From Actinotalea lenta (GTDB taxonomy: Bacteria > Actinomycetota > Actinomycetes > Actinomycetales > Cellulomonadaceae): a stretch of DNA of 64,000 bases. Position 1 is the stretch's first letter. Each line of letters starts with the position of its first letter. A program made the translations under genes and the position numbers. Shown here one piece after another: positions 1-64,000 of this stretch. The stretch covers positions 2,274,981-2,338,980 of the forward strand of contig NZ_JAUQYP010000001.1 of the NCBI RefSeq assembly GCF_030586465.1. The letters are read 5' to 3'. The notes below the pieces were generated by a model that was given only the letters and a program-made list of their open reading frames with translations, searched no databases and was not told the DNA's origin.

Positions 1-552
1 GTTGCCGCCCGCGGCCCGCACGGCCTCGGCCGTGCCCGCGGGCACGGCCTCGATCGTCTCGTACGTCCACTTGCCGTGCGTGCCGATCCCGCCGACGGCG
101 AGCGCCAGCGCACCGGTGAACGGCGTCAGCCCGGTGACGGTCAGCAGGATGATCGCGATGATCACCTCGGGGACCGCGCGGAGCACGGCGAACAGGCCGC
201 GCAGCGGCAGCCTGACCCACAGCGGTGCGACGCCCTGCGCGGCCGGGATCCCGAGGATGGTCGATGCGACCACGCCGAGCACCGCGCCCACCCAGGCCAT
301 CGAGACCGAGACCCACGTCTGGTAGAACGCGGCGGGCAGTCGGCTCCAGTCCGGGTGGGCGAACATCAGGTCCAGGTAGTGCCGCAGGTCCGCGGGCAGC
401 TCGGCGAGGTCGGACCAGCCGATGTCCAGGTGCAGGACCGCGGCCAGGACCACCAGGCCGACCGTGAGCTTGGCGGCGCGCACGCCGAGCCTGCGGGGCT
501 TGACGGGGGCGGCTGCACGGGTCGCTGACAGGGACAGGGTCGCGGTGGTCAT
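1..552 (-). CDS. phnE: Phosphonate-type ABC transporter permease (partial, 3' end off the left edge)
   Basis: Inner-membrane permease of a PhnCDE-type importer. The visible 184 residues, read from the ATG at 552, have a first hydrophobic segment near residues 30-41 and further ones near 80-100 and 120-150. They end in the EAA-type loop that docks on the ATPase (EAVPAGTAEAVRAAGGN near residues 167-184). The start codon overlaps the stop of the next permease gene as ATGA, so the two are translationally coupled. Two tandem PhnE genes imply a heterodimeric channel, as in several actinobacterial phn operons. The C-terminal part lies outside the window, so intactness cannot be judged. Substrate could be phosphonate, phosphite or phosphate ester. 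Confidence 0.85.
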   Translation of the reverse strand, partial: MTTATLSLSATRAAAPVKPRRLGVRAAKLTVGLVVLAAVLHLDIGWSDLAELPADLRHYLDLMFAHPDWSRLPAAFYQTWVSVSMAWVGAVLGVVASTILGIPAAQGVAPLWVRLPLRGLFAVLRAVPEVIIAIILLTVTGLTPFTGALALAVGGIGTHGKWTYETIEAVPAGTAEAVRAAGGN

Positions 553-1343
553 CGGAGCCTCTTGCGCAGGTAGTTCGAGGCGACCTCGATCGCGATGACC
601 ACGACCAGGATCTCGAGGATGATCATGGACAGGGCGCCGTAGCGGTAGAAGCCCCGGACCTCGTCGATGAGCCGGCCCAACCCGCCGGCTCCCACGAGGC
701 CCAGGATGGAGGAGACGCGCACGTTGAGCTCGAGGGAGTACAGCACCTGGCTGGCGTAGACCGGCCAGGTCTGGGGGAGTGCGGTGAGGCGGTTGATCTG
801 GGTCTGGGTGCCACCGGCCGCGTGGCCGGCCTCCATGTAGGAGGCGTCGGCGGAGTCGATCGCCTCGGAGACCAGCTTCACCACGATCCCCAGGTCGAAG
901 AGCACCAGGGTGATGACGCCGGGCAGGGCGCCGACGCCCACCATGGCCACCAGGATCGTGGCGTACACCAGGTCAGGGACGGCCCGGACCACGTTGAGCA
1001 CCGCACGCACGCCGGCCCGGCTGCGCGTCGGGTTGCTCGGACGCGCCGCCCACAGGGACAGCGGCAGCGCCAGGAGGGCGGAGAGCGCCGCGCCGACGAC
1101 GGCCATCTCGAGCGTCTCGAGCAGCGGCTTCCAGGTCCGCGGCAGGATCGACGGGTCGGGGTGGAAGAGCTTGGCGATCCGTTCGGAGCCGTTGGCCCAG
1201 TTGCGCGCGATCGCTCCGAGGTCGATGTGCACGCCCCCGAGCGCGGGCAGGGTCGTGATCACCGTGATCGCGATCAGGACGACCACGATCACGGCGACGC
1301 GGGGCCACGCGCGTGGCCGAGGCGGGATGCGCAGCTCTGTCAC
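549..1343 (-). CDS. phnE: Phosphonate-type ABC transporter permease
   Basis: Integral membrane subunit, 264 residues, the usual PhnE length. Residues about 18-40 form the first membrane segment, and several more follow between 85 and 250. The EAA loop is visible as YMEAGHAAGG followed by INRLTALPQ, the ATPase-contact motif of binding-protein-dependent permeases. The gene lies one base downstream of phnC and overlaps the second phnE by four bases, so all are one transcript. Family membership is clear. The transported phosphorus compound is inferred only from the PhnC/PhnD partners and the PHO-like site upstream. Confidence 0.9.
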   Translation of the reverse strand: MTELRIPPRPRAWPRVAVIVVVLIAITVITTLPALGGVHIDLGAIARNWANGSERIAKLFHPDPSILPRTWKPLLETLEMAVVGAALSALLALPLSLWAARPSNPTRSRAGVRAVLNVVRAVPDLVYATILVAMVGVGALPGVITLVLFDLGIVVKLVSEAIDSADASYMEAGHAAGGTQTQINRLTALPQTWPVYASQVLYSLELNVRVSSILGLVGAGGLGRLIDEVRGFYRYGALSMIILEILVVVIAIEVASNYLRKRLR

Positions 1344-1344
1344 G

Positions 1345-2175
1345 TCACTGCCCCAGGGTGTCGCGGCTCTGGATGGGTCGACCGTAGATGGCCTCGAAGT
1401 CCGCGTCGGTCGCCGAGGACGCGGGCCCGTCGTAGACCACCTCGCCGGCGCGCAGGCCGATCATCCGGGTGGTGTACTGCCGGGCGAGGTCCATCAGGTG
1501 CAGGTTGACCAGCACGGTCAGTCCGCGTTCGGTGTTGACCCGCTTGAGGTCCGACATGACCGAGTGCGCCGTCGGGGGGTCGAGGCTTGCGACGGGCTCG
1601 TCCGCGAGCATCACCTCGGGCTCCTGGCTGAGTGCGCGCGCGATGGCCACGCGCTGCTTCTGGCCGCCGGACAGCGCCCCGGCCCGGCCCCAGACCTTCT
1701 CGAGCATGCCCACCGAGTCGAGCGCCCGCATGACGATCTCGCGATCGGTGTGGCTGGCCACGCCCAGCAGCGTCTTCCAGGTCGGGGTGTGGGAGAAGCG
1801 ACCCACGAGCACGTTGTGGTAGATGCTCGCGCGGTCGGCCAGGTTGAAGCCCTGGAAGATCATGCCGATGCCGCCGCGCACCTGCCGCAGACGGCGGCCG
1901 CCCAGCTCGTTGACCGTGTAGGGGCCCACCCGCACGGTCCCGGAGGTGGCAGGCACCAGGCCGTTGATGGTCCGGATCATGGTCGACTTCCCGGAGCCGG
2001 ACAGGCCCACCACCGACACCATCTCGCCGGCGGCGATCGACAGGGACACGCCGCGCAGTCCCACCACGCCGTTGGGGTAGCGGACGATCACGTCCTCGAG
2101 GTGGATGGGCCACGCCCCGGAGGCGGGGATCCCCTCCGGGGCGTGGTCGCCACTACCCATGTGCGTCGTCGTCAC
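1345..2175 (-). CDS. phnC: Phosphonate-type ABC transporter ATP-binding protein
   Basis: Cytoplasmic ATPase that powers the PhnD/PhnE importer. Read from the GTG at 2175 it is 276 residues. Walker A is GLSGSGKST at residues 57-65, the ABC signature is LSGGQKQR, and Walker B ends in LADEP with a following D-loop (SLD). The GTG start overlaps the phnD stop as GTGA. An ATG at 2160 is an alternative start, and a longer upstream reading is unlikely because it would run far into phnD. No good ribosome site precedes either start, which fits translational coupling to phnD. Confidence 0.9.
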
Positions 2176-3215
2176 TGACCCGAGAAGCGCTTGTTGACCT
2201 GGCGGGCGACGTCGATCGCGGCCGGGTCGGCCGGCACCCACGCGGTCTGGCCGAAGATGTTCTTCAGGGTGTCGGGGTCCACCTTGGAGAATCCTGCCAT
2301 CAGGTCGGTGATCTTCTGGCGCAGGTCGGCGGGCACGTCCTTGCCGATCACGACGCCGCCGTTGGGGTACATCTGCGACAGGCCGAACACGACGACCTTC
2401 TTGCCGATGTCCGGGACCTCGGAGGTCTTGATCGACGAGCGCGCGTCCCAGTAGGCGAAGCCCACCTCGGCGTCGCCGTTGTAGACCGCCATGATCAGGT
2501 TGTCGTTGCCGGTCACGGGCACCTGGTCGAGGTCGTCGATCTTGATGCCCTCCTTCTCCAGGGCCAGGACGGGGAGCTGGTAGCCGGCGGGGGAGGTGGT
2601 GTTGCCGAAGGCGACCTTGGTTCCCGGCTTGATGTTCTTCAGGGCGTCCACCGCGACGGGGCCGACGCCGGTGTTCTTGTCGCCGGAGGCCACGCCGTTG
2701 CAGTACAGGTACTTCTCACCGTTCGCCGGGTAGGTGGCCTCGACGGGCGTGTCGGTGCAGTACTTGCTCGCGTTGTCGATGTTCGTGAAGAACTCCGACG
2801 CGTACTGGGAGGCGCCGTACCGGACGTCCTGCAGCACCGGGTACGCGCCGCACTGGTCCTGCGCGGCTGCGAGCGAGCCCGCGTCCGCGATGGCGATCTG
2901 GGCCTGGCCCGCGCAGATCGCCTCGACGGCCGCCTGGTAGTCCTTGGTCACCACGCCCTTGACCGTGATGCCGAGCTCCTTGGAGAGGTAGTCGGTCAGC
3001 GGTGCCGCCGAGGTCACCAGGTCGTTGACCTGCTCGTTGGGGATCAGGGCGAGGGTGATCTCCGACGGCCAGCTCTCGGTGCCCGACGCCGAGGCGCTCG
3101 CGGAACCGGACGGGGTGTCGGCCGAGCCGCTCGCGCTCGAGCTGCACCCCGCCAGGGCGAAGGCGGCGACGGCAAGCACAGCCGGCGCGATGAGTGTCTT
3201 GCGCATGTCAGTCAT
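2172..3215 (-). CDS. phnD: Phosphonate/phosphate-type substrate-binding lipoprotein
   Basis: Extracytoplasmic binding protein of the transporter, 347 residues. The N-terminus is a lipoprotein signal: Lys/Arg, a hydrophobic stretch and the lipobox LAGC with Cys24 as the lipid-attachment site. A Ser-rich linker follows. The mature part has the PhnD pattern: an early LIPNEQ strand, then [14 protein letters not shown], and later a [14 protein letters not shown] segment. The ATG at 3215 has a GGAAAGG ribosome site. It overlaps the stop of the upstream HAD gene as ATGA and the phnC start as GTGA. The exact ligand cannot be read from the sequence. Confidence 0.9.
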
Positions 3216-3922
3216 GCCTTTCCATGGGGGTGGACGGCGCCGGTGGACGCCGTCGGTCCGGTGACCGCGGTCGCGGCCCAGCTCGTGATCTCGCCGTAGA
3301 GGTCGGCGAGGGTGGACCCACGCATGGTGGGGTCCGCGTCGGTGCTGCGCGCGGTGGCGCCGACGAGCGCGGTGTCGGCGCCCAGCACGGCCGCGGGGGC
3401 GAGGTCGTTCATCCAGATGTCCCCGACGGCCAGCACGGGCCCGTGCGTGACGTGCTGGGCGACGACCGCGGTGAGGCCGTCCGGCTTGCCGATCGAGAAG
3501 TGGCGTTCGGCAAGGAGGTGCGTGACCCCGGCCTGGTCCAGGACCCGGTCGACACCGATCTCGGGTGCGTTGGTGGCCAGGACGAGCAGTGCATGCTGGG
3601 CGAGTGCTGCGAGGAAGTCCCGCAGGCCGACGGGCGCGCTGACCGGTGCGTCCTGGGTGCCCAGTTCCTGACGGCTCGCCAGGTACGCCGGTCCGAGGGC
3701 CGTCTCGGGCACGCCCCGTGCGAGTGCGACCCGGCGGACGGCGTCGTAGCCGTCGCGGTACCGACCGTCGCCCGCGTCGAGCCGCTCCAGCGCGGCGCGG
3801 GCGTCGTCCACCAGACCGGGGTCCTGGGCGGCCAGCCCGACGTGCTTGGCGTAGGCGATGACCGGGCCGTGGCCGAGCGCGAGCGTGCCGTCGAAGTCGA
3901 AGACGATCGTGGGCTGGGGCAT
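3212..3922 (-). CDS. HAD-family hydrolase at the head of the phn operon
   Basis: Predicted cytoplasmic phosphatase-like enzyme, 236 residues from the ATG at 3922. HAD motif I is DFDGT with the nucleophile and acid at Asp9 and Asp11. Motif II is near LVLATNAPE, a Lys in SIGKPDG fits motif III, and motif IV is around VGDIWMNDL. The cap arrangement resembles subfamily IA. It lacks the DWAGT start of phosphonoacetaldehyde hydrolase PhnX, so it is not called phosphonatase. Its ATGA overlap with phnD and its first position behind a PHO-like site suggest that it dephosphorylates an imported or derived phosphorus compound. The substrate is unknown. Confidence 0.75.
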   Translation of the reverse strand: MPQPTIVFDFDGTLALGHGPVIAYAKHVGLAAQDPGLVDDARAALERLDAGDGRYRDGYDAVRRVALARGVPETALGPAYLASRQELGTQDAPVSAPVGLRDFLAALAQHALLVLATNAPEIGVDRVLDQAGVTHLLAERHFSIGKPDGLTAVVAQHVTHGPVLAVGDIWMNDLAPAAVLGADTALVGATARSTDADPTMRGSTLADLYGEITSWAATAVTGPTASTGAVHPHGKA

Positions 3923-3954
3923 GGACCCGCTTCCGTGTCGTGGACGATGCGGCC

Positions 3955-4010
3955 AAGGTATACGACCTGACTGGACGCTTGGGCCACGGTCAGGTGAACA
4001 CTGGGTGACG
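3955..4010 (-). promoter_or_regulatory. PHO-box-like direct repeat and -10 element of the phn operon
   Basis: Read on the minus strand, 4010-3989 contains two adjacent 11-base units, CGTCACCCAGT and GTTCACCTGAC. The second matches the actinobacterial PhoP unit GTTCACC exactly and the first matches it at five of seven bases. A TANNNT element (TACCTT, 3960-3955) follows 28 bases later, about 30 bases upstream of the HAD gene start. Position and sequence fit PhoP activation under phosphate limitation; this is inferred. Confidence 0.5.
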
Positions 4011-4127
4011 GAGAGATCACGATCGACATCGGCCTGCGTCGGTCGAGGGTCCCCGGATCGGCGTCCGGGACCGCGACAACCGCCGTCGACCGACCTACTC
4101 TGGAAGCAGCACGAGCGAGGAGCTGCG

Positions 4128-4358
4128 ATGACCGAGACCAGGACCCGCCGAGACTTCCGCGGGTACGTGCCCGAGGATGTGCGCGAGCACCTCGAGACTG
4201 CACGCCAGGAGATGCGCAAGGGCGTGGAGACGTTCCTGCCACCCGAGTTCTTCACGCACCGGAACGCGGCCCGCCGGGAGATGCTCCTCGCGTGGCGCGG
4301 TGTGCTCGACGCCGCACTGCGCCGGATGGACGAGAAGGGCGCGGACGCGGAGGTCTAG
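4128..4358 (+). CDS. Small conserved protein of unknown function
   Basis: A 76-residue, charged, probably soluble and helical protein. It starts at the ATG preceded by a GAGGAG ribosome site six bases away. Its C-terminal half has a striking pattern (FLPPEFFTHRNAARREMLLAW) that I associate with short uncharacterised bacterial proteins, followed by a helix ending in acidic residues. It is divergent from the phn operon and shares the 205-base intergenic region with it. I do not recognise a function. The ribosome site and codon bias support it as a real gene. Confidence 0.7.
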   Translation: MTETRTRRDFRGYVPEDVREHLETARQEMRKGVETFLPPEFFTHRNAARREMLLAWRGVLDAALRRMDEKGADAEV

Positions 4359-4444
4359 CCGCGCCCCGGCGTGCGCTCGTTCGAGCCGGAGACGGTGACG
4401 CCCAGCGGCCGACGGCTCCGATCACGGAATGGGCCGCCCGGCGG

Positions 4445-6109
4445 CTACCGTCGGGCTCCTGAAGCCGCCGCCCACAGGAACACGGCTCCGGCGACGGCCA
4501 TCAGCGCGATCCCCACGCCGTCGTCGGCGGCTGCCACGAGGACTGCGCCCGCAACGAGCAGGGCGGCCCCGGCGACCGTCGTGGACAGGCGGTCCACCGA
4601 GCGCCGCAGCGTGCGCAACGAGCGGGTGGCCTGCTCGTCCCGCACAGCGAGTCCGCGGCTCTCGATCTGCGTGAGCACCCGGGTGGCCTGCCCGGGCAGC
4701 GCAACGGCCGCCATGAGCGTGTCGCCGAGCTGGTCCAGCCAGCGGTCCAGTCCGGAGGACGTCTCGTCGGCGACCAGCTTGCGCGCGAAGGGGCCGAGCT
4801 GGCTCCACAGGTTGAAGTCCGGGTCGAGCCCCGTGCACATGCCCGACAGGATCGCCACCGTGCGAACCACGTACAGCAGGTTCTGCGGCACCTGGAACGG
4901 CATGTCCAGCAACAGGTCACGGTACTGGTGGGCGAACTCGCGGACCTCCTGCGGGTCGATGTTGCGCAGCTCGTTCATGGACAGGCCCCAGTACCGGTCG
5001 AAGACCTGGGCCTCGGCGCGTTCGATGGCGGCCAGGTCGGCCCCAGGCAGGAGCATGTCGAGCATCTGGTAGGCCCGGACCACGCGGCCGGCGTCGCGGG
5101 TGCCCACCGCGATGAGCAGCTCGCGGAGACTGTCGCGGACCGAGTCGGGGATGCGCGAGACCATGCCGAAGTCGACGAACGTCAGCTTCCACCGGGTGGG
5201 CCCGTCCCCGTCGACGGGCGTCACGAACAGGTTGCCGGGATGCGGGTCCGCGTGCACGAAGCCGTCCTCGAAGATCTGCTGGAGGTAGGTCGCCAGGAGC
5301 CGTCGGGCCACGTCGCCACGGTCGATGCCCGCCGCGGTGATGGCGTCGTAGTCGGTGATCTTGATGGCGGAGACGTCCTCGAGGGTGAGCACGCGCATCG
5401 CGCTGAGCTCGCGCACGACGCGTGGCACCCGCACCTCGGGGTGATCCGCGAAGTTGGCCAGGAACGTCGCCGCGTTCTCGGCCTCCAGCTGGTAGTCGAT
5501 CTCCTCGTGCAACGTCACGGAGAACTCCCGCAGCAGGGCGGGCACGTCCGAGTGCGTACGGATCGGGCGGTAGCGCATCAGCCAGCGGGCGACCCTGGCC
5601 AGCGCCGCCAGATCGGTCTCCACCACGGCGGCGATCCCCGGGCGCTGCACCTTGATGACCACGTCGACGAACTCGGTGCCGTGACCCGGCCCCAGCCGGG
5701 CACGGTGCACCTGCCCGAGGGAGGCGGCGGCGAGCGGCTCGGGGTCGACGTGTGCGAAGAGCCTGGTGATCGGCGCGCCGAGCTCCTCCTGCGCGAGGGC
5801 GGCGATGGCCGAGAAGTCCTCGGCGGGCACCTCGTCCTGGAGGTTGGCGAGCTCGTCCGTGATCTCCCGGGGCAGCACGTCCAGACGGGAGGACAGGAAC
5901 TGGCCGATCTTGATCATCACCCCGCCCATCCGGATGGCGAGGGCGCGGAACCGAGCGGCTTCGCGACGGTAGCGCTCCGGCCGGGTGCGCAGCACACGCC
6001 GTCGCAGCCCCACGCGGCGCAGCACGACGTCCCACCAGAGGAACCGGGCGATCACACCGGCGAAGAACCGGAGGATGTGGCGGTACCGGCCACGTAGGGA
6101 CGACGTCAT
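4445..6109 (-). CDS. ABC1/ADCK (UbiB-type) atypical kinase
   Basis: Membrane-associated protein-kinase-like ATPase of the AarF/UbiB/ADCK family, 554 residues. The start is the ATG at 6109 with a perfect AGGAGG seven bases upstream. The family-defining KxGQ motif is KIGQ at residues 67-70, followed by SSRLDVLP. The Ala-rich nucleotide loop (AAASLGQVHRA), HADPHPGN and VDFGM motifs are all present. Two hydrophobic segments near residues 505-550 form a C-terminal membrane anchor. The family supports prenyl-quinone biosynthesis or lipid homeostasis, but the actinobacterial role is not defined. It is a stand-alone gene 70 bases downstream of the YyaL gene. Confidence 0.88.
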   Translation of the reverse strand: MTSSLRGRYRHILRFFAGVIARFLWWDVVLRRVGLRRRVLRTRPERYRREAARFRALAIRMGGVMIKIGQFLSSRLDVLPREITDELANLQDEVPAEDFSAIAALAQEELGAPITRLFAHVDPEPLAAASLGQVHRARLGPGHGTEFVDVVIKVQRPGIAAVVETDLAALARVARWLMRYRPIRTHSDVPALLREFSVTLHEEIDYQLEAENAATFLANFADHPEVRVPRVVRELSAMRVLTLEDVSAIKITDYDAITAAGIDRGDVARRLLATYLQQIFEDGFVHADPHPGNLFVTPVDGDGPTRWKLTFVDFGMVSRIPDSVRDSLRELLIAVGTRDAGRVVRAYQMLDMLLPGADLAAIERAEAQVFDRYWGLSMNELRNIDPQEVREFAHQYRDLLLDMPFQVPQNLLYVVRTVAILSGMCTGLDPDFNLWSQLGPFARKLVADETSSGLDRWLDQLGDTLMAAVALPGQATRVLTQIESRGLAVRDEQATRSLRTLRRSVDRLSTTVAGAALLVAGAVLVAAADDGVGIALMAVAGAVFLWAAASGARR

Positions 6110-6179
6110 CGGACCTCCTGCCGGACGGGTGGGGGCAGCATCCCATGTCTCGCGGCCGCCGGCCGGGTGGGCGGACCGC

Positions 6180-8231
<2,052 letters not shown>

Positions 8232-8357
8232 GGCCGGGTCACCTTCTCCCTCCGCCGGATCGGTTCGGCAGCAGCACCTGCCGTCGTCGCCACCGTGGCA
8301 CACCTGCGCGGTGCCCGCCTCAGCACCTGCGGAGGGTGGCGTGGCACCATCGAGGTC

Positions 8358-8780
8358 ATGGCGATCAGCGTCGGGCCGACCCTGGTGATCCCCCGGGCCG
8401 AGCTCAGCGTGCGGTTCTCGCGCTCGTCCGGTCCGGGCGGTCAAGGCGTCAACACGACGGACTCCCGGGTGGAGCTGTCGTGGGACCTGGGGTCGTCAGC
8501 GGTCCTGACCGAGACGCAGCGCGCCAGGCTGCTCGAGCGCCTCCGGGGTCGACTCGTGGACGGCGTGCTGACCGTGACCGCATCCGAGCACCGTGGGCAG
8601 CGGCGTAACCGCGCCGCGGCGGAGAGCAGACTCGCCGCGCTCGTGGCGGACGGGATCCGCCCACCCGGGCCACAGCGCCGCCCGACCCGCCCGACCCGTG
8701 GCTCCCAGGAGCGCCGGCTGGCTGCCAAGCGTGCCCGCTCCGACCTCAAGCGCCGGCGCTCGTCGCGGCACGGCGACTGA
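8358..8780 (+). CDS. arfB: Alternative ribosome-rescue peptidyl-tRNA hydrolase ArfB
   Basis: A codon-independent release factor that frees ribosomes stalled without a stop codon, 140 residues. The catalytic GGQ motif is at residues 27-29 inside [11 protein letters not shown], the class I release-factor signature. There is no codon-recognition domain. The C-terminal 35 residues are rich in Arg and Lys, the tail that enters the empty mRNA channel. The ATG at 8358 was chosen over upstream in-frame codons because the GGQ domain then starts at the normal distance. No strong ribosome site is visible. Confidence 0.9.
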
Positions 8781-8807
8781 CTCGCGGCACCGCATGGTGC
8801 GGCCCGG

Positions 8808-9989
8808 TCAGTGCATGAGGGAACGGGGGAACGCCAGGGCGACTCCTGCGGACAGGACGCTGAGCGTGGCCACCACCCAGAACACCGGCATGACGTCGGC
8901 GTCCGTCACCAGGAAGCCGATGACCAGGACCAGCAGGGCGCCGACGCCGTTCGCCAAGCCCAGCGCGATGCCGGAGCCCATGGAGCGGTTCTCCGGGAAG
9001 ATGTCCTGGCCGATCAGCACGCTCGGTGAGGCGGTCAGGAACAGCACAGGTCCGAGGACGGCCGCGGCGACCCAGACCACGGGGCCGTGCAGGTACACCA
9101 CCGGGAAGATCAGAGCCGCCGTCGCCAGGGAGGACACCACGAGAACCGGCCTGCGGCCCAGCCGGTCGGCCAGGTGGCCGCCGAGCAGGTTCCCGGCCAC
9201 GCCTGCGACCACGATGGTCGTGATCACCGATGCGCCTGTCACCAGGCCGGCGCCACGTACGTGCCACAGGATCGGGATGAAGGCCACCAGTGCCGCGGTC
9301 GTCAGGGCGCGGATGGACCGGTAGCCGAGCAGGAGCGTCAGCGGACGACGGTGCTCGCGCCACCGGAGGGCCGCGCCGGTGCGGCGGCGCGGCGCCAGGT
9401 CCGGAGCCCAACGGACGACGAGGGCGACGGTGGCGAGTCCGGGCACCGCCACGATCCAGAGATAGGTCAGGCCCAGGTGGGTTGCCACCAGGCTCGCTGC
9501 CGTGGGCCAGATCCCGCGCCCCAGCTCGCCGCCGACGAGGAACACCGAGGTCATCAGGCCACGCCTGTCCTGGAGGATGCTGCGTACCCCCGCCAGCGCC
9601 TGGGGGTGGAACAGCGCACTGCCCAGTCCGATCATGAGCAGCAGCACGACGAGCAGAGCGAGGTTCCGGGTGACCCCCAGGAGGCCTCCTCCGAGCGAGC
9701 TGAGCAGCAACCCGGCCGCGACCATGCGTCGCCCACCGACCCGGTCCGCCACCCAGCCGGTCAACGGCTGGAGCGCCTGGCCGATCGTCAGCGCCGCGAT
9801 GAGCACACCGGCCATCTGCACGGGTTCGTCGACCGCGACGAGCACGGCGGGCAGGACACCCGGGAGGTAGTTGGCGGCGCCGTCGTTGAGCAGGTGTGCC
9901 CAGGACAGTGCGACCAGCCGCCGGACCGGGGTACGTGCGCCGGGCGCGCCTTTCGTCCCCGGTCGGGACGCCATGGTCGGTCCGGTCAT
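8808..9989 (-). CDS. MFS efflux transporter, fosmidomycin-resistance (Fsr) type
   Basis: Twelve-helix major-facilitator permease of 393 residues. The first helix carries SWAHLLNDGAANYLPGVLP, the pattern of Fsr-like drug exporters. The MFS A-like loops GWVADRVGGRR and GGHLADRLGRRP are at the expected places in both halves. The start at 9989 overlaps the stop of the upstream marR gene as ATGA, so the two are co-translated. A MarR-controlled drug or metabolite exporter is the likely role. The substrate is not readable. Confidence 0.82.
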   Translation of the reverse strand: MTGPTMASRPGTKGAPGARTPVRRLVALSWAHLLNDGAANYLPGVLPAVLVAVDEPVQMAGVLIAALTIGQALQPLTGWVADRVGGRRMVAAGLLLSSLGGGLLGVTRNLALLVVLLLMIGLGSALFHPQALAGVRSILQDRRGLMTSVFLVGGELGRGIWPTAASLVATHLGLTYLWIVAVPGLATVALVVRWAPDLAPRRRTGAALRWREHRRPLTLLLGYRSIRALTTAALVAFIPILWHVRGAGLVTGASVITTIVVAGVAGNLLGGHLADRLGRRPVLVVSSLATAALIFPVVYLHGPVVWVAAAVLGPVLFLTASPSVLIGQDIFPENRSMGSGIALGLANGVGALLVLVIGFLVTDADVMPVFWVVATLSVLSAGVALAFPRSLMH

Positions 9990-10510
9990 CGTCGTGCTCT
10001 CCCGGTCGGGTCGTCGTTCGTGGTGGGGGCGCGGTGCCGCTCGGCGTGCCCGGCGTCGTCCGCCAGGACCGTCTCGAGGCGGGAGAGCAGGGCGAGGAGG
10101 TGGTCGAGGTCGTCGCGGCCGAGCCGTCGCGACAACCGGTGACGCCACGCGGCGGAGAGCTGCGCGATCCGGAGCGCCATGGCCTCGCCGGACGGCGTGG
10201 GCTCGACCCCGCGCCGCTGCCGGTGCGACGGGTCCGGGCCCGACCTGACCAGCCCGGCCCGCTCCAGGTGGTCGACCAGCCGCTTGGCGTTCATCGGATC
10301 GGTCCCGGTCCGTCGGGCGAGCTCGCGGACGCCCGAGCCGGGCTCCTCGACGACGGTGCGCAGGGTCGCCGCCTGGGGCGCGCTCAGGCCCAGCTCTAAG
10401 AGCTGCCGCTCCCACCCGTCGCGCAGCGCCCGGTGAGTGCGGCCCATCCGGAAGCCGAGCTCCGCGTCCAGCGGTGCCGGGCGGGGGTGCGGGCTACCGC
10501 CGTCGACCAT
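9986..10510 (-). CDS. MarR-family transcriptional regulator
   Basis: Winged-helix dimeric repressor, 174 residues. Residues about 50-120 form the wHTH: helix pairs around LSAPQAATLRTV and VRELARRTGTDPMNAKRLVDHLERAG, then the wing DPSHRQRRGVEPTPSG. An AGGAGG site is five bases before the ATG at 10510; the immediately preceding ATG at 10513 is too close to it. The gene overlaps the MFS exporter and probably represses this two-gene operon through the inverted repeat just upstream. Confidence 0.88.
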   Translation of the reverse strand: MVDGGSPHPRPAPLDAELGFRMGRTHRALRDGWERQLLELGLSAPQAATLRTVVEEPGSGVRELARRTGTDPMNAKRLVDHLERAGLVRSGPDPSHRQRRGVEPTPSGEAMALRIAQLSAAWRHRLSRRLGRDDLDHLLALLSRLETVLADDAGHAERHRAPTTNDDPTGRARR

Positions 10511-10538
10511 CATCACCTCCTGCGTCGTGCGGCAAGAA

Positions 10539-10556
10539 CTGTAGCCATGTCTACAG
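10539..10556. promoter_or_regulatory. Inverted repeat upstream of marR, likely MarR operator
   Basis: CTGTAG and CTACAG form a perfect six-base inverted repeat separated by six bases, 29-46 bases before the marR start. Length and position suit a MarR dimer acting on its own promoter. Binding is inferred. Confidence 0.55.
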
Positions 10557-10953
10557 ATCTGGCGCAGCCGGTGGCTGCCGCGCGGTCGGGAGCCCGTGTC
10601 AATCGGGACGGCGACGGTGCGGCGATCCGACGCCGGTGGCGGGGCGCGCGCCACGCCGCACGGGTGTTCCGGGCCTTGTCATCGGTCCGTCGGCGGCGTC
10701 GCTGCCCACCACTTGGGCGCGCCGTGCCTCGAATCTCACGCGATTCAGCCCTGCTGACCAGGAATTGTGCCGGTCCGGGCCACAACGTAGGACGAATGGG
10801 CCGCAGAGGGCCCGAGAGCGCGACCTACCCTGCCAGCAACGGGCACGAGGACCAGCAGGATGCCTCCGCCACGGCGACGTTGCCGCCGCCGAGACGGGTC
10901 AGCGCTGACCCTCTTCCCTGGACACCCGACCGCACACACCACGGGACAGGCAG
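10557..10953. other. Intergenic region upstream of the pyruvate oxidoreductase operon
   Basis: About 400 bases with no credible gene; the open frames here have poor codon structure. It must contain the promoter of the 10954 operon. A Rex-like imperfect repeat (TTGTG at 10765-10769, CACAA at 10781-10785, 11 bases between) and a downstream TANNNT element (TACCCT near 10830) are the only structured elements noticed. Confidence 0.5.
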
Positions 10954-13900
10954 ATGACCTCACAGCAGCCCCAGTTCCCCGGCATCCCCAGCGTCATCAA
11001 TGGCAACGGTGCCGTGGCCTACGTCATGCGCCATGTCTGCGGTGGCGTGATCGGATACCCCATCACCCCCTCCACCGAGATCTCCGAGCTCTTCGAAGCC
11101 GCTCGCGCAGAGGGCAACGTCAACGTCTGGGGCAAGCACCCGTTCTTCTTCGAGGCCGAGGGCGAGCACTCGGCGCAGAGCGGCGCGCTCGGCGCCGCCC
11201 TGACCGGCGGGCAGTACGTCTCCAACGCGTCGTCGAGCCAGGGCATCCTGTACGCGCTCGAGTCGCACTACGTCAGCGTCGGCAAGAAGATCGGCGGGTT
11301 CGTGCTGCAGTGCGCGGCGCGTGTGGTCTCCAAGCACTCCCTGAACGTCATGGCGGGGCACGACGACGTCTACGCACTGCTGCCCTCCGGCTACACGATC
11401 ATGTTCGGCTCGAACCCGCAGGAGGCGGCCGACCTCGCCGCGATCTCCTACCGGACCGCCGCGCTGTCGCTCATCCCGGTGACCAACGCGATGGATGGCT
11501 TCGCGACGAGCCACATGATGAGCGAGATGCTGCTGCCCGAGCCGGAGCTGCTGCGCGACTACCTCGGCGACCCGACCAGCTACGTCCCGTGCCCGACCGT
11601 CGCCCAGGAGGTCCTGTTCGGCGCCCGCGGTCGCGTCGCGCAGCTGATCTCGTGGCTCGAGCGCCACCGCGAGGACGTCGTGGAGGCGGACGCCGCCGCG
11701 CTCCGGGCGCACCTGGAGGGCAACGTCGACGCCATCGAGGCCGACGGGGCCGGCGCTCTCGTCGAGCCCACCCTCGCGTGGTTGCCCGAAGAGCTGCACG
11801 GCGCCTGGTCGCGCCAGTGGCGCAACGCCGCGAGCAAGGGCACCCGCCAGCTGGTGCCGGCACTCGTCGACGTCGACAACCCCGGCCTCACCGGTCCGGT
11901 CCAGAACCAGCCCGACTTCCAGGCCGGTGCGGTCGACCACCGCACGCACTTCGCGTCCGAGGTCCCGAGGTTGGCGCGCCAGGCCATGGCCGAGTACTCC
12001 GAGCTCACCGGGCGCAGCTACTCGCCGGTGATGACCTACGACGTCGAGGACGCCGACTACGTCATCGTCGGTCTCGGCTCGATCACCGACGACGTGCGCG
12101 CGGTGCTCCCGTACCTGCGCGCCCAGGGCCACAAGGTCGGCGTGGTGTCGGTCAAGCTCCTCTCGCCGTTCCCCGAGGCCGAGCTGGTCGAGGCGCTGGC
12201 CGGCAAGAAGGCCGTCACGGTGCTCGAGCGCTCCGACAACACGGCGCTGACCTCGCTCGTCACCTCGGCGCTCTTCAAGGCCCGCCAGAACGCCGACGGC
12301 TCGTCGCACGAGCTGCCCGCGTTGTCCGCGCTGCCGCGGCTGACCACCGCGATCTTCGGCCTGGGTGGTCACGACGTGCAGCCGCGCCACATCATCGCGA
12401 CGTTCCAGCACATGATCGACGGCAAGACCGCCCCGCTCGTCTACCTCGGCTCGCAGTTCTTCTCGGCCAACCCGGCCCCGGAGATGGCGGACATCGAGGC
12501 ACGGCTGCGGGCCGCGTACCCGACCACCGAGCACATGGCTCTCGAGACCAAGCCGAACCCGCTCGGCCTGCTTCCCGAGTCGGCGATGCGCATCCGGTTC
12601 CACTCGGTCGGCGGGTACGGCACGATCGCGACCGGCAAGCTGCTCACCGACATCCTGTCCGGGGTGCTCGGCATGCACTCGAAGTCTGCCCCCAAGTACG
12701 GCTCGGAGAAGTCCGGTGCGCCGACGAACTACTACATCACCCTGAGCCCGGACCCCGTCCTGATCACCAATGCCGAGCTCGAGGACGTCGAGGTCGTGCT
12801 GGCGCCGGACCACAAGGCGTTCGTGCACACGAACCCGCTCAAGGGCCTCGGTGACGGTGGCACGATGATCATCCAGTCCGACCTCAGCCCGGCGGAGTTC
12901 TGGCGACAGCTGCCCAAGTACGCACGCACCGCGATCCGCGAGCGCAAGATCCGACTCATGATCATCGACGCCTTCGCCGTCGCGAAGGAGCATGCGCCCA
13001 AGCCCGAGCTCGAGACCCGCATGATGGGCATCGCCTTCATCGGTGCGGTGGCAGGGCACGTCGACCGGGTCGCCAAGGGCGCCACGCGCGAGGCGATCCT
13101 GGACAAGGTGCGCGCCCAGATCTCGAAGAAGTTCGGGTCCAAGGGCGAGGCCGTCGTCGAGGGCAACATGGCGGTGATCCGCGACGCGATCGACGCGGTG
13201 GTCCCGGTGGACTACGACGCGCCCGAGCTCGTGTCGATCGACGCCGAGGGCGGACCGGCACGCCTCATGCGGCCGATCACGGTGTCGCAGGAGATGTGCA
13301 CGGCGAGCAACCCGACCGCGGCCGCGCTGTTCGACCCGGGGTACTACGAGAACATCGTCGCCCGGCCCTTCCGGGAGGGCACGATCGGTGAGGCACCCGT
13401 GCTGCCCGGCTCCGGCCTGTTCATGCCGGCCGGTTCCGCAGGGTCCAAGGACAAGGGCCTGTTCCGGCGGACGGTGCCGGCGTTCAACGCCGACCTGTGC
13501 ACGGGCTGCCTGGAGTGCGCGCTCGTCTGCCCGGACGCCGCGATCCCCAACACGGTGCACGAGCTGCACACCCTGCTCCTGACCACCATCGACACGCTGG
13601 ACCTGCCCGAGTCGCAGCGCGCCCTGCTGCGGGCGCAGGTGTACCCCCTCGCCGAGGGTGTGCGGGAGCGGTTCCGCGCCGAGAAGGAGACGCCGGCGTT
13701 CCACGACCTGGTGGCTCAGGTGGGCGCCGCCCTCGAGGTGGGCAGCGCGATGTTCTCGCGCAGCCTGTCCGCGTTGGTCGAGAAGCTCGCCACGTTCCCC
13801 GTGGCGCGCACCCGGCCGTACTTCGACGCGATGGAGAAGGAGACCCCCGGCTCGGGCGGGCTGTTCAGCGCGACGATCGATCCCTGGAAGTGCACCGGCT

Positions 13901-15948
13901 GCCTGGAGTGCACCGAGGTCTGCGGCCCCGGCGCGCTCACGCCGATCGACCAGACCGACGACGTCCTCACCACCCTGCAGGACCGGTTCGAGCTGCTCTC
14001 GCAGCTTCCGAACACGCCCCCGCGGTTCCACGACGGCGCCACGTCGGGCGAGGGTGACCTCAAGCGGCTGCTCCTGGACCACGACAACTACTACGCCACG
14101 ACCGGCGGCCACGGCGCGTGCCGCGGCTGCGGCGAGGTCACCGCCATCCGCCTGGTGATGTCGATGAGCCACGCCCTCGGCGAGGAGCGCCGCGAGGCGC
14201 ACGAGGCGGCCCTGGCGCAGATCCTGCGGGACCTGGAGGCCAAGCTGGCCACGCTCGAGGAGGCCGAGACCGAGCGCCGTGCGCGGATCGAGGGCCTGGT
14301 CGCCACTCTCGAGCGCCGCCTGTACCTGGTCGAGTCCGGCCCGACCGGTGAGGGCCCCGCCTCGACGATCGTCGCCAACTCGACCGGCTGCTCGAGCGTC
14401 TACGCCTCGACGATGCCCTACAACAACTACCTCGACCCGTGGGTGAACAGCCTGTTCCAGGACGCTCAGCCGTTGGCCAAGGGCATCTTCGAAGGAGTGG
14501 CCCACGAGCTGGTCGACGAGGTGCGCGCGATGCGCACCGCACGGCTGGAGCTGGACGACGCGTACGACCCGGCCCGGCACCTGCCGATCATGCAGCGACT
14601 GACCTGGGAGAGACTGACCAAGGACGAGCTCGCCCTGATGCCCACGATCATGACGATCGGTGGCGACGGCGCCAGCTACGACATCGGCTTCGGAGCCCTC
14701 AGCCGCGTGCTGGCCTCCGACACGCCGATCAAGGTGATGGTGCTGAACTCGGGTGCGTACTCCAACACGGGTGGCCAGACGTCCACCGCGTCGTTCACGG
14801 GTCAGGACTCCGACCTGTCCCGGTTCGGCGGGGCGCACGCCGGCAAGCACGAGTCCCGCAAGGAGCTCGGCCTGATCGCCTCGTTCCACCCGAACGTGTA
14901 CGTCGCGTCGACGTCGACGGCTCTGCACGGACACTTCCTCAAGTGCTCGATGGACTACCTCAGCTACGCCGAGGGCCCCGCGGTGATGGACACCTACACA
15001 CCGTGCGGCTCCGAGCACGGGATCGCCGAGGCCGCCTCGGCCGCCCGGGCGCGCCTCGCGGTGGAATCCCGCATGAGCCCGCTGTTCGTGCACGACCCGC
15101 GGCGCGGCAAGACGTTGTACGAGTGGTTCAGCCTGGAGGGCAACCCCGACCCGGAGAAGACGTGGACCACGACGACGCTGCAGTACGTCGACGAGGCCGG
15201 TCAGATCCAGCTCATGACCACGCCGCTCACCCCCGCGGAGTTCGCGCTCGGTGAGACGCGGTTCAAGAAGCAGTTCAGGCCCCTCAAGCCGGCGGACGAG
15301 GAGACCGCGGTGCCGATCGACGAGTATGTCGAGCTCGACCTCGGCGACAGGGAGGGCAGGACCCCGTTCATCTATGCGACGGACGACGACCAGCGCCTCA
15401 TGAAGGTGCAGTGCTCGCACCAGGTCGTCGCCCTGGTGGAGGACCGCAAGCGGTACTGGCAGATCCTGCAGTACCTCTCCGGCCTGCACGAGGAGGAGCT
15501 CGGCGCGGTCTACGCCGACGACCTCGCGTCGATCACCGCGCGCTACGACGAGGCCATGACGCTGCGCGAGTCGTCGCTGGACGACATCGCGCGGGCCATG
15601 GCGGAGCTGGCCACCTCGAGCAAGGCGCCCGCGGGTCTGTCCGCACCGGTGCCGATGCGCAACGGGGCTGCGGGTGCGACGGCGCCGGCAGCGGCCCCGG
15701 CGGCCACCGCGGTGGCCGACCGCGCGGTCTGGCTGGACCCGGCCGATGTCGCGAAGTGCACCGACTGCGGCACCTGCTACCAGGAGCTGCCGATGCTCTT
15801 CGAGAAGACGACCCAGGTCATCGACGGCGAGGCGCGGACGGTGGCGCGGATGAAGGAAGGGGCCCTCGACAAGGTCGAGATCACCCCGGAGATCGCCGCA
15901 CGCATCGAACGGGTCAAGGCCACGTGCGACTCGGAGATCATCAAGTGA
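10954..15948 (+). CDS. nifJ: Extra-long pyruvate:ferredoxin/flavodoxin oxidoreductase
   Basis: Predicted to oxidise pyruvate and CoA to acetyl-CoA and CO2 and pass electrons to iron-sulfur clusters. It has 1664 residues against roughly 1170-1230 for usual PFORs. The order is: pyrimidine-binding domain with GYPITPSTEISE near residues 34-45; domain II; gamma domain (GGYGTIATGKLL near 550); a two-[4Fe-4S] ferredoxin domain (Cys849/852/855/859 and Cys980/983/986/990); and a TPP-binding domain with CRGCGE near 1055 and GGDGASYDIGFG near 1236. Two additions stand out: a charged heptad-like insertion at about 1077-1130, and a C-terminal extension with Cys1602/1605/1608 plus Cys1658. The TGA overlaps the next gene as GTGA. 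The ribosome site before the ATG is weak. Confidence 0.85.
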   Translation: MTSQQPQFPGIPSVINGNGAVAYVMRHVCGGVIGYPITPSTEISELFEAARAEGNVNVWGKHPFFFEAEGEHSAQSGALGAALTGGQYVSNASSSQGILYALESHYVSVGKKIGGFVLQCAARVVSKHSLNVMAGHDDVYALLPSGYTIMFGSNPQEAADLAAISYRTAALSLIPVTNAMDGFATSHMMSEMLLPEPELLRDYLGDPTSYVPCPTVAQEVLFGARGRVAQLISWLERHREDVVEADAAALRAHLEGNVDAIEADGAGALVEPTLAWLPEELHGAWSRQWRNAASKGTRQLVPALVDVDNPGLTGPVQNQPDFQAGAVDHRTHFASEVPRLARQAMAEYSELTGRSYSPVMTYDVEDADYVIVGLGSITDDVRAVLPYLRAQGHKVGVVSVKLLSPFPEAELVEALAGKKAVTVLERSDNTALTSLVTSALFKARQNADGSSHELPALSALPRLTTAIFGLGGHDVQPRHIIATFQHMIDGKTAPLVYLGSQFFSANPAPEMADIEARLRAAYPTTEHMALETKPNPLGLLPESAMRIRFHSVGGYGTIATGKLLTDILSGVLGMHSKSAPKYGSEKSGAPTNYYITLSPDPVLITNAELEDVEVVLAPDHKAFVHTNPLKGLGDGGTMIIQSDLSPAEFWRQLPKYARTAIRERKIRLMIIDAFAVAKEHAPKPELETRMMGIAFIGAVAGHVDRVAKGATREAILDKVRAQISKKFGSKGEAVVEGNMAVIRDAIDAVVPVDYDAPELVSIDAEGGPARLMRPITVSQEMCTASNPTAAALFDPGYYENIVARPFREGTIGEAPVLPGSGLFMPAGSAGSKDKGLFRRTVPAFNADLCTGCLECALVCPDAAIPNTVHELHTLLLTTIDTLDLPESQRALLRAQVYPLAEGVRERFRAEKETPAFHDLVAQVGAALEVGSAMFSRSLSALVEKLATFPVARTRPYFDAMEKETPGSGGLFSATIDPWKCTGCLECTEVCGPGALTPIDQTDDVLTTLQDRFELLSQLPNTPPRFHDGATSGEGDLKRLLLDHDNYYATTGGHGACRGCGEVTAIRLVMSMSHALGEERREAHEAALAQILRDLEAKLATLEEAETERRARIEGLVATLERRLYLVESGPTGEGPASTIVANSTGCSSVYASTMPYNNYLDPWVNSLFQDAQPLAKGIFEGVAHELVDEVRAMRTARLELDDAYDPARHLPIMQRLTWERLTKDELALMPTIMTIGGDGASYDIGFGALSRVLASDTPIKVMVLNSGAYSNTGGQTSTASFTGQDSDLSRFGGAHAGKHESRKELGLIASFHPNVYVASTSTALHGHFLKCSMDYLSYAEGPAVMDTYTPCGSEHGIAEAASAARARLAVESRMSPLFVHDPRRGKTLYEWFSLEGNPDPEKTWTTTTLQYVDEAGQIQLMTTPLTPAEFALGETRFKKQFRPLKPADEETAVPIDEYVELDLGDREGRTPFIYATDDDQRLMKVQCSHQVVALVEDRKRYWQILQYLSGLHEEELGAVYADDLASITARYDEAMTLRESSLDDIARAMAELATSSKAPAGLSAPVPMRNGAAGATAPAAAPAATAVADRAVWLDPADVAKCTDCGTCYQELPMLFEKTTQVIDGEARTVARMKEGALDKVEITPEIAARIERVKATCDSEIIK

Positions 15949-18803
15949 CTGCCACCCTGCCCCCCACGGGGCCCGCGACCGGAGCCCGCGAGGACCTTCA
16001 GCGGTACCTCGCAGCCCAGGGCTCGCTCGAGGCGAGCCGCAGCGAGCTGACCCAGCTCGAGCACTCCGAGGAGGTGGAGCAGTTCCACCAGCAGATGGAG
16101 CTGCTACGCCGCCGACTGCTCGCCGAGCCCACGGCGTTCCGGGAGATGTTCATCTCCGACGGCATGGCCGCGGTGGCCTGGGAGTTCTCCCAGCCTGAGC
16201 TGGGCAAGCAGTTCACGGAGACGCTGTGGGGCCTGCTGCGCCGCGGCGACGATGTGAGCGTGCTGTTCATGCGCTTCCTGTGGAACCTGCCGCTGGGCAA
16301 GAAGCGGATGTTCATCCGGGCGATCGATGCGCACCTGTCCGACCGGTACCCGATGTTCGACGGCCTGTCGAAGGGCTGGCCGGCGAGCATCAGCATCCCG
16401 CCGTACATCCGTACGCCGGAGGAACGGTCCCAGGACTTCGGCCTGGTGAACCAGGGTTATCTCGGCTACATGAACATCGGCTTCTCCCGCGAGGACGTGG
16501 ACCTGTTCATCTGGCTCGAGGCGATGCGCGACAAGCAGTGTGCGGAGAAGCCGTGCGAGCTGGGCATCTTCCTGGCCAACCACAAGGAGCCGGTGGGCGG
16601 CTGCCCGGTCAAGATCCATATCCCCGACATGCTCGAGCTGATCGGGGAAGGGCGGTTCCGCGACGCCCTCGAGCTGATCGAGGGCGCGAACCCGCTGCCC
16701 GACGTCACCGGCCGGGTGTGCCCGCAGGAGCTCCAGTGCCAGGGCAACTGCCTGCACAAGGAGAGCCCGATCCAGATCGGCCAGGTCGAGTGGTTCCTGC
16801 CCGAGCGGGAGAAGCTGATCAACCCCGACAGCCTCGTGGCGAAGTTCGCCGGGCGCCCGTCACCGTGGGATGTCGCGGACAAGCCACCGGTGGCGATCGT
16901 GGGCTCCGGGCCTTCGGGCTTGATCAACGCCTATCTGCTGGCTGCGGAGGGCTTCCCGGTGACCGTCTTCGAGGCGTTCCACGCCCTGGGTGGTGTGCTG
17001 CGCTACGGCATCCCGGAGTTCCGGCTGCCGAACGAGCTGATCGACGACGTGGTCAACAAGATCACGCTGCTCGGTGGCAAGTTCGTGCCGAACTTCGTGG
17101 TGGGCAAGACCGCGACGCTGCAGGACCTCAAGGACGCCGGGTTCTGGAAGATCTTCGTCGGCTCGGGAGCCGGCCTGCCGCGCTTCATGAACGTGCCGGG
17201 TGAGCACCTGCTCAACGTGATGTCCGCCAACGAGTTCCTCACCCGCGTGAATCTCATGCAGGGTCTTCGGGAGGACTACGAGACGCCCCTGCCGGAGACC
17301 GCCGGAAGGCAGGTGCTGGTCATCGGTGGCGGCAACACGGCGATGGATGCGGCGCGCACGGCGCGTCGCCTGGGTGGCAACGTCACGATCGTGTACCGCC
17401 GCACGCAGTCCGAGATGCCTGCGCGTGTCGAGGAGCTGCACCACGCGCTCGAGGAGGGCATCGCCCTTCAGGTGCTGCGTTCACCCTCGGAGTTCCTCGG
17501 CGACGCAGAGACCGGCTTCGTCTCGGCGGCCACGCTCGACGTCATGGAGCTCGGCGAGCCGGACGACTCCGGCCGGCGGCGCCCCAAGGCGACCGGTGCC
17601 ACGGAGACGGTGAAGGCGGACCTGGTGATCATGGCGCTGGGGAACGCCGCCAACCCGATCATCAAGGACTCCGAGCCGCGCCTGCACACCTCCAAGTGGG
17701 GCACGATCGACCTCGACCACGACGGCTCGCAGGAGACCACGCTCGGTGGCGTGTACACCGGTGGCGATGCCGCCCGCGGCGGTTCGACCGCGATCCGCGC
17801 GGCCGGGGACGGCCAGGCGGCGGCACGCGAGATCGTCGGTGCCATCGACGTGCCGGGCGACGCCGTGTCCGCGATGGTCGCGTCGGCGCACGAGTACACC
17901 GAGAAGGCCGCGACCGCCCAGAAGATCGTGAGCACTGCCGAGCTGAGCGACGGCATCCACGAGTTCGTCGTGCACTCCCCGGTCATCGCGGAGTCCGCGA
18001 AGGCGGGTCAGTTCGTGCGCGTCCTGCCTCGGCCGGACGGCGAGCTCATCCCGCTGACGCTGGCGGACTGGGACGCCGAGGCCGGCACGATCTGCCTCGT
18101 GGTCCAGGGTGTCGGCACCTCATCGCTGGAGATCAACCAGATGGAGGTGGGCGAGGCGTTCGCCGGGATCGCGGGCCCGCTGGGCCGGCCGAGCGACGTC
18201 CACGAGTACCCGACGGGGTCGACCGTGGTCTTCACGGCCGGTGGCCTGGGCCTCCCGCCCGTGTTCCCGATCATGCGCGAGCACCTGCGCGTGGGGAACC
18301 ACGTGACGTTGATCGCCGGCTTCCGCAGTGGCGACCTGATGTTCTGGGTGGGCGACGACGAGAGGGTCGGCCGTCTCAAGGCCGAGTACGGCGACCAGCT
18401 CGAGATCGTGTACGCGACGAACGACGGCTCGGTGGGCTACCACGGCTTCGTGACCGGACCGCTGGAGGAGATGCTCGAGGCGAACAAGCGGGGAGAGGGG
18501 CGCACGATCGCCGAGGTCGTGACCATCGGCCCCCCGCTGATGATGCGCGCGGTCAGCGACCTGACCAAGCCCTACGGCGTTCCGTGCGTGGCGAGCCTCA
18601 ACTCGATCATGGTGGACGCCACGGGCATGTGCGGAGCCTGCATGGTGCCGGTGGTGGTCGATGGGAAGCTGGTGCGCAAGCACGCGTGCATCGACGGTCC
18701 GGAGATCGACTCCCACCTCATCGACTGGGACAAGTTCCTGCCGCGGTTCCGGCTGTTCAAGACCCAGGAGCAGCGCAGCCGCGTGGCGCACGGGCTCGCC
18801 TGA
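15945..18803 (+). CDS. Single-chain GltD/SudA-SudB (NfnB-NfnA)-like flavin oxidoreductase with extra N-terminal domain
   Basis: A 952-residue fusion. Residues 1-195 are an unrecognised, mostly helical domain. Residues 195-290 match the GltD-type iron-sulfur domain (Cys200, Cys204, GGCP with Cys220, GRVCPQELQCQGNC). The FAD site GSGPSG follows at 320-325 and an NAD(P) site GGGNTAMD near 466-473. Then comes a ferredoxin-NADP reductase-like region (GQFVRVLP onwards) ending in the SudB/NfnA [2Fe-2S] pattern MCGACMVP...HACIDGP. Together these are the two halves of Nfn or sulfide dehydrogenase in one chain. With the overlapping PFOR gene upstream it probably moves electrons between ferredoxin and NAD(P)H. 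Glutamate synthase is unlikely because no large subunit is present. Confidence 0.8.
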   Translation: MTATLPPTGPATGAREDLQRYLAAQGSLEASRSELTQLEHSEEVEQFHQQMELLRRRLLAEPTAFREMFISDGMAAVAWEFSQPELGKQFTETLWGLLRRGDDVSVLFMRFLWNLPLGKKRMFIRAIDAHLSDRYPMFDGLSKGWPASISIPPYIRTPEERSQDFGLVNQGYLGYMNIGFSREDVDLFIWLEAMRDKQCAEKPCELGIFLANHKEPVGGCPVKIHIPDMLELIGEGRFRDALELIEGANPLPDVTGRVCPQELQCQGNCLHKESPIQIGQVEWFLPEREKLINPDSLVAKFAGRPSPWDVADKPPVAIVGSGPSGLINAYLLAAEGFPVTVFEAFHALGGVLRYGIPEFRLPNELIDDVVNKITLLGGKFVPNFVVGKTATLQDLKDAGFWKIFVGSGAGLPRFMNVPGEHLLNVMSANEFLTRVNLMQGLREDYETPLPETAGRQVLVIGGGNTAMDAARTARRLGGNVTIVYRRTQSEMPARVEELHHALEEGIALQVLRSPSEFLGDAETGFVSAATLDVMELGEPDDSGRRRPKATGATETVKADLVIMALGNAANPIIKDSEPRLHTSKWGTIDLDHDGSQETTLGGVYTGGDAARGGSTAIRAAGDGQAAAREIVGAIDVPGDAVSAMVASAHEYTEKAATAQKIVSTAELSDGIHEFVVHSPVIAESAKAGQFVRVLPRPDGELIPLTLADWDAEAGTICLVVQGVGTSSLEINQMEVGEAFAGIAGPLGRPSDVHEYPTGSTVVFTAGGLGLPPVFPIMREHLRVGNHVTLIAGFRSGDLMFWVGDDERVGRLKAEYGDQLEIVYATNDGSVGYHGFVTGPLEEMLEANKRGEGRTIAEVVTIGPPLMMRAVSDLTKPYGVPCVASLNSIMVDATGMCGACMVPVVVDGKLVRKHACIDGPEIDSHLIDWDKFLPRFRLFKTQEQRSRVAHGLA

Positions 18804-18806
18804 CCC

Positions 18807-18846
18807 ACGACGAAGGGTCGCCTCGCGCGGGGCGACCCTTCGTCGT
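18807..18846 (+). terminator. Strong hairpin terminator after the pyruvate oxidoreductase operon
   Basis: A perfect 16-bp stem (18807-18822 with 18831-18846) and an eight-base loop start three bases after the stop codon. No long T-tract follows, which is common in high-GC actinobacteria. Confidence 0.85.
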
Positions 18847-18897
18847 CCAGTGGCGCGCGGCGTCCCGCCTGACCACGATGGGGCGCGGAGGTCGCCC

Positions 18898-19644
18898 ATG
18901 CCGCAGATCGAGCTCAGCACCGCACGCGGGTCCCTGCCGGCCCTCCTCGCGCGCCCCTCGGGCGACGGGCCGTGGCCGGGCGTCGTGCTCCTGCACGACG
19001 CCTTCGGCATGACCACCCAGCTCCGCCGGCACGCCGAGTGGCTCGCGGCGGCGGGCTACCGGGTCCTGGCACCGGACCTGATGTCGTGGGCGGGCCGGAC
19101 ACGCTGCCTGTGGTCCTTGTTCGGGTCGATGCGGAGCCGGCGCGGTCGTGTCTTCGAGGAGATCGAGGCGGCGCGCTCGTGGTTGGCCGGGCACCCCGAC
19201 GGCACCGGGCAGGTGGGTGTCATCGGGTTCTGCATGGGTGGGGGCTTCGCCCTCCTCGTCGTGCCAGGAGGCGCCTTCGACGTCGCCAGCGTGAACTACG
19301 GCGTCGGGGTCGGCACGCCGGATCCGTACGGGACGGACTTCCTGGCGGGCGCGTGCCCCGTGGTCGGTAGCTACGGAGGTGCGGATCGGTCCCTGCGCGG
19401 TGCCGCCGGACGTCTGGCGGGGTCGCTCGGGGAGCTCGGAGTCGCGCACGACGTCAAGGAGTACCCGGACGCGGGCCACTCGTTCATGGACGCGCACGTG
19501 CCCTCCGAGGTACCCGGCCTGGTGCGCCTGGCCACGCGGGCGATGGGTCCCGGGTATGTCCCGGACGCGGCCGATGACGCACGCGCGCGGATCGTGGGGT
19601 TCTTTGCCGAGCACCTGCGGGGGCCGGAACGGTCCTGGCCCTGA
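18898..19644 (+). CDS. Dienelactone-hydrolase family protein
   Basis: Cytoplasmic alpha/beta hydrolase of 248 residues, the normal DLH length. The nucleophile elbow is GFCMGG with Cys112 instead of Ser, as in true dienelactone hydrolases. The oxyanion region is VLLHDAFG, and the His is in YPDAGHSFM. The ATG at 18898 has GGAGG seven bases upstream. The gene stands alone between a terminator and a convergent neighbour, so context does not name a substrate. It may act on a lactone, ester or xenobiotic. Confidence 0.85.
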   Translation: MPQIELSTARGSLPALLARPSGDGPWPGVVLLHDAFGMTTQLRRHAEWLAAAGYRVLAPDLMSWAGRTRCLWSLFGSMRSRRGRVFEEIEAARSWLAGHPDGTGQVGVIGFCMGGGFALLVVPGGAFDVASVNYGVGVGTPDPYGTDFLAGACPVVGSYGGADRSLRGAAGRLAGSLGELGVAHDVKEYPDAGHSFMDAHVPSEVPGLVRLATRAMGPGYVPDAADDARARIVGFFAEHLRGPERSWP

Positions 19645-19647
19645 GCC

Positions 19648-20082
19648 TCAACGCCGACGAGGGCGTGGGATCCGGCGGTCTCGGCCGGCCTGGCGCGGCA
19701 CCTCCGGATCGGTGGTGAGTGCCTCGAGCAACGCGTCGAGATCCGGGCCTCCCGGGCCACGGCGCGGCAGCGCCAGGAGGTCGCGGTAGGCGGAACCGGC
19801 CAGTTCCCACCGCGGATCGACGTGCCGGTGCGCGGACCGCGGACGGGCGTGGCGGCGGCCCGCCTCGGCCAACGCGTGGACGTATGCCAGGAGCGCTGCG
19901 CGCCGTTCCTCGCCGGACGGCGGGGCCTCGGGGACGTGGACGTCGTGGTCGGCGACCAGCATCACGAGGGCGGAGTGCTCGCCGAAGGCCGACGAGTCGA
20001 CCCGAGCCCGGACGCGGGCGGCGTCGGCCCGCGACCCGACCAGCCTGAGGAGGAGCTCCTCGCGCGCTACGTCGCGGTCCAT
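19648..20082 (-). CDS. Hypothetical protein
   Basis: A soluble, Arg-rich protein of 144 residues with no recognised domain. The start ATG at 20082 has a GGAGGGG ribosome site eight bases upstream. The N-terminal half is predicted helical (ELLLRLVGSRADAARVRARV). The C-terminus is rich in Pro and Arg. It is convergent with the dienelactone hydrolase, with only three bases between the stops. Real coding is likely but its function is unknown. Confidence 0.6.
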   Translation of the reverse strand: MDRDVAREELLLRLVGSRADAARVRARVDSSAFGEHSALVMLVADHDVHVPEAPPSGEERRAALLAYVHALAEAGRRHARPRSAHRHVDPRWELAGSAYRDLLALPRRGPGGPDLDALLEALTTDPEVPRQAGRDRRIPRPRRR

Positions 20083-20311
20083 CCGCGTGTCCCCTCCGTC
20101 CGGGCCGGGGTGGTGCCCGGGAGCCTGCCACCCACCGGGTCGGGCGGCGGGCAGTCCCAGTGTCCCGCGCCGTCGCCGCCCCGTCCGGTCTGGGCAGCGG
20201 GTGAATCCGTGCCGACGAGGCCGACGGCACCCGTTCGGCCCACCTCGCGGCCGACGGCCGTTCGGCTCGACTCGGGACGAGGTGCGGAATGCGGTGGCTC
20301 GGGAGATGGTT

Positions 20312-20335
20312 GTGCATACCCCAGGGGGTATACAC
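20312..20335. promoter_or_regulatory. CsoR/CstR-type operator before the sulfur-oxidation pair
   Basis: ATACCCC and GGGGTAT form a perfect inverted repeat around two bases (20316-20331). The outer GTG and CAC extend it to 24 bases. G/C-tract palindromes flanked by AT of this kind are the known sites of CsoR-family repressors, including persulfide-sensing CstR. It sits 19 bases before the rhodanese start. No CsoR-family gene is in the window. Confidence 0.7.
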
Positions 20336-20353
20336 GACCGAGAAGGAGGACCT

Positions 20354-20680
20354 GTGCAGGAGATCGACCTGGAGACCTTCGCCCGCGCTCATGCCGCGGG
20401 CGCCTATGTGCTGGATGTGCGTGAACCTGGTGAGTACGTCAGCGGACACGTCCCCGGGGCCGTGCTGATGCCCGTGGGGGCCGTGGCGGACCGGGCAGCC
20501 GAGCTGCCGACCGACGCACGCATCCACGTCATCTGTGCGAGCGGCAACCGGAGCCTGGCCGTGACCGGCGCCCTGCAGCGGGCCGGCTACGACGCGGTCT
20601 CCGTGTCCGGCGGGACGTCGGCGTGGCGTCTGTCCGGCAGGGCTGTCGCGACCGGCACCGGTGCCGCCCGATCCGCCTGA
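20354..20680 (+). CDS. Single-domain rhodanese (sulfurtransferase)
   Basis: A 108-residue rhodanese domain that carries sulfane sulfur as a cysteine persulfide. The active-site loop is CASGNRS with Cys61, and the CH2A-like motif DVREPGEYVSGHVPGA is intact. The GTG start has a strong AGAAGGAGGA ribosome site. The gene is followed ten bases later by the CstB-like gene. Both lie behind the CsoR/CstR-type operator, so its likely task is handling hydropersulfides for the downstream dioxygenase. Confidence 0.88.
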   Translation: MQEIDLETFARAHAAGAYVLDVREPGEYVSGHVPGAVLMPVGAVADRAAELPTDARIHVICASGNRSLAVTGALQRAGYDAVSVSGGTSAWRLSGRAVATGTGAARSA

Positions 20681-20690
20681 GGAGGCGACG

Positions 20691-22043
20691 ATGACCGCAA
20701 CGATCCTGACCCTGGCAACCGAGTCCCTGGGGGACCGCAGCTACCTGGTGCACGACGGCGAGGTCGCGTTCGTCGTCGACCCGCAGCGCGACGTCGACCG
20801 CGTGCTCGCCATGGCTGACGAGGCGGGCGTGCGGATCACCCACGTCCTGGAGACCCACATCCACAACGACTACGTCACCGGCGGCTTCGGCCTGGCGCAG
20901 CGGACCGGGGCGAGCTACCACGTGAATGCCGACGACCCGGTGTCGTACGAGCGTGTTCCGACCCGCGACGGAGACCTCATCCAGGTGGGCAGCATGACCG
21001 TGCGGGCCGTGCACACACCCGGACACACGTTCACCCACCTGTCCTACGTGCTGGAGGGGGAGCGACCCGCGGTGTTCTCCGGCGGCTCGCTGCTGTACGG
21101 CTCCACGGGGCGGCCGGACCTGCTGGGCGCAGAGCACGCCCCAGTCCTCGCCCGGCACCAGCACGCCTCGGCGCACCGGCTCGCGGAGCTCCCGCACCAG
21201 ACGGTGGTCATGCCGACGCACGGGTTCGGCAGCTTCTGCTCGGCGACGGCGACCACGGCCGACGCCACAGGCTCGACCATCGGGCAGGAGCTGCGGATCA
21301 ACCCCGCCCTGACGCAGGACGAGGAGGAGTTCGTCGAGGCGATTCTTGCCGGGCTGGACGACTATCCGGCCTACTACGTCCACATGGGGCCGCGGAACCT
21401 CGAGGGCCCGGCCGAGCCCGACCTGTCCTCGCCGGCGCGCGCCGACAAGGCGGAGCTGCGCCGACGGCTGGACGCGGGGGAGTGGCTGGTCGACCTGCGG
21501 ACCCGGACCGCCTTCGCGGCCGGCCACGTACCGGGGACGATCAACCTCGGGCTGGACGGCCAGTTCTCGACCTACCTCGGATGGCTCATTCCCTGGGGCG
21601 CGCCCCTCACGCTCCTGGGGTCGACGCCCGAGGACGTGGCGGAGGCACAGCGTGAGCTGGTCCGCATCGGGATCGACCGCCCTGCGGCCGCGGCCACCGG
21701 CGAGCCCCGCGAATGGACCGACGGTCCGTTGGCGACCACCCCACGGGCGACGTTCGGCGACCTCGCGCTGGTCCGCCACCACCGCCCGGTGGTGGTGCTG
21801 GACGTGCGCCGCGCCTCGGAGTGGCGCGACGGTCACGTGGCCGGTGCGACGAACATCCCGCTGCACGAGCTCGTGGACCGGATCGAGGAGCTGCCCGAAG
21901 GCGAGGTCTGGGTGCACTGCGCCGCCGGCTACCGAGCGTCGGCAGCCGCATCGTTGCTCGCCCGGAACGGACGCCGTGTCGTGCACGTCGACGAGGCGTT
22001 CACGGAGGCTGCGACCTCCGGACTGGAGCTCGAAGCAGCCTGA
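20691..22043 (+). CDS. CstB-like persulfide dioxygenase / sulfurtransferase (MBL-rhodanese-rhodanese)
   Basis: A 450-residue fusion. Residues 1-235 are a metallo-beta-lactamase fold with the iron-ligand motif THIHND (His56, His58, Asp60) and further His in HTPGHTFTH and PTHGFG. Residues about 255-345 are a rhodanese homology domain without a catalytic Cys. Residues about 355-450 are an active rhodanese with Cys410 in HCAAGYRAS. This is the domain order of CstB, which oxidises low-molecular-weight persulfides to thiosulfate. The GGAGG ribosome site overlaps the end of the rhodanese gene. The substrate is inferred from family and operator. Confidence 0.85.
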   Translation: MTATILTLATESLGDRSYLVHDGEVAFVVDPQRDVDRVLAMADEAGVRITHVLETHIHNDYVTGGFGLAQRTGASYHVNADDPVSYERVPTRDGDLIQVGSMTVRAVHTPGHTFTHLSYVLEGERPAVFSGGSLLYGSTGRPDLLGAEHAPVLARHQHASAHRLAELPHQTVVMPTHGFGSFCSATATTADATGSTIGQELRINPALTQDEEEFVEAILAGLDDYPAYYVHMGPRNLEGPAEPDLSSPARADKAELRRRLDAGEWLVDLRTRTAFAAGHVPGTINLGLDGQFSTYLGWLIPWGAPLTLLGSTPEDVAEAQRELVRIGIDRPAAAATGEPREWTDGPLATTPRATFGDLALVRHHRPVVVLDVRRASEWRDGHVAGATNIPLHELVDRIEELPEGEVWVHCAAGYRASAAASLLARNGRRVVHVDEAFTEAATSGLELEAA

Positions 22044-22065
22044 TCGAACGACTGTTCGATAGGCT
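22043..22065 (+). promoter_or_regulatory. LexA (SOS) box overlapping a leaderless promoter
   Basis: TCGAAC-GACT-GTTCGA (core 22044-22059) is a perfect match to the actinobacterial LexA box, extended by one more base pair on each side. A -10 element TAGGCT (22060-22065) follows immediately, and six bases later comes the GTG start of the next gene. That arrangement gives an mRNA that begins at or next to the start codon. Confidence 0.75.
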
Positions 22066-22071
22066 GACCCG

Positions 22072-22344
22072 GTGGAGTCCCGCCGGGTGGTGAACCGCGA
22101 GCAGCCGGCGCGCGCGCCGGTCGCGCCCTCCGGGGACGTCCCCGTCATCGTCCGCCTGGTCTGGTCGGACGGCCTGGAGGAGTGGCGGCCGGCGCGCGCC
22201 GTGCGCTGGACCAGCACGCACGTGATGGTCGGCTGGCGTGCGGGACGGGAAGCCGCCTCGGACCAATGGGTCTGGTTGCGGGCCGGCGACGTGATGCGGT
22301 CGGTGAGCTGGCTCGTCCCGCCGGGGAAGCAGCGGCCGGGGTGA
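22072..22344 (+). CDS. Small LexA-controlled protein of unknown function
   Basis: A 90-residue protein with no recognised domain. It starts at a GTG six bases after a TAGGCT -10 element, so it is probably translated from a leaderless mRNA. The middle part is rich in Trp and Val and predicted to form beta strands (VIVRLVWSDGLEEWRPARAV, then WTSTHVMVGWRAG), suggesting a small barrel or SH3-like fold. The perfect LexA box overlapping its promoter implies DNA-damage induction. A role beside translesion polymerases or repair is possible but not shown, because no repair gene is adjacent. Confidence 0.6.
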   Translation: MESRRVVNREQPARAPVAPSGDVPVIVRLVWSDGLEEWRPARAVRWTSTHVMVGWRAGREAASDQWVWLRAGDVMRSVSWLVPPGKQRPG

Positions 22345-22355
22345 CGACCGCCCCA

Positions 22356-22398
22356 CCGTCGCTTCGACGCCCGGGGTGGCGGGCGTCGAAGGCGACGG
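22356..22398 (+). terminator. Hairpin terminator after the LexA-controlled gene
   Basis: A 17-base arm (22356-22372) pairs with 22381-22398 with a single bulged base and an eight-base loop. It starts 12 bases after the stop codon. The remaining 200 bases before the next stop hold nothing recognisable. Confidence 0.7.
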
Positions 22399-22611
22399 CA
22401 GGCGGCACCCCTCGGGGCTACCGGACGCACCGGGGACGCCGACGGCGAAGCACCGCCCGTCGAGGTGGACGGCCCCCCTGCGGCGGTCCTTCCGCGGGCT
22501 GAACACCATCGGGAGCCGGGTCGGTGCCGACTCGAGCAGGACGCTGGACCGGGTGGGCCCTCCGTCCCCGCCCAACGGTCGCACGACCCGGCGTCTCGCG
22601 CGACGCGAGCG

Positions 22612-24099
22612 TCAGTCGCGGGTGCCGTACTCCCAGTGCCACGGCTCGTACGGTCCTGCGCCGCCGGGCTCCATGTAGGAGGGATGGCGCCACCCCTCGT
22701 CGCCTGCGTGAGCCCTGAGCCAGAGGTAGAGCGGAGCGTCGTACTGGCCCAGCGAGCCTGCTCCCGCGAGGTCGATCGCCTGACCGCGTCCGTGGTTCGA
22801 GGTGCCTGCGGTCGCAGCCAGGCCGCCCTTCTCCTCGTGCAGCGCCGCCTGCTGCTCGGCGGTGCGGTAGCTGCTGGCGACCTGGAGGGTGCGGCCGGTG
22901 TCGCGTCGATAGTCCCGGTTGAGCGCCTCGAGCGCAGCCGCCGCGTCGCAGCGCAGCTGGACGCCCCGCTGGAAGTCGACGCCGCACAGGTACGCCGGGG
23001 GGATGCCGCCGTTCGGGAAGGTGTCCGCCGCGGCGGCCCGATCGGCGTTCCGCGCGGCACGTGCTGCGGCCGCGGCGGCCTCCTGCGCCCGGGCGAGCTC
23101 CGCGGCCTTCCGGGCCGCGAGGGCCTCGTCGATGCTCGCCTGGACCTGGGCGCTGAGCTCCACGACGCGACCGGCGAGCTCCGTGAGGGCCTGGGAGTCC
23201 TGCAGCGAGAGGTCAGCGTTCGCGAGCAACGTCGTGGCCGGGACCGCGGCCGTGGCCGGACCGCTGAGCGCGGTGGGGGTGTCCGCGGCGGCGAGCACGG
23301 GCCCGAGGGGTGGCCCGGACGGCGCTCTGCGGGGGTGTGGTGCCAGTGGCAGCACGGTGGGTGCGTCGCCCGTGTCCGACCGGCTCTCGGTCGGGGGCAC
23401 CACGGGATCCGTGGTCTGCTGGTCAGGAGGCGAGGCCGGGGCGTGCCGTCCGGAGGAGATCAGGCGCACGGCGTCGGCCAGCGGCACGACGGGGAGCGGT
23501 TCGGCCACGGCGGCCGGCTCGACGGCCGCCGGCGCCCCGGCCGAGGGTTCGGTGGTCCCCGAGTCCGTGGCGCCGGGCGTCCCCGTGGCACGCGCCGCGT
23601 TCGCGGCGGCGGTCAGGGCGACGTCGGCGTCCGGGGTCTGGTCGAGCAGCTGTGCGAGCTCGGCGACCGCGGCGTCCAGGCTGGCGACCTGGTCGGCCGG
23701 CGCCAGCTCCAGGGGGCCGGCGGTGACGCCGTCGGCGGTGGCCACTGCCGACAGCGCCGTCTGTCGGGCCACCCGGCGATGATGGGCGAGGTACGCCGTG
23801 GCTTGCCCGGAGAGCCGCTCGGTGTCCGCTGCCTGCGCGACCCGACGTCGCTCGGCCGCGGCCACGGCGGCCTGGCGCTGAGCCTCCTCCGCGGCCCGGG
23901 TGGCCACCGCAGCCGCGTCGAGCGCGGCCTGGTGGATCGTGAGCTGGGTGACCGAGCCGGCCATCAGCGCGGACGCAGCCACGAGCGCCGCCGCCGGACG
24001 GAGCAGGACGCTGAGGAACGACCCCAGGGTGCCGGGGACAGCTGTCCACCAGGGCCCGCGGTGGGCCGCTCGGTGCCATGCGTGACGAGGAGCGGGCAT
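22612..24099 (-). CDS. D-alanyl-D-alanine carboxypeptidase family protein (VanY/M15B) with long coiled N-terminus
   Basis: A membrane-anchored cell-wall peptidase of 495 residues. One hydrophobic segment at about residues 25-50 anchors it. A long Ala-rich region with heptad character (about 60-130 and 320-375) and a low-complexity Pro/Thr/Ala stretch follow. The C-terminal 125 residues are the VanY domain: SSYRT, the zinc ligands in SNHGRGQAIDLA, and EPWHWEYG at the end. The ATG at 24099 has GAGGAGGG upstream. The domain suggests trimming of peptidoglycan stem peptides. The N-terminal part may act as a spacer. Confidence 0.85.
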   Translation of the reverse strand: MPAPRHAWHRAAHRGPWWTAVPGTLGSFLSVLLRPAAALVAASALMAGSVTQLTIHQAALDAAAVATRAAEEAQRQAAVAAAERRRVAQAADTERLSGQATAYLAHHRRVARQTALSAVATADGVTAGPLELAPADQVASLDAAVAELAQLLDQTPDADVALTAAANAARATGTPGATDSGTTEPSAGAPAAVEPAAVAEPLPVVPLADAVRLISSGRHAPASPPDQQTTDPVVPPTESRSDTGDAPTVLPLAPHPRRAPSGPPLGPVLAAADTPTALSGPATAAVPATTLLANADLSLQDSQALTELAGRVVELSAQVQASIDEALAARKAAELARAQEAAAAAARAARNADRAAAADTFPNGGIPPAYLCGVDFQRGVQLRCDAAAALEALNRDYRRDTGRTLQVASSYRTAEQQAALHEEKGGLAATAGTSNHGRGQAIDLAGAGSLGQYDAPLYLWLRAHAGDEGWRHPSYMEPGGAGPYEPWHWEYGTRD

Positions 24100-24238
24100 C
24101 GCCCTCCTCACCAACCGTCGATCGACACAGCTCTCCCTGGTTGATCGGCGGACCAGGAGTGCACCTGAGTGGTCCGCCCGGCGTGTCGGGACAGAATCAC
24201 CCGCCTGCCGTAGTGGCTGAGGCAAGCGGGTGAGACAC

Positions 24239-24276
24239 ACCGCGGCCCGGTCTCGCGTGCGAGGCCGGGCCGCGGT
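24239..24276 (-). terminator. Hairpin terminator after nrdJ
   Basis: A 12-bp perfect stem (24239-24250 with 24265-24276) encloses a second five-base stem-loop. It lies 20 bases downstream of the nrdJ stop on the minus strand. Confidence 0.75.
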
Positions 24277-24295
24277 CGACTAGCTGGTGGACGGC

Positions 24296-27112
24296 TCAGC
24301 TGCAGCCGCTGGTGGAGCCGCAGCCCTCGCACACGTGGCACGAGCCCGAGGGTCGCATCTTGATGCCGCAGTTGAGGCACAGCGGGGCGTCGGCAGCCCG
24401 GCCCTGGAACAGGTCCATGAGCTCGGCGGACGAGTGCACCTCGGCCGGTGCCGCGGAGGGCGCGCTCGACGGAGCCGTCTGCAGGGTCGGCGCCTGGCCG
24501 TCGTCCTCGGTGTCGAGCTCCTCGGCGGCCACGATCGGCTCGTAGGAACCGGTCTCGAGCTGCCGCTGCCGTTCGGCCGTGGTGTAGATCCCCAGTGAGG
24601 CGCGGGTCTCGAAGGGCAGGTAGTCCAGGGCCAACCGACGGAAGATGTAGTCGATCATCGACTGCGCCATCCGCACGTCCGGGTCGTCGGTCATGCCTGC
24701 CGGCTCGAAGCGCATGTTGGTGAACTTCTGCACGTACGTCTCCAGCGGTACGCCGTACTGCAGCGCCACGGACACGGCGATGGAGAAGGCGTCCATCACA
24801 CCGGCGAGGGTCGAACCCTGCTTGCCGAGCTTGAGGAAGACCTCACCGAGCCCGTCGCCGGGGTACGAGCCGGCGGTGATGTACCCGTCGGCACCGCCGA
24901 CCGTGAACGACGTCGTCTTGGAGTCGCGCTGACGGGGCAGACGCTTGCGCACGGCGCGCCCGGGCCCGGGCACCTCCGGCGAGGGCGCCGGCGCCTTCTT
25001 GGCCTTGGCGTCGGAGAGAGGCTGGCCGACCTTGCAGTTGTCGCGATAGATCGCCAGCGCCTTGATGCCCATGGACCAGGCGTCGAAGTAGAGCTTCTCG
25101 ACGTCCTCGACCGTGGTCTCCTCGGGCATGTTCACCGTCTTGGAGATCGCCCCGGAGATGAACGGCTGAACGGCGGCCATCATCCGCACGTGACCCATCG
25201 GCGAGATCGCACGCTCGCCCATCGCGCAGTCGAAGACCTCGTAGTGCTCCGGCTTGAGGCCGGGGGCGTCGATGACGTGGCCGTGCTCGGCGATGTACTC
25301 GACGATCGCCTCGGCGGTCTCCGTGGCGTACCCGAGCTTGGCAAGGGCGCGCGGGATCGTCTGGTTGACGATCTGCATGGAGCCGCCGCCCACCAGCTTC
25401 TTGAACTTCACCAGCGAGAAGTCGGGCTCCACACCCGTCGTGTCGCAGTCCATCATGAAGCCGATGGTCCCGGTGGGCGCGAGCACGGAGGCCTGGGCGT
25501 TGCGCCACCCGTTGCGGGCGCCGAGCTTGTTGCCCTCGGCCCACGCCGTGGTGGCCGCCGCGTGGATCTCCGCGTCCATCACGTGCAGCGTGCGGATGTC
25601 GTCGTTCGCCGCAGCGTGCTTGCGCATCACGCGCTGGTGCCCTTCGGCGTTCTGGGCGTACCCGTCGTAGGGACCCACGACCGCGGCGAGCTCGGCCGAC
25701 CGCTTGTACGCCGTCCCGGTCATGAGCGACGTGATGGCCGCGGCCAGCGCCCGGCCGCCCGCCGAGTCGTAGCCGTGCCCGGTTGCCATGAGCAGTGCGC
25801 CGAGGTTCGCGTACCCGATGCCGAGCTGGCGGAACGCGCGCGTGGTCTCGCCGATGGCCTGCGTGGGGAAGTCCGCGAAGCAGATCGAGATGTCCATCGC
25901 CGTGATGACGAGCTCGACGGCCTTGACGAAGCGCTCCACGTCGAACGTGTCGTCCTCGCGCAGGAACTTCAGCAGGTTGAGGGAGGCGAGGTTGCACGAG
26001 GAGTTGTCCAGGTGCATGTACTCGCTGCACGGGTTCGACGCGTTGATCCGGCCCGACTCGGGGCTCGTGTGCCAGTCGTTGATCGTGGAGTCGTACTGGA
26101 TGCCAGGATCCGCGCACGCCCACGCGGCCTCGGCGATCTTCCGGAACAGGCCCTTGGCGTGCACCGTGCCGATCACCGAACCGTCGGTGCGCGCGCGCAG
26201 CCCGAACTCCGTGCCGTCCGCGACGGCCTGCATGAACTCGTCGGAGACGCGCACCGAGTTGTTCGCGTTCTGGTACTGCACCGACACGATGTCCTTGCCA
26301 CCCAGGTCCATGTCGAACCCGGCGTCGCGCAGCGCGCGGATCTTGTCCTCTTCGCGCGCCTTGGTCTCGACGAACTCCTCGATGTCGGGGTGGTCCACGT
26401 CGAGGACGACCATCTTGGCCGCCCGCCGGGTCGCACCGCCGGACTTGATGGTCCCGGCCGACGCGTCGGCGCCGCGCATGAACGAGATCGGCCCGGAGGC
26501 GGTGCCGCCCGAGGACAGCAGCTCCTTCGACGAGCGGATCCGGGAGAGGTTCAGGCCGGCGCCGGAGCCGCCCTTGAAGATCATCCCTTCCTCGCGGTAC
26601 CAGTTCAGGATCGAGTCCATCGTGTCGTCGACGGAGAGGATGAAGCAGGCCGAGACCTGCTGCGCCGACGGCGTACCGACGTTGAACCAGACAGGGGAGT
26701 TGAAGCTGAAGAGCTGGTGCAGCAGCATCCAGGTGAGCTCGTGCTCGAAGACCTCGGCGTCGGCGTCGGTCGCGAAGTACCCGTGCTGCGTGCCGGCCCG
26801 GACGTAGCTCAGGACGACGCGGTCGATGAGCTGACGCAGGCTGTGCTCGCGCTGCTCGGTGCCGACGGCACCGCGGAAGTACTTGGTCGTGACGATGGTC
26901 GTCGCGTTCATCGACCACCCGGTGGGGAACTCCACGCCACGCTGCTCGAAGATCGTCTCGCCGGTCTTCCAGTTGGTCTGGACGACGTCGCGCCGATCCC
27001 AGGTGACCTCGTCGTACGGGTGCACACCGGGCGTGGTGAAGACGCGGTCGATGGTGAGGCCACCCGGCCCCTTGCGGCCCTGCTTGCGGGGCCCGGCGGA
27101 CGTCTCGGTCAT
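24296..27112 (-). CDS. nrdJ: Adenosylcobalamin-dependent (class II) ribonucleotide reductase
   Basis: Reduces ribonucleotides to deoxyribonucleotides using a radical from adenosylcobalamin. The protein has 938 residues. The catalytic core shows FNSPVWFNVG and SACFILSVDD with one redox Cys, the NPCSE active-site motif, and NLASLNLLKFL. Near the end CLNCGIKMRPSGSCHVCEGCG supplies a zinc-type cysteine cluster and SGCS the terminal shuttle region. The ATG at 27112 has GAGGAAG upstream. The gene follows the B12-uptake operon in the same direction but has its own NrdR-type promoter. It is oxygen-independent and depends on B12 supply from the adjacent module. Confidence 0.95.
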   Translation of the reverse strand: MTETSAGPRKQGRKGPGGLTIDRVFTTPGVHPYDEVTWDRRDVVQTNWKTGETIFEQRGVEFPTGWSMNATTIVTTKYFRGAVGTEQREHSLRQLIDRVVLSYVRAGTQHGYFATDADAEVFEHELTWMLLHQLFSFNSPVWFNVGTPSAQQVSACFILSVDDTMDSILNWYREEGMIFKGGSGAGLNLSRIRSSKELLSSGGTASGPISFMRGADASAGTIKSGGATRRAAKMVVLDVDHPDIEEFVETKAREEDKIRALRDAGFDMDLGGKDIVSVQYQNANNSVRVSDEFMQAVADGTEFGLRARTDGSVIGTVHAKGLFRKIAEAAWACADPGIQYDSTINDWHTSPESGRINASNPCSEYMHLDNSSCNLASLNLLKFLREDDTFDVERFVKAVELVITAMDISICFADFPTQAIGETTRAFRQLGIGYANLGALLMATGHGYDSAGGRALAAAITSLMTGTAYKRSAELAAVVGPYDGYAQNAEGHQRVMRKHAAANDDIRTLHVMDAEIHAAATTAWAEGNKLGARNGWRNAQASVLAPTGTIGFMMDCDTTGVEPDFSLVKFKKLVGGGSMQIVNQTIPRALAKLGYATETAEAIVEYIAEHGHVIDAPGLKPEHYEVFDCAMGERAISPMGHVRMMAAVQPFISGAISKTVNMPEETTVEDVEKLYFDAWSMGIKALAIYRDNCKVGQPLSDAKAKKAPAPSPEVPGPGRAVRKRLPRQRDSKTTSFTVGGADGYITAGSYPGDGLGEVFLKLGKQGSTLAGVMDAFSIAVSVALQYGVPLETYVQKFTNMRFEPAGMTDDPDVRMAQSMIDYIFRRLALDYLPFETRASLGIYTTAERQRQLETGSYEPIVAAEELDTEDDGQAPTLQTAPSSAPSAAPAEVHSSAELMDLFQGRAADAPLCLNCGIKMRPSGSCHVCEGCGSTSGCS

Positions 27113-27292
27113 CGCGTGCTTCCTCTCATCTCTCCGGGGGGTGGTGCGGCCCGGAGCCGTCGTGCCTGTCTGTGACGCATCCCCGGGCACATCCCCGGGC
27201 GCACTGTCGTCGTGACCGGCCGTAGTGGTCGCCGACCTGTGCAGGGCCCTGTGGGAAACCTGTGGGTGATGCTGTGTATGCCGACCATCTGC

Positions 27293-27301
27293 TGTGGACA
27301 A
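27293..27301 (-). promoter_or_regulatory. DnaA-box-like sequence in the nrdJ leader
   Basis: Read on the minus strand the sequence is TTGTCCACA, the form of DnaA box usual in high-GC actinobacteria. It lies about 32 bases downstream of the predicted transcription start, in the roughly 220-base untranslated leader of nrdJ. Replication-coupled control is an inference. Confidence 0.4.
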
Positions 27302-27337
27302 GTCACCACAACGTGTGCGGGAACTACATCGGTGTGA

Positions 27338-27368
27338 CCACTATATGTTGTGTTCAGACGGACGTCGA
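27338..27368 (-). promoter_or_regulatory. nrdJ promoter with overlapping NrdR box
   Basis: On the minus strand a -35 element TCGACG (27368-27363), a 17-base spacer and a -10 element TATAGT (27345-27340) form a good promoter. The plus-strand stretch 27338-27353 matches 14 of 16 positions of the NrdR box consensus and covers the -10. A much weaker second half-site pattern (CACA-ACG-TGTG) lies about 32 bases away at 27307-27317, the usual NrdR-box spacing. Confidence 0.7.
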
Positions 27369-27448
27369 TACCTGGAGTCGTCGGATGACCGGCGCCGTGC
27401 CGGGCGACCGGGAGAAAGCCCAGGTGAGGTGCGCCGTCACCGCCCGTA

Positions 27449-28321
27449 TCACTCGAATGTCGCACCGCTCGCACGGCGTGTCGCGCGATGTTCGGCATGT
27501 CGCGGCTCGGGCGTCACGAATCGCGCCCGGGACGCCGCTCGGCGCAGCAGCGCGATGACGGGCGCCCCGACCAGCGCGACCCCCACCGCCGTGGTCACGG
27601 CTCGACCCAGGTCCCAGCCGAGCGACGTGGCCGCGGTGAAGGCCAGGAGCCGCCGTAGGTTGTCGCCGAGGGGCGCGCCGGGGACGAACGACAGCGCCGT
27701 GTCGGCCCCCAGCGTGAACGGCCAGAAGGACAGGTTCATCGCGGTCCCGTAGGCGAACGCCGCAACGGCGCCGTAGCCCGCCAGCATCGCCACCTCGAGG
27801 CGCCCGCGGGGCGCCCGCGGCAGCAGGCCGGCGCCCAGACCCACCCAGGCTGCCCCGAGCATCTGGAACGGGAGCCATGGACCGACCCCCCCGGTCAGGA
27901 GTGCCGAGACCCCCAACGTCGTCGCACCCAGGGCGAAGCCGAACCCCGCTCCGAGGACGCGGCCTCCGAGCACCAGGACCGTGAAGACCAGCTCGACGCC
28001 GGCCGTCCCCGCGGACAACGGACGCAGCGCCGCGCCCACCGCGGACAGCAGGCCCAGCAGCGCCACGGCCTTGACGTCCATCCCTCCGTCGACCAGCGCA
28101 AGGTGCACGACGACGAGCACGCACGCGAGCACGGCCCCGAGGATGAGCGGGGCGTCCGTGGCGTGCGCGAGCCCGGCACCGGGAGCCACGAGCAGCGGCC
28201 AGCAGAATGCGGCGAGCCCGACGGCGCAGGACAGCGCCAGGGCCGCGGTGCTCCAGCTCCGCAGCTGGATCGCCGGCTCCGGCCACTGCGCGCGGTCGGG
28301 CGCACGTCCGCGCGGGCTCAC
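27449..28321 (-). CDS. ECF transporter S component, probable cobalamin carrier
   Basis: A membrane substrate-binding subunit of an energy-coupling-factor importer, 290 residues with about six hydrophobic segments. The segment pair LVFTVLVLGGRVLGAGFGFALG and the following TTLGVSALLTGGVGPWLPFQMLG are typical of S components. The GTG start overlaps the ATPase stop as GTGA. It is the last gene of the operon that begins behind the cobalamin riboswitch. Cobalamin is inferred from that riboswitch and from nrdJ just downstream. The C-terminal 40 residues are Arg-rich and cytoplasmic. Confidence 0.75.
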   Translation of the reverse strand: MSPRGRAPDRAQWPEPAIQLRSWSTAALALSCAVGLAAFCWPLLVAPGAGLAHATDAPLILGAVLACVLVVVHLALVDGGMDVKAVALLGLLSAVGAALRPLSAGTAGVELVFTVLVLGGRVLGAGFGFALGATTLGVSALLTGGVGPWLPFQMLGAAWVGLGAGLLPRAPRGRLEVAMLAGYGAVAAFAYGTAMNLSFWPFTLGADTALSFVPGAPLGDNLRRLLAFTAATSLGWDLGRAVTTAVGVALVGAPVIALLRRAASRARFVTPEPRHAEHRATRRASGATFE

Positions 28322-29934
28322 CGGGCCGCCGCCAGCGCTTCGCGGACCTCGGCCACGGTCAGCAGGGGGACGGGGTGCAGGACCTTTGCCACCTGCGGTG
28401 CGAACGTCGGCGAGGCGACGAGCACGTCGCGTGCAGGGCCGTCCGTGACGGTGACGCCGTCGGACATGACGACCACACGGTCGGCGCACTGAGCCACGAA
28501 CTCGACGTCGTGGCTCGACAGCAGGACAGCGCCTCCGCGTGCGGTGTGCTGGGCCAGCACGGCCACCAGGGCACGCTTGGCGGCGTAGTCGAGGCCCCGC
28601 GTGGGCTCGTCGAGGAGCAGGACCAGCGGATCCGCCGCGAGCTGGACGGCCAGCACGAGTGCGAGCCGCTGCCCCTCGGACAGGTCGCGCGGGTGAGCCT
28701 GCGCGGGCACGGGCCCGGCGAACCGCTCCAGCAGCTGCGCACACGTGCCGGCCGCCACTGCGGCCTGTGTGTCGCCGGCCCGGCACTCCGCCCCGACCGA
28801 GCCGAGGTACAGCAGGTCGGTCGGGTCCTGCGGCACGAGCGCCACGAGCCGGCGCGCCGCCGCCGCGTCGAGGGCAGCCGGGTCCTGGCCGGGCTCAGGT
28901 CCGAGGGTCACGCTCCCCGCGCTCCTGGGCCCAGCCCCGGACAGTGCCCACAGCAGCGAGGACTTGCCCGCGCCGTTTCGGCCCATCACCGCCGTGACGC
29001 TCGCCGCGGCCAGCGTGAGGTCCACGCCTCGCACCGCGTGTGCGCGCCGGTGACGCACCTGGATCCCCCTGGCGGTCAGCACCGCTCGGCCCGGTCCGGG
29101 GAGCACCTCGCGGGTGCGCGCGGCGGTGAGCCGGTCGCGCAGCGGGGCGACGCGACGCCGCGCGTCGCGGACGGACAACGGGACTGGCCGCCACCCGGCG
29201 ACCGCCGCGAGCTCCACGAGTGGCGGCGCCGCCGAGCCGGGCCCCAGCACGTCACCGGCCGCCCCGTGCGACACGGTGCCGTCGGCGGCCACGGCGACCA
29301 CCAGGTCCGCGTACTGCACGACGCGTTCCAGGCGGTGCTCGGCGAGCACCACGGTCATGCCCTGGTCGTGCACCAGGCGCGTGAGGGCCGCCAGGACGTC
29401 GTCGGCGGCGGGCGGGTCGAGGGCGGAGGTCGGCTCGTCGAGAACCAGCACCTGCGGATGAGCCGTGAGCACGGCTCCGATGGCCACCCGCTGCTGCTCG
29501 CCCCCGGACAGGTCCCGAAGCGGAGCGTCGCGCAGGTCGGCCAGGCCGAGCAGGTCCAGCACCTCTTCGGTGCGGGTGCGCATCACGGCCCGCGGCAGGC
29601 CCAGCTGCTCCATGGCGTAGACGAGCTCGTCTGTGACGGTCTCGGTGACGAAGCCGCGCGCCGGGTCCTGGAGCACCACCCCGACCGCATCGGCGAGGTC
29701 CCGGGGCCGGTGGGTGCGCGTGTCGCGACCCGCCACGACGACCCGGCCGGCCAGGGTCCCGCCGGAGAAGTGCGGCACCAGCCCGCTGATCGTGCGCAGC
29801 AGGGTCGACTTGCCCGACCCGGTCGGGCCGACCACCAGGCAGAGCTCGCCCTCGGGGATCTCCAGGTCCACGTCGTGGACGGCCGGGTGGCTCTGCCCGG
29901 GGTAGGTGACGCTGACACGTTCCACGCTGATCAC
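28318..29934 (-). CDS. ECF transporter ATPase with two fused nucleotide-binding domains
   Basis: A 538-residue energising subunit that combines the usual EcfA and EcfA' in one chain. The first domain has Walker A GPTGSGKST at residues 36-44, Q-loop VLQDP, signature LSGGEQQR and Walker B VLVLDEP. The second has GRNGAGKSS near residue 318, VPQDP, signature LSEGQR (degenerate, as is common) and LLLLDEP. The GTG start overlaps the stop of the EcfT gene as GTGA. It drives uptake through the S and T subunits encoded on either side. Confidence 0.9.
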   Translation of the reverse strand: MISVERVSVTYPGQSHPAVHDVDLEIPEGELCLVVGPTGSGKSTLLRTISGLVPHFSGGTLAGRVVVAGRDTRTHRPRDLADAVGVVLQDPARGFVTETVTDELVYAMEQLGLPRAVMRTRTEEVLDLLGLADLRDAPLRDLSGGEQQRVAIGAVLTAHPQVLVLDEPTSALDPPAADDVLAALTRLVHDQGMTVVLAEHRLERVVQYADLVVAVAADGTVSHGAAGDVLGPGSAAPPLVELAAVAGWRPVPLSVRDARRRVAPLRDRLTAARTREVLPGPGRAVLTARGIQVRHRRAHAVRGVDLTLAAASVTAVMGRNGAGKSSLLWALSGAGPRSAGSVTLGPEPGQDPAALDAAAARRLVALVPQDPTDLLYLGSVGAECRAGDTQAAVAAGTCAQLLERFAGPVPAQAHPRDLSEGQRLALVLAVQLAADPLVLLLDEPTRGLDYAAKRALVAVLAQHTARGGAVLLSSHDVEFVAQCADRVVVMSDGVTVTDGPARDVLVASPTFAPQVAKVLHPVPLLTVAEVREALAAAR

Positions 29935-30911
29935 ACGGACACCTCCGCGGGCAGCCGGGCCGGGAGGAGCGCGAGGAGGCCGAGGAGGGCGATCGCGGTG
30001 GCAAGGAGGGGCAACCCGGCCACGCCCGCCACGCCGGTCATGGCCCCGGCCCCCGCAGCGCACCACTCCCGGTACCCCCAGGGGTCCTCGCGGTAGCGGG
30101 TGCGCGCCTGACCGCGGGCGGCGAGCGACGCGCCCGCCACCGCGAGCGCGGCGCCGAGGGACAGCGCGGGGACGGCGTACGCGGGCGCCCCCGCGAGCAG
30201 GCCGTACGTTCCGACGGCCGCCGCGAGCACGGCGCCGGCCAGGGCAGGCCCCACACGCCGGTCGCCGGGCCCCGAGCGCCGCGCGTAGCCCCGGACCTCC
30301 ATCGATGCCGCGAGATCCAGGGCCCGGTCCAGCGCATCCGCAAGAACCGGGACCGCGGCGTGCGCGATCGCGCGCGGCCCGCGCGTGGTCAACCCGCGCA
30401 ACCGCCTCGCGCGTCGCGCCGCGGCCACCGCGGCGACCAGCGAGGGTGCGACGCCCACGGCGATGACCGCCGCGGTCGCGAGGTGGTGCAGCGCAGCAGG
30501 CAGCGACCGCAGCAGCCGCGCGGGCGACGAGGCCGTCGCGGCGGCGCCCACGGCCAGCACCATGACGGCCAGGGCGAGCCCCTGGGCGGCAGCGGTGCCG
30601 AGCCCGGTCGTCGTCACCGGTCCCAGGAGCTGCACGCCCGGCGCCCAGGCGGGATGCCAGGAGGGCAGGTCCACCAGGACACGCCCGGTCGGCGTCTTGA
30701 TGCCCACCAGGACGTGGAACACCACCCGCACCGCGACGATGCCGAGCGCGAGCGCGACGTATCCCGCGAAGGACGGGGCCCCCTGCCGCCGCCCGGCCGT
30801 TGCGAGCACGCAGGCGGCCACGGCAAGCGCCGCGAGCGCCTGCGGTGCGTGGATCCGGCCGGCGAGCACCACCACGCCCGCCGCCCAGACCCACCACGCC
30901 GCCGGGTGCAC
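29931..30911 (-). CDS. ECF transporter transmembrane T component
   Basis: The scaffold subunit of the ECF importer, 326 residues with about six membrane helices. Its coupling helices carry the two Ala-Arg-Gly-type motifs: AARRARRLRGL near residue 175 and ASMEVRGYARR near 220, which contact the two ATPase domains. The GTG start at 30911 lies one base after the stop of the upstream surface-protein gene. It belongs to the four-gene operon controlled by the cobalamin riboswitch. Confidence 0.85.
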   Translation of the reverse strand: MHPAAWWVWAAGVVVLAGRIHAPQALAALAVAACVLATAGRRQGAPSFAGYVALALGIVAVRVVFHVLVGIKTPTGRVLVDLPSWHPAWAPGVQLLGPVTTTGLGTAAAQGLALAVMVLAVGAAATASSPARLLRSLPAALHHLATAAVIAVGVAPSLVAAVAAARRARRLRGLTTRGPRAIAHAAVPVLADALDRALDLAASMEVRGYARRSGPGDRRVGPALAGAVLAAAVGTYGLLAGAPAYAVPALSLGAALAVAGASLAARGQARTRYREDPWGYREWCAAGAGAMTGVAGVAGLPLLATAIALLGLLALLPARLPAEVSV

Positions 30912-30912
30912 G

Positions 30913-31554
30913 TCAGCCGCGGCTGCGTCGGCTCAGCGCGGTCGCCACCACGAGGCCGACCGCGATCAGACCGGCGATGATCGGGAGCCACGGGACGGAG
31001 AACCCACCGGACTGCTCCTGCACCGGCCCGGCCGGTCCGATGGTGGCCGCCGGGGTCCCGGTGGGGGTGGCCTGCACGACCGACGGCGATGTCGAGGCGC
31101 TCGGGGTCGCGGCGAGGGTCGCAAGGTCGACCTGCGGGCCGGCCGAGCCGTCGGACCACCGCCAGCCCTCCACGGAACCCGGCGCCGGCGCCGCGGTGTC
31201 GGAGCCCTCCTGGTAGGCGACCCACGTGCCGTCCTGCGCGTACCAGTAGGACCAGTACTGCCCGGTGAACGTCGCGGGGCAGGGGTCCGGCAGCGCATCG
31301 ACGGCGCAGATCATCCCCGCGGCGTCTCGTGTGTCGGTGAAGCCCGCCTGCCGCAGGGCGTCTGTGCCCGTGGCGGGCGCTTGGTCGGCGCAGCCGACCT
31401 GGACGTCGCCACCTAGGGCGGTGGCATCGACCACGACCGTGACACCGGCGGGATCCGTGCAGGCGCCCGACGGGGTTGCTGCCGCGGCGGGACCTGCCGC
31501 GAGCAGGGAGGCCAGAGAAGCGACCGCGACGAGCGCGGCGCGAGCATGAGACAC
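30913..31554 (-). CDS. Secreted, membrane-anchored DUF4430-like protein of the B12-uptake operon
   Basis: A 213-residue exported protein. An N-terminal signal peptide (about residues 1-26, ending AAA) precedes an extracellular domain with four Cys and many aromatic residues (GQYWSYWYAQDGTWVAYQEG). A Ser/Thr/Pro linker and a C-terminal membrane helix with a basic end follow. The YWSYWY...W pattern is typical of DUF4430-type domains that sit beside ECF transporters. Such domains resemble the cobalamin-binding part of transcobalamin/intrinsic factor. The GTG start at 31554 is preceded by AGAGGA. It is the first gene after the riboswitch and may capture cobalamin. Confidence 0.7.
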   Translation of the reverse strand: MSHARAALVAVASLASLLAAGPAAAATPSGACTDPAGVTVVVDATALGGDVQVGCADQAPATGTDALRQAGFTDTRDAAGMICAVDALPDPCPATFTGQYWSYWYAQDGTWVAYQEGSDTAAPAPGSVEGWRWSDGSAGPQVDLATLAATPSASTSPSVVQATPTGTPAATIGPAGPVQEQSGGFSVPWLPIIAGLIAVGLVVATALSRRSRG

Positions 31555-31649
31555 GTGTCCTCTTTCTGAGTGGTCCGTGACGGACCCCGTGTCGCACGCC
31601 CCAGGGACGCGACCCGGGCCCCGTCCCGTTCTCCTCGACGGATGTGGAG

Positions 31650-31785
31650 CCGCTCGTCCTGCCCAGGTGCTCCGGCTCGTGCGGCCCGTGCGGGTCGCAC
31701 CTACGGTTGCGGGTCAGCGCCGGACTCGGACCGGCTTCCCCTGGACTGCAGGACCGCCACCGGTTGGTGGCACGGCCAACCTACC
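31650..31785 (-). ncRNA. Cobalamin riboswitch (compact form) upstream of the ECF operon
   Basis: On the minus strand the core contains GGGGAAGCCGGTCCGAGTCC followed by GGCGCTGACCCGCAACCG, a near-exact cobalamin riboswitch core. A closing stem GTCCTGC (31754-31748) pairs with GCAGGAC (31662-31656), enclosing about 99 bases. AGGTGC and GCACCT form a further stem next to a B12-box-like end. The short distance between core and B12 box suggests the compact adenosylcobalamin class. About 100 bases separate it from the GTG at 31554; a six-base hairpin at 31572-31586 lies just before the ribosome site and could be part of the expression platform. Confidence 0.85.
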
Positions 31786-31869
31786 CCCTCCCGGTCCCTC
31801 GCCGATCCGGTCGGCGCCCCCGGTCGTCCCGTGGCACGCTGTCCTCCGCGACGACGGAGGAGGTCGAGG

Positions 31870-32415
31870 GTGCGCGTCTACACGAAGGCCGGCGATGACG
31901 GGACCACGGGTCGGTTCCTGGGCGGACGGCTGTCCAAGGCGGACCTCCTCGTCGAGGCGACGGGCGACGTCGACGAGGCGGTGGCGGTGCTCGGCGTGGT
32001 GCGGGCCGGGTGTGCGGACCGCGAGCTGACCGAGACGGTCCTCGCGCGGCAGCGAGAGCTCTTCGTCGTCGCTGCCGACCTGGCGACCAACCCGGCGCGG
32101 CGCGACCGGCTGGTCCCCGAGGTGTCCCTCGTGACCGACGCGATGGTCGAGGCTCTCGAAGGCGAGATCGACACGCTGGTCGCGACGCACCCGCTGCGGC
32201 CCGTGTTCGTCGTCCCGGGGACCGACCCGACGTCCGCGGCGCTCGATCACGCACGCACGGTGGTCCGCCGCGCGGAGCGGCACGTCGTCGCGGCACGGGG
32301 CTCCGGGGCCGAGGTGTCCGAGGTCGCCATCCGCTACCTCAACAGGCTCTCGGACCTGCTGTACGTCCTGGCACGGCGCGCCGCGGGGGACGTCGAGCCC
32401 GCCAGTCACGACTGA
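31870..32415 (+). CDS. Cobalamin adenosyltransferase, PduO type
   Basis: Transfers the 5'-deoxyadenosyl group of ATP to reduced corrinoid, giving adenosylcobalamin. The protein has 181 residues, typical for PduO/ACA enzymes. The N-terminal ATP loop is YTKAGDDGTTG near residues 4-14. The conserved C-terminal helix is RYLNRLSDLLYVLAR. The GTG start has GGAGGAGG six bases upstream. The gene is divergent from the B12-uptake operon and presumably supplies the cofactor of NrdJ. Confidence 0.9.
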   Translation: MRVYTKAGDDGTTGRFLGGRLSKADLLVEATGDVDEAVAVLGVVRAGCADRELTETVLARQRELFVVAADLATNPARRDRLVPEVSLVTDAMVEALEGEIDTLVATHPLRPVFVVPGTDPTSAALDHARTVVRRAERHVVAARGSGAEVSEVAIRYLNRLSDLLYVLARRAAGDVEPASHD

Positions 32416-32463
32416 GCGCCCTACCATGGGGCCCGCTCGAGGCGGCCGGCACCGGGAGGGACG

Positions 32464-33132
32464 ATGGCGTTCGAGGCCGACCCGTGCGAGCTGCGTACCC
32501 CGGAGGGCGAGCTGATCGCACGGGGCTTCGTCCGCGAGCACGAGGACGACACCCTCGTGATCGATGCGCAGTCCCTGGGGAACACCTGGTTCGACGAGGG
32601 CGACGTCGCGGTGGTGGAGGTCTTCGACGCGGACCGTGGCGCGCTGACGTACCACGGTGCGGTCGAGTTCGCGGCAGCCAAACGGGTCCGGCTGCGCGAC
32701 CTGCGGTTGCAGGTCGCGCGCCAGCAGCGGTCTGCGGTGCGCGTACCGACCGACCTGCCGGTGCCGATCGTCGCGCAGCTCGGGGTCGAGCCCGGTGAGG
32801 AGCCGGGAACCGTGGTCGCCACGGCCGACGTCTCGGCCGTGGTCGAGCTCAGCACGCCGTGGATGGTGACGGTCATCGACCTGTCAGCGCACGGTCTGCG
32901 GTTCCTGGCCGAGCAGCGGGTGGATCCGGGCACCCGGTGGCGCGTGGTGCTCCCGGCCCCTCGGCGGTCGCTCGACCTGGTCGTCGAGGTGGTGCGGGCC
33001 GACGAGGTCCGTGGTGGGGTCGCGCACGGCGCGCGGTTCGTCGACGCCCATGAGCGGGACCACGACGTGCTGTTCGGCTGGGTGCTCGACCTGCAGCGCC
33101 AGCAGCTGGCGCTGCGGGCCGAGCGCCGGTGA
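32464..33132 (+). CDS. PilZ-domain protein (predicted cyclic-di-GMP receptor)
   Basis: A 222-residue cytoplasmic protein. The N-terminal 85 residues form a YcgR-like beta-rich domain. The PilZ domain starts at about residue 86 with RQQRSAVRVP, whose RxxxR motif binds c-di-GMP. It has the second motif DLSAHG near residue 140. The ATG has a GGGAGGG ribosome site. Its neighbours (adenosyltransferase, threonine aldolase) give no hint about the output of the switch, and no flagellar or diguanylate-cyclase gene lies in the window. Confidence 0.8.
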   Translation: MAFEADPCELRTPEGELIARGFVREHEDDTLVIDAQSLGNTWFDEGDVAVVEVFDADRGALTYHGAVEFAAAKRVRLRDLRLQVARQQRSAVRVPTDLPVPIVAQLGVEPGEEPGTVVATADVSAVVELSTPWMVTVIDLSAHGLRFLAEQRVDPGTRWRVVLPAPRRSLDLVVEVVRADEVRGGVAHGARFVDAHERDHDVLFGWVLDLQRQQLALRAERR

Positions 33133-33145
33133 GAGGATGGCGATC

Positions 33146-34189
33146 ATGACCCTGCACGACCCCGCACGCCGCACGTTCGCCTCGGACAACTATGCCGGAG
33201 CCCACGCGGAGGTCCTGGCCGCTGTCGCCGACGCCTCGGGCGGGCACGAGACGTCCTACGGCGCTGACGCCTACACGACCCGTCTCACCCAGGTGCTCGG
33301 CGAGCACTTCGGCCGCCAGGTCGAGGTGTTCCCGGTGTTCACGGGGACGGGTGCCAACGTCGTGGGGCTGTCGGCGATGCTGCCCGCCTGGGGCGCCGTG
33401 GTGTGCGCCGCCTCGGCGCACGTGCACACCGACGAGGGCGGCGCGCCGGAGAAGGTGGCCGGCATCAAGCTGCTGCCGGTGCCGACTCCGGACGGTCGGC
33501 TCACTCCCGAGCTGCTGGCCACGGAGGCGTGGGGGTACGGCTTCGAGCACCGCGCGCAGCCGTTGGTCGTGAGCCTGACGCAGACGACCGAGCTCGGCAC
33601 CTGCTACACCCCGGAGCAGATCGCGGCGCTGGCCGACGCGGCGCACGCCCGCGGCATGCGGGTGCACGTGGACGGGGCGCGCCTGGCGAACGCCGCGGCG
33701 ACGTTGGACCTGCCGCTGCGCGCCTTCACGTCGGACGTGGGCGTCGACGTGGTGTCGCTGGGCGGCACGAAGAACGGTGCGCTGGCGGCCGAGGCGGTGG
33801 TGGTGCTGGACCCGGCCGCCGCGGACGGGTTGGCCTACCTCCGCAAGACCCAGATGCAGCTCGCCTCCAAGATGCGATTCGTGTCCGCCCAGCTGCTCGC
33901 GCTGTTCGACGGTGACCTCTGGCTGCGATCGGCTCAGCACGCCAACGCGATGGCGCGGCGTCTGCTGGCCGGCGTGCGGGACCTGCCCGGTGTGCAGGTG
34001 ACTCGTCCCGTCGAGTCGAATGCGGTCTTCGCGATCCTCGCCCGCGACGTCGCCGACCGGATCCGCGAGGACTTCTGGTTCTACGACTGGGACGAGGCGA
34101 CCGGTGAGGTGCGCTGGATGTGCGCGTTCGACACCACGCCGGCCGACGTCGACGCGTTCGTCGCGGCCGTGGCGAAGGCGGCGGGCTGA
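33146..34189 (+). CDS. Low-specificity threonine aldolase family enzyme
   Basis: PLP-dependent enzyme that splits L-threonine or allo-threonine into glycine and acetaldehyde. It has 347 residues. It begins with FASDNYAGAHAEVL, the family start. The catalytic Lys is in SLGGTKNG, the cofactor Asp in HVDGARLANA, and SYGAD contributes to the active site. The ATG at 33146 is nine bases after GAGAGG and is preferred to the ATG at 33137. It is convergent with the App1-like gene. Confidence 0.88.
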   Translation: MTLHDPARRTFASDNYAGAHAEVLAAVADASGGHETSYGADAYTTRLTQVLGEHFGRQVEVFPVFTGTGANVVGLSAMLPAWGAVVCAASAHVHTDEGGAPEKVAGIKLLPVPTPDGRLTPELLATEAWGYGFEHRAQPLVVSLTQTTELGTCYTPEQIAALADAAHARGMRVHVDGARLANAAATLDLPLRAFTSDVGVDVVSLGGTKNGALAAEAVVVLDPAAADGLAYLRKTQMQLASKMRFVSAQLLALFDGDLWLRSAQHANAMARRLLAGVRDLPGVQVTRPVESNAVFAILARDVADRIREDFWFYDWDEATGEVRWMCAFDTTPADVDAFVAAVAKAAG

Positions 34190-34232
34190 CTGCCCAGGGT
34201 CCGACCAGCCTCGACCTCGCCTCGACCGGAGC

Positions 34233-34264
34233 TCAGTGCGGCCCGACGTCAGTGCGGCCCGACG
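34233..34264. repeat. Perfect 16-bp tandem duplication at a stop codon
   Basis: The unit TCAGTGCGGCCCGACG occurs twice in tandem (34233-34248 and 34249-34264). The second copy contains the stop and last codons of the App1-like gene, so the duplication adds sequence after the stop and does not change the protein. Confidence 0.85.
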
Positions 34265-35292
34265 GGGGGTAGCAGGCCCTCGTCGACGAGCCGCAGCAGC
34301 AGCTCGTGACCGTCCGAGCCCACCGCCACGGCGGGTGCGTCGTCGGCCAGCGCTGCGTGCAGCGGGAGCGGGATGCCGTGGGAGAGCAGCTGCTCGGCCG
34401 GGCTCAAGCGGCGGATGGCCACCACCTCGACCCTGCCGGGGTGATCCGCCACGGCCTCGGCGTACAGCTGCGGGTCGTGCTGCCCGTCGTCGCCCACGAG
34501 TGCCCAGGTGAGCTGCGGGAGCTCGGTCATGAGCCGGTGCAGCGTCCGACGCTTGTGCTCCGCCCCGCTGCGGAACCACCCGGTGTTCGTCGGCCCCCAG
34601 TCGGTGAGCAGCAGCGGTCCGGGTGGGAAGCCGCGACGGTGCAGGAAGCGGCGCAGCGCGGGCGCGACGTTCCAGGCCCCCGTGGACAGGTAGAAGACCG
34701 GGGGGTCGCCGTGCGCCGCCTGCCACCGCCGGAACAGCTCCGGCATGCCCGGCACCTCGCGTCGGGCATGCTCGTGCAGGACGAGGGCGTTCCAGGCGGC
34801 CAGCAGCGGCCGGGGCAGAGCCGTGACCATGACCGTGTCGTCGATGTCGCTGATCACCGCGGTCGTGGGCTCGGGCCCGACGACGCGCACCGGCGCCGCG
34901 ACCCACTCGTCGCCGATGCCCAGCCGGATCTCGTGCCAGCCGGGTTCGAGCTCCGCGGGCAGGACCGCGTCGAGGTACCCGCCCCGGTCCGCGACGACCC
35001 GGTACCGGTCGTCCGCCACGACGACGTCGACGGGCTGGAAGGGGACCTGGGCCGAGACGAACGACCGCCACCCGCGGACCGGCCGACGGGGGTGGTCCGA
35101 CTCGGCGACCTGCGCCGACCGGGTCCCCGGCGGGGCCAGCACGGCGCGTGCGAACACCCGCACCCACCCGGTCGTGCCGTAGCCCGTGTACGGCTCGACC
35201 CGCGTGACCCAGTGGCGGCGGCGCAGGGTGGCGCCCACCCGCGCGATGACGGCGTCCTCCGCGCGGGCGGCCCAGTGCGGTCGGCTCTCCAC
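34249..35292 (-). CDS. App1-like (DUF2183) phosphatase-domain protein
   Basis: A 347-residue protein of the App1 phosphatidate-phosphatase family. Residues about 30-130 form a beta-rich N-terminal domain. The HAD-like catalytic motif DIDDTV is at 149-154 (Asp149, Asp151), and further phosphatase motifs are YLSTGAW and VGDDGQHD. In fungi App1 dephosphorylates phosphatidic acid; the bacterial substrate is unknown. The GTG start has only a weak GGAAGA ribosome site. It is divergent from pgsA. Confidence 0.85.
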   Translation of the reverse strand: MESRPHWAARAEDAVIARVGATLRRRHWVTRVEPYTGYGTTGWVRVFARAVLAPPGTRSAQVAESDHPRRPVRGWRSFVSAQVPFQPVDVVVADDRYRVVADRGGYLDAVLPAELEPGWHEIRLGIGDEWVAAPVRVVGPEPTTAVISDIDDTVMVTALPRPLLAAWNALVLHEHARREVPGMPELFRRWQAAHGDPPVFYLSTGAWNVAPALRRFLHRRGFPPGPLLLTDWGPTNTGWFRSGAEHKRRTLHRLMTELPQLTWALVGDDGQHDPQLYAEAVADHPGRVEVVAIRRLSPAEQLLSHGIPLPLHAALADDAPAVAVGSDGHELLLRLVDEGLLPPVGPH

Positions 35293-35435
35293 GGGGCGCC
35301 AGTCTTCCAGCCGACGAGGGGACCGTCCTGTGCGGGCGGCAGGACGGCCCGGTTCCTCCGCACCGGCGACCCCGCACCATAGGATTCGGTCAGGTCCGAC
35401 GGGCCGTCGCGGCAGACCGGAGAGGGAACACGAGC

Positions 35436-36011
35436 GTGAGCAGTTCCGAGGTGGCCGTCGGGCGGGTTCTCACCTGGCCCAACGCGATCTCTGCCCTGCG
35501 CCTCGTCCTGGTGCCCGTCTTCGCGGTGCTGGCCGTCATGGGGCACGACCTGGCCGCGTTGGGTGTGCTGGCCTTCTCCTCGGCCACCGACTGGCTCGAC
35601 GGCGTCCTCGCGCGTCGGCTCGGCCAGACCAGCCGGCTCGGAGAGCTGCTCGACCCCGCGGCGGACCGGCTGTTCATCGTGGTCACGCTCCTGGTCCTGG
35701 CGGCCCGGGAGGTGGTGCCCTGGTGGCTGGTGGCGACCGTGCTCGGTCGCGACGTGCTGCTCGCGGCGGTCCTGGTGGTCCTGGTGGTTCGCGGGCACGG
35801 CCCCTTGCCCGTGCACTTCGTGGGCAAGGCGGGGACGTTCGCGCTGCTGTATGCCTTCCCGCTGCTCCTGCTCGCCGAGTGGTCCGGGACCGTCGGTACC
35901 GTCGCGGGAGTGGCCGGCTGGGCGTTCGCCTGGTGGGGGCTCGGACTGTACTGGCTGGCCGGCACCCTGTACGTGCGTCAGGCGGTGGCGGTCCTGCGAG
36001 GCACCTCATGA
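35436..36011 (+). CDS. pgsA: CDP-alcohol phosphatidyltransferase
   Basis: Integral membrane enzyme of phospholipid synthesis, 191 residues with about five hydrophobic segments. The full CDP-alcohol transferase motif is present: Asp52, Asp55, Gly56, Ala59, Arg60, Gly69, Asp73 and Asp77. It lies first in a conserved actinobacterial cluster, at the position of the mycobacterial pgsA2 gene. That suggests a phosphatidylglycerol- or cardiolipin-type product; the precise acceptor alcohol is inferred. The GTG start has GGAGAGG upstream, and the stop overlaps the next gene as ATGA. Confidence 0.85.
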   Translation: MSSSEVAVGRVLTWPNAISALRLVLVPVFAVLAVMGHDLAALGVLAFSSATDWLDGVLARRLGQTSRLGELLDPAADRLFIVVTLLVLAAREVVPWWLVATVLGRDVLLAAVLVVLVVRGHGPLPVHFVGKAGTFALLYAFPLLLLAEWSGTVGTVAGVAGWAFAWWGLGLYWLAGTLYVRQAVAVLRGTS

Positions 36012-36877
36012 CCACGGTCCGGCGCGTCGACGCGTCCATGAGCCTGCTCAACGACCTGATGCGCCAGCCCATCGACGGGGACTACGCGGCTGCGCACGCG
36101 GCCCGCGTGGCACGGCCCAGCAGCCGACCCCAGCGCCTGACCCGATCCGGACTCGTGCTCGTGGTGGCCGTCGTGCTGGGGGTCGTGCTGTCCGGCGCAG
36201 TGGTCAACCTGCGCGCGCCGACCGCGGCGCTGCGGGCTTCCCGGCAGCTGCTCGTCGACCAGGTCTCCGAGCGCACCCAGCAGGCGGACGACCTTGCGGC
36301 GGCGAATGCCGCGATGAGTGACCAGATCGCCGCGCTCCAGGCACAGGCCCTCGAGTCGAGCGACCCCCAGCTGCTCGCCCGGCTGCGGGGCTACGAGCTG
36401 GCGTCCGGGGCCATCGCGACGATCGGCCCCGGCCTGGTGTTCGAGCTCACCGACGCGCCCGGCGACGGCGCTCCCGCGGAACCGACGAGCCTCGTGCAGG
36501 ACGTCGACCTGCGCGTCCTGGTCAACGGTCTGTGGGCCGCCGGGGCGGAGGCGATCGCGGTCAACGGCGTCCGCCTGACGGCGACCAGCCCGATCCGCAG
36601 CGTGCACCAGGCGGTCTTCGTCAACCTGGTGCCGGTGACCTCGCCGTACACGGTCAGCGCCATCGGGGATCCACAGACCATGCAGACGCGGCTGGCCCAG
36701 GGCACCACCTCGAGCTACCTGGCCCTGCTGACGAGCGCCTACGGGATCGCCGTGTCGACGAAGGCCGCCGACCACCTGGAGCTTCCGGGCGCGGGGGCGT
36801 CGGTCCTGCGCTATGCCGAGCTCGCCGATGTGGCATCGTCTGACGCTCAGGACTCGGAGGGGGTGACCACGCCATGA
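36008..36877 (+). CDS. DUF881 membrane protein (first copy)
   Basis: A 289-residue single-pass membrane protein. A cytoplasmic N-terminus of about 47 residues is followed by one helix (SGLVLVVAVVLGVVLSGAVV). A coiled-coil stretch (about 75-118) follows, then the DUF881 domain with GPGLVFELTDAPG, VNGLWAAGAEAIAVNGVRL and ISP/IGDP-like elements near its end. The family is linked to sporulation or envelope processes but has no proven reaction. ATGA overlaps join it to pgsA and to the sbp gene. Confidence 0.88.
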   Translation: MTTVRRVDASMSLLNDLMRQPIDGDYAAAHAARVARPSSRPQRLTRSGLVLVVAVVLGVVLSGAVVNLRAPTAALRASRQLLVDQVSERTQQADDLAAANAAMSDQIAALQAQALESSDPQLLARLRGYELASGAIATIGPGLVFELTDAPGDGAPAEPTSLVQDVDLRVLVNGLWAAGAEAIAVNGVRLTATSPIRSVHQAVFVNLVPVTSPYTVSAIGDPQTMQTRLAQGTTSSYLALLTSAYGIAVSTKAADHLELPGAGASVLRYAELADVASSDAQDSEGVTTP

Positions 36878-37206
36878 TCGCCGTGATCGGCCTGCTCCTC
36901 GGCGCGCTGGCCGGCATCTTCCTCGAGCCGTCCGTCCCGACTGTCCTGCAGCCCTACCTGCCGATCGCGGTGGTCGCCGCACTCGACGCGCTCTTCGGCG
37001 CGCTGCGCGCGATCCTGGACGGCACGTTCGACGACCGGGTCTTCCTGGTCTCGTTCCTGTCCAACGTCCTCGTCGCCGCGCTGATCGTGTTCCTGGGCGA
37101 CCAGCTCGGGGTCGGTTCGCAGCTGTCGACGGCCGTGGTCGTGGTGCTCGGCATCCGGATCTTCTCCAACGCGGCGGCGATCCGCCGGCACCTCTTCAAG
37201 GCCTGA
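36874..37206 (+). CDS. sbp: Small basic protein family (DUF1290)
   Basis: A 110-residue membrane protein with about three to four hydrophobic segments. It has the family pattern EPSVPTVLQPYLPIAVVAALD followed by DALFGALRA. It is always found between DUF881 genes in actinobacteria and Firmicutes, and its function is unknown. It overlaps the first DUF881 gene by ATGA. The second DUF881 gene begins one base after its stop, so the three proteins are probably made together and may form a membrane complex. Confidence 0.88.
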   Translation: MIAVIGLLLGALAGIFLEPSVPTVLQPYLPIAVVAALDALFGALRAILDGTFDDRVFLVSFLSNVLVAALIVFLGDQLGVGSQLSTAVVVVLGIRIFSNAAAIRRHLFKA

Positions 37207-37207
37207 C

Positions 37208-37984
37208 ATGGACGTGCGCGACGCTCCCGAGCCACCCCGACCGCGCGCCGGGGCGTGGCGGCGGCTGGCCCGCGCGCTCGCGCCGCGACCGACCCGCGGC
37301 CAGCTGATCGCCGGGGTGCTCTGCGCGATCCTGGGCTTCGGACTGGTGGCCCAGGTTCGCGAGACCCACGCTGACGACCTGTCGTCGTTGAGCCAGGACG
37401 AGCTCGTGCGGCTCCTGGACGAGGTCACGAAGCGGACCGACTCGCTCGAGCAGCAGGCTGTCGCGCTGCGCTCCCAGCGGGCAGACCTCGTGACCGGCGC
37501 GGACAGCGAACGCGCGGCCCTGGAGGCCGCGGCGAAGCGGGCCACCGTCCAAGGCATCCTCGCGGGCCGGTTGCCGGCGCAAGGCCCGGGCGTCCGGCTC
37601 GTGCTCACCGAGCCGGGCCCGCACCTGTCGGCCACGCTGCTCGTCGACGTGCTCGAGGAGCTGCGCAACGCAGGCGCCGAGGCGATCCAGATCGACCGCT
37701 CTCGGATCACGGCCTCGAGCTACATCCTGGACACGGCCGACGGCGTGGAGATCGACGGTGTGGCGCTACGGGCCCCGTACGTCTGGCTCGTCATCGGCGA
37801 CCCGAACACGCTCGTGCCGGCCCTGGAGATGCCCGGAGGTGCGCTCGCGTCGGTGCGCGGCGACGGCGGGGGGACCAACCTGGAGACGATGAAGCACGTG
37901 GTCGTGGACGCCGTGCGCGAGCCGCCCAGCGACCACTACGCGACCCCCGCGCCCTCGCCGCCGGCAGACAGCTCCGGAGACTGA
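37208..37984 (+). CDS. DUF881 membrane protein (second copy)
   Basis: A 258-residue paralogue of the gene at 36008. It has one membrane helix (QLIAGVLCAILGFGLVAQV), a periplasmic coiled coil around residues 57-105, and the DUF881 core (GPGVRLVLTEPG, LRNAGAEAIQIDRSRI, IGDPNTLVPALEMPGG). The duplication of DUF881 around sbp matches the mycobacterial arrangement. It ends 49 bases before garA; no gcvH gene is present in that gap. Confidence 0.88.
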   Translation: MDVRDAPEPPRPRAGAWRRLARALAPRPTRGQLIAGVLCAILGFGLVAQVRETHADDLSSLSQDELVRLLDEVTKRTDSLEQQAVALRSQRADLVTGADSERAALEAAAKRATVQGILAGRLPAQGPGVRLVLTEPGPHLSATLLVDVLEELRNAGAEAIQIDRSRITASSYILDTADGVEIDGVALRAPYVWLVIGDPNTLVPALEMPGGALASVRGDGGGTNLETMKHVVVDAVREPPSDHYATPAPSPPADSSGD

Positions 37985-38010
37985 CGCGACGCCCCGGGTG
38001 CGCATAGGCT
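37981..38010 (+). promoter_or_regulatory. Possible promoter of garA
   Basis: CTGACG (37981-37986), an 18-base spacer and TAGGCT (38005-38010) form a housekeeping-like promoter 23 bases before the garA start. The -35 matches only four of six consensus bases. Confidence 0.35.
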
Positions 38011-38033
38011 TGGCCCACCGTGGAGGAGGTGTG

Positions 38034-38486
38034 ATGGACGAGCGCGAGCCCCAGCAGTGGTCCAGCGACACGACGATCAACTTCGGCAGCTCGCTGCTGC
38101 CCGACCAGGAGCCGGCAGTAGCGCTGAGCCCGGAGGAGCATGCGGCGGTCGCTGCCCTGCCGCCGACGTCGGCCCTGCTGGTCATGCAGCGGGGCCCGAG
38201 CCACGGGGCGCGTTTCCTGCTGGACTCGGACCGTACGAGTGCGGGCCGCAGCCCGTCGGCCGACATCTTCCTGGACGACGTCACGGTGTCCCGCAAGCAT
38301 GCGGAGTTCCTGCGGGAGGGCGAGGACTTCGTGGTTCGCGACGTGGGGTCGCTGAACGGCACCTACGTCAACAGGGACCGGATCGACCGGGCGCTGCTGC
38401 ACCCGGGTGACGAGGTGCAGATCGGCAAGTTCCGGATGACGTTCCACCCGAGCCCGGGCCGGCACGGCTCGGCCGGAGCGCCGTGA
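38034..38486 (+). CDS. garA: FHA-domain regulator GarA (OdhI)
   Basis: A phospho-switch protein of 150 residues. The FHA domain spans about residues 60-140 with GRSPSADIFL, the phosphothreonine-binding SRKH and the SLNGTYVN loop. The N-terminus holds a Thr-Thr pair in SSDTTINFG, corresponding to the site phosphorylated by Ser/Thr kinases in mycobacterial GarA and corynebacterial OdhI. The unphosphorylated protein inhibits 2-oxoglutarate dehydrogenase and regulates glutamate metabolism in those relatives. The ATG at 38034 has GGAGGAGG upstream, and its stop overlaps ftsR as GTGA. Confidence 0.9.
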   Translation: MDEREPQQWSSDTTINFGSSLLPDQEPAVALSPEEHAAVAALPPTSALLVMQRGPSHGARFLLDSDRTSAGRSPSADIFLDDVTVSRKHAEFLREGEDFVVRDVGSLNGTYVNRDRIDRALLHPGDEVQIGKFRMTFHPSPGRHGSAGAP

Positions 38487-39268
38487 CCTCGGCCCGGACG
38501 GCGGGCCTGCCCTCGGGCGACCCGGAGCGCCCGGGCCCGCAACCGGCGCGGCCGGCCGCCGTGGAGCCCTGGCCGCAGGGCGTGTCACGCGAGCCGTCGA
38601 TGCGGATCTCGGACGTGCTCGCCGACCTCCAGCCCGACTTCCCGACCCTGAGCCCGTCCAAGCTGCGCTTCCTCGAGGAGCAGGGGCTCGTCGAGCCGCG
38701 CCGAAGCCCTGGCGGCTACCGGCAGTACAGCAGGGCCGACGTCGAGCGGGTTCGCTACGTGCTTGCGCAGCAGCGGGACCGGTACCTGCCGTTGCGGGTC
38801 ATCGGCGAGCAGCTCGCCGCGCTGGACCGGGGGGAGGTCACCGAGGCGGTGACCCCCCGGCTCGCCACGTCGGACGGTGAGCGCGCCTCCTTGCGCAGCG
38901 CCGGCCGGCACACGGTCGCGTCCTTGGCGGAGGAGGCGGGAGCCGACGTGACCCTGGTCGCGGGCCTGGCTGAGGCCGGCGTGATCAGTGCCGGCACGGG
39001 CGGCCACTTCGAGCCCTGGACGCTCGAGGTGGTCCGCGCCGCGGCGGGCCTGGCCGAGCACGGCGTCGAACCGCGCCACCTGCGCGGGTTCCGGACCGCG
39101 GCGGACCGGCAGGTGGCCGTGGTCGAGCAGATCGTGGCACCGCTGCGTGGGCAACGCGCCGTCGCAGCCCAGGCGCACGCCGCGAGCGTCGCGGCCGAGG
39201 TGGGCGAGCTGTGCGCGCGCCTGCACACGGCGCTCGTGCGGGCCGGCGTCGCCGATCTCGCGCCCTGA
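38483..39268 (+). CDS. ftsR: MerR-family regulator FtsR
   Basis: A 261-residue transcription factor at the position of Rv1828 (ftsR). After a Pro-rich N-terminus, the MerR wHTH runs from about residue 40: SMRISDVLADLQPDFPTLSP, then KLRFLEEQGLVEPRRSPGGYRQYS. The atypical long C-terminal part is helical. In Corynebacterium the homologue controls ftsZ. It is coupled to garA by GTGA overlap. Confidence 0.85.
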   Translation: MTSARTAGLPSGDPERPGPQPARPAAVEPWPQGVSREPSMRISDVLADLQPDFPTLSPSKLRFLEEQGLVEPRRSPGGYRQYSRADVERVRYVLAQQRDRYLPLRVIGEQLAALDRGEVTEAVTPRLATSDGERASLRSAGRHTVASLAEEAGADVTLVAGLAEAGVISAGTGGHFEPWTLEVVRAAAGLAEHGVEPRHLRGFRTAADRQVAVVEQIVAPLRGQRAVAAQAHAASVAAEVGELCARLHTALVRAGVADLAP

Positions 39269-39322
39269 GGCCGCCTCCGCGTTCACCTGTCGCGGGGCGC
39301 CAGCGCGACGTAGCGTGGATGC

Positions 39323-39832
39323 ATGGCTGCGGGACTCGTGGAGCTCGAGGTGCTGGGGGTGCGCCGGCAGACCTCGGTGGACCAGGTCGTGGTGCTGCTC
39401 CTGGACGTCTCGGGGCGGCGCCTGCTGCCGGTGGTCGTGGGAGCCACGGAGGGTGCCGCGATCGCCGCGGGTCAGGCCGGGGTCGTGCCTCCCCGGCCGA
39501 TGACGCACGACCTGCTCGTCTCGGTGCTCAGCACGTGTGGTGTCGAGGTCGAACGGGTCGAGATCGTGGAGCTTCGCGAGGGGGTCTTCCACGCGGCGCT
39601 GGTGCTCGACACGGGCGACCGGGTCGACTCCCGGGCCTCGGACGCCGTAGCCGTCGCGGTGCGGGTGGGGTGCCCGGTGCTGTGCGCGCCCGACGTGCTC
39701 GACGAGTCGTCCCTCGAGGTCGAGGGAACCACCCCGGAGGACGAGCTGGCGGAGTTCCGCGCCTTCCTCGAGAACGTCACCCCCGAGGACTTCGAGAACG
39801 CACCGCCCGAGGGGCCGACGGAGGGGCCGTGA
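39323..39832 (+). CDS. Bifunctional nuclease family protein (DUF151)
   Basis: A 169-residue protein with the DUF151 core: VVLLLDVSGRRLLPVVVGATEGAAIA, PRPMTHDLL, and DSRASDAVAVAVRVGCPV. A C-terminal acidic tail follows. In mycobacteria the equivalent gene (Rv1829) sits in the same place after the first MerR gene. DUF151 domains have been reported to have nuclease activity in plants, but the bacterial role is open. Confidence 0.88.
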   Translation: MAAGLVELEVLGVRRQTSVDQVVVLLLDVSGRRLLPVVVGATEGAAIAAGQAGVVPPRPMTHDLLVSVLSTCGVEVERVEIVELREGVFHAALVLDTGDRVDSRASDAVAVAVRVGCPVLCAPDVLDESSLEVEGTTPEDELAEFRAFLENVTPEDFENAPPEGPTEGP

Positions 39833-39929
39833 CCCCGCGTGTCGGCCGAGCTCGGCCCACCAACTCACCTTCAACCTCATCCTGAGACACGCCGAGAACG
39901 ACACGCCGGGCGCGTCGAGCCCAGCGTCG

Positions 39930-39958
39930 TTGACGGTCCCAGACAGCGGCCCTAGCGT
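39930..39958 (+). promoter_or_regulatory. Promoter of the second MerR gene
   Basis: TTGACG (39930-39935), a 17-base spacer and TAGCGT (39953-39958) form one of the best housekeeping-type promoters in the window, 43 bases before the GTG start at 40002. Confidence 0.7.
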
Positions 39959-40001
39959 GACTCATGTCCGGTGAGCGCCGGACGCATCGAGGGGAGACGC
40001 C

Positions 40002-40577
40002 GTGAGCGGCACCGAGCAGACCGCCGGACCGACGGGCGAGATGCCGCAGCGCGTCCAGGGCCTGCTGTTCGGGGACGAGCTCCCGGACCTCGACTCCGGC
40101 ACGGGGTACCGGGGACCCACCGCCTGCCGCGCGGCCGGGATCACGTACCGCCAGCTCGACTACTGGGCTCGCACGGGCCTGGTCGAGCCCAGCGTCCGCA
40201 GCGCCAGCGGCTCCGGCACCCAGCGGCTCTACGGATTCCGCGACATCCTGGTCCTCAAGGTGGTCAAGCGTCTCCTGGACACCGGCGTGTCACTGCAGCA
40301 GATCCGCAGCGCGGTCGCCCACCTGCGCGAGCGCGGGGTCGACGACCTCGCGCAGATCACGCTGATGTCGGACGGCGCATCGGTGTACGAGTGCACCTCG
40401 GCCGACGAGGTCGTCGACCTGGTCCAGGGCGGCCAGGGAGTGTTCGGGATCGCTGTCGGTCGCGTCTGGCGCGAGGTCGAGGGAAGCCTTGCCGAGCTCC
40501 CGACCGCGCGCGCCGAGGACGAGGCTCTGCCGGGCGACGAGCTCGCCGCGCGGCGCCGGGCTCGCTCCGCGAGCTGA
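40002..40577 (+). CDS. MerR-family regulator (Rv1830-like)
   Basis: A 191-residue regulator. The N-terminal segment VQGLLFGDELP precedes the MerR helix-turn-helix at about residues 40-110: ACRAAGITYRQLDYWARTGLVEP, then GTQRLYGFRDILVLKVVKRLLDTGVSLQQIRSAV. The C-terminal region LMSDGASVYECTSADEVVDL is conserved in this subgroup. It has its own promoter and a GGGGAGA ribosome site. The target genes are unknown. Confidence 0.87.
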   Translation: MSGTEQTAGPTGEMPQRVQGLLFGDELPDLDSGTGYRGPTACRAAGITYRQLDYWARTGLVEPSVRSASGSGTQRLYGFRDILVLKVVKRLLDTGVSLQQIRSAVAHLRERGVDDLAQITLMSDGASVYECTSADEVVDLVQGGQGVFGIAVGRVWREVEGSLAELPTARAEDEALPGDELAARRRARSAS

Positions 40578-40654
40578 CACCCGCCCGGACGACCCGCCGG
40601 ACCTGGGCCGTTCGGCACTTGTCCGCGGATCGGATGACGGGCGCATCCCGGCGT

Positions 40655-40677
40655 GGTGCCGCTACGGTGACGGCACC
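40655..40677. promoter_or_regulatory. Inverted repeat over the putative pyc -10 element
   Basis: GGTGCCG and CGGCACC form a perfect seven-base inverted repeat around nine bases that include TACGGT (40663-40668), a TANNNT element 32 bases before the pyc start. It could be an operator or a chance GC repeat. Confidence 0.35.
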
Positions 40678-40700
40678 AATGTCCGTGGATGGGGTGAGTC

Positions 40701-43700
40701 GTGTTCTCCAAGGTCCTGGTCGCCAACCGCGCTGAGATCGCCGTGCGCGGGTTTCGCGCGGCGGTCGAGCTCGGTGCCCGTACCGTCGCGGTCTTCCCGT
40801 GGGAGGACCGGAACTCCGAGCACCGCCTCAAGGCCGACGAGGCCTACGCGATCGGTGAGCCGGGTCACCCCGTGCGGGCCTACCTCGACATCGACGAGAT
40901 TCTCCGGGTGGCGCAGGAGTCCGGGGCCGACGCCGTCTACCCGGGTTACGGCTTCCTGTCCGAACGACCGGAGTTCGCCCGGCGGGTCGCAGAGGCCGGT
41001 CTGACCTTCATCGGACCGCCGCCCGAGGTCCTCGACCTCACCGGTGACAAGGTCCAGGCCATCCGTGCCGCGCGCGAGGCCGGACTGCCGGTGCTGCCCT
41101 CGTCCGAGCCGTCAGAGGACGTCGACGCGCTGGTCTCGACCGCACAGGAGATCGGGTTCCCGCTGTTCGTCAAGGCCGTGGCGGGCGGGGGAGGGCGCGG
41201 CATGCGCCGTGTCGAGCGCGCTGCGGACCTGCCCGACGCGCTGCGGGCAGCGATGCGGGAGGCGGGCGGCGCCTTCGGCAACTCACAGGTCTATCTCGAG
41301 CGCGCGGTGCTGCGCCCCCGCCACATCGAGGTACAGGTGCTCGCGGACGCGACCGGAGAGGTCGTCCACCTGTTCGAGCGCGACTGCTCCGTGCAGCGTC
41401 GCCACCAGAAGGTCATCGAGATCGCGCCGGCCCCGAACCTCGACCCGGATCTGCGCGACGCGCTGTGCCGGGACGCCGTCGCCTTCGCCCGGCACATCGG
41501 CTACGTCAACGCCGGGACCGTGGAGTTCCTGGTGGACACCGTCGGCGAGCGGGCGGGACAGCACGTGTTCATCGAGATGAACCCGCGCATCCAGGTGGAG
41601 CACACGGTCACCGAGGAGGTCACCGACGTCGACCTCGTCGCTGCGCAGATGCGGATCGCGTCGGGGGAGACCCTGGCGGACATCGGCATCTCGCAGGAGA
41701 CCGTCCGGGTCAACGGGGCGGCGCTGCAGTGCCGGATCACGACGGAGGACCCGGCCAACGGGTTCCGCCCGGACACCGGCCGGATCATCGCGTACCGCTC
41801 CCCGGCGGGAGCGGGTGTCCGTCTGGACGGCGCGACGGCGACGGCCGGTGCCGAGATCAGCGGGCACTTCGACTCGATGCTGGTCAAGCTCACCTGTCGC
41901 GGGCGCGACTTCCGTACGGCGGTCACGCGGGCCGGGCGGGCTCTGGCGGAGTTCCGCATCCGCGGTATCCGCACGAACATCCCCTTCCTGCGTGAGGTCC
42001 TCAACGATCCGGCGTTCGTCGAGGGGGACCTGTCCACCTCGTTCATCGAGGAACGCCCCGAGCTCCTTCTGATCAAGGAGAGCGCTGACCGGGGCACCAA
42101 GCTGCTCGCGTTCGTCGGCGACGTGACCGTCAACCGGCCCCACGGGCCCGCCGTGGGTCGTCTCGATCCCCGCGAGAAGCTCCCGGAGGCGGACCTCACG
42201 GCACCCGTGCCATCGGGCAGCCGCCAGCGACTGCTGGAGCTGGGCCCTGACGGCTTCGCGCAGGCCCTGCGCGCGCAGGACCAGGTGGGGGTCACCGACA
42301 CCACGTTCCGGGACGCCCACCAGTCGCTGCTGGCGACCCGGGTGCGCACCTTCGATCTCGCCGCAGCGGCCCCGTACGTCGCTCGACTGACCCCGGAGCT
42401 GCTCTCGGTGGAGGCATGGGGCGGTGCCACGTACGACGTCGCGCTGCGCTTCCTGGGCGAGGACCCGTGGGAGCGGCTGGCGATGCTTCGCGAGCACCTT
42501 CCGAACGTCGCGATCCAGATGCTGCTGCGCGGCCGGAACACCGTGGGTTACACGCCGTACCCCACGGAGGTCACCGAGGCCTTCGTCACGGAGGCGGCCG
42601 CCACGGGCATCGACATCTTCCGGATCTTCGACGCGCTCAACGACGTCGGCCAGATGCGTCCGGCCATCGACGCCGTGCGGGCCACGGGGACCGCCGTCGC
42701 CGAGGTCGCGCTGTGCTACACGGGCGATCTGTCGAACCCCGACGAGGACCTGTACACCCTGGACTACTACCTGCGGCTTGCCGACGAGATCGTGTCGGCG
42801 GGCGCGCACGTGCTCGCGATCAAGGACATGGCCGGGCTGCTGCGACCGTACGCCGCGTCCCGGCTGGTCAGCGCTCTGCGGGAGCGTTTCGACCTGCCGG
42901 TGCACCTGCACACCCACGACACCGCGGGCGGCCAGCTGGCCACGCTGCTGGCGGCCGTGGAGGCCGGGGTGGACGCGGTGGACGCCGCGAGCGCGTCGAT
43001 GGCCGGGACCACCAGCCAACCGCCGATGTCGGCGCTCGTGGCCGCGCTCGAGCACGCCCCGCGGGGGACCGGGCTGTCGATGCGGCACGTGATGGACCTG
43101 GAGCCGTACTGGGAGGCGGTGCGCCGCCTGTACCGGCCGTTCGAGTCCGGCCTGCCCGGCCCGACGGGACGCGTGTACGACCACGAGATCCCGGGCGGCC
43201 AGCTGTCGAACCTGCGCCAGCAGGCGATCGCGCTCGGTCTGGGGGACCGCTTCGAGCAGATCGAGGCGATGTACTCCGCGGCGGACAAGATCCTGGGTCG
43301 GCTCGTCAAGGTGACACCCTCCAGCAAGGTCGTCGGGGACCTCGCGCTGCACCTGGTGGCGCGCGGCGCAGACCCGGCGCACTTCGCGCAGGAGCCGGGG
43401 GAGTACGACGTCCCGGACTCGGTGATCGGTTTCCTGGGTGGTGAGCTCGGCACCCCGCCCGGCGGGTGGCCGGAGCCGTTCCGCACCAAGGCGTTGGCCG
43501 GTCGGCACTCCGCGCACCGCACGACACCTCTGAGCGAGCAGGACCGCGCAGAGCTCGCCGGTGACTCCGAGACCCGCCGCAACAGGCTCAACCACCTGCT
43601 GTTCCCCGGTCCGACCAAGGAGCTCGAAGCCATCCGCCTCCAGTACGGCGACGTCAGCGTGCTGGACACCGCGACGTACCTGTACGGCATGACGACCGAG

Positions 43701-44099
43701 CACGAGGTGACCATCCAGCTCGACAAGGGAGTCGGTCTGCTCGTCGGCATGGAGGGTGTGGGCGAGGCCGACCAGCGAGGCATGCGGACCGTGATGTTCA
43801 CGCTGAACGGTCAGCTCCGGCCGCTACAGGTCCGCGACCGGTCCGTCGAGGTCGACCAGACCGTGGCCGAGAAGGCGGATCCCGGCCGCCCCGGACACAT
43901 CGCCGCGCCGTTCGCGGGGGCGGTGACCCCGACGGTCCAGGAAGGCGAGCGGGTCGAGGCCGGGCAGACCGTCGCCACGATCGAGGCCATGAAGATGGAG
44001 GCCGCCATCACGACGCCCGTGGCCGGCACGGTCCATCGGCTGGCGATCGGGGCCGTGCAGCAGCTCGAGGGCGGTGACCTGGTCCTCGTCGTGGACTAA
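40701..44099 (+). CDS. pyc: Pyruvate carboxylase
   Basis: Biotin enzyme making oxaloacetate from pyruvate, bicarbonate and ATP, 1132 residues, a complete single-chain form. The biotin-carboxylase domain (1-450) shows AGGGGRGMR and EMNPRIQVEHTVTEE. The carboxyltransferase domain (about 525-800) begins with TDTTFRDAHQSLLATRVR and has IKDMAGLL and HLHTHDT. The C-terminal biotin carrier carries EAMKMEA, with the biotinylated Lys about 35 residues from the end. The GTG start has only a weak ribosome site. It is monocistronic. Confidence 0.96.
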   Translation: MFSKVLVANRAEIAVRGFRAAVELGARTVAVFPWEDRNSEHRLKADEAYAIGEPGHPVRAYLDIDEILRVAQESGADAVYPGYGFLSERPEFARRVAEAGLTFIGPPPEVLDLTGDKVQAIRAAREAGLPVLPSSEPSEDVDALVSTAQEIGFPLFVKAVAGGGGRGMRRVERAADLPDALRAAMREAGGAFGNSQVYLERAVLRPRHIEVQVLADATGEVVHLFERDCSVQRRHQKVIEIAPAPNLDPDLRDALCRDAVAFARHIGYVNAGTVEFLVDTVGERAGQHVFIEMNPRIQVEHTVTEEVTDVDLVAAQMRIASGETLADIGISQETVRVNGAALQCRITTEDPANGFRPDTGRIIAYRSPAGAGVRLDGATATAGAEISGHFDSMLVKLTCRGRDFRTAVTRAGRALAEFRIRGIRTNIPFLREVLNDPAFVEGDLSTSFIEERPELLLIKESADRGTKLLAFVGDVTVNRPHGPAVGRLDPREKLPEADLTAPVPSGSRQRLLELGPDGFAQALRAQDQVGVTDTTFRDAHQSLLATRVRTFDLAAAAPYVARLTPELLSVEAWGGATYDVALRFLGEDPWERLAMLREHLPNVAIQMLLRGRNTVGYTPYPTEVTEAFVTEAAATGIDIFRIFDALNDVGQMRPAIDAVRATGTAVAEVALCYTGDLSNPDEDLYTLDYYLRLADEIVSAGAHVLAIKDMAGLLRPYAASRLVSALRERFDLPVHLHTHDTAGGQLATLLAAVEAGVDAVDAASASMAGTTSQPPMSALVAALEHAPRGTGLSMRHVMDLEPYWEAVRRLYRPFESGLPGPTGRVYDHEIPGGQLSNLRQQAIALGLGDRFEQIEAMYSAADKILGRLVKVTPSSKVVGDLALHLVARGADPAHFAQEPGEYDVPDSVIGFLGGELGTPPGGWPEPFRTKALAGRHSAHRTTPLSEQDRAELAGDSETRRNRLNHLLFPGPTKELEAIRLQYGDVSVLDTATYLYGMTTEHEVTIQLDKGVGLLVGMEGVGEADQRGMRTVMFTLNGQLRPLQVRDRSVEVDQTVAEKADPGRPGHIAAPFAGAVTPTVQEGERVEAGQTVATIEAMKMEAAITTPVAGTVHRLAIGAVQQLEGGDLVLVVD

Positions 44100-44135
44100 C
44101 GTGCGGCTGACCGCTCCCGCCGCGAGACTGGGCGC

Positions 44136-44777
44136 ATGGAGCTGAGCAAGTGGGGTCACTCGTGCGTCCGAATGGTCGACCACGATGTCACGGTGGTGAT
44201 CGACCCGGGTGGCTGGAGCGACGTCGCCGGCGCCCTGGACGGTGCGGACCATGTGCTCGTCACGCATGAGCACGCCGACCACCTGGCCGTCGACCGGGTG
44301 GCGGCGTGGTTGGCCCATGCGCCGCAGGCCCAGGTCCACGGTCCCGCGGCGGCGCTGGCACCTCTCGAGGAAGCGGGCGTCTCACCGGAGCGGTTGAACG
44401 CCGTTCAGCCTGGGGACCGTCTGGACCTCAACGGCCTCGTCGTGCTCGTCGGTGGCGGCACCCACGCGGAGATCCACCCGGACGTGCCGAGGCCCGCGAA
44501 CGTCGGTTACCTCGTGGGGCCGGTGTGGCACCCGGGTGACTCCGTCGACACGCCGCCCGAGCCTGCACGTGTGCTGCTGGTGCCGGCGGGCGCTCCGTGG
44601 CTCCGCCTCGCCGATGCCGTCGAGCTCGTCCGGGCCGTGCGCCCGGAGCTGGCGATCCCGATCCACGACGCGATCTACAGCGGCCAGGGCACCGGTCTGG
44701 CCGACTCCCTGCTCTCCCGCCTCGGAGGGGCGGGGGAGTACCGTCGCACGACGAGCGGCGAGACCCTCACGGTCTGA
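44136..44777 (+). CDS. MBL-fold metallo-hydrolase
   Basis: A 213-residue UlaG/RomA-like member of the metallo-beta-lactamase superfamily. The metal site THEHADHL gives His44, His46, Asp48 and His49; later ligands lie in GGGTHAEIH and PIHDAIYS. It lies 36 bases after pyc with the same direction. The reaction is not predictable from the fold alone. Confidence 0.82.
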   Translation: MELSKWGHSCVRMVDHDVTVVIDPGGWSDVAGALDGADHVLVTHEHADHLAVDRVAAWLAHAPQAQVHGPAAALAPLEEAGVSPERLNAVQPGDRLDLNGLVVLVGGGTHAEIHPDVPRPANVGYLVGPVWHPGDSVDTPPEPARVLLVPAGAPWLRLADAVELVRAVRPELAIPIHDAIYSGQGTGLADSLLSRLGGAGEYRRTTSGETLTV

Positions 44778-44794
44778 GCCGGCGAGGAGGCACC

Positions 44795-44941
44795 ATGACG
44801 GTCGACGCGCACGGAGCGACCCATCCCGACCCGCACGGTCATACGGGTGCGCAGATCGAGGTCCCGGTGCTCGAGGACGACGAGACCGTCCCGCCGCGTC
44901 CCGAAGAGGACGTGGCCGACGCGGCTCGCGCCGACCCGTGA
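44795..44941 (+). CDS. Very small acidic protein
   Basis: A 48-residue acidic peptide beginning at an ATG with a strong GAGGAGG site. It has a His-rich N-terminal half and a Glu/Asp/Pro-rich end (VPVLEDDETVPPRPEED). It follows the MBL gene by 17 bases and may be co-transcribed. There is no known domain; only the ribosome site and position support it. Confidence 0.45.
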   Translation: MTVDAHGATHPDPHGHTGAQIEVPVLEDDETVPPRPEEDVADAARADP

Positions 44942-44951
44942 CCCGGCGCGG

Positions 44952-45227
44952 TCAGTCGGAGCTGCCGTCCTCGGTGCGCTGGCGGGCGCGCTCGGATCGC
45001 CAGTCCCGCCACAGCTGCCACGCGCCATAGAGGGCCACGCCGGCTCCCAGCACCGCGACGGCGTAGTTGCCCCACACGGCTGTGCTCGTGACGATCGGCT
45101 GCCACTGGTACGCCACGACGGCGACCCCGATCACGGTCATGACGCCTGCGGACCACCACCAGCGTGTGGTCAGCGGGGCGGGACGCGTGTCGGGGGACTC
45201 CGGCTCGGGCTTGCTCACGTCCTGCAT
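44952..45227 (-). CDS. Small two-helix membrane protein
   Basis: A 91-residue protein. After a Pro/Glu-rich start it has two hydrophobic segments, WWWSAGVMTVIGVAVVAYQW and WGNYAVAVLGAGVALYGAW, and ends in an Arg-rich tail. This is a common layout of uncharacterised actinobacterial membrane proteins. The ATG at 45227 lacks a clear ribosome site. A GTG four codons later is an alternative start. It is divergent from the UPF0303 gene. Confidence 0.55.
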   Translation of the reverse strand: MQDVSKPEPESPDTRPAPLTTRWWWSAGVMTVIGVAVVAYQWQPIVTSTAVWGNYAVAVLGAGVALYGAWQLWRDWRSERARQRTEDGSSD

Positions 45228-45266
45228 GGTACGGGGTGCTGCGCGGGGTCCGTACCGCGAAATGAC

Positions 45267-45304
45267 ATAATGCACATTATCGGCATACATCGTGCGACGG
45301 TCGA
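45267..45304 (-). promoter_or_regulatory. AT-rich palindrome and minus-strand promoter between two divergent genes
   Basis: ATAATG-CA-CATTAT (45267-45280) is a perfect six-base inverted repeat, rare in this GC-rich DNA. It overlaps a minus-strand -10 (GATAAT, 45281-45276) that has a -35 TCGACC (45304-45299) at 17 bases. A plus-strand TAGGCT (45305-45310) for the divergent gene lies alongside. A metal- or heme-responsive repressor site is possible. Confidence 0.5.
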
Positions 45305-45345
45305 TAGGCTGCGCTGGAGTCCTGTGCAGCCGTCAAGGAGGTCCC

Positions 45346-45819
45346 ATGTCAGACGCCGACATCGTCGCCCGCCTCGAGGTCGAGCTCGCCCGCCTCGTCC
45401 TCGAGCACTTCGACCACAACGACGCGTGGGCGCTCGGGTGCGCCCTCGTCGAGCTCGCCCAGGAGCGATCTCACCCGGTCGCGATCGACATCCACCTCGG
45501 CCGCCAGCAGGTCTTCCACGCGGCGCTACCCGGGTCGAGCGCCGAGAACGACCTGTGGATCGCACGCAAGCGTGCCGTGGTCGAGCTCACGGGTGAACCC
45601 TCGTACCTCGTCGGTCGACGCCACGCGGCCGCCGGGACCGACTTCCATGAGCTCACCGGGCTGCCGGTGCGCGACTACGCCACGCACGGCGGCGCGGTGC
45701 CGATCCTGGTGCGCTCCGTCGGTCCGGTGGGAGTCGCGGCCGTGTCCGGGCTCGCTCAGGCCGACGACCACGCCCTCGTCGTCGAGGCGATCGAACAGAT
45801 GTTCGAGGTGGGAGAGTGA
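45346..45819 (+). CDS. UPF0303/DUF336-family (heme-degrading-domain-like) protein
   Basis: A 157-residue cytoplasmic protein of the GlcG/HbpS fold group, closest by pattern to UPF0303. Key segments are PVAIDIHLGRQQVFHAALPGSS, DLWIARKRAVV and HGGAVPILV. HbpS-like relatives bind heme, but this subgroup has no proven activity. The ATG has a perfect AAGGAGG site. It is divergent from the small membrane protein and shares the AT-rich palindrome with it. Confidence 0.8.
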   Translation: MSDADIVARLEVELARLVLEHFDHNDAWALGCALVELAQERSHPVAIDIHLGRQQVFHAALPGSSAENDLWIARKRAVVELTGEPSYLVGRRHAAAGTDFHELTGLPVRDYATHGGAVPILVRSVGPVGVAAVSGLAQADDHALVVEAIEQMFEVGE

Positions 45820-45939
45820 CTCTGGGGTGCTGACACGGCCGCCGTGCCACGGGTACCGTCGCGATCGGGCGGAACCGGACATCTCGGGCAACGACGCCCG
45901 CCCCGGCTCCTCCCGGCATCCGCGACCAAGGAGGACCCC

Positions 45940-46257
45940 ATGAGAAGGATGCTGATCGCACTCGTCGTCGCCGCCGTCGCACTCCTGGGACTCGCCGGGC
46001 CTGCGTCGGCCGCCGGGAACGGCGTGGACTCGACGCTCAACCACGTCGAGTACTGGGAGCAGGGCGGCCTGTACACCTGCACGAAGATGGAGTACTCGGA
46101 CGGCATGACCAGCGTGTTCGTCCCGCGCGGCGACGGCTTCCTCGTCGTCAAGGCCGGCCGCGACGTCCACCAGGAGTGGATGGGCGCCTACTACTACCGC
46201 TGGTGGACCTCGCCCAAGGACGTCAGCTTCATCATCACCTGCTACCACAACTCCTGA
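45940..46257 (+). CDS. Small secreted protein of unknown function
   Basis: A 105-residue exported protein. It has a classic signal peptide (MRR, hydrophobic core, cleavage after ASA at about residue 24). The mature part of about 80 residues is aromatic-rich (WMGAYYYRWW) with two Cys that could form a disulfide. The ATG has AAGGAGG upstream. A strong terminator follows directly. I do not recognise the family. Confidence 0.7.
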   Translation: MRRMLIALVVAAVALLGLAGPASAAGNGVDSTLNHVEYWEQGGLYTCTKMEYSDGMTSVFVPRGDGFLVVKAGRDVHQEWMGAYYYRWWTSPKDVSFIITCYHNS

Positions 46258-46268
46258 CGCACCTGAGA

Positions 46269-46301
46269 CCGAGGCCCCCGGTTGTCCGCCGGGGGCCTCG
46301 G
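46269..46301 (+). terminator. Strong hairpin terminator after the secreted-protein gene
   Basis: A perfect 13-bp stem (46269-46281 with 46289-46301) and a seven-base loop start 12 bases after the stop codon. Confidence 0.85.
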
Positions 46302-46578
46302 CCGCGCTCGGCCGTCGGGCCGCGCGCGACGGGCCGCGCGCGACCGGGACTGCCTGTGCGGGCGGCCCGGGAGTCTCGTGCAGAAACGGTGATGGCCCGG
46401 CTGTCCGGTTGCGGGGCCTCGTCCTGCGGAGGACGGTGGGTTCGTCGGCTCGGGCCTTCACGGAACCCGCACACCGGGGTGGAACACGGTCCGACGACGG
46501 GACGTTCTACCACCAGAACGCGCGGACGGACCGCACCTGGTCCACCGTCACCCGCCCACCCGGAACGGAGGTGTCGCG
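46302..46578 (+). promoter_or_regulatory. rbpA upstream region with SigR-type promoter
   Basis: No gene is visible. GGAAC (46481-46485), an 18-base spacer and GTT (46504-46506) match the ECF-sigma SigR/SigH consensus (GGAAT, 18-19 bases, GTT). The predicted start leaves a leader of about 65 bases before rbpA. In Streptomyces rbpA belongs to the SigR thiol-oxidative-stress regulon, which supports the reading. Confidence 0.6.
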
Positions 46579-46923
46579 ATGGCCGACCGATCACTGCGCG
46601 GCATGCGCATCGGTGCCAACAGCCTGGAGAGCGACACGGGCGTCGAGCTCGCGCCGCGCCTCGAGGCTCACTACGACTGCCCGAACGGCCACACGATCGT
46701 GCTGCCCTTCTCAGCCGAGGCCGACGTCCCGGCGGTGTGGGAGTGCCGCTGCGGTGCCGAAGCCCTGCTTCGCGATGCCGAGCGTCCCGAGGCCAAGGCC
46801 GGCAAGCCGCCGCGCACCCACTGGGACATGCTGCTGGAGCGGCGCACGGTCGGAGAGCTCGAGGAGCTCCTGAGCGAGCGACTGGAGCTGCTGCGCGCCG
46901 GGAAGCTGCGTCGTTCGGCCTGA
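46579..46923 (+). CDS. rbpA: RNA polymerase-binding protein RbpA
   Basis: Actinobacterial transcription factor that binds the beta subunit and group-1/2 sigma factors and stabilises open complexes. It has 114 residues. The core has possible zinc ligands Cys34, His38, Cys56 and Cys58. The C-terminal sigma-interaction helix is THWDMLLERRTVGELEELLSERL, and the basic linker before it is intact. The ATG has a GGAG-type site. It is monocistronic, between a SigR-like promoter and a terminator. Confidence 0.95.
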   Translation: MADRSLRGMRIGANSLESDTGVELAPRLEAHYDCPNGHTIVLPFSAEADVPAVWECRCGAEALLRDAERPEAKAGKPPRTHWDMLLERRTVGELEELLSERLELLRAGKLRRSA

Positions 46924-46936
46924 TCCCGCCGGACGG

Positions 46937-46975
46937 CCAGGACGCCCTCGCACGTGACGTGCGGGGGCGTCCTGG
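46937..46975. terminator. Bidirectional hairpin between rbpA and lnt
   Basis: An 11-bp outer stem (46937-46947 with 46965-46975) encloses a six-base inner stem. It lies 14 bases after the rbpA stop and 23 bases after the lnt stop on the other strand, so it can end both transcripts. Confidence 0.8.
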
Positions 46976-46997
46976 CGTGTGCGCGGGTCCTCGCGTC

Positions 46998-48581
46998 TCA
47001 GCGGGCGGCCTGGCGACGCGTCGCGGGACGGCGGTCCTCGGCCGGGTCTCGTCGCCGCCGCCAGGCTCCGGCCATGCCGACGACGACGATCGCGACGCCG
47101 AGGCCGCGCAGCGCCCACGAGATCTCGTCCCCGAACCGCGCCGCGGGGGTCAGCGAGGTGCGCAACGGGAGCGCCGCCACCATGTGCGCGGCCGTGAACA
47201 GGCCCGTCCGGTCCGTCATCGCCCCGTTCGGGGCGATGATCGCGCTGACACCGACCGTGGAGATCTGAACCGTCGCGCGCCCCAGCTCCATCGCGCGCAG
47301 CCGGGACATCGCGAGCTGCTGGGTTGACTCGTCGGTGTGCCCGAAGGTCGCGTTGTTGGTCTGAACGACGAGCAGCTCTCCCCCGGCGGTGACCGCCGAC
47401 CGGACGATGTCGTCGTAGGCGACCTCGAAGCAGATCACGTCAGCGATGCCGACGGTGCGCCCCAGGCGAGGTACGTCCACGGGGATCAGACCCACCCCGT
47501 GCCCGGGGAGCATGTCCGTCCTGACGCGGTCGACAGCCGACGAGAAGCGGCGGGCGACCTCCCGCATGGGGATGTACTCCGCGAACGGCACGGGGTGCTG
47601 CTTGGCGTAGATCGCGACCGGACCGACGCCGTGCTCCCAGAGCATCCCGAGGTTGTACCGGCCCCCGGTGTCCGGGTACGACTGGGTACCCAGGAGGAGC
47701 GGCACGTCGAGCGCTCCGGTCACCTTCTCCACGATCGCCTGGGTCTGAGGGTCGGTGCGCGGATCGAAGTCGGCGCTGTTCTCGGGCCAGAGCAGCAGGT
47801 CCAGCTCGCCCGGTGCCACCGTCCCGAGGAGCGCGATGCTGCCGGCCTCATGGTTGCGCACCACCTCGCGCGCCTGGTCCAGGGAGTCCAGCCCTCGGTC
47901 CGGCACGTCGCCCTGCACGGCGGCGACCTTGAGCCGACCGTCCTGCGCCGCGCTGTCCAGCGGGACGGCGAGGCCCATGACGAGGACGGCGCCGGCGAGC
48001 AGGACCGCACCGCTGGCCAGACCGATGTCGAGGCGGCGGACCCGGCGCACCGCCACCGCGAGGAGCGCGGCGACGAGCACGACCGCGACGGAGACGAGGG
48101 GTGCTCCCCCGGCCCACGCGAGACGGCCGATCGGAGAGTCGGCCTGCGAGAACGCCAGGCGACCCCACGGGAAACCGCCGAACGGCATCACCGACCGGGC
48201 TTCTTCCATGGCCGTCCACACGACCGCGACTGCCGGCACCTGCCAGCGGTCCGCCGTCCGGATGACGCGGCCCCGTCTCGCCCACGTCCAGGCCGCGCCG
48301 AAGAGCCCCACGAACCCCGCCTCGGCCACGCAGAGCGCGACCCAGGGCACCGAACCCACAGCGCCGACGATCCACGACAGCTGCGGGAGGAAGAACGCCA
48401 GGCCCCACCCGGCGCCCACGACCAGGTTCCACCGGGCGGAGTCCCGGTCGAGGGCGAGGAGGAGCAGGGCGACACCCACGAAGGCCAGTGGCCACCAGGC
48501 GGTTCCCGGGAAGGACGCGTCGGTGAGGAGGCCGCCGACGACGGCGAGCAGCACGGTCGTCCGACGGCGTGGGGGGTGCAC
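46998..48581 (-). CDS. lnt: Apolipoprotein N-acyltransferase
   Basis: Membrane enzyme that adds the third acyl chain to lipoproteins, 527 residues. The N-terminal half has about seven membrane segments. The nitrilase-like catalytic domain carries the Glu in WPENSAD, the Lys in YAKQHPVPFAEYIPMR and the Cys in VICFEVAYDD. The GTG at 48581 has no ribosome site but lies six bases after TACGCT, the leaderless arrangement seen elsewhere in this window. Upstream (48582-48871) is 290 bases with no visible gene. Confidence 0.9.
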   Translation of the reverse strand: MHPPRRRTTVLLAVVGGLLTDASFPGTAWWPLAFVGVALLLLALDRDSARWNLVVGAGWGLAFFLPQLSWIVGAVGSVPWVALCVAEAGFVGLFGAAWTWARRGRVIRTADRWQVPAVAVVWTAMEEARSVMPFGGFPWGRLAFSQADSPIGRLAWAGGAPLVSVAVVLVAALLAVAVRRVRRLDIGLASGAVLLAGAVLVMGLAVPLDSAAQDGRLKVAAVQGDVPDRGLDSLDQAREVVRNHEAGSIALLGTVAPGELDLLLWPENSADFDPRTDPQTQAIVEKVTGALDVPLLLGTQSYPDTGGRYNLGMLWEHGVGPVAIYAKQHPVPFAEYIPMREVARRFSSAVDRVRTDMLPGHGVGLIPVDVPRLGRTVGIADVICFEVAYDDIVRSAVTAGGELLVVQTNNATFGHTDESTQQLAMSRLRAMELGRATVQISTVGVSAIIAPNGAMTDRTGLFTAAHMVAALPLRTSLTPAARFGDEISWALRGLGVAIVVVGMAGAWRRRRDPAEDRRPATRRQAAR

Positions 48582-48871
48582 CCGGACAGCGTACGTGAGC
48601 CGCCCGGCCGACCGGCCCGTGCGCCCTTCGTACCGGACGAATGTCCGTTGTCTACTGGACGCACGGGCCAAGCCGGAACCCGTGGTGTCACGCGTCCGCA
48701 CACCTGCGACGCGGATGCCGGGACACCGAGAAACTACTCGCTCCACCCGCCCAGTCAAGCGTCCGTCTGTGCAGGTCAGGATCGTCTCCGCAGGTCACTG
48801 GCGGTCGGATTCGCCCCGATCGGATCAACTGTCGTCCGGGCGGGCGGCGTGTCGCCTACGGCGTGTCGCGG

Positions 48872-50425
48872 TCAGTCCAGCGCGTCGTGGATCACGGTGC
48901 CCGCCCGCAACGTCCGCAGGCACACCGGCGCGGGGAGGTCCGGACCGAGCGCCGGCAGCAACGGCGTCCCGGCACGCGGGTCCGTGCTCCACGCCGCCAG
49001 CCGCCCCTCCGGCGCCTGGACGACGAGCTCCTCCGCGCGCCACAACGCGAGATGGGCGGGTGCACCGATCCGGATCTCCCCCACGCCCTGCCCGTCGAGG
49101 CCGGCGAGTCGCCACCCGCCACGGGTGTGGGCCCGGAAGGCGGCCCGGGCCGAGATCCGCTGATCGGCCTCGCGGTGCAGCACCGCGGCGCGGATGGCCG
49201 CCCACGGGTCGAAGCCGAGCGCTCCGGAGCCGACCCCGAGCGGAACCCCGGCGGCGGCCAGGTCTGCCAGGGGAAGGACTCCGGCGGCCCGCACGGTGCC
49301 CAGGCGGGCCGTGGCGAGCGTGAGCCGCCGTTCTGCCTCCGCCGGCTGCACGACGGCTCGCAGGCCCAGGAGCACCAGGCTGGCGAGGGCCGCGGCGTCC
49401 ACGAGCTCGACGCCGTCCAGCCGGTGTCCGGCCGTGTTCAGCGCCGCGATGCCCTCGACATCGCTCGCCGCCCGGATGCCAACGAGCGCCTCGGCCATGG
49501 CGCGGTCACCGTGGACCCGAAGGGCCGCCTGGACGCCGGCTCGGGTCGCCGCCCCGACGTGGTTGGCAACCTGCTCGGCGCTGAGCAGGAGCCGGCCGCG
49601 GGACTCGGGGTCGTCGGCGTACGGTGCACCCAGGGCGGCTCCCCAGGCTGCGAAGGTGCCGTCCACGGCCACGTCGCCCCCGACGCCGGTCAGCCCGGGG
49701 ATGTCGGCGGCGACCTCCTTGACGTCGTCGGCCGTCTCGCACAGCTCGGCCCGGTACCCGATCGCCAGCGGGACCGTGGGATCTGCGGCGGACCACGCGA
49801 GCAGGTCCGCCAGCACCGCGCGCGCCTCGAGGGCCGGGAGGCTGTGCTCGTGCACGGCGACGATGCCGGCCGCCGCCGCGGCTGCCAGTCCGCGCCGCAC
49901 GGCATCGGGAGTGCTTCCCGCGACGGTGTCGAGCAGCGATCCGACCGCGAGGCCCACGAGAGGCTCGGCGGCGTCGTCGCTGCGCAGGTCGGCACTGCCC
50001 TGCGCGCGTCCCAGGTCGGCGTCGAGCAGCACGACGCTGCGGCCTGCGCCGGCCCGCGTCAGCTCGGCCGGTGTGGGAGACGACTGGTGCGGCGAGGGCG
50101 ACCAGCCCACCCCCACGACGAGGGGCTCGGCCGACCGCGCCACCGCGTCGAGGACCGCGTCACGGTCGAGCCCGGTCAGGTCCACGGGGTTCGTGGCGAG
50201 CCCTGCGAGCCCGACGTGGGCGTGGGCGTCGACGAAGGCCGGTGCGACGAGCGCACCGTCGAGGTCCACGACCTCGTCCACCTGGTCCACGAGGCGGTCC
50301 GCGGCATCATCCGGCCCGAGCCACGCGATTTGCCCGTCGGCCACCAGCACGGCTTCGGCGAACGGGTCGGCGCTGGAGTGCACGACTCCGTGCCGGTACA
50401 GCGTGGCGGGGTGCTGGGGGTTCAT
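48872..50425 (-). CDS. Amidohydrolase (YtcJ-like)
   Basis: A 517-residue metal-dependent hydrolase of the amidohydrolase superfamily. The metal motif VDAHAHVG follows the N-terminal beta sandwich, HEHS and LRVHGDRAM supply further ligands, and GVGSGALGFDPWAAIRAAV is the C-terminal Asp region. The ATG at 50425 follows TACGTT by six bases, suggesting a leaderless start. An ATG at 50470 would overlap the helY stop and is the alternative. The substrate is unknown. Confidence 0.85.
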   Translation of the reverse strand: MNPQHPATLYRHGVVHSSADPFAEAVLVADGQIAWLGPDDAADRLVDQVDEVVDLDGALVAPAFVDAHAHVGLAGLATNPVDLTGLDRDAVLDAVARSAEPLVVGVGWSPSPHQSSPTPAELTRAGAGRSVVLLDADLGRAQGSADLRSDDAAEPLVGLAVGSLLDTVAGSTPDAVRRGLAAAAAAGIVAVHEHSLPALEARAVLADLLAWSAADPTVPLAIGYRAELCETADDVKEVAADIPGLTGVGGDVAVDGTFAAWGAALGAPYADDPESRGRLLLSAEQVANHVGAATRAGVQAALRVHGDRAMAEALVGIRAASDVEGIAALNTAGHRLDGVELVDAAALASLVLLGLRAVVQPAEAERRLTLATARLGTVRAAGVLPLADLAAAGVPLGVGSGALGFDPWAAIRAAVLHREADQRISARAAFRAHTRGGWRLAGLDGQGVGEIRIGAPAHLALWRAEELVVQAPEGRLAAWSTDPRAGTPLLPALGPDLPAPVCLRTLRAGTVIHDALD

Positions 50426-50466
50426 GATCGCAACGTAGCGCAGGGGGCGGCACGCGGCGCACCGGC

Positions 50467-53277
50467 TCATGCTCCGCTGTACGCCACCACACCGCGCCGG
50501 ACCTGCTCGACGGCGCGACGCGCGGTGGATCGCGTGGCCTGCGAGCCTGCGGCCTGCGCCACCTGGTCGAGCAGGTCGACGACCTGCTTGGCCCACCGGA
50601 CGAAGTCGCCGGCCGCCAGGTCGGTGTCGGTCAGGACGGTGCCGAGGCTCTTGCCCGCGGCCCAGCGGTACATCGCGGCGACCAGACCGAGGTCGAGGGG
50701 GCGGGTCGCCGAGAGCCGGTGCTGCTCCTCGAGGTCCGTCAGGCGCGACCACCACCGCACCGTCTCGTCGACCGCACGCGCGAGCCGCGGGCCGCCGGGC
50801 AGGGCGGGTGGTTCCCCGACGTCGTCGCGGCGGGCCTCGAAGACGACGGCCGCCACCACGGCGGCCAGCTGTGCGGCATCCAGGCCGTCCCAGGCCCCGT
50901 GCCGCAGGCACTGCGCGACCAGGAGGTCGTTCTCGGCGTAAAGCCGGCGCAGGGTCTGCCCAGGCTCGGTCACGCGGAGCTCCCCCTCCCCCGTCCCGGG
51001 AGCGAGGTACCCCGCACTGCCGAGCACGTCGCAGACGGTGTCGAACACGCGTGCGATCGAGCTGGTACGACCCTCGATGCGGCGCACGAGCGCGGCGTGC
51101 TCCTGCTCGAGGCGGTGGTGGCGCTCCGCCCACCGCGCGTGGTCCTCGCGCTCGGAGCAGCCATGGCACGGATGACTGCGCAGCCGGCGGCGCAGCTCGG
51201 CGATCGTCGCGTCGTCCTGGGCGGCCGACCGGTCGGGAGCCGTGGGGGCACGTTCCACCCGCCGCTTCGGATCGGCGAGGGCGCTGCGCAGCGAGGCCGC
51301 CAGGTCGTTGCGGGCTCGAGGGTTGCGCGGCGCGAAGTGCGCCGGCACGCGCATCCGGGCGACGGTCCGGACGCCTGCGCCGAGATCAGCGGCTCGCAGG
51401 GTGCGGACCTTCCCCTCCTGGGTGAGCACGGTGGGCTCCGGCCCGTCGAAACCGTCCGTGCCGGGGTCCAGCACCACGGCGTGGCCGGCGCGACGGCCCG
51501 CGGGGATCTCCAGCACGTCGCCGCGGCGCACGCCGGCGAGCTCGGCGCGAGCGCTCGCCCTGCGCCGGCGGGAGGACTCGCGGTTCAGGTCGCGCTCGCG
51601 TGCCGACAGGGCGCGGCGCAGCTCGGCGTACTCGGCGAAGTCACCGAGGTGGCACGTCATCGCCTCGGCATAGCCGGCCAGGGCCTCGGCGTGCGTACGG
51701 GCCTGGCGGGCCAGCCCGACCACCGCCCGGTCCGCCTGGAACTGCGCGAAGCTCTGCTCGAGCACCTCACGGGCCCGCGCCCGGCCCACCTGGGCCACGA
51801 GGTTGACCGCCATGTTGTACGTCGGCCGGAAGCTGGACCGCAGCGGGTAGGTGCGGCGCGACGCGAGGCCGGCCAGGGCCACCGGGTCGAGGTGGCCGTG
51901 CTCGACCACCACCGCGTGGCCCTCGACGTCGATCCCGCGTCGCCCGGCGCGCCCGGTGAGCTGCGTGTACTCCCCCGGCGTCAGGTCGACGTGTGCGGAG
52001 CCGTCCCACTTGGTCAGGGTGTCCAGGACGACGCTCCTGGCGGGCATGTTGATGCCCAGCGCCAGTGTCTCGGTCGCGAACACGATCTTGACCAGGCCGC
52101 GCGAGAAGAGCTCCTCGACGGTCTCCTTGAACACGGGGAGCAGGCCGGCGTGGTGGGCCGCGACACCTCGTTCGAGGGCCTGGCTCCACTCCCAGAACCC
52201 GAGCACGCCGAGGTCCGACCGTGGGATGGCGGACGCACGCTCGGCGACCAGGGCCCGGATCGCCTCCTGCTCGGCGGGTGTCGTCAGGCGCATCCCGCTG
52301 CGCACACAGTGCGCCACGGCGGCGTCGCACCCGGCGCGCGAGAACACGAAGAAGATCGCCGGCAGCAGGGCCGCACGGTCCAGCACCTCGACCACGGCAG
52401 ACCGCGGCAACCGCCGCGGGCGGGGCCGGTCCTGCGGGGCGCCGCCCCGGCCGGCCCGCCCCCCCGATCGGCCCCCGTGTCGGGCGCGCCCGCCGTGCTC
52501 ACGCCAGGGCTGCGGCCCGGCGCGCGAGCTGCGCCGCAGCGCCACCACCAGGTCGGGGTTGATCGGCGGGTCGACACCCGGGTCGGTCGGGTCCACGTGC
52601 CCCGCGTAGAGGTCGAACAGACCGTCGGCGCCGAGCACGTGCTGCCACAGCGGAACCGGGCGGATCTCGCTGACCACCACGGTGGTGTCGCCCCGAACCT
52701 CGGTCAGCCAGTCCCCGAGCTCCTCGGCGTTGGAGACGGTCGCCGAGAGCGACACGATCTGCACCCGAGCCGGCAGGTGCAGGATCACTTCTTCCCACAC
52801 CGGGCCGCGGAACCGGTCGGCGAGGTAGTGCACCTCGTCCATCACGACGTACTCGAGGTCGTCCAGCGTGCGCGAACCTGCGTAGAGCATGTTGCGCAGC
52901 ACCTCGGTGGTCATGACCACGACGGGCGCTTCACCGTTGACGGTGGTGTCGCCGGTCAGGAGCCCGACCCGGTCGGCGCCGTGCTCGGCGACGAGATCGT
53001 GGAACTTCTGGTTGCTCAGCGCCTTGATCGGGGTGGTGTAGAACGCCTTGACGCCCTGGCGCAGAGCCAGGTGCACCGCGAACTCCCCCACCACGGTCTT
53101 GCCAGCGCCGGTCGGGGCCGCGACCAGGACACCGTTGCCGGCCTCGAGGGCACGGCACGCATCGGTCTGGAAGTCGTCGAGCTCGAACGGCAGGCCCCGA
53201 GCGAACCGGGCCAGCTCGGTCCGTTCCGCCGCCGCCCTCGCGCGGGCGGCGGCGTACCGCTCGGCTGGGGACGACAT
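50467..53277 (-). CDS. helY: Ski2/Mtr4-like DExH-box helicase HelY
   Basis: ATP-dependent RNA helicase of 936 residues. Motif I is APTGAGKT, motif II DEVH, motif III SLSATVSN, and motif VI TGRAGRRGID. A low-complexity Arg/Gly-rich insertion (about residues 255-295) interrupts the space between the two RecA domains. The C-terminal DSHCT-like domain is present. In mycobacteria helY is likewise downstream of tatC. No exosome partner is in the window. Confidence 0.9.
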   Translation of the reverse strand: MSSPAERYAAARARAAAERTELARFARGLPFELDDFQTDACRALEAGNGVLVAAPTGAGKTVVGEFAVHLALRQGVKAFYTTPIKALSNQKFHDLVAEHGADRVGLLTGDTTVNGEAPVVVMTTEVLRNMLYAGSRTLDDLEYVVMDEVHYLADRFRGPVWEEVILHLPARVQIVSLSATVSNAEELGDWLTEVRGDTTVVVSEIRPVPLWQHVLGADGLFDLYAGHVDPTDPGVDPPINPDLVVALRRSSRAGPQPWREHGGRARHGGRSGGRAGRGGAPQDRPRPRRLPRSAVVEVLDRAALLPAIFFVFSRAGCDAAVAHCVRSGMRLTTPAEQEAIRALVAERASAIPRSDLGVLGFWEWSQALERGVAAHHAGLLPVFKETVEELFSRGLVKIVFATETLALGINMPARSVVLDTLTKWDGSAHVDLTPGEYTQLTGRAGRRGIDVEGHAVVVEHGHLDPVALAGLASRRTYPLRSSFRPTYNMAVNLVAQVGRARAREVLEQSFAQFQADRAVVGLARQARTHAEALAGYAEAMTCHLGDFAEYAELRRALSARERDLNRESSRRRRASARAELAGVRRGDVLEIPAGRRAGHAVVLDPGTDGFDGPEPTVLTQEGKVRTLRAADLGAGVRTVARMRVPAHFAPRNPRARNDLAASLRSALADPKRRVERAPTAPDRSAAQDDATIAELRRRLRSHPCHGCSEREDHARWAERHHRLEQEHAALVRRIEGRTSSIARVFDTVCDVLGSAGYLAPGTGEGELRVTEPGQTLRRLYAENDLLVAQCLRHGAWDGLDAAQLAAVVAAVVFEARRDDVGEPPALPGGPRLARAVDETVRWWSRLTDLEEQHRLSATRPLDLGLVAAMYRWAAGKSLGTVLTDTDLAAGDFVRWAKQVVDLLDQVAQAAGSQATRSTARRAVEQVRRGVVAYSGA

Positions 53278-53335
53278 GGCACCAGCCTAGGCACCGTGCA
53301 GGTCGGCGCTCGACGGGGCCGCTCGTCACCGTCCC

Positions 53336-54253
53336 TCAGGCGAGCAGGCGAACCGCCGACGGTACGACCTCAGCGAGCAGCGGGAGGGGCCCGACCCGCT
53401 CACCGTCTGCGTAGGCCACGGGCGGGAGCGGACCCGCGTGGCTCGGCTCCAGCAGGACGCTGCGGGCCCGGACCACGGTGCACGCCGGGTGCCGGACGTG
53501 CGTGCCGGGGAACACTCGGGGGAACAGGCCGATGAGCCCTGTGCGGCTCAGGGGCCCGGCGATCACGACGTCCAGCAGGCCGTCGTCCCAGGTGGCATCG
53601 GGAGCGATCCGCATCCCTCCGCCGAAGGATGACGTGTTGGCGACGGACACGAGCGTGCTGCGCTGCTCCCAGACCTCGCCGTCCAGCGTGACGCGGTAGC
53701 CGTAGGGCCGGAACCGCACGAGCTCGTCCAGGACGGCCCGGACATACCGTGCGGTCCCGCGTGGCCGCACGTAGGTGTTGGCTCGCGCGTTGACCGCCGC
53801 GTCGAACCCCGCGGACAGGACGGCGAGGAACCATCGGGTTGCTTCGTACCCCGGCGGACCGGTCCGCACCGCGTCGACCTGTCGACCCCCGTGCTCGAGA
53901 CCGCGCTCGAGGGCGGCCACCGATGCGCTGACGTCGTGCAACGGAAGGTCACCGGCCCGGGCGATGTCGTTCCCGCTGCCGGCGGCCACCACCCCGAGCG
54001 GCAGGTCCGTGCCCGCGACGACGTTCACGCCGAGGTGGACCATGCCGTCGCCGCCGACCACCACCAGCGCGTCGAGCCCGTCCACCACGGCCTGACGAGC
54101 GCGCCCCAGGGCCGCCTCCGGCGTCGCTCCCGTGAGGTCCCGGACCTCGTGCCCCCGACGTTCCAGGGCCTCGACCAGCTGGTGGCCGCGGCGCGCGCCG
54201 CGGCCGTGACCTGCCGTGGGGTTGACCACGACACCCAGCCGGGCTCCGCTCAC
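53336..54253 (-). CDS. Diacylglycerol/lipid kinase family protein
   Basis: A 305-residue soluble kinase of the DAGK-catalytic family. The start motif is VVVNPTAGHGRG, the nucleotide motif VVGGDGMVHLGVN (Met replaces the usual Thr of GGDGT), and AAGSGNDIARAGDLP follows. The C-terminal beta-sandwich has VVRARSVLLEPS and DGERVG. The GTG start overlaps the tatC stop as GTGA. It phosphorylates a lipid such as diacylglycerol or a related alcohol; the substrate is inferred. Confidence 0.88.
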   Translation of the reverse strand: MSGARLGVVVNPTAGHGRGARRGHQLVEALERRGHEVRDLTGATPEAALGRARQAVVDGLDALVVVGGDGMVHLGVNVVAGTDLPLGVVAAGSGNDIARAGDLPLHDVSASVAALERGLEHGGRQVDAVRTGPPGYEATRWFLAVLSAGFDAAVNARANTYVRPRGTARYVRAVLDELVRFRPYGYRVTLDGEVWEQRSTLVSVANTSSFGGGMRIAPDATWDDGLLDVVIAGPLSRTGLIGLFPRVFPGTHVRHPACTVVRARSVLLEPSHAGPLPPVAYADGERVGPLPLLAEVVPSAVRLLA

Positions 54254-55062
54254 CGCAGCCCCTCGGCGGCCAGCCGTGCGTCCCGGCGGTGGTCGGCGAG
54301 CATGCCTACTCCGATCGCTGCGAAGTACAGCACCACGATCGGCACCATGAGGATGAACATGGACAGCGCGTCGCTCGTGGGTGTCGCGACGGCGGCGAAC
54401 ACCGCGGAGCCCATCACCGCCCACCGCCATCCCGCCAACCACGTCGCGGCTCGCACGAGTCCTGCGAGCGTGAGGCCGACCATCACCACGGGGAGCAGGA
54501 ACGCCAGCCCGAACGCCAGCACCATCTGCATGACGAACGTCAGGTAGGTCTGGGCGTCGATGATGTTCCCGGCTCCCGGCGGGGTGAAGCCGGTCAGGAT
54601 CGCGACAGCCTTGGGCAGCATGAGCCAGGCGATCGCCGCGCCCGCCAGGAACAAGGGGACGGCGGCCGCGACGAAGCCCAGTGTGTAGCGCTTCTCACGG
54701 TGGGTCAGGCCTGGTGCGATGAAGGCCCAGAGCTGGTAGATCCACCAGGGGCTCGACAGGATCACGCCGGCGAACAACGAGACCTTGATCTGGATGTCCA
54801 GCGAGGCGGCAACGCCCGCGAAGTTGACCAGCGCGGTGGTGCCGCGCCGGTCCGCGAGGTCCAGGATCGGCTTCTGCAGGGCTTCGAACAGCGGCGTGTA
54901 GACCAGCCAGCCGACGACCGCGCCGATGACCACTCCGACCGTGGCCAGCAGGATACGGCGCCGGAGCTCGCGCAGGTGGTCGAGCAGCGGCATGTGGCGC
55001 TCGGGGTCGCGCCGGGGTCGGTGCGGCCGGCTGCGCCCGAGGTCAGGAGCGCGGCCGGTCAC
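54250..55062 (-). CDS. tatC: Sec-independent protein translocase TatC
   Basis: The receptor subunit of the twin-arginine export system, 270 residues with six membrane helices. The family start MPLLDHLRELRRRI is at residues 24-37, followed by the conserved FAGVILSSPWWIYQLWAFIAPGL and a Phe-rich third helix. The GTG at 55062 overlaps the end of tatA by 20 bases. An ATG at 54993 would start directly at the family motif and is a possible alternative. Confidence 0.93.
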   Translation of the reverse strand: MTGRAPDLGRSRPHRPRRDPERHMPLLDHLRELRRRILLATVGVVIGAVVGWLVYTPLFEALQKPILDLADRRGTTALVNFAGVAASLDIQIKVSLFAGVILSSPWWIYQLWAFIAPGLTHREKRYTLGFVAAAVPLFLAGAAIAWLMLPKAVAILTGFTPPGAGNIIDAQTYLTFVMQMVLAFGLAFLLPVVMVGLTLAGLVRAATWLAGWRWAVMGSAVFAAVATPTSDALSMFILMVPIVVLYFAAIGVGMLADHRRDARLAAEGLR

Positions 55063-55327
55063 CGTCGTCGTCGGGATGACGGATCACGGTCGCGTCGTCC
55101 GTCCCGCGGGCGCCGGTGGAGCTGCGAGAGACGGTCGACCCGTCCTGCCCGCGGGTCGCGCTGTCCTCGGCCGAGCCGTCCTGCGCCCCGTCGCCCCGGA
55201 GCTCGTCGCGCATGATGCGCGCTGACTTGCCCAGGCTGCGCGCGAGGGCGGGTAGCCGCGAGGCGCCGAACAGCAGCAGGACGATGAGGGCAAGAACGAG
55301 CCACTCCTGCCCGCGAAGACCGCCCAT
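55043..55327 (-). CDS. tatA: Sec-independent protein translocase TatA
   Basis: The pore-forming subunit of the Tat system, 94 residues. A short N-terminal segment GGLRGQEWLVLALIVLLLFG forms the membrane helix, followed by the conserved hinge (FGASRLPALARSLGKSARIMR) and an acidic, Ser/Thr-rich tail. The ATG at 55327 has a perfect AAGGAGG. It overlaps tatC. Confidence 0.92.
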   Translation of the reverse strand: MGGLRGQEWLVLALIVLLLFGASRLPALARSLGKSARIMRDELRGDGAQDGSAEDSATRGQDGSTVSRSSTGARGTDDATVIRHPDDDGDRPRS

Positions 55328-55414
55328 GTTCGTCCTCCTTCGACCGCGTCGTGCCATGGTATCTCCGCCGCGCCACCCCGGCGCGCCGCGGTCCGGCCGG
55401 TCCGCGGCGGCTGC

Positions 55415-55735
55415 TCAGCGGGAGAAGCTCAGCCAGCGCCGGAACGTCGCCTCGCGCCGCGCGTCCCGCCTGGCGCGCCTGTCCTCGTGCCGCGCCCGCG
55501 CGGCGTCCCAGAGCCGGTGGGCGCGAGCGGGATCCTCGATCGTCACGGGCTCCACGGGGTGGGCCGCCTCGGCGGCCGCAGCGAGCTGCTCCGCGCGTTC
55601 CTGGAGGCGCTCCAACGCCTCGGTCGCCCGGTGGACCTCCGCCAGCAGCGCCTTGCCGGACCGGATCAGGTGGCGTACCAGGAAGTAGCCGCCGACGAGC
55701 GTCGCGACGACGAGCACCACCCAGAGCCACACCAT
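55415..55735 (-). CDS. Membrane-anchored coiled-coil protein of unknown function
   Basis: A 106-residue protein. One N-terminal membrane helix (VWLWVVLVVATLVGGYFLV) is followed by a heptad-like helix (residues 30-60) and a strongly basic C-terminus (RHEDRRARRDARREATFRRW). It sits between pafC and tatA in the same direction, with 22 and 87 bases on either side. It has no known function but likely belongs to this operon. Confidence 0.7.
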   Translation of the reverse strand: MVWLWVVLVVATLVGGYFLVRHLIRSGKALLAEVHRATEALERLQERAEQLAAAAEAAHPVEPVTIEDPARAHRLWDAARARHEDRRARRDARREATFRRWLSFSR

Positions 55736-55757
55736 CGCACCAGGCTAGCGGGCCGTG

Positions 55758-56732
55758 TCACGCGTCGTCGCGGACGAGGCCGAGCGAGCGGTAGACCGCC
55801 AGCGCCCGCGCGGCGGCGCGACCGGCGTCCCGTGCGACCTCGTCGGGCTGCACGTCGCGCACGAACGGTGCGAGGCGCAGGACGAGGGCACGCAACCAGG
55901 CCGAGGTGGCCACCCGCAGGTCCATCGTGAAGCCATCCGGGTCGTCCACGACGCGCTCGGTGGGCAGCTGCTCCGCAGCCCATCGCGCACGCCCCTCAAG
56001 GCTCAGCCGAACCCGAGGATGCTGCGAGGCGGGGCGGTACGTCGTGGCGACCGGCGCCGGTGTCGTGGTCACCGCCTCGTCCTGCACCCCTGCCGCGAGG
56101 ATCCGGTCGAGGCGGAAGAGCCGCTCTCCTCCCGACGTGTGGCACCACGCCGAGAGGTAGGAACGCTCGTCGCCGGTGACCACCTGCCAGGGATCCACCT
56201 CGCGCTCGGTGGTGCGGTCGGCGGCGTCGACGTAGCGCAGGTGCAGCCGCCGACCGTCCCGGAGCGCGGCCCGGACGGTGGCGAGCACCTCGGGGTCCGC
56301 CTCCAGGCTCAGGCGTACGTCCACGGTCGCCGCGGCCTCCCCGGTCGCGGCGGTCAGCGCCTCGAGCGTCGATGCGAGGAGCCGGCGTTCCGCGGGCTCC
56401 AGCGCCTCCCCCACCGACGCGTCCAGCGCGCGCAGCGCGGCGACCAGCGCGACCGCCTCGCGCGTGCCCAGCCGCAGTGCGCGAGCCATACCTCGGGACT
56501 GGGTGAGACGCAGCACCCCGGAGTCCAGCGAGTCCGCGTCGAAGTCGATCAGGTCGTCCGGGAAGTACCCGGGGGTGCCGGACATCCACAGCGTGTCCAC
56601 GTCCTTGAGCACCTGGACCGGGCTCACGCCGAACTGCTCGGCCACCTGCTCGACGGGCGCCCCGGGATGCCTGTCGAGGTAGGCCACCAGGCCCAGGAGG
56701 CGGACCAGGCGTTCGGGGGTGCGCTCAGCCAT
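55758..56732 (-). CDS. pafC: WYL-domain transcription regulator PafC
   Basis: A 324-residue regulator that works with PafB as the PafBC activator of the LexA-independent DNA-damage response in mycobacteria. An N-terminal winged helix (RLVRLLGLVAYLDRHPGAPVEQVAEQFG) is followed by the WYL domain with EREVDPWQVV and SYLSAWCHTSGGERLFRLDRI, then the C-terminal WCX part. The start overlaps pafB by eight bases. Confidence 0.92.
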   Translation of the reverse strand: MAERTPERLVRLLGLVAYLDRHPGAPVEQVAEQFGVSPVQVLKDVDTLWMSGTPGYFPDDLIDFDADSLDSGVLRLTQSRGMARALRLGTREAVALVAALRALDASVGEALEPAERRLLASTLEALTAATGEAAATVDVRLSLEADPEVLATVRAALRDGRRLHLRYVDAADRTTEREVDPWQVVTGDERSYLSAWCHTSGGERLFRLDRILAAGVQDEAVTTTPAPVATTYRPASQHPRVRLSLEGRARWAAEQLPTERVVDDPDGFTMDLRVATSAWLRALVLRLAPFVRDVQPDEVARDAGRAAARALAVYRSLGLVRDDA

Positions 56733-57729
56733 CGGTCGTCACTCCCAGGCGCCGAGCCATCGCGACGGCCTCGCGCAGCCGGCGCACGACGGACTCCCGC
56801 AGCTCGGGTGGGTCGAGCACCACCACGGCGTCCGTGTACGCCGCGATCTCGTCGGCGAGGTCGCTGGCGCGCGTGTACGGGACCGCCAGGACGTCCCAGC
56901 CCTCGGGCGCCGTGGGCGGCGATTCGGTGCTCGGGCGCGCGCGCGCCCTGAGCGCGCCCGCACGCTCGGGCGCCACGCCGAGCCATGCCGTGCGTGCCTC
57001 AGCCTCCTGGGCGGAGTCGAGCAGAGCGCGCGCGTCGGCGTCGGGGGGCACAGCGAACGCGTTCTTGTCCCCGACGCTCGTGACCGAGCCGACGATGCGA
57101 CTCAACCGGAACACCCGTGGCGCGCCGCGTCCCCGGTCCAGCCCGACCAGGTACCAGCCACCCCGGGACGCGAGCAGGCGCCACGGCTCGACCGTCCTGT
57201 CCCGCACCTCGCCCGTGCTCGCCGCCCGGTAGGTGAAGCGCACCGCCTGACGCGCCGCCGCGGCGTCGAGCAGCGGCCCGAGGGCCGGTCCCGCGGGGTG
57301 CACGCGCGGTGCGAGCCCGAGCAGCTGCTCGCCCTCCGGCGGTCGCGCCCCCACGACGCGAAGCTTGGTCAGGGCGCGTGACGCGTCCACCTGAAGGACC
57401 TGGTCGGACCAGAACTCGGCGGCCAGCGCGAGGATCCCCAGCTGCGCGGCGGAGAGCTGCATCGGCGGGAGCTCGTAGGCGTCGGGATCCACCCGGTAGC
57501 CCTGCTCGTCGGCGTGGGCCGCACCCGTGACCGTCACCACAGGGACCCCGAGCTCGCGCAGGGTCTCCTTGTCACGCTCGAACATGCGTTCGAAGGCTTC
57601 GGTGCTCGGCGCGCGGTCATAGCCGGCAACGGACGTGCGGATCTGCTCCTTGGTCATCTTGCCGGTGGTGTTCACCAGCGCGATGACGAGGTTGAGCAGC
57701 CGCTCCGCGGCAGGCAGGGACTCGGACAT
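56725..57729 (-). CDS. pafB: WYL-domain transcription regulator PafB
   Basis: A 334-residue partner of PafC. The N-terminal winged helix begins AAERLLNLVIALVNTTGKMTKEQIR. The WYL motif region is DRTVEPWRLLASRGGWYLVGLDRGRGAPRVFRLSRI. The ATG at 57729 or the GTG at 57732 follows a TAGCGT element directly, so the transcript may be leaderless. It is divergent from the DUF3866 gene. Confidence 0.92.
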   Translation of the reverse strand: MSESLPAAERLLNLVIALVNTTGKMTKEQIRTSVAGYDRAPSTEAFERMFERDKETLRELGVPVVTVTGAAHADEQGYRVDPDAYELPPMQLSAAQLGILALAAEFWSDQVLQVDASRALTKLRVVGARPPEGEQLLGLAPRVHPAGPALGPLLDAAAARQAVRFTYRAASTGEVRDRTVEPWRLLASRGGWYLVGLDRGRGAPRVFRLSRIVGSVTSVGDKNAFAVPPDADARALLDSAQEAEARTAWLGVAPERAGALRARARPSTESPPTAPEGWDVLAVPYTRASDLADEIAAYTDAVVVLDPPELRESVVRRLREAVAMARRLGVTTDG

Positions 57730-57736
57730 CACGCCC

Positions 57737-57757
57737 AACGCTAGCGCCGGTAGCGTT
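57737..57757. promoter_or_regulatory. Mirror-image divergent promoters of pafB and the DUF3866 gene
   Basis: AACGCTA-GCGCCGG-TAGCGTT is a perfect seven-base inverted repeat. Each arm is a TAGCGT -10 element for one of the two divergent genes, with the start codon six bases beyond on the plus strand and five (GTG) or eight (ATG) on the minus. Both transcripts would be leaderless, and their -10 regions are only seven bases apart. Confidence 0.6.
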
Positions 57758-57762
57758 CAGGA

Positions 57763-58899
57763 GTGATCTCGTGGCGTGCAGGAGCGGTGGTTCAGGTGGG
57801 CAGGCGCTGGTCCGGCGCGCTCGAGCTGCGGGTCGCCCTCGAGCGACCGGTCGGCGACGGCGACGAGGTCCGCGCCCTGGCCTACCCCGCGCTGGTGGGA
57901 GAACCCTTGGTCGGAGATCGCGTGCTGCTGAACGTCGCGGCACAGGCCAGGGGCCTGGGGACGGGCGGGTACGCGCTCGTGGTCGCTGTGCCGGACCGCC
58001 TGCCCCCCGATCCGCCGCCCGGTCCCGGGCACCTGGTCAAGGCACGGTACACACCGCTGCAGGCGATGGTCCTGGGCGTGGACGAGCAGGAGTCCGAGCA
58101 CCACGGCCAGCTCGCCGGCGCCGACGACCTCGCGGACCTGCCGGTCGTGGTCGCGGACCTGCACTCGGCGCTGCCCGCCGTCGTCGCCGGCGCGCGGTGG
58201 GCGGCCGCCACGGCCGGTCGCCGGCCGCCGCGGGTCGCCTACGTCATGACGGACGGCGGTGCGCTGCCCGCCTGGTTCTCCCGCACCGCTGCCGCGCTCC
58301 GGGGCGCCGGGTGGCTCGAGGCGACCGTGACCGTGGGCCAGGCCTTCGGCGGGGACCTCGAGGCCGTCACGGTGCACTCCGGGCTGCTCGCCGCGCACCG
58401 CGTCGTCCGGGCCGACCTCGTCGTGGTCGCCCAGGGCCCGGGCAACCTCGGTACCGGGACGCGCTGGGGATTCTCAGGTGTCGGCGCCGGCGAGGCGATC
58501 AACGCCGTGGCGGTCCTGGGCGGACGCCCGGTCGCGAGCCTGCGGGTCTCGGGCGCCGATCCCCGTGATCGCCACCGCGGCGTCTCGCACCACTCCTTGA
58601 CGGCCTACGGCCGGGTCGCGCTGGCCCCCGCCGACCTCGTCGTCCCGGTCGCGGAGGCCGACGACCCCGAGCGGGAGGCCCGCGGTGCGCTCCTGCGACG
58701 TGTCGCGGAGCAGGCGGACGACCTGTGCCCACCGCACCGCCGGGTCGACGTGGCCACGGGTGCGCAGCTGCGGGAGGTCCTCGCCGAGTGTCCCGTCGAG
58801 CTGTCCACCATGGGGCGCCGGCTGCCGGAGGATCCCGAGGCGTTCCTCGCCGCGGCCGCCGCCGGCGTGCACGCGGAGTCCCTGCGGACCACCGCCTGA
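57763..58899 (+). CDS. DUF3866 family protein
   Basis: A 378-residue soluble protein. The family pattern includes an N-terminal beta-rich part (ALEDLRV-like, GDRVLLNVAAQARGLGTGGYALVV), HLVKARYTPLQAMVLGVDEQES, and a later Rossmann-like region with AYVMTDGGALPAWFS and VVVAQGPGNLGTGTRWGFSG, then SHHSLTAYGR. It is common beside proteasome/paf loci in actinobacteria and has no known function. The GTG start is leaderless-like. Confidence 0.85.
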   Translation: MISWRAGAVVQVGRRWSGALELRVALERPVGDGDEVRALAYPALVGEPLVGDRVLLNVAAQARGLGTGGYALVVAVPDRLPPDPPPGPGHLVKARYTPLQAMVLGVDEQESEHHGQLAGADDLADLPVVVADLHSALPAVVAGARWAAATAGRRPPRVAYVMTDGGALPAWFSRTAAALRGAGWLEATVTVGQAFGGDLEAVTVHSGLLAAHRVVRADLVVVAQGPGNLGTGTRWGFSGVGAGEAINAVAVLGGRPVASLRVSGADPRDRHRGVSHHSLTAYGRVALAPADLVVPVAEADDPEREARGALLRRVAEQADDLCPPHRRVDVATGAQLREVLAECPVELSTMGRRLPEDPEAFLAAAAAGVHAESLRTTA

Positions 58900-58970
58900 A
58901 CCCCGCACGCGCCCACCTCCCGGAGAACGCCGAGGCCCGCCTGCTGGGGTGCGGTGGGGGTGCAGGAGGG

Positions 58971-59426
58971 TCAGTCGTCCACGTCGGTGACGGAGTGCAG
59001 GGCCACCAGGGTCGCCAGGCGACCGGCCTCGACGGTCGCGCGTGCGCCGTCCGAGGCCTGGACGCCCATCACGGCGAGGGTGCCACCGTCCGCCAGGTCC
59101 AGCTGGACCCATGGCCTGCCCTGGCCGAACCGGACCGACACCACCTCGGCCCAGGCGACCCGGCGCGTGAGAAGGAGGTTGCGGACCGTCAGGCCGGTCT
59201 TGTCCGGGACGGCCCGCACACTCGCCTGTCGCCCCAGGAAGGCCACCACGAGCAGGCTGAACACGACGATGCCCACGCGGTCACCCGTCGGCACGCGTCC
59301 GGGGGCTACGGCGGGCAGTGCGAGCGCCAGAGCGATCCCCGCCACGAGAACAGCCGCAGCCACCGACCACGCGACCCACCGCGCGAACCGGGGTCGGAAG
59401 ACGCGGTACAGGTCGGCCACGGTCAC
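58971..59426 (-). CDS. Membrane protein with bacterial PH-like domain
   Basis: A 151-residue protein with two hydrophobic segments (about residues 18-42 and 50-65) followed by a PH-like beta domain (GLTVRNLLLTRRVAWAEVVSVRFGQGRPWVQL). This is the usual layout of small actinobacterial bPH proteins located after hisG. The GTG start is one base from the hisG stop, so it is co-transcribed. Its role is unknown. Confidence 0.78.
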   Translation of the reverse strand: MTVADLYRVFRPRFARWVAWSVAAAVLVAGIALALALPAVAPGRVPTGDRVGIVVFSLLVVAFLGRQASVRAVPDKTGLTVRNLLLTRRVAWAEVVSVRFGQGRPWVQLDLADGGTLAVMGVQASDGARATVEAGRLATLVALHSVTDVDD

Positions 59427-59427
59427 C

Positions 59428-60276
59428 TCACAGGCGGCAGGCGTGGATCGGGGTCACCAGGATGGCGCGCGCGCCCAGGTCGTACAACGCGTCCATGACC
59501 TGGTTCGTCTGGTGCTGCGGCACCATCGCGCGCACGGCCGACCACTGCGAGTTGTGCAACGGGGAGACGGTCGCGGACTCGAGGCCCGGCGTCAGCTCGA
59601 CGGCGCGCTCGACGAGCGTGTTCGGGACGTCGTAGTCCAGCAGCACATACCGCTGGGCAACCAGCACCCCCTGCAGGCGGCGCGTGAGGACCTCGACGGC
59701 GGCCTCCACCTCGCCGCGCCCCGCCGGTCGGATGAGCACCGCCTCGGACCGAAGGATCGGCTCACCGAAGATCTCGAGGCCCGCCGCCCGGAGCGTGGAG
59801 CCCGTCTCCACCACGTCCGCCACCACGTCGGCGACGCCGAGCTGGACCGCGGACTCCACCGCACCGTCCAGGCGCACGACCGTGGCCTGGACGCCGTGCT
59901 CGGTGAGGTAGGAACGCACCAGGCCGGGATAGGACGTGGCGACCCGTCGGCCGGCGATCCCGGCGACGTCCGACACCGTGTCGCGCCGCGCCGCGAACCG
60001 GAAGGTCGAGCCGCCGAAACCGAGCGACATGTGCTCGACGGCCTCGGCGCCTGAGTCGAGCAGCAGGTCACGACCGGTGATCCCGGCGTCGATGGTCCCC
60101 GAACCGACGTACTCGGCGATGTCCCGTGGACGCAGGTAGAAGAACTCCACGTCGTTGTCAGGGTCCACGAGCACCAGCTCGCGGGAGTCCCGACGCTGGT
60201 GGTAGCCGGACTCCCGGAGCATCGCGGCGGCGGGCTCTGACAGCGAGCCCTTGTTCGGAAGTGCTATGCGGAGCAT
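59428..60276 (-). CDS. hisG: ATP phosphoribosyltransferase (long form)
   Basis: The first enzyme of histidine synthesis, 282 residues, the long form with a C-terminal regulatory ACT-like domain. It starts [12 protein letters not shown]. It has the [11 protein letters not shown] region, the PRPP loop [14 protein letters not shown], and a histidine-sensing tail ([25 protein letters not shown]). It lies 40 bases downstream of hisE. Confidence 0.94.
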
Positions 60277-60316
60277 GGTTCCTCGTCCGTCGGGTGGCCG
60301 GGTGGGCCACGGTCGG

Positions 60317-60580
60317 TCACAGGTGGGCGTACACGTCCTGGAGGGACAGCCCCCGAGCCAGCATCATCACCTGGAGGTGGTACAGCAGCTGGGAGATCTC
60401 CTCCGCCGCACGCTCGTCGGACTCGTGCTCGGCGGCCATCCAGACCTCGGCGGCCTCCTCGACGATCTTCTTGCCGATGGCATGCACACCCGCGTCCAGC
60501 TCGGCCACGGTGCCCGACCCGGCCGGCCGGGTCCGTGACTTCTCGGACAGCTCCGCGAACAGGGCGTCGAAGGTCTTCAC
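60317..60580 (-). CDS. hisE: Phosphoribosyl-ATP diphosphatase
   Basis: The second step of histidine synthesis, hydrolysing PR-ATP to PR-AMP, 87 residues. The MazG-like helices carry the metal-binding motif [16 protein letters not shown] and then [15 protein letters not shown]. The GTG start at 60580 lies seven bases after TAGGCT (60593-60588), so it may be leaderless. It is transcribed with hisG. Confidence 0.93.
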
Positions 60581-60647
60581 GCGTCCGAGCCTAGAACGCG
60601 GTGCGCGACCCCCGGTCCCGGTGTCCAGATGGCGCAGGGGTGGGCGC

Positions 60648-61364
60648 TCATCCCACCACGGCTTCGTCCTCGACCCGATCCCCTCGACCACGTTCCGTGC
60701 GGGTGGCGCGCACCCACACGAGGAAGCCGTAGATGACGAAGCCGGAGTAGAACGCGTAGAGCACGGCGGTCGGGACCCGCTGGGCGTTCCAGAGCAGCGG
60801 CACGCCGACCAGGTCCACCGCGATCCACGCGAGCCAGAACTCGTTCCACCCGCGCGCCATCGCGTACGTCGCGAGCATGGAGCCCATGAAGATCCACGCG
60901 TCGCACCAGTAGTACCAGCGCGGCGCGGGCCAACCCGCGCCGATCGTGAAGAACACCCACTGGACCGCTGCGACGCCGACGAGCCAGACGACGACGAGAC
61001 CCACCCGCTCTCGCATGGTCGCCCAGCGTGGGGTGATCGCCGGGGCCGACGCGTCACCGCCGCTGCCGCGCCTCACCTGCCGCCACCGCCACCAGCCGTA
61101 CGCGCTGGTGAGGATGAAGAAGATCTGCCGTCCGGACTGCCCGAACAGCGGTGTGCGGTCCCCCGCGTCGAACGTCGCGCTGATGTAGACGAAGAAGAGG
61201 AGCACGTTGCCGATGATCCCGATCGGCCACGCCCACACGCGCCGGCGCATCCCCAGGATCGCCGAGGCGAGCCCGAACACCACCCCGATGAGCTCGAGCC
61301 ACTGCAGCTGGTAGCCGGCCACCGGGATGCTCGCGTCGTACAGCCACCGCAGGACGTCGGTCAC
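60648..61364 (-). CDS. PnuC-family transporter, possibly riboflavin transporter PnuX
   Basis: A membrane transporter of 238 residues with about seven helices. PnuC-family signatures are visible: [38 protein letters not shown], the WxxW-type YGWWRWRQ, and [29 protein letters not shown]. PnuC carries nicotinamide riboside, but PnuX homologues encoded in riboflavin operons carry riboflavin. Here the GTG start overlaps the ribH stop as GTGA, so riboflavin is the better guess. Confidence 0.8.
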
Positions 61365-61864
61365 CGGGCGTCCCTCCCCGGCACCGGCGCGACCGCGGCA
61401 AGCTCGAGCGCGGTCGCGACCGCGGCCTGCGCCGCCTCGGCGCCCTTGTCCTCCCGTGAGCCGGGCAGACCCGCCCGGTCCAGGGCCTGCTGCTCGTCGT
61501 CACAGGTCAGCACCCCGAACCCGACCGGGACGCCCGTCTGCACGGCGACATCGGTCAGGCCCGCCGTCGCGGCCTGGCAGACGTAGTCGAAGTGCGGGGT
61601 GCCCCCGCGGATGACCACCCCGAGCGCGACCACGGCGTCGACTCCGGTGCGCGCGAGGCGAGCCGCGGCCACCGGAAGCTCGAACGACCCGGGTACCCGC
61701 ACGACGCTGTCGTCGGTCACCGGGACGCCTGCCGCCCGCAGTGCGCGCAGCGCCCCCGCCAGCAGGCCGTCCATGACCTCCTGGTGCCAGCGCGCCGCCA
61801 CGACGACGACGCGCAGCCCGCTGCCGTCCAGCTGCAGGGCTCCGGGTGCTCCCGATCCGCTCAC
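61361..61864 (-). CDS. ribH: 6,7-dimethyl-8-ribityllumazine synthase
   Basis: The penultimate step of riboflavin synthesis, 167 residues. It has the family motifs [25 protein letters not shown], the substrate loop [15 protein letters not shown] with the catalytic His, and [16 protein letters not shown]. The GTG start overlaps the ribBA stop (GTGA) and its own stop overlaps the transporter start. Confidence 0.95.
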
Positions 61865-63129
61865 ATCTCCTCCATAGGGTTCTCGTCGCCGAGCAGGTGA
61901 CCCATCAGCAGTCGCTTGCTCTCCAGGTACGCGGCGTTCTCCGCGGTGCGTCCGACCTCGTGCCGCACGACGCTCACCTCGATGCCGTGCGCGCGCAGCC
62001 CCTCGATCTTCGCCGGGTTGTTGGTCAGCAGCTGCACGCTGTGCAGGCCGAGGTCGGTGAGGATCGCCGCGGCGGCCCCGTACTCACGGCGGTCGGCCGG
62101 CAGGCCGAGGTCCAGGTTGGCCTGCACGGTGTCACGGCCGGCATCCTGCAGGCCGTAGGCGTCGATCTTGGCGCGCAGCCCGATGCCACGGCCCTCATGC
62201 CCCCGCAGGTAGACGACCGCGCCGCCCTCGGCCGCGACCCGCGCCATCGCGGCCTGCAGCTGCGCGCCGCAGTCGCAGCGCCGCGAGCCGAAGGCATCCC
62301 CGGTCAGGCACTCGGAGTGCACCCGGACCAGGTTCGCGGAACCCGCCCCGCCGCGCGGCACGAGCGCCACGTGCTCGGCACCGGTGCGCAGGTCCCGGTA
62401 CCCGTGCATGACGAAGGTGCCGTGCGCCGTGGGCAGCACCGCGCTGCCGGTGCGATGCACGCGTCGCGCGGCGGTCGGTGGGGCGACGTCGACCTGGTCG
62501 TCGTGCGCCAGCCGCCACGACGCGAGCTCGGTGATGGTCAGGAGCACGAGGCCGACCTCGCGTGCCAGCGCCTCGGCGTCGGCCAGGCGCAGCATCGTGC
62601 CGTCGTCGTGCACGAGCTCCGCGATGCCGGCGACGGGCTCGAGCCCGGCCAGGCGGCACAGGTCCACGGCGGCCTCGGTGTGCCCGCCGCGGTGCAGCAC
62701 CCCGCCGGGCACCGCACGCAGCGGGAGGACGTGGCCCGGCCGGATCACGTCGTCCGGCCCGCACGCCGGGTCGGCGAGCACCTGCAGGGTGCGCGCGCGG
62801 TCCGCGGCCGAGATCCCGGTGCTGACGCCATGGGCGGCGTCCACCGTGACGGTGTAGGCCGTCCGCCGGGGATCCTGGCTCTGGGGCACCATCAGGGGCA
62901 GGTTCAGCGCGTCCGCCCGCGTCGCGGGCATCGGCGCGCACAGGTAGCCCGAGGAGTGCCGCACGACCCACGCGACCCAGTCGGCGTCCGCGGTCTCGGC
63001 GGCCAGCACCACGTCGACCTCGTTCTCGCGGTCGGCGGAGTCGGCGACCAGCACCGGGCGGCCGGCGCGCAGCTCGTCCAGCGCCTGCTCGACGGTGCCG
63101 AGCACCGTCGTCGGCCCGGCGGCGCTCAC
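61861..63129 (-). CDS. ribBA: Bifunctional 3,4-dihydroxy-2-butanone-4-phosphate synthase / GTP cyclohydrolase II
   Basis: A 422-residue fusion. The RibB part (1-205) has the acidic loop [10 protein letters not shown] (Val and Val where EGD-L is usual), RPGHVLPL and [15 protein letters not shown]. The RibA part (from about 215) has the zinc cysteines in [16 protein letters not shown], the GTP loop [12 protein letters not shown], and [16 protein letters not shown] with LTNNPAKI. The GTG at 63129 overlaps the ribE stop. Confidence 0.95.
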
Positions 63130-63740
63130 CGGGAACCCACCCCGGGGACCGCGCCGGCAGCGACCAGACGCTCGACGTACTTCGCGATCACATCCACCTC
63201 GAGGTTGACGGGGCCTCCGGGTGCCAGCAGGCCCAGGGTCGTCCTGGCGAGCGTCGTGGGGATCAGCGAGACCCCGAACGCCCCCTCCTGGACGCCCGTC
63301 ACGGTGAGCGACACGCCGCTGACCGCGATCGACCCCTTCTCCGCCAGGTAGCGGCCGAGCGGGGCCGGGTACCCAACGAGGAGGTCGTCCCAGCGCTCGC
63401 CGGGCGTGCGCGACAGCAGTGTGCCGACGCCGTCCACGTGGCCCTGCACGAGGTGCCCGTCCAACCGCCCGTCCGCCCGCACCGCGCGCTCGAGGTTGAC
63501 CCGCGCCCCCGGGGCGAGCCGGCCGAGCGCGGTGCGGTCCAGGGTCTCCGGCATGACGTCCACCGAGAAGGCGTCGGCGCCCACCTCGACGACCGTCAGG
63601 CACACGCCGTCCACGGCGATCGAGTCCCCGGCCCTGGTGCCCGCGAGCACCGCAGGACCGTGGACCACCAGCCGGGCGTCGGCGCCACGGTGCTCGAGCT
63701 CGAGCACCGTGCCGAGCTCCTCGACGATCCCTGTGAACAT
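63126..63740 (-). CDS. ribE: Riboflavin synthase, alpha subunit
   Basis: Dismutates two lumazine molecules to riboflavin, 204 residues made of two similar barrels. Each barrel has its motif: MFTGIVEELG with AVDGVCLTVVEV in the first, and HLVQGHVDGVGTL with AVSGVSLTVTGV in the second. The ATG at 63740 overlaps the ribD stop as TGATG and has AGGAGG four bases upstream. A GTG at 63743 is an alternative. Confidence 0.94.
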   Translation of the reverse strand: MFTGIVEELGTVLELEHRGADARLVVHGPAVLAGTRAGDSIAVDGVCLTVVEVGADAFSVDVMPETLDRTALGRLAPGARVNLERAVRADGRLDGHLVQGHVDGVGTLLSRTPGERWDDLLVGYPAPLGRYLAEKGSIAVSGVSLTVTGVQEGAFGVSLIPTTLARTTLGLLAPGGPVNLEVDVIAKYVERLVAAGAVPGVGSR

Positions 63741-64000
63741 CACTCCTCCTGGTTCCGAGCGACCACCAGGACGTCGCCGCCCACGATGGTCGCCTCCGTC
63801 ACGGTGAGCCGCAGCGCACCGTCGATCGATGTGATGGCGAGGTCGCCGACCGCGGCCGGACCCGCGCCGAGGTACGCGGCTGCGAGGTAGGCGTGCACCT
63901 CGTCGACGAGCCCCGCGCGCAGGAAGGCCGCCGCGACGGTCGGTCCACCCTCGACGAGCACGTGCCGGACCTCGTGCTCCGCCAGGCTGGTGAGTACCGC
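63740..64000 (-). CDS. ribD: Riboflavin biosynthesis deaminase/reductase RibD (3' part, start beyond the right edge)
   Basis: The last 86 residues of the reductase domain of RibD are visible. Recognisable elements are VRHVLVEGGPTVAAAFLRAGLVDEV, then a strand-rich tail (YLGAGPAAVGDL, LRLTVTEATIVGGDVLVVAR). The reading frame continues past base 64000. It is the first visible gene of the rib operon; any FMN riboswitch would be upstream, outside the window. Confidence 0.88.
   Translation of the reverse strand, partial: AVLTSLAEHEVRHVLVEGGPTVAAAFLRAGLVDEVHAYLAAAYLGAGPAAVGDLAITSIDGALRLTVTEATIVGGDVLVVARNQEE

Follow-up and report, generated by a model that had tools for sequence, protein, structure and literature searches.

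Introduction

Pyruvate:ferredoxin oxidoreductase (PFOR) and Nfn are textbook enzymes that are linked by a pool of free ferredoxin, which NfnAB meets at its distal cluster. In PNO, a eukaryotic enzyme of Euglena and Cryptosporidium, PFOR is instead fused to a cytochrome P450 reductase-like part. Phenylglyoxylate:NAD+ oxidoreductase (PadEFGHI) belongs to the 2-oxoacid oxidoreductase superfamily and uses NAD+ as its acceptor by way of a flavoprotein, with the complete enzyme comprising five subunits. More commonly, coupling of this kind relies on distinct enzymes between which a free carrier moves.

Here we describe two overlapping genes of Actinotalea lenta, which encode a long PFOR-like protein (P0001) and a single-chain Nfn-like flavoprotein (P0002). 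We consider it fairly probable that the two proteins form one enzyme complex, a dedicated bacterial pyruvate:NAD(P)+ oxidoreductase, for which we infer the contact between the chains, the direction of the reaction and any bifurcation. The component enzymes are already known and their coupling looks new. A limited search of titles and abstract openings returned no description of the pair, and PRK12779, the model of the flavoprotein family, is absent from the literature matches listed.

Results and discussion

Organization of the gene pair

All coordinates (Table 1) refer to the window, which is the whole stretch of 64,000 nucleotides that was analysed (assembly GCF_030586465.1, contig NZ_JAUQYP010000001.1, positions 2,274,981 to 2,338,980 of the forward strand). 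A sequence-only reading of this DNA had proposed that a 1664-residue PFOR gene overlaps a 952-residue gene by GTGA, and we arrive at the same arrangement. The flavoprotein frame is open further 5′ of the overlap, such that the longest ORF begins at 15411. However, 52 of 75 pairs share this four-base overlap when the start codon nearest the PFOR stop is taken, a measure that is biased to close starts. We therefore place the flavoprotein start at 15945 rather than at 15411. Chance ORFs or a false overlap can be ruled out, as evident by the conservation of both proteins over their length in many species.

The same reading had called a 16-bp terminator three bases after the second stop codon. A hairpin does occur at this distance, but its arms are 20 nucleotides long (95% complementary) and it is not followed by a T run, as judged by its absence from a consensus scan for T-tailed terminators. 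The ArfB context that had been reported was also found, as the frame spanning 5985-8777 encodes an RF-1 (ArfB-type) domain. Features beyond that reading are the PFOR inserts, the linker with its ferredoxin-like end, the flavoprotein N-terminal domain, the altered distal cluster and a second operon.

Table 1. Features of the PFOR-flavoprotein gene pair in window coordinates.
Feature	Position	Strand	Basis or detail
Long PFOR-like gene, P0001, 1664 aa	10954..15948	+	ATG-started open frame; aligned with 80 homologues
PFOR domain I (POR_N, residues 31-200)	11044..11553	+	T38, E71, R123 in 81/81
PFOR domain II (residues 367-433)	12052..12252	+	
PFOR gamma-type domain (POR, residues 553-746)	12610..13191	+	
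First [4Fe-4S] motif, C849-C859	13498..13530	+	all four Cys in 81/81
Stretch between motifs, with helical insert	13531..13890	+	helices in structure model
Second [4Fe-4S] motif, C980-C990	13891..13923	+	81/81
Third cluster, C1056, C1059, C1146 (+ C1351), insert included	14119..14391	+	
TPP-binding domain (residues 1231-1383), SNTGGQ motif	14644..15102	+	
C-terminal tail, with two long helices at its end	15106..15618	+	structure model
Ala/Gly/Pro-rich linker	15625..15732	+	29-58 residues long (n=78)
C-terminal single-cluster ferredoxin-like domain (C1602, C1605, C1608, C1658)	15733..15945	+	
GTGA stop/start overlap, 4 bases	15945..15948	+	
Single-chain Nfn-like flavoprotein, P0002, 952 aa from GTG	15945..18803	+	NCBIfam NF009415/PRK12779
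Helical N-terminal domain, residues 1-195	15945..16529	+	modelled as helical
Two cluster sites	16530..16790	+	distal C199, C204, C269, probably D196; proximal C220, C259, C265, E282
NfnL/GltD-like FAD and NAD(P) domains	16884..17840	+	
NfnS/SudB-like part, [2Fe-2S] motif D891, C896, C899, C915	17910..18722	+	
Hairpin past second stop	18807..18846	+	inverted repeat 18807-18826 / 18827-18846

A PFOR-like core with added helices

P0001 has in common with PFOR (TIGR02176; structures 6cin from Moorella and 1b0p from Desulfovibrio africanus) the catalytic domains, three [4Fe-4S] sites and a TPP domain. The POR_N, PFOR_II, POR, [4Fe-4S] and TPP domains all reside in one chain, with the TPP match scoring 22.3 bits against a cut-off of 21.9, and all 12 Cys that ligate the three internal clusters are kept in 81/81 aligned sequences. 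P0001 differs from the solved enzymes (1171-1231 aa) by being longer by approximately 430-490 residues, and by carrying two helical inserts, a long tail, a linker, a ferredoxin-like end and a linked flavoprotein partner. The first two cluster motifs are 128-136 residues apart in 79 of 80 long PFORs and 160 apart in the other, whereas canonical PFORs of relatives have a spacing of 55-56 residues (n=6). The second insert, of approximately 60 residues, is placed between C1059 and C1146 by the alignment and the structure model; the CxxC-to-TGCSS spacing was obtained in 60 of the 80 sequences.

Against the curated model TIGR02176, P0001 yields 378 bits and the cut-off is 911, and therefore we call the protein PFOR-like and place it outside this curated family. 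A score this far below the cut-off could mean that a 2-oxoacid other than pyruvate is the substrate, and for this reason the assignment of pyruvate relies on the conserved pocket. Residues T38, E71, R123 and N1271 are invariant in 81/81 aligned sequences and align with the pyruvate pocket of D. africanus PFOR. The best-scoring models and solved structures are also pyruvate oxidoreductases, and these two observations make a different substrate improbable in our estimation.

A ferredoxin-like domain on a flexible linker

The tail that follows the TPP domain matches no Pfam or NCBIfam family, with the exception of its ferredoxin end. The linker is mostly modelled with pLDDT values below 50, and the terminal domain with values of 80-88. 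Of 40 members scanned, 35 match Fer4_15 in this domain with E values of 0.01 or lower, and the match of the window's own protein (21.5 bits) falls slightly below the Pfam gathering score of 22.4. A profile of the domain matches the solved ferredoxins 7m1o and 7m1n (E 4e-5 and 8.5e-5). Three of its cysteines are present in 79 of 81 sequences and the fourth in 78 of 81, and the remaining rows are gapped at these positions.

The additional PFOR domains might serve mainly to protect the clusters of aerotolerant hosts from oxygen, without contributing to coupling. Many hosts of the pair are aerobic or facultative, the PFOR of D. africanus is protected by a C-terminal extension, and the helical inserts, as modelled near the clusters, could act as a shield. 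However, the terminal domain has retained its cluster ligands and is flexibly tethered, which sets it apart from a lid, and a related tail with a ferredoxin-like end stands alone in an OFOR-Nfn operon (see below). We hold protection as the main function to be improbable.

A flavoprotein with an altered distal cluster

P0002 scores 1711 bits over residues 14-952 against NF009415/PRK12779, whose cut-off is 1519. Members of this model are named ‘putative bifunctional glutamate synthase subunit beta/2-polyprenylphenol hydroxylase’, and this putative name states neither partner nor function. The GltD/SudA-like and SudB/NfnA-like halves that the sequence-only reading had seen in a single chain are both recovered by domain and structure searches. 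The first half carries Fer4_20 and Pyr_redox_2 and matches the NfnI large subunit (5jca_L, E 8e-103 by phmmer), and the second carries DHODB_Fe-S_bind and matches the small chain (5jca_S, E 5e-65 by phmmer). In structural matches to NfnAB/NfnI (5jca, 4ylf), identity is 40-43% for the large subunit and 41% for the small subunit.

Like Nfn, P0002 is composed of an NfnL and an NfnS half that bear the FAD and NAD(P) domains, and it shares the proximal cluster with three Cys and one Glu (63/63 flavoproteins) and the D-C-C-C signature of a [2Fe-2S] site. Unlike Nfn, it has the L and S parts fused in one chain, an extra N-terminal domain, a fixed PFOR partner and a distal cluster in which one of four Cys is absent (63/63). 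The N-terminal domain gave no Pfam match in any of the 32 members scanned and no match in PDB sequence searches. Among 72,556 plasmid records, no copy of the flavoprotein was found at E 1e-100.

All distal and proximal ligand residues, including D196 and E282, are invariant in 63/63 flavoproteins, and we take their sorting into the two clusters to follow DPD and NfnAB. D196 occupies the place of the first Cys in an alignment with four NfnL relatives, whereas the phmmer alignment to Pyrococcus NfnI is spaced otherwise and pairs C199 with this Cys. The missing distal ligand is probably replaced by Asp196, an assignment that depends on the alignment used.

Linkage and co-inheritance of the two genes

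Of 345 candidate relatives from a species-wide scan, the 80 best were retained as loci, and thus members that are more distant or arranged in another way may have been missed. The flavoprotein lies directly downstream of the PFOR in 75 of these 80 loci. Among the other five, three end inside the PFOR and one ends 51 bases past it, at contig ends, and the fifth (L108, from Ca. Thiosymbion) shows no recognisable flavoprotein start in the 278 bases between the PFOR stop and the end of its contig. The two genes were found together or not at all in samples of 59 genomes (both in 11) and 119 genomes (both in 16). Among these 178 genomes, 27 carry both genes, one of which adds an unpaired, shortened PFOR copy, and none carries a full-length flavoprotein without this PFOR. 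The proposal that the genes form a closed unit, for which a count of adjacent pairs had been suggested, is supported by these numbers.

The trees of the two proteins agree as well, as evident by a distance correlation of 0.925 for 62 pairs, compared to a permutation maximum of 0.211 (n=1000), and by 37 of 59 splits in common. No fusion of the two genes into one chain was observed among 75 pairs. The genome with the unpaired copy, that of Rhodovulum sp. PH10, carries a pair and a second long PFOR (residues 5-1604 matched, with one in-frame TGA; residues 7-1613 by tblastn), and the approximately 5 kb of contig downstream of this second copy hold no flavoprotein. The end of the ferredoxin-like domain is missing from the match, and therefore this copy may be decayed.

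The alignments differ in the sequences they include. A1 was built without G030, whose translated stretch contains two stop codons, and without G047, which is split between two contigs. Of the 75 flavoproteins, the 62 that are nearly full length and free of stops make up A3 and were used for the pair trees. A4 combines the window with 75 of the 77 full-length loci, all except L059 and L061, whereas A5 includes 39 of 77 loci and A6 31 of 62, each with the window.

The same linkage and co-inheritance would also be expected of enzymes that act in one pathway and use free ferredoxin. In this case, the free pool would join the PFOR to a soluble single-chain Nfn without any complex, and the overlap would balance expression. 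Standard PFOR and NfnAB work in this manner, and NfnI is the closest match to the flavoprotein in both structural and sequence searches. However, the PFOR has a ferredoxin-like domain of its own, the distal site where NfnAB receives free ferredoxin lacks a Cys in all 63 aligned sequences, and among the 178 genomes sampled the full-length flavoprotein was never encountered apart from this PFOR. We regard a pathway of separate enzymes as unlikely.

Genome context and direction of the reaction

No third gene conserved beside the pair was found by clustering flanking ORFs of at least 120 aa, in loci with more than 1.5 kb of flank (68 upstream, 54 downstream; 25 clusters listed). The largest cluster covers 18 of 80 loci with upstream and downstream positions mixed, and one of its ORFs lies within 400 bases of the pair. 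Because no neighboring gene was found to be conserved elsewhere, local gene context says little about function. The sequence-only reading had found a PFOR without other fermentation genes unexpected. This view does not hold for the genome as a whole, which encodes two AceE-type PDH E1 proteins, pyruvate formate-lyase (PFL) and acetate kinase, and therefore a PFOR is not out of place. Hydrogen was considered as an electron sink and set aside, as no [FeFe] hydrogenase match was obtained in this genome.

The A. lenta genome also carries a second, five-gene operon that encodes NfnS, NfnL, KorA, KorB and, as a protein in its own right, a relative of the P0001 tail, complete with linker and ferredoxin-like end. 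The same gene order occurs in three further genomes. A weak match in G003 yielded no further Kor-Nfn operon (L132 gave no match).

Sequence alone fixes no reaction direction. Operating reductively, the pair would be a pyruvate synthase in which bifurcation from NADPH (2 NADPH yielding low-potential electrons and NADH) drives the carboxylation of acetyl-CoA. The setting would be acetate assimilation in phototrophs and storage-polymer organisms, and the hosts do include Rhodopseudomonas, Rhodoplanes, Rhodopila and Accumulibacter. A review reports that conversion of acetate to pyruvate by PFOR was shown for nine Rps., possibly by the gene described here. However, the hosts among Cellulomonas, Actinotalea and Demequina are known to ferment rather than to fix acetate. 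A study of Micropruina glycogenica gives an annotated PFOR, possibly the present gene, as a route from pyruvate to acetyl-CoA (PMC5974061). Overall, we assign a low probability to pyruvate synthesis and favor the oxidative direction.

A candidate pyruvate:NAD(P)+ oxidoreductase complex

In the oxidative complex that we favor, the PFOR core would decarboxylate pyruvate with TPP and CoA, and by homology electrons would leave through the three internal [4Fe-4S] clusters. They would then reach the ferredoxin-like domain, whose position on a flexible C-terminal arm suits the role of a carrier. This arm may dock on the flavoprotein, probably aided by the extra helical N-terminal domain, and may feed the distal cluster that lacks one Cys (probably exchanged for Asp), with the change in ligand presumably affecting this step. 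The Glu-ligated proximal cluster would relay electrons to the L-side FAD and NAD(P)+, and the S half may contribute an NAD(H) reaction by analogy with Nfn. Hand-off of electrons within the complex is suggested by the anatomy of the proteins, namely the tethered ferredoxin-like domain and the altered distal cluster, and by the parallel operon. Flavin-based bifurcation by the pair is possible. The host would most likely employ the complex in oxygen-poor conditions, alongside PDH and PFL, to convert pyruvate to acetyl-CoA and to make NAD(P)H without reliance on free ferredoxin.

This arrangement resembles PNO in that PFOR would be wired to an NADP+-reducing flavoprotein, as predicted here from the genes. 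Unlike PNO, it is encoded by two separate genes and combines an Nfn-like partner with a ferredoxin-like arm, and no P450 reductase-like domain is present among the domain matches of P0001. Similarly, the five-subunit Pad system differs in having another substrate, compared to the two chains encoded here. Pad models on P0001 score far below their cut-offs (PadG 114.6/700, PadI 61.1/700 and PadE 30.7/300 bits, among the best 25 of 43 families), and PadH is absent among the best 25 of 64 families on P0002.

If direct channelling from pyruvate to NAD(P)+ is correct, the complex would be a bacterial counterpart of PNO and could explain redox balance in some facultative, phototrophic and storage-polymer bacteria. 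These bacteria include Accumulibacter, Rhodopseudomonas and kin of Cellulomonas and Micropruina. A protein family whose putative name is probably misleading would thereby gain a function, and metabolic engineers would obtain a self-contained, NADPH-making pyruvate oxidase.

A bolder and more doubtful proposal, which we put forward tentatively, is that the pair represents a new class of electron-confurcating pyruvate dehydrogenases, in which a swinging ferredoxin arm serves a captive single-chain Nfn, and in which the tail-ferredoxin module is a general adaptor between 2-oxoacid oxidoreductases and Nfn. The reaction would then be pyruvate + CoA + NADH + 2 NADP+ -> acetyl-CoA + CO2 + NAD+ + 2 NADPH, and the reverse direction would be CO2 fixation driven by NADPH. 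The module occurs in two settings, built into the long PFOR and as a separate subunit encoded by the Kor-Nfn operon.

Overlapping genes encode a long PFOR and a single-chain flavoprotein

The sequence-only reading had proposed that a pyruvate:ferredoxin oxidoreductase (PFOR) gene overlaps a gene that joins two flavoprotein halves in one chain, and this arrangement is borne out by the domain sets and the coordinates of the two genes (see table). The first product carries the PFOR domain set and matches solved PFORs, and it scores below the threshold of the curated PFOR model (378 bits versus a cut-off of 911). The flavoprotein is a member of its NCBIfam family (1711 bits versus a cut-off of 1519), in which an NfnL/GltD-like half precedes an NfnS/SudB-like half. 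Its structural model (mean pLDDT 83.2) gives target TM-scores of 0.87 and 0.90 against the large and small subunits, respectively, of NfnI. A divergent MarR-type ORF lies upstream of the pair and a dienelactone-hydrolase-type ORF lies downstream.

Coordinates of the gene pair, the adjoining hairpin and a second operon
Feature	Location	Strand	Remarks
Long PFOR-like gene, 1664 aa	10954-15948	+	PFOR domain set; matches solved PFORs
Flavoprotein gene, 952 aa	15945-18803	+	GTG start; overlaps PFOR gene; NCBIfam NF009415/PRK12779
Hairpin, 20-nt arms	18807-18846		3′ of flavoprotein gene
Second operon: NfnS-like, NfnL-like, fused gamma-alpha KorA, KorB, 754-aa protein	L022:7823-15433; contig 1, about 1015.8-1023.4 kb	-	

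Elsewhere in the window, an open frame of 931 aa (5985-8777) has an RF-1 (ArfB-type) domain solely near its end (residues 800-924); the true gene probably spans far less than this frame.

The two genes occur together

Among the A. lenta genome and 58 relatives, the long PFOR gene is present in 11 of 59 with a full-length flavoprotein gene adjoining it in the same 11, and the remaining 48 carry neither (Fisher p 4e-12). Both genes are likewise adjacent in 16 of 119 genomes sampled around Rhodopseudomonas palustris JSC-3b and both are missing from 103 (p 4e-20), and these two p-values overstate independence because the sampled genomes are related. In one genome (G047) the PFOR is fragmented across two contigs and its C-terminal piece adjoins the flavoprotein; in another (G030) the start of the PFOR is read in two frames. 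Across a spread of 396 actinobacterial genomes, the long form was recovered at E 1e-100 in the A. lenta genome only.

A scan of species genomes produced 345 candidate loci, and in 75 of the best 80 of these the flavoprotein begins directly after the PFOR, which answers in the affirmative the earlier question of whether the genes are regularly neighbours. The nearest flavoprotein start codon overlaps the PFOR stop by four bases in 52 of the 75 pairs. Three of the other five loci reach a contig end inside the PFOR frame. The fourth (L113) retains 51 bases after the PFOR stop, one frame of which weakly resembles the flavoprotein start (4.7 bits), and the fifth (L108, Ca. Thiosymbion oneisti, 14040-14330) has no recognisable flavoprotein start in the 278 bases 3′ of the PFOR, where the contig ends. 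PFOR and flavoprotein trees agree well (r 0.925, 62 pairs), and no third gene conserved beside the pair was found.

Members of both Actinomycetota and Pseudomonadota carry the pair, and a quick PFOR tree keeps the two phyla apart with one exception: a bin labelled Proteobacteria (L036, JAKBFW010000023.1) whose pair is nested among Actinotalea sequences, a placement that could reflect misbinning or recent transfer. The sequences nearest to that of the window come from an Actinomycetales bin (87%) and Actinotalea sp. M2MS4P-6 (86%).

One of the 16 pair holders, Rhodovulum sp. PH10, carries a second long PFOR, on a contig of 11,066 bases (L133, contig 174, about 5033-9859). This copy is matched only up to about residue 1604-1613, contains one in-frame TGA and has no flavoprotein in roughly 5 kb downstream; it is possibly decayed.

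The long PFOR ends in a tethered ferredoxin-like domain

Relative to six canonical PFORs from related genomes, the two [4Fe-4S] motifs of the long PFOR are ~75 residues further apart (spacing of 128-136 in 79 of 80 long PFORs and 160 in the other, versus 55-56). A further ~60 extra residues separate CxxC from TGCSS (84-97 versus 26 in canonical PFORs; 60 sequences in which both motifs were found). Beyond the TPP domain come a tail with long helices at its end, a linker of 29-58 residues (Ala, Gly and Pro together 61%) and a last domain that carries a CxxCxxC motif plus one distant Cys. This domain has a profile match to solved ferredoxins, and in 35 of 40 members it hits families of single-cluster ferredoxins (Fer4_15, E 0.01 or better), with the window's own match slightly below the Pfam gathering score. 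In a model of residues 780-1664 (mean pLDDT 79.9), the linker is disordered (<50) and the last domain is ordered (80-88). Every Cys of the three internal clusters is kept in 81 of 81 sequences, and the four Cys of the last domain are present in 79, 79, 79 and 78 of 81, the remaining rows being gaps.

The flavoprotein has an altered distal cluster site

Residues 1-195 of the flavoprotein are modelled as a helical domain that has no match in Pfam or PDB sequences. Ordinary NfnL proteins have four Cys at the distal cluster, whereas one of these is absent in 63 of 63 pair flavoproteins. When aligned with the other NfnL of the A. lenta genome and three of its homologues, the invariant Asp196 stands at the first-Cys position. 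Asp196 is therefore probably, and not certainly, a distal-cluster ligand, because a phmmer alignment to Pyrococcus NfnI spaces this stretch differently. The proximal site (three Cys and Glu282) and the [2Fe-2S] motif (Asp891 and three Cys) are retained, with ligands presumed to serve the same particular clusters as in DPD and NfnAB.

A related module in a second operon

The 754-aa protein of the second operon, which falls in no NCBIfam family, aligns with the TPP-and-tail region of the PFOR (BLASTP 24%, E 1e-16; 99.7% probability over 373 columns by profile comparison). Judged by eye from this alignment, the protein apparently lacks the TPP motifs, and its C-terminus consists of a stretch rich in Ala and Pro and then a ferredoxin-like domain (Fer4_13, E 4e-4, 21.5 bits versus a cut-off of 24.5). 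It thus resembles a catalytically inactive C-terminal half of a PFOR that terminates in a ferredoxin-like domain. The tail-plus-ferredoxin module therefore occurs twice with a 2-oxoacid oxidoreductase (OFOR) and Nfn proteins, once within the PFOR chain and once as a separate protein. The 754-aa protein is present in 2 of 198 genomes sampled from the order, A. lenta included, and the five-gene order is identical in the three further genomes examined that carry it (L129, L130, L131).

In related genomes, seven of nine loci of ordinary or split PFORs (L118, L119, L120, L122, L124, L125, L126; not L121 or L123) have a GltD-like gene no more than about 2 kb away, and the NfnS-like half has no match there. 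Association of OFORs with GltD-like flavoproteins may be a more general pattern. Separately, genome G050 has adjoining NfnL-like and NfnS-like genes (contig 208, 12008-14275) and a canonical PFOR elsewhere.

Proposed function and metabolic setting

We propose that the pair forms one pyruvate:NAD(P)+ oxidoreductase complex, in which the two chains would bind each other, the ferredoxin-like arm would carry electrons, the flavoprotein N-domain may aid docking and NAD(P)+ would be the acceptor. NAD(P)H is far less reducing than pyruvate, so the oxidation would be energetically favourable and could in addition power confurcation with NADH. All components belong, or lie close, to known families, but on the features tested their wiring is unlike that of eukaryotic pyruvate:NADP+ oxidoreductase, phenylglyoxylate:NAD+ oxidoreductase or free NfnAB.

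No description of the pair turned up in searches of an open-licence paper collection, which is weak evidence of absence. Published accounts describe a PFOR, PDH and PFL as ways of using pyruvate in Micropruina (PMC5974061), PFOR genes annotated porAB in Ca. Phosphoribacter bins and the treatment-plant expression of those genes (PMC9123174, PMC12455942), and PFOR in Rps. palustris grown on acetate (review, PMC8307300). These mentions, with PFOR as annotated there, are loosely compatible with the pair.

The A. lenta genome has no match to [FeFe] hydrogenase, and it encodes PFL, acetate kinase and two AceE-type E1 proteins (the main one at 1344 bits and the second at 1096 bits, contig 1, 1677542-1680127). 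This enzyme set fits a host capable of fermentation, in which the pair would be used at low oxygen.
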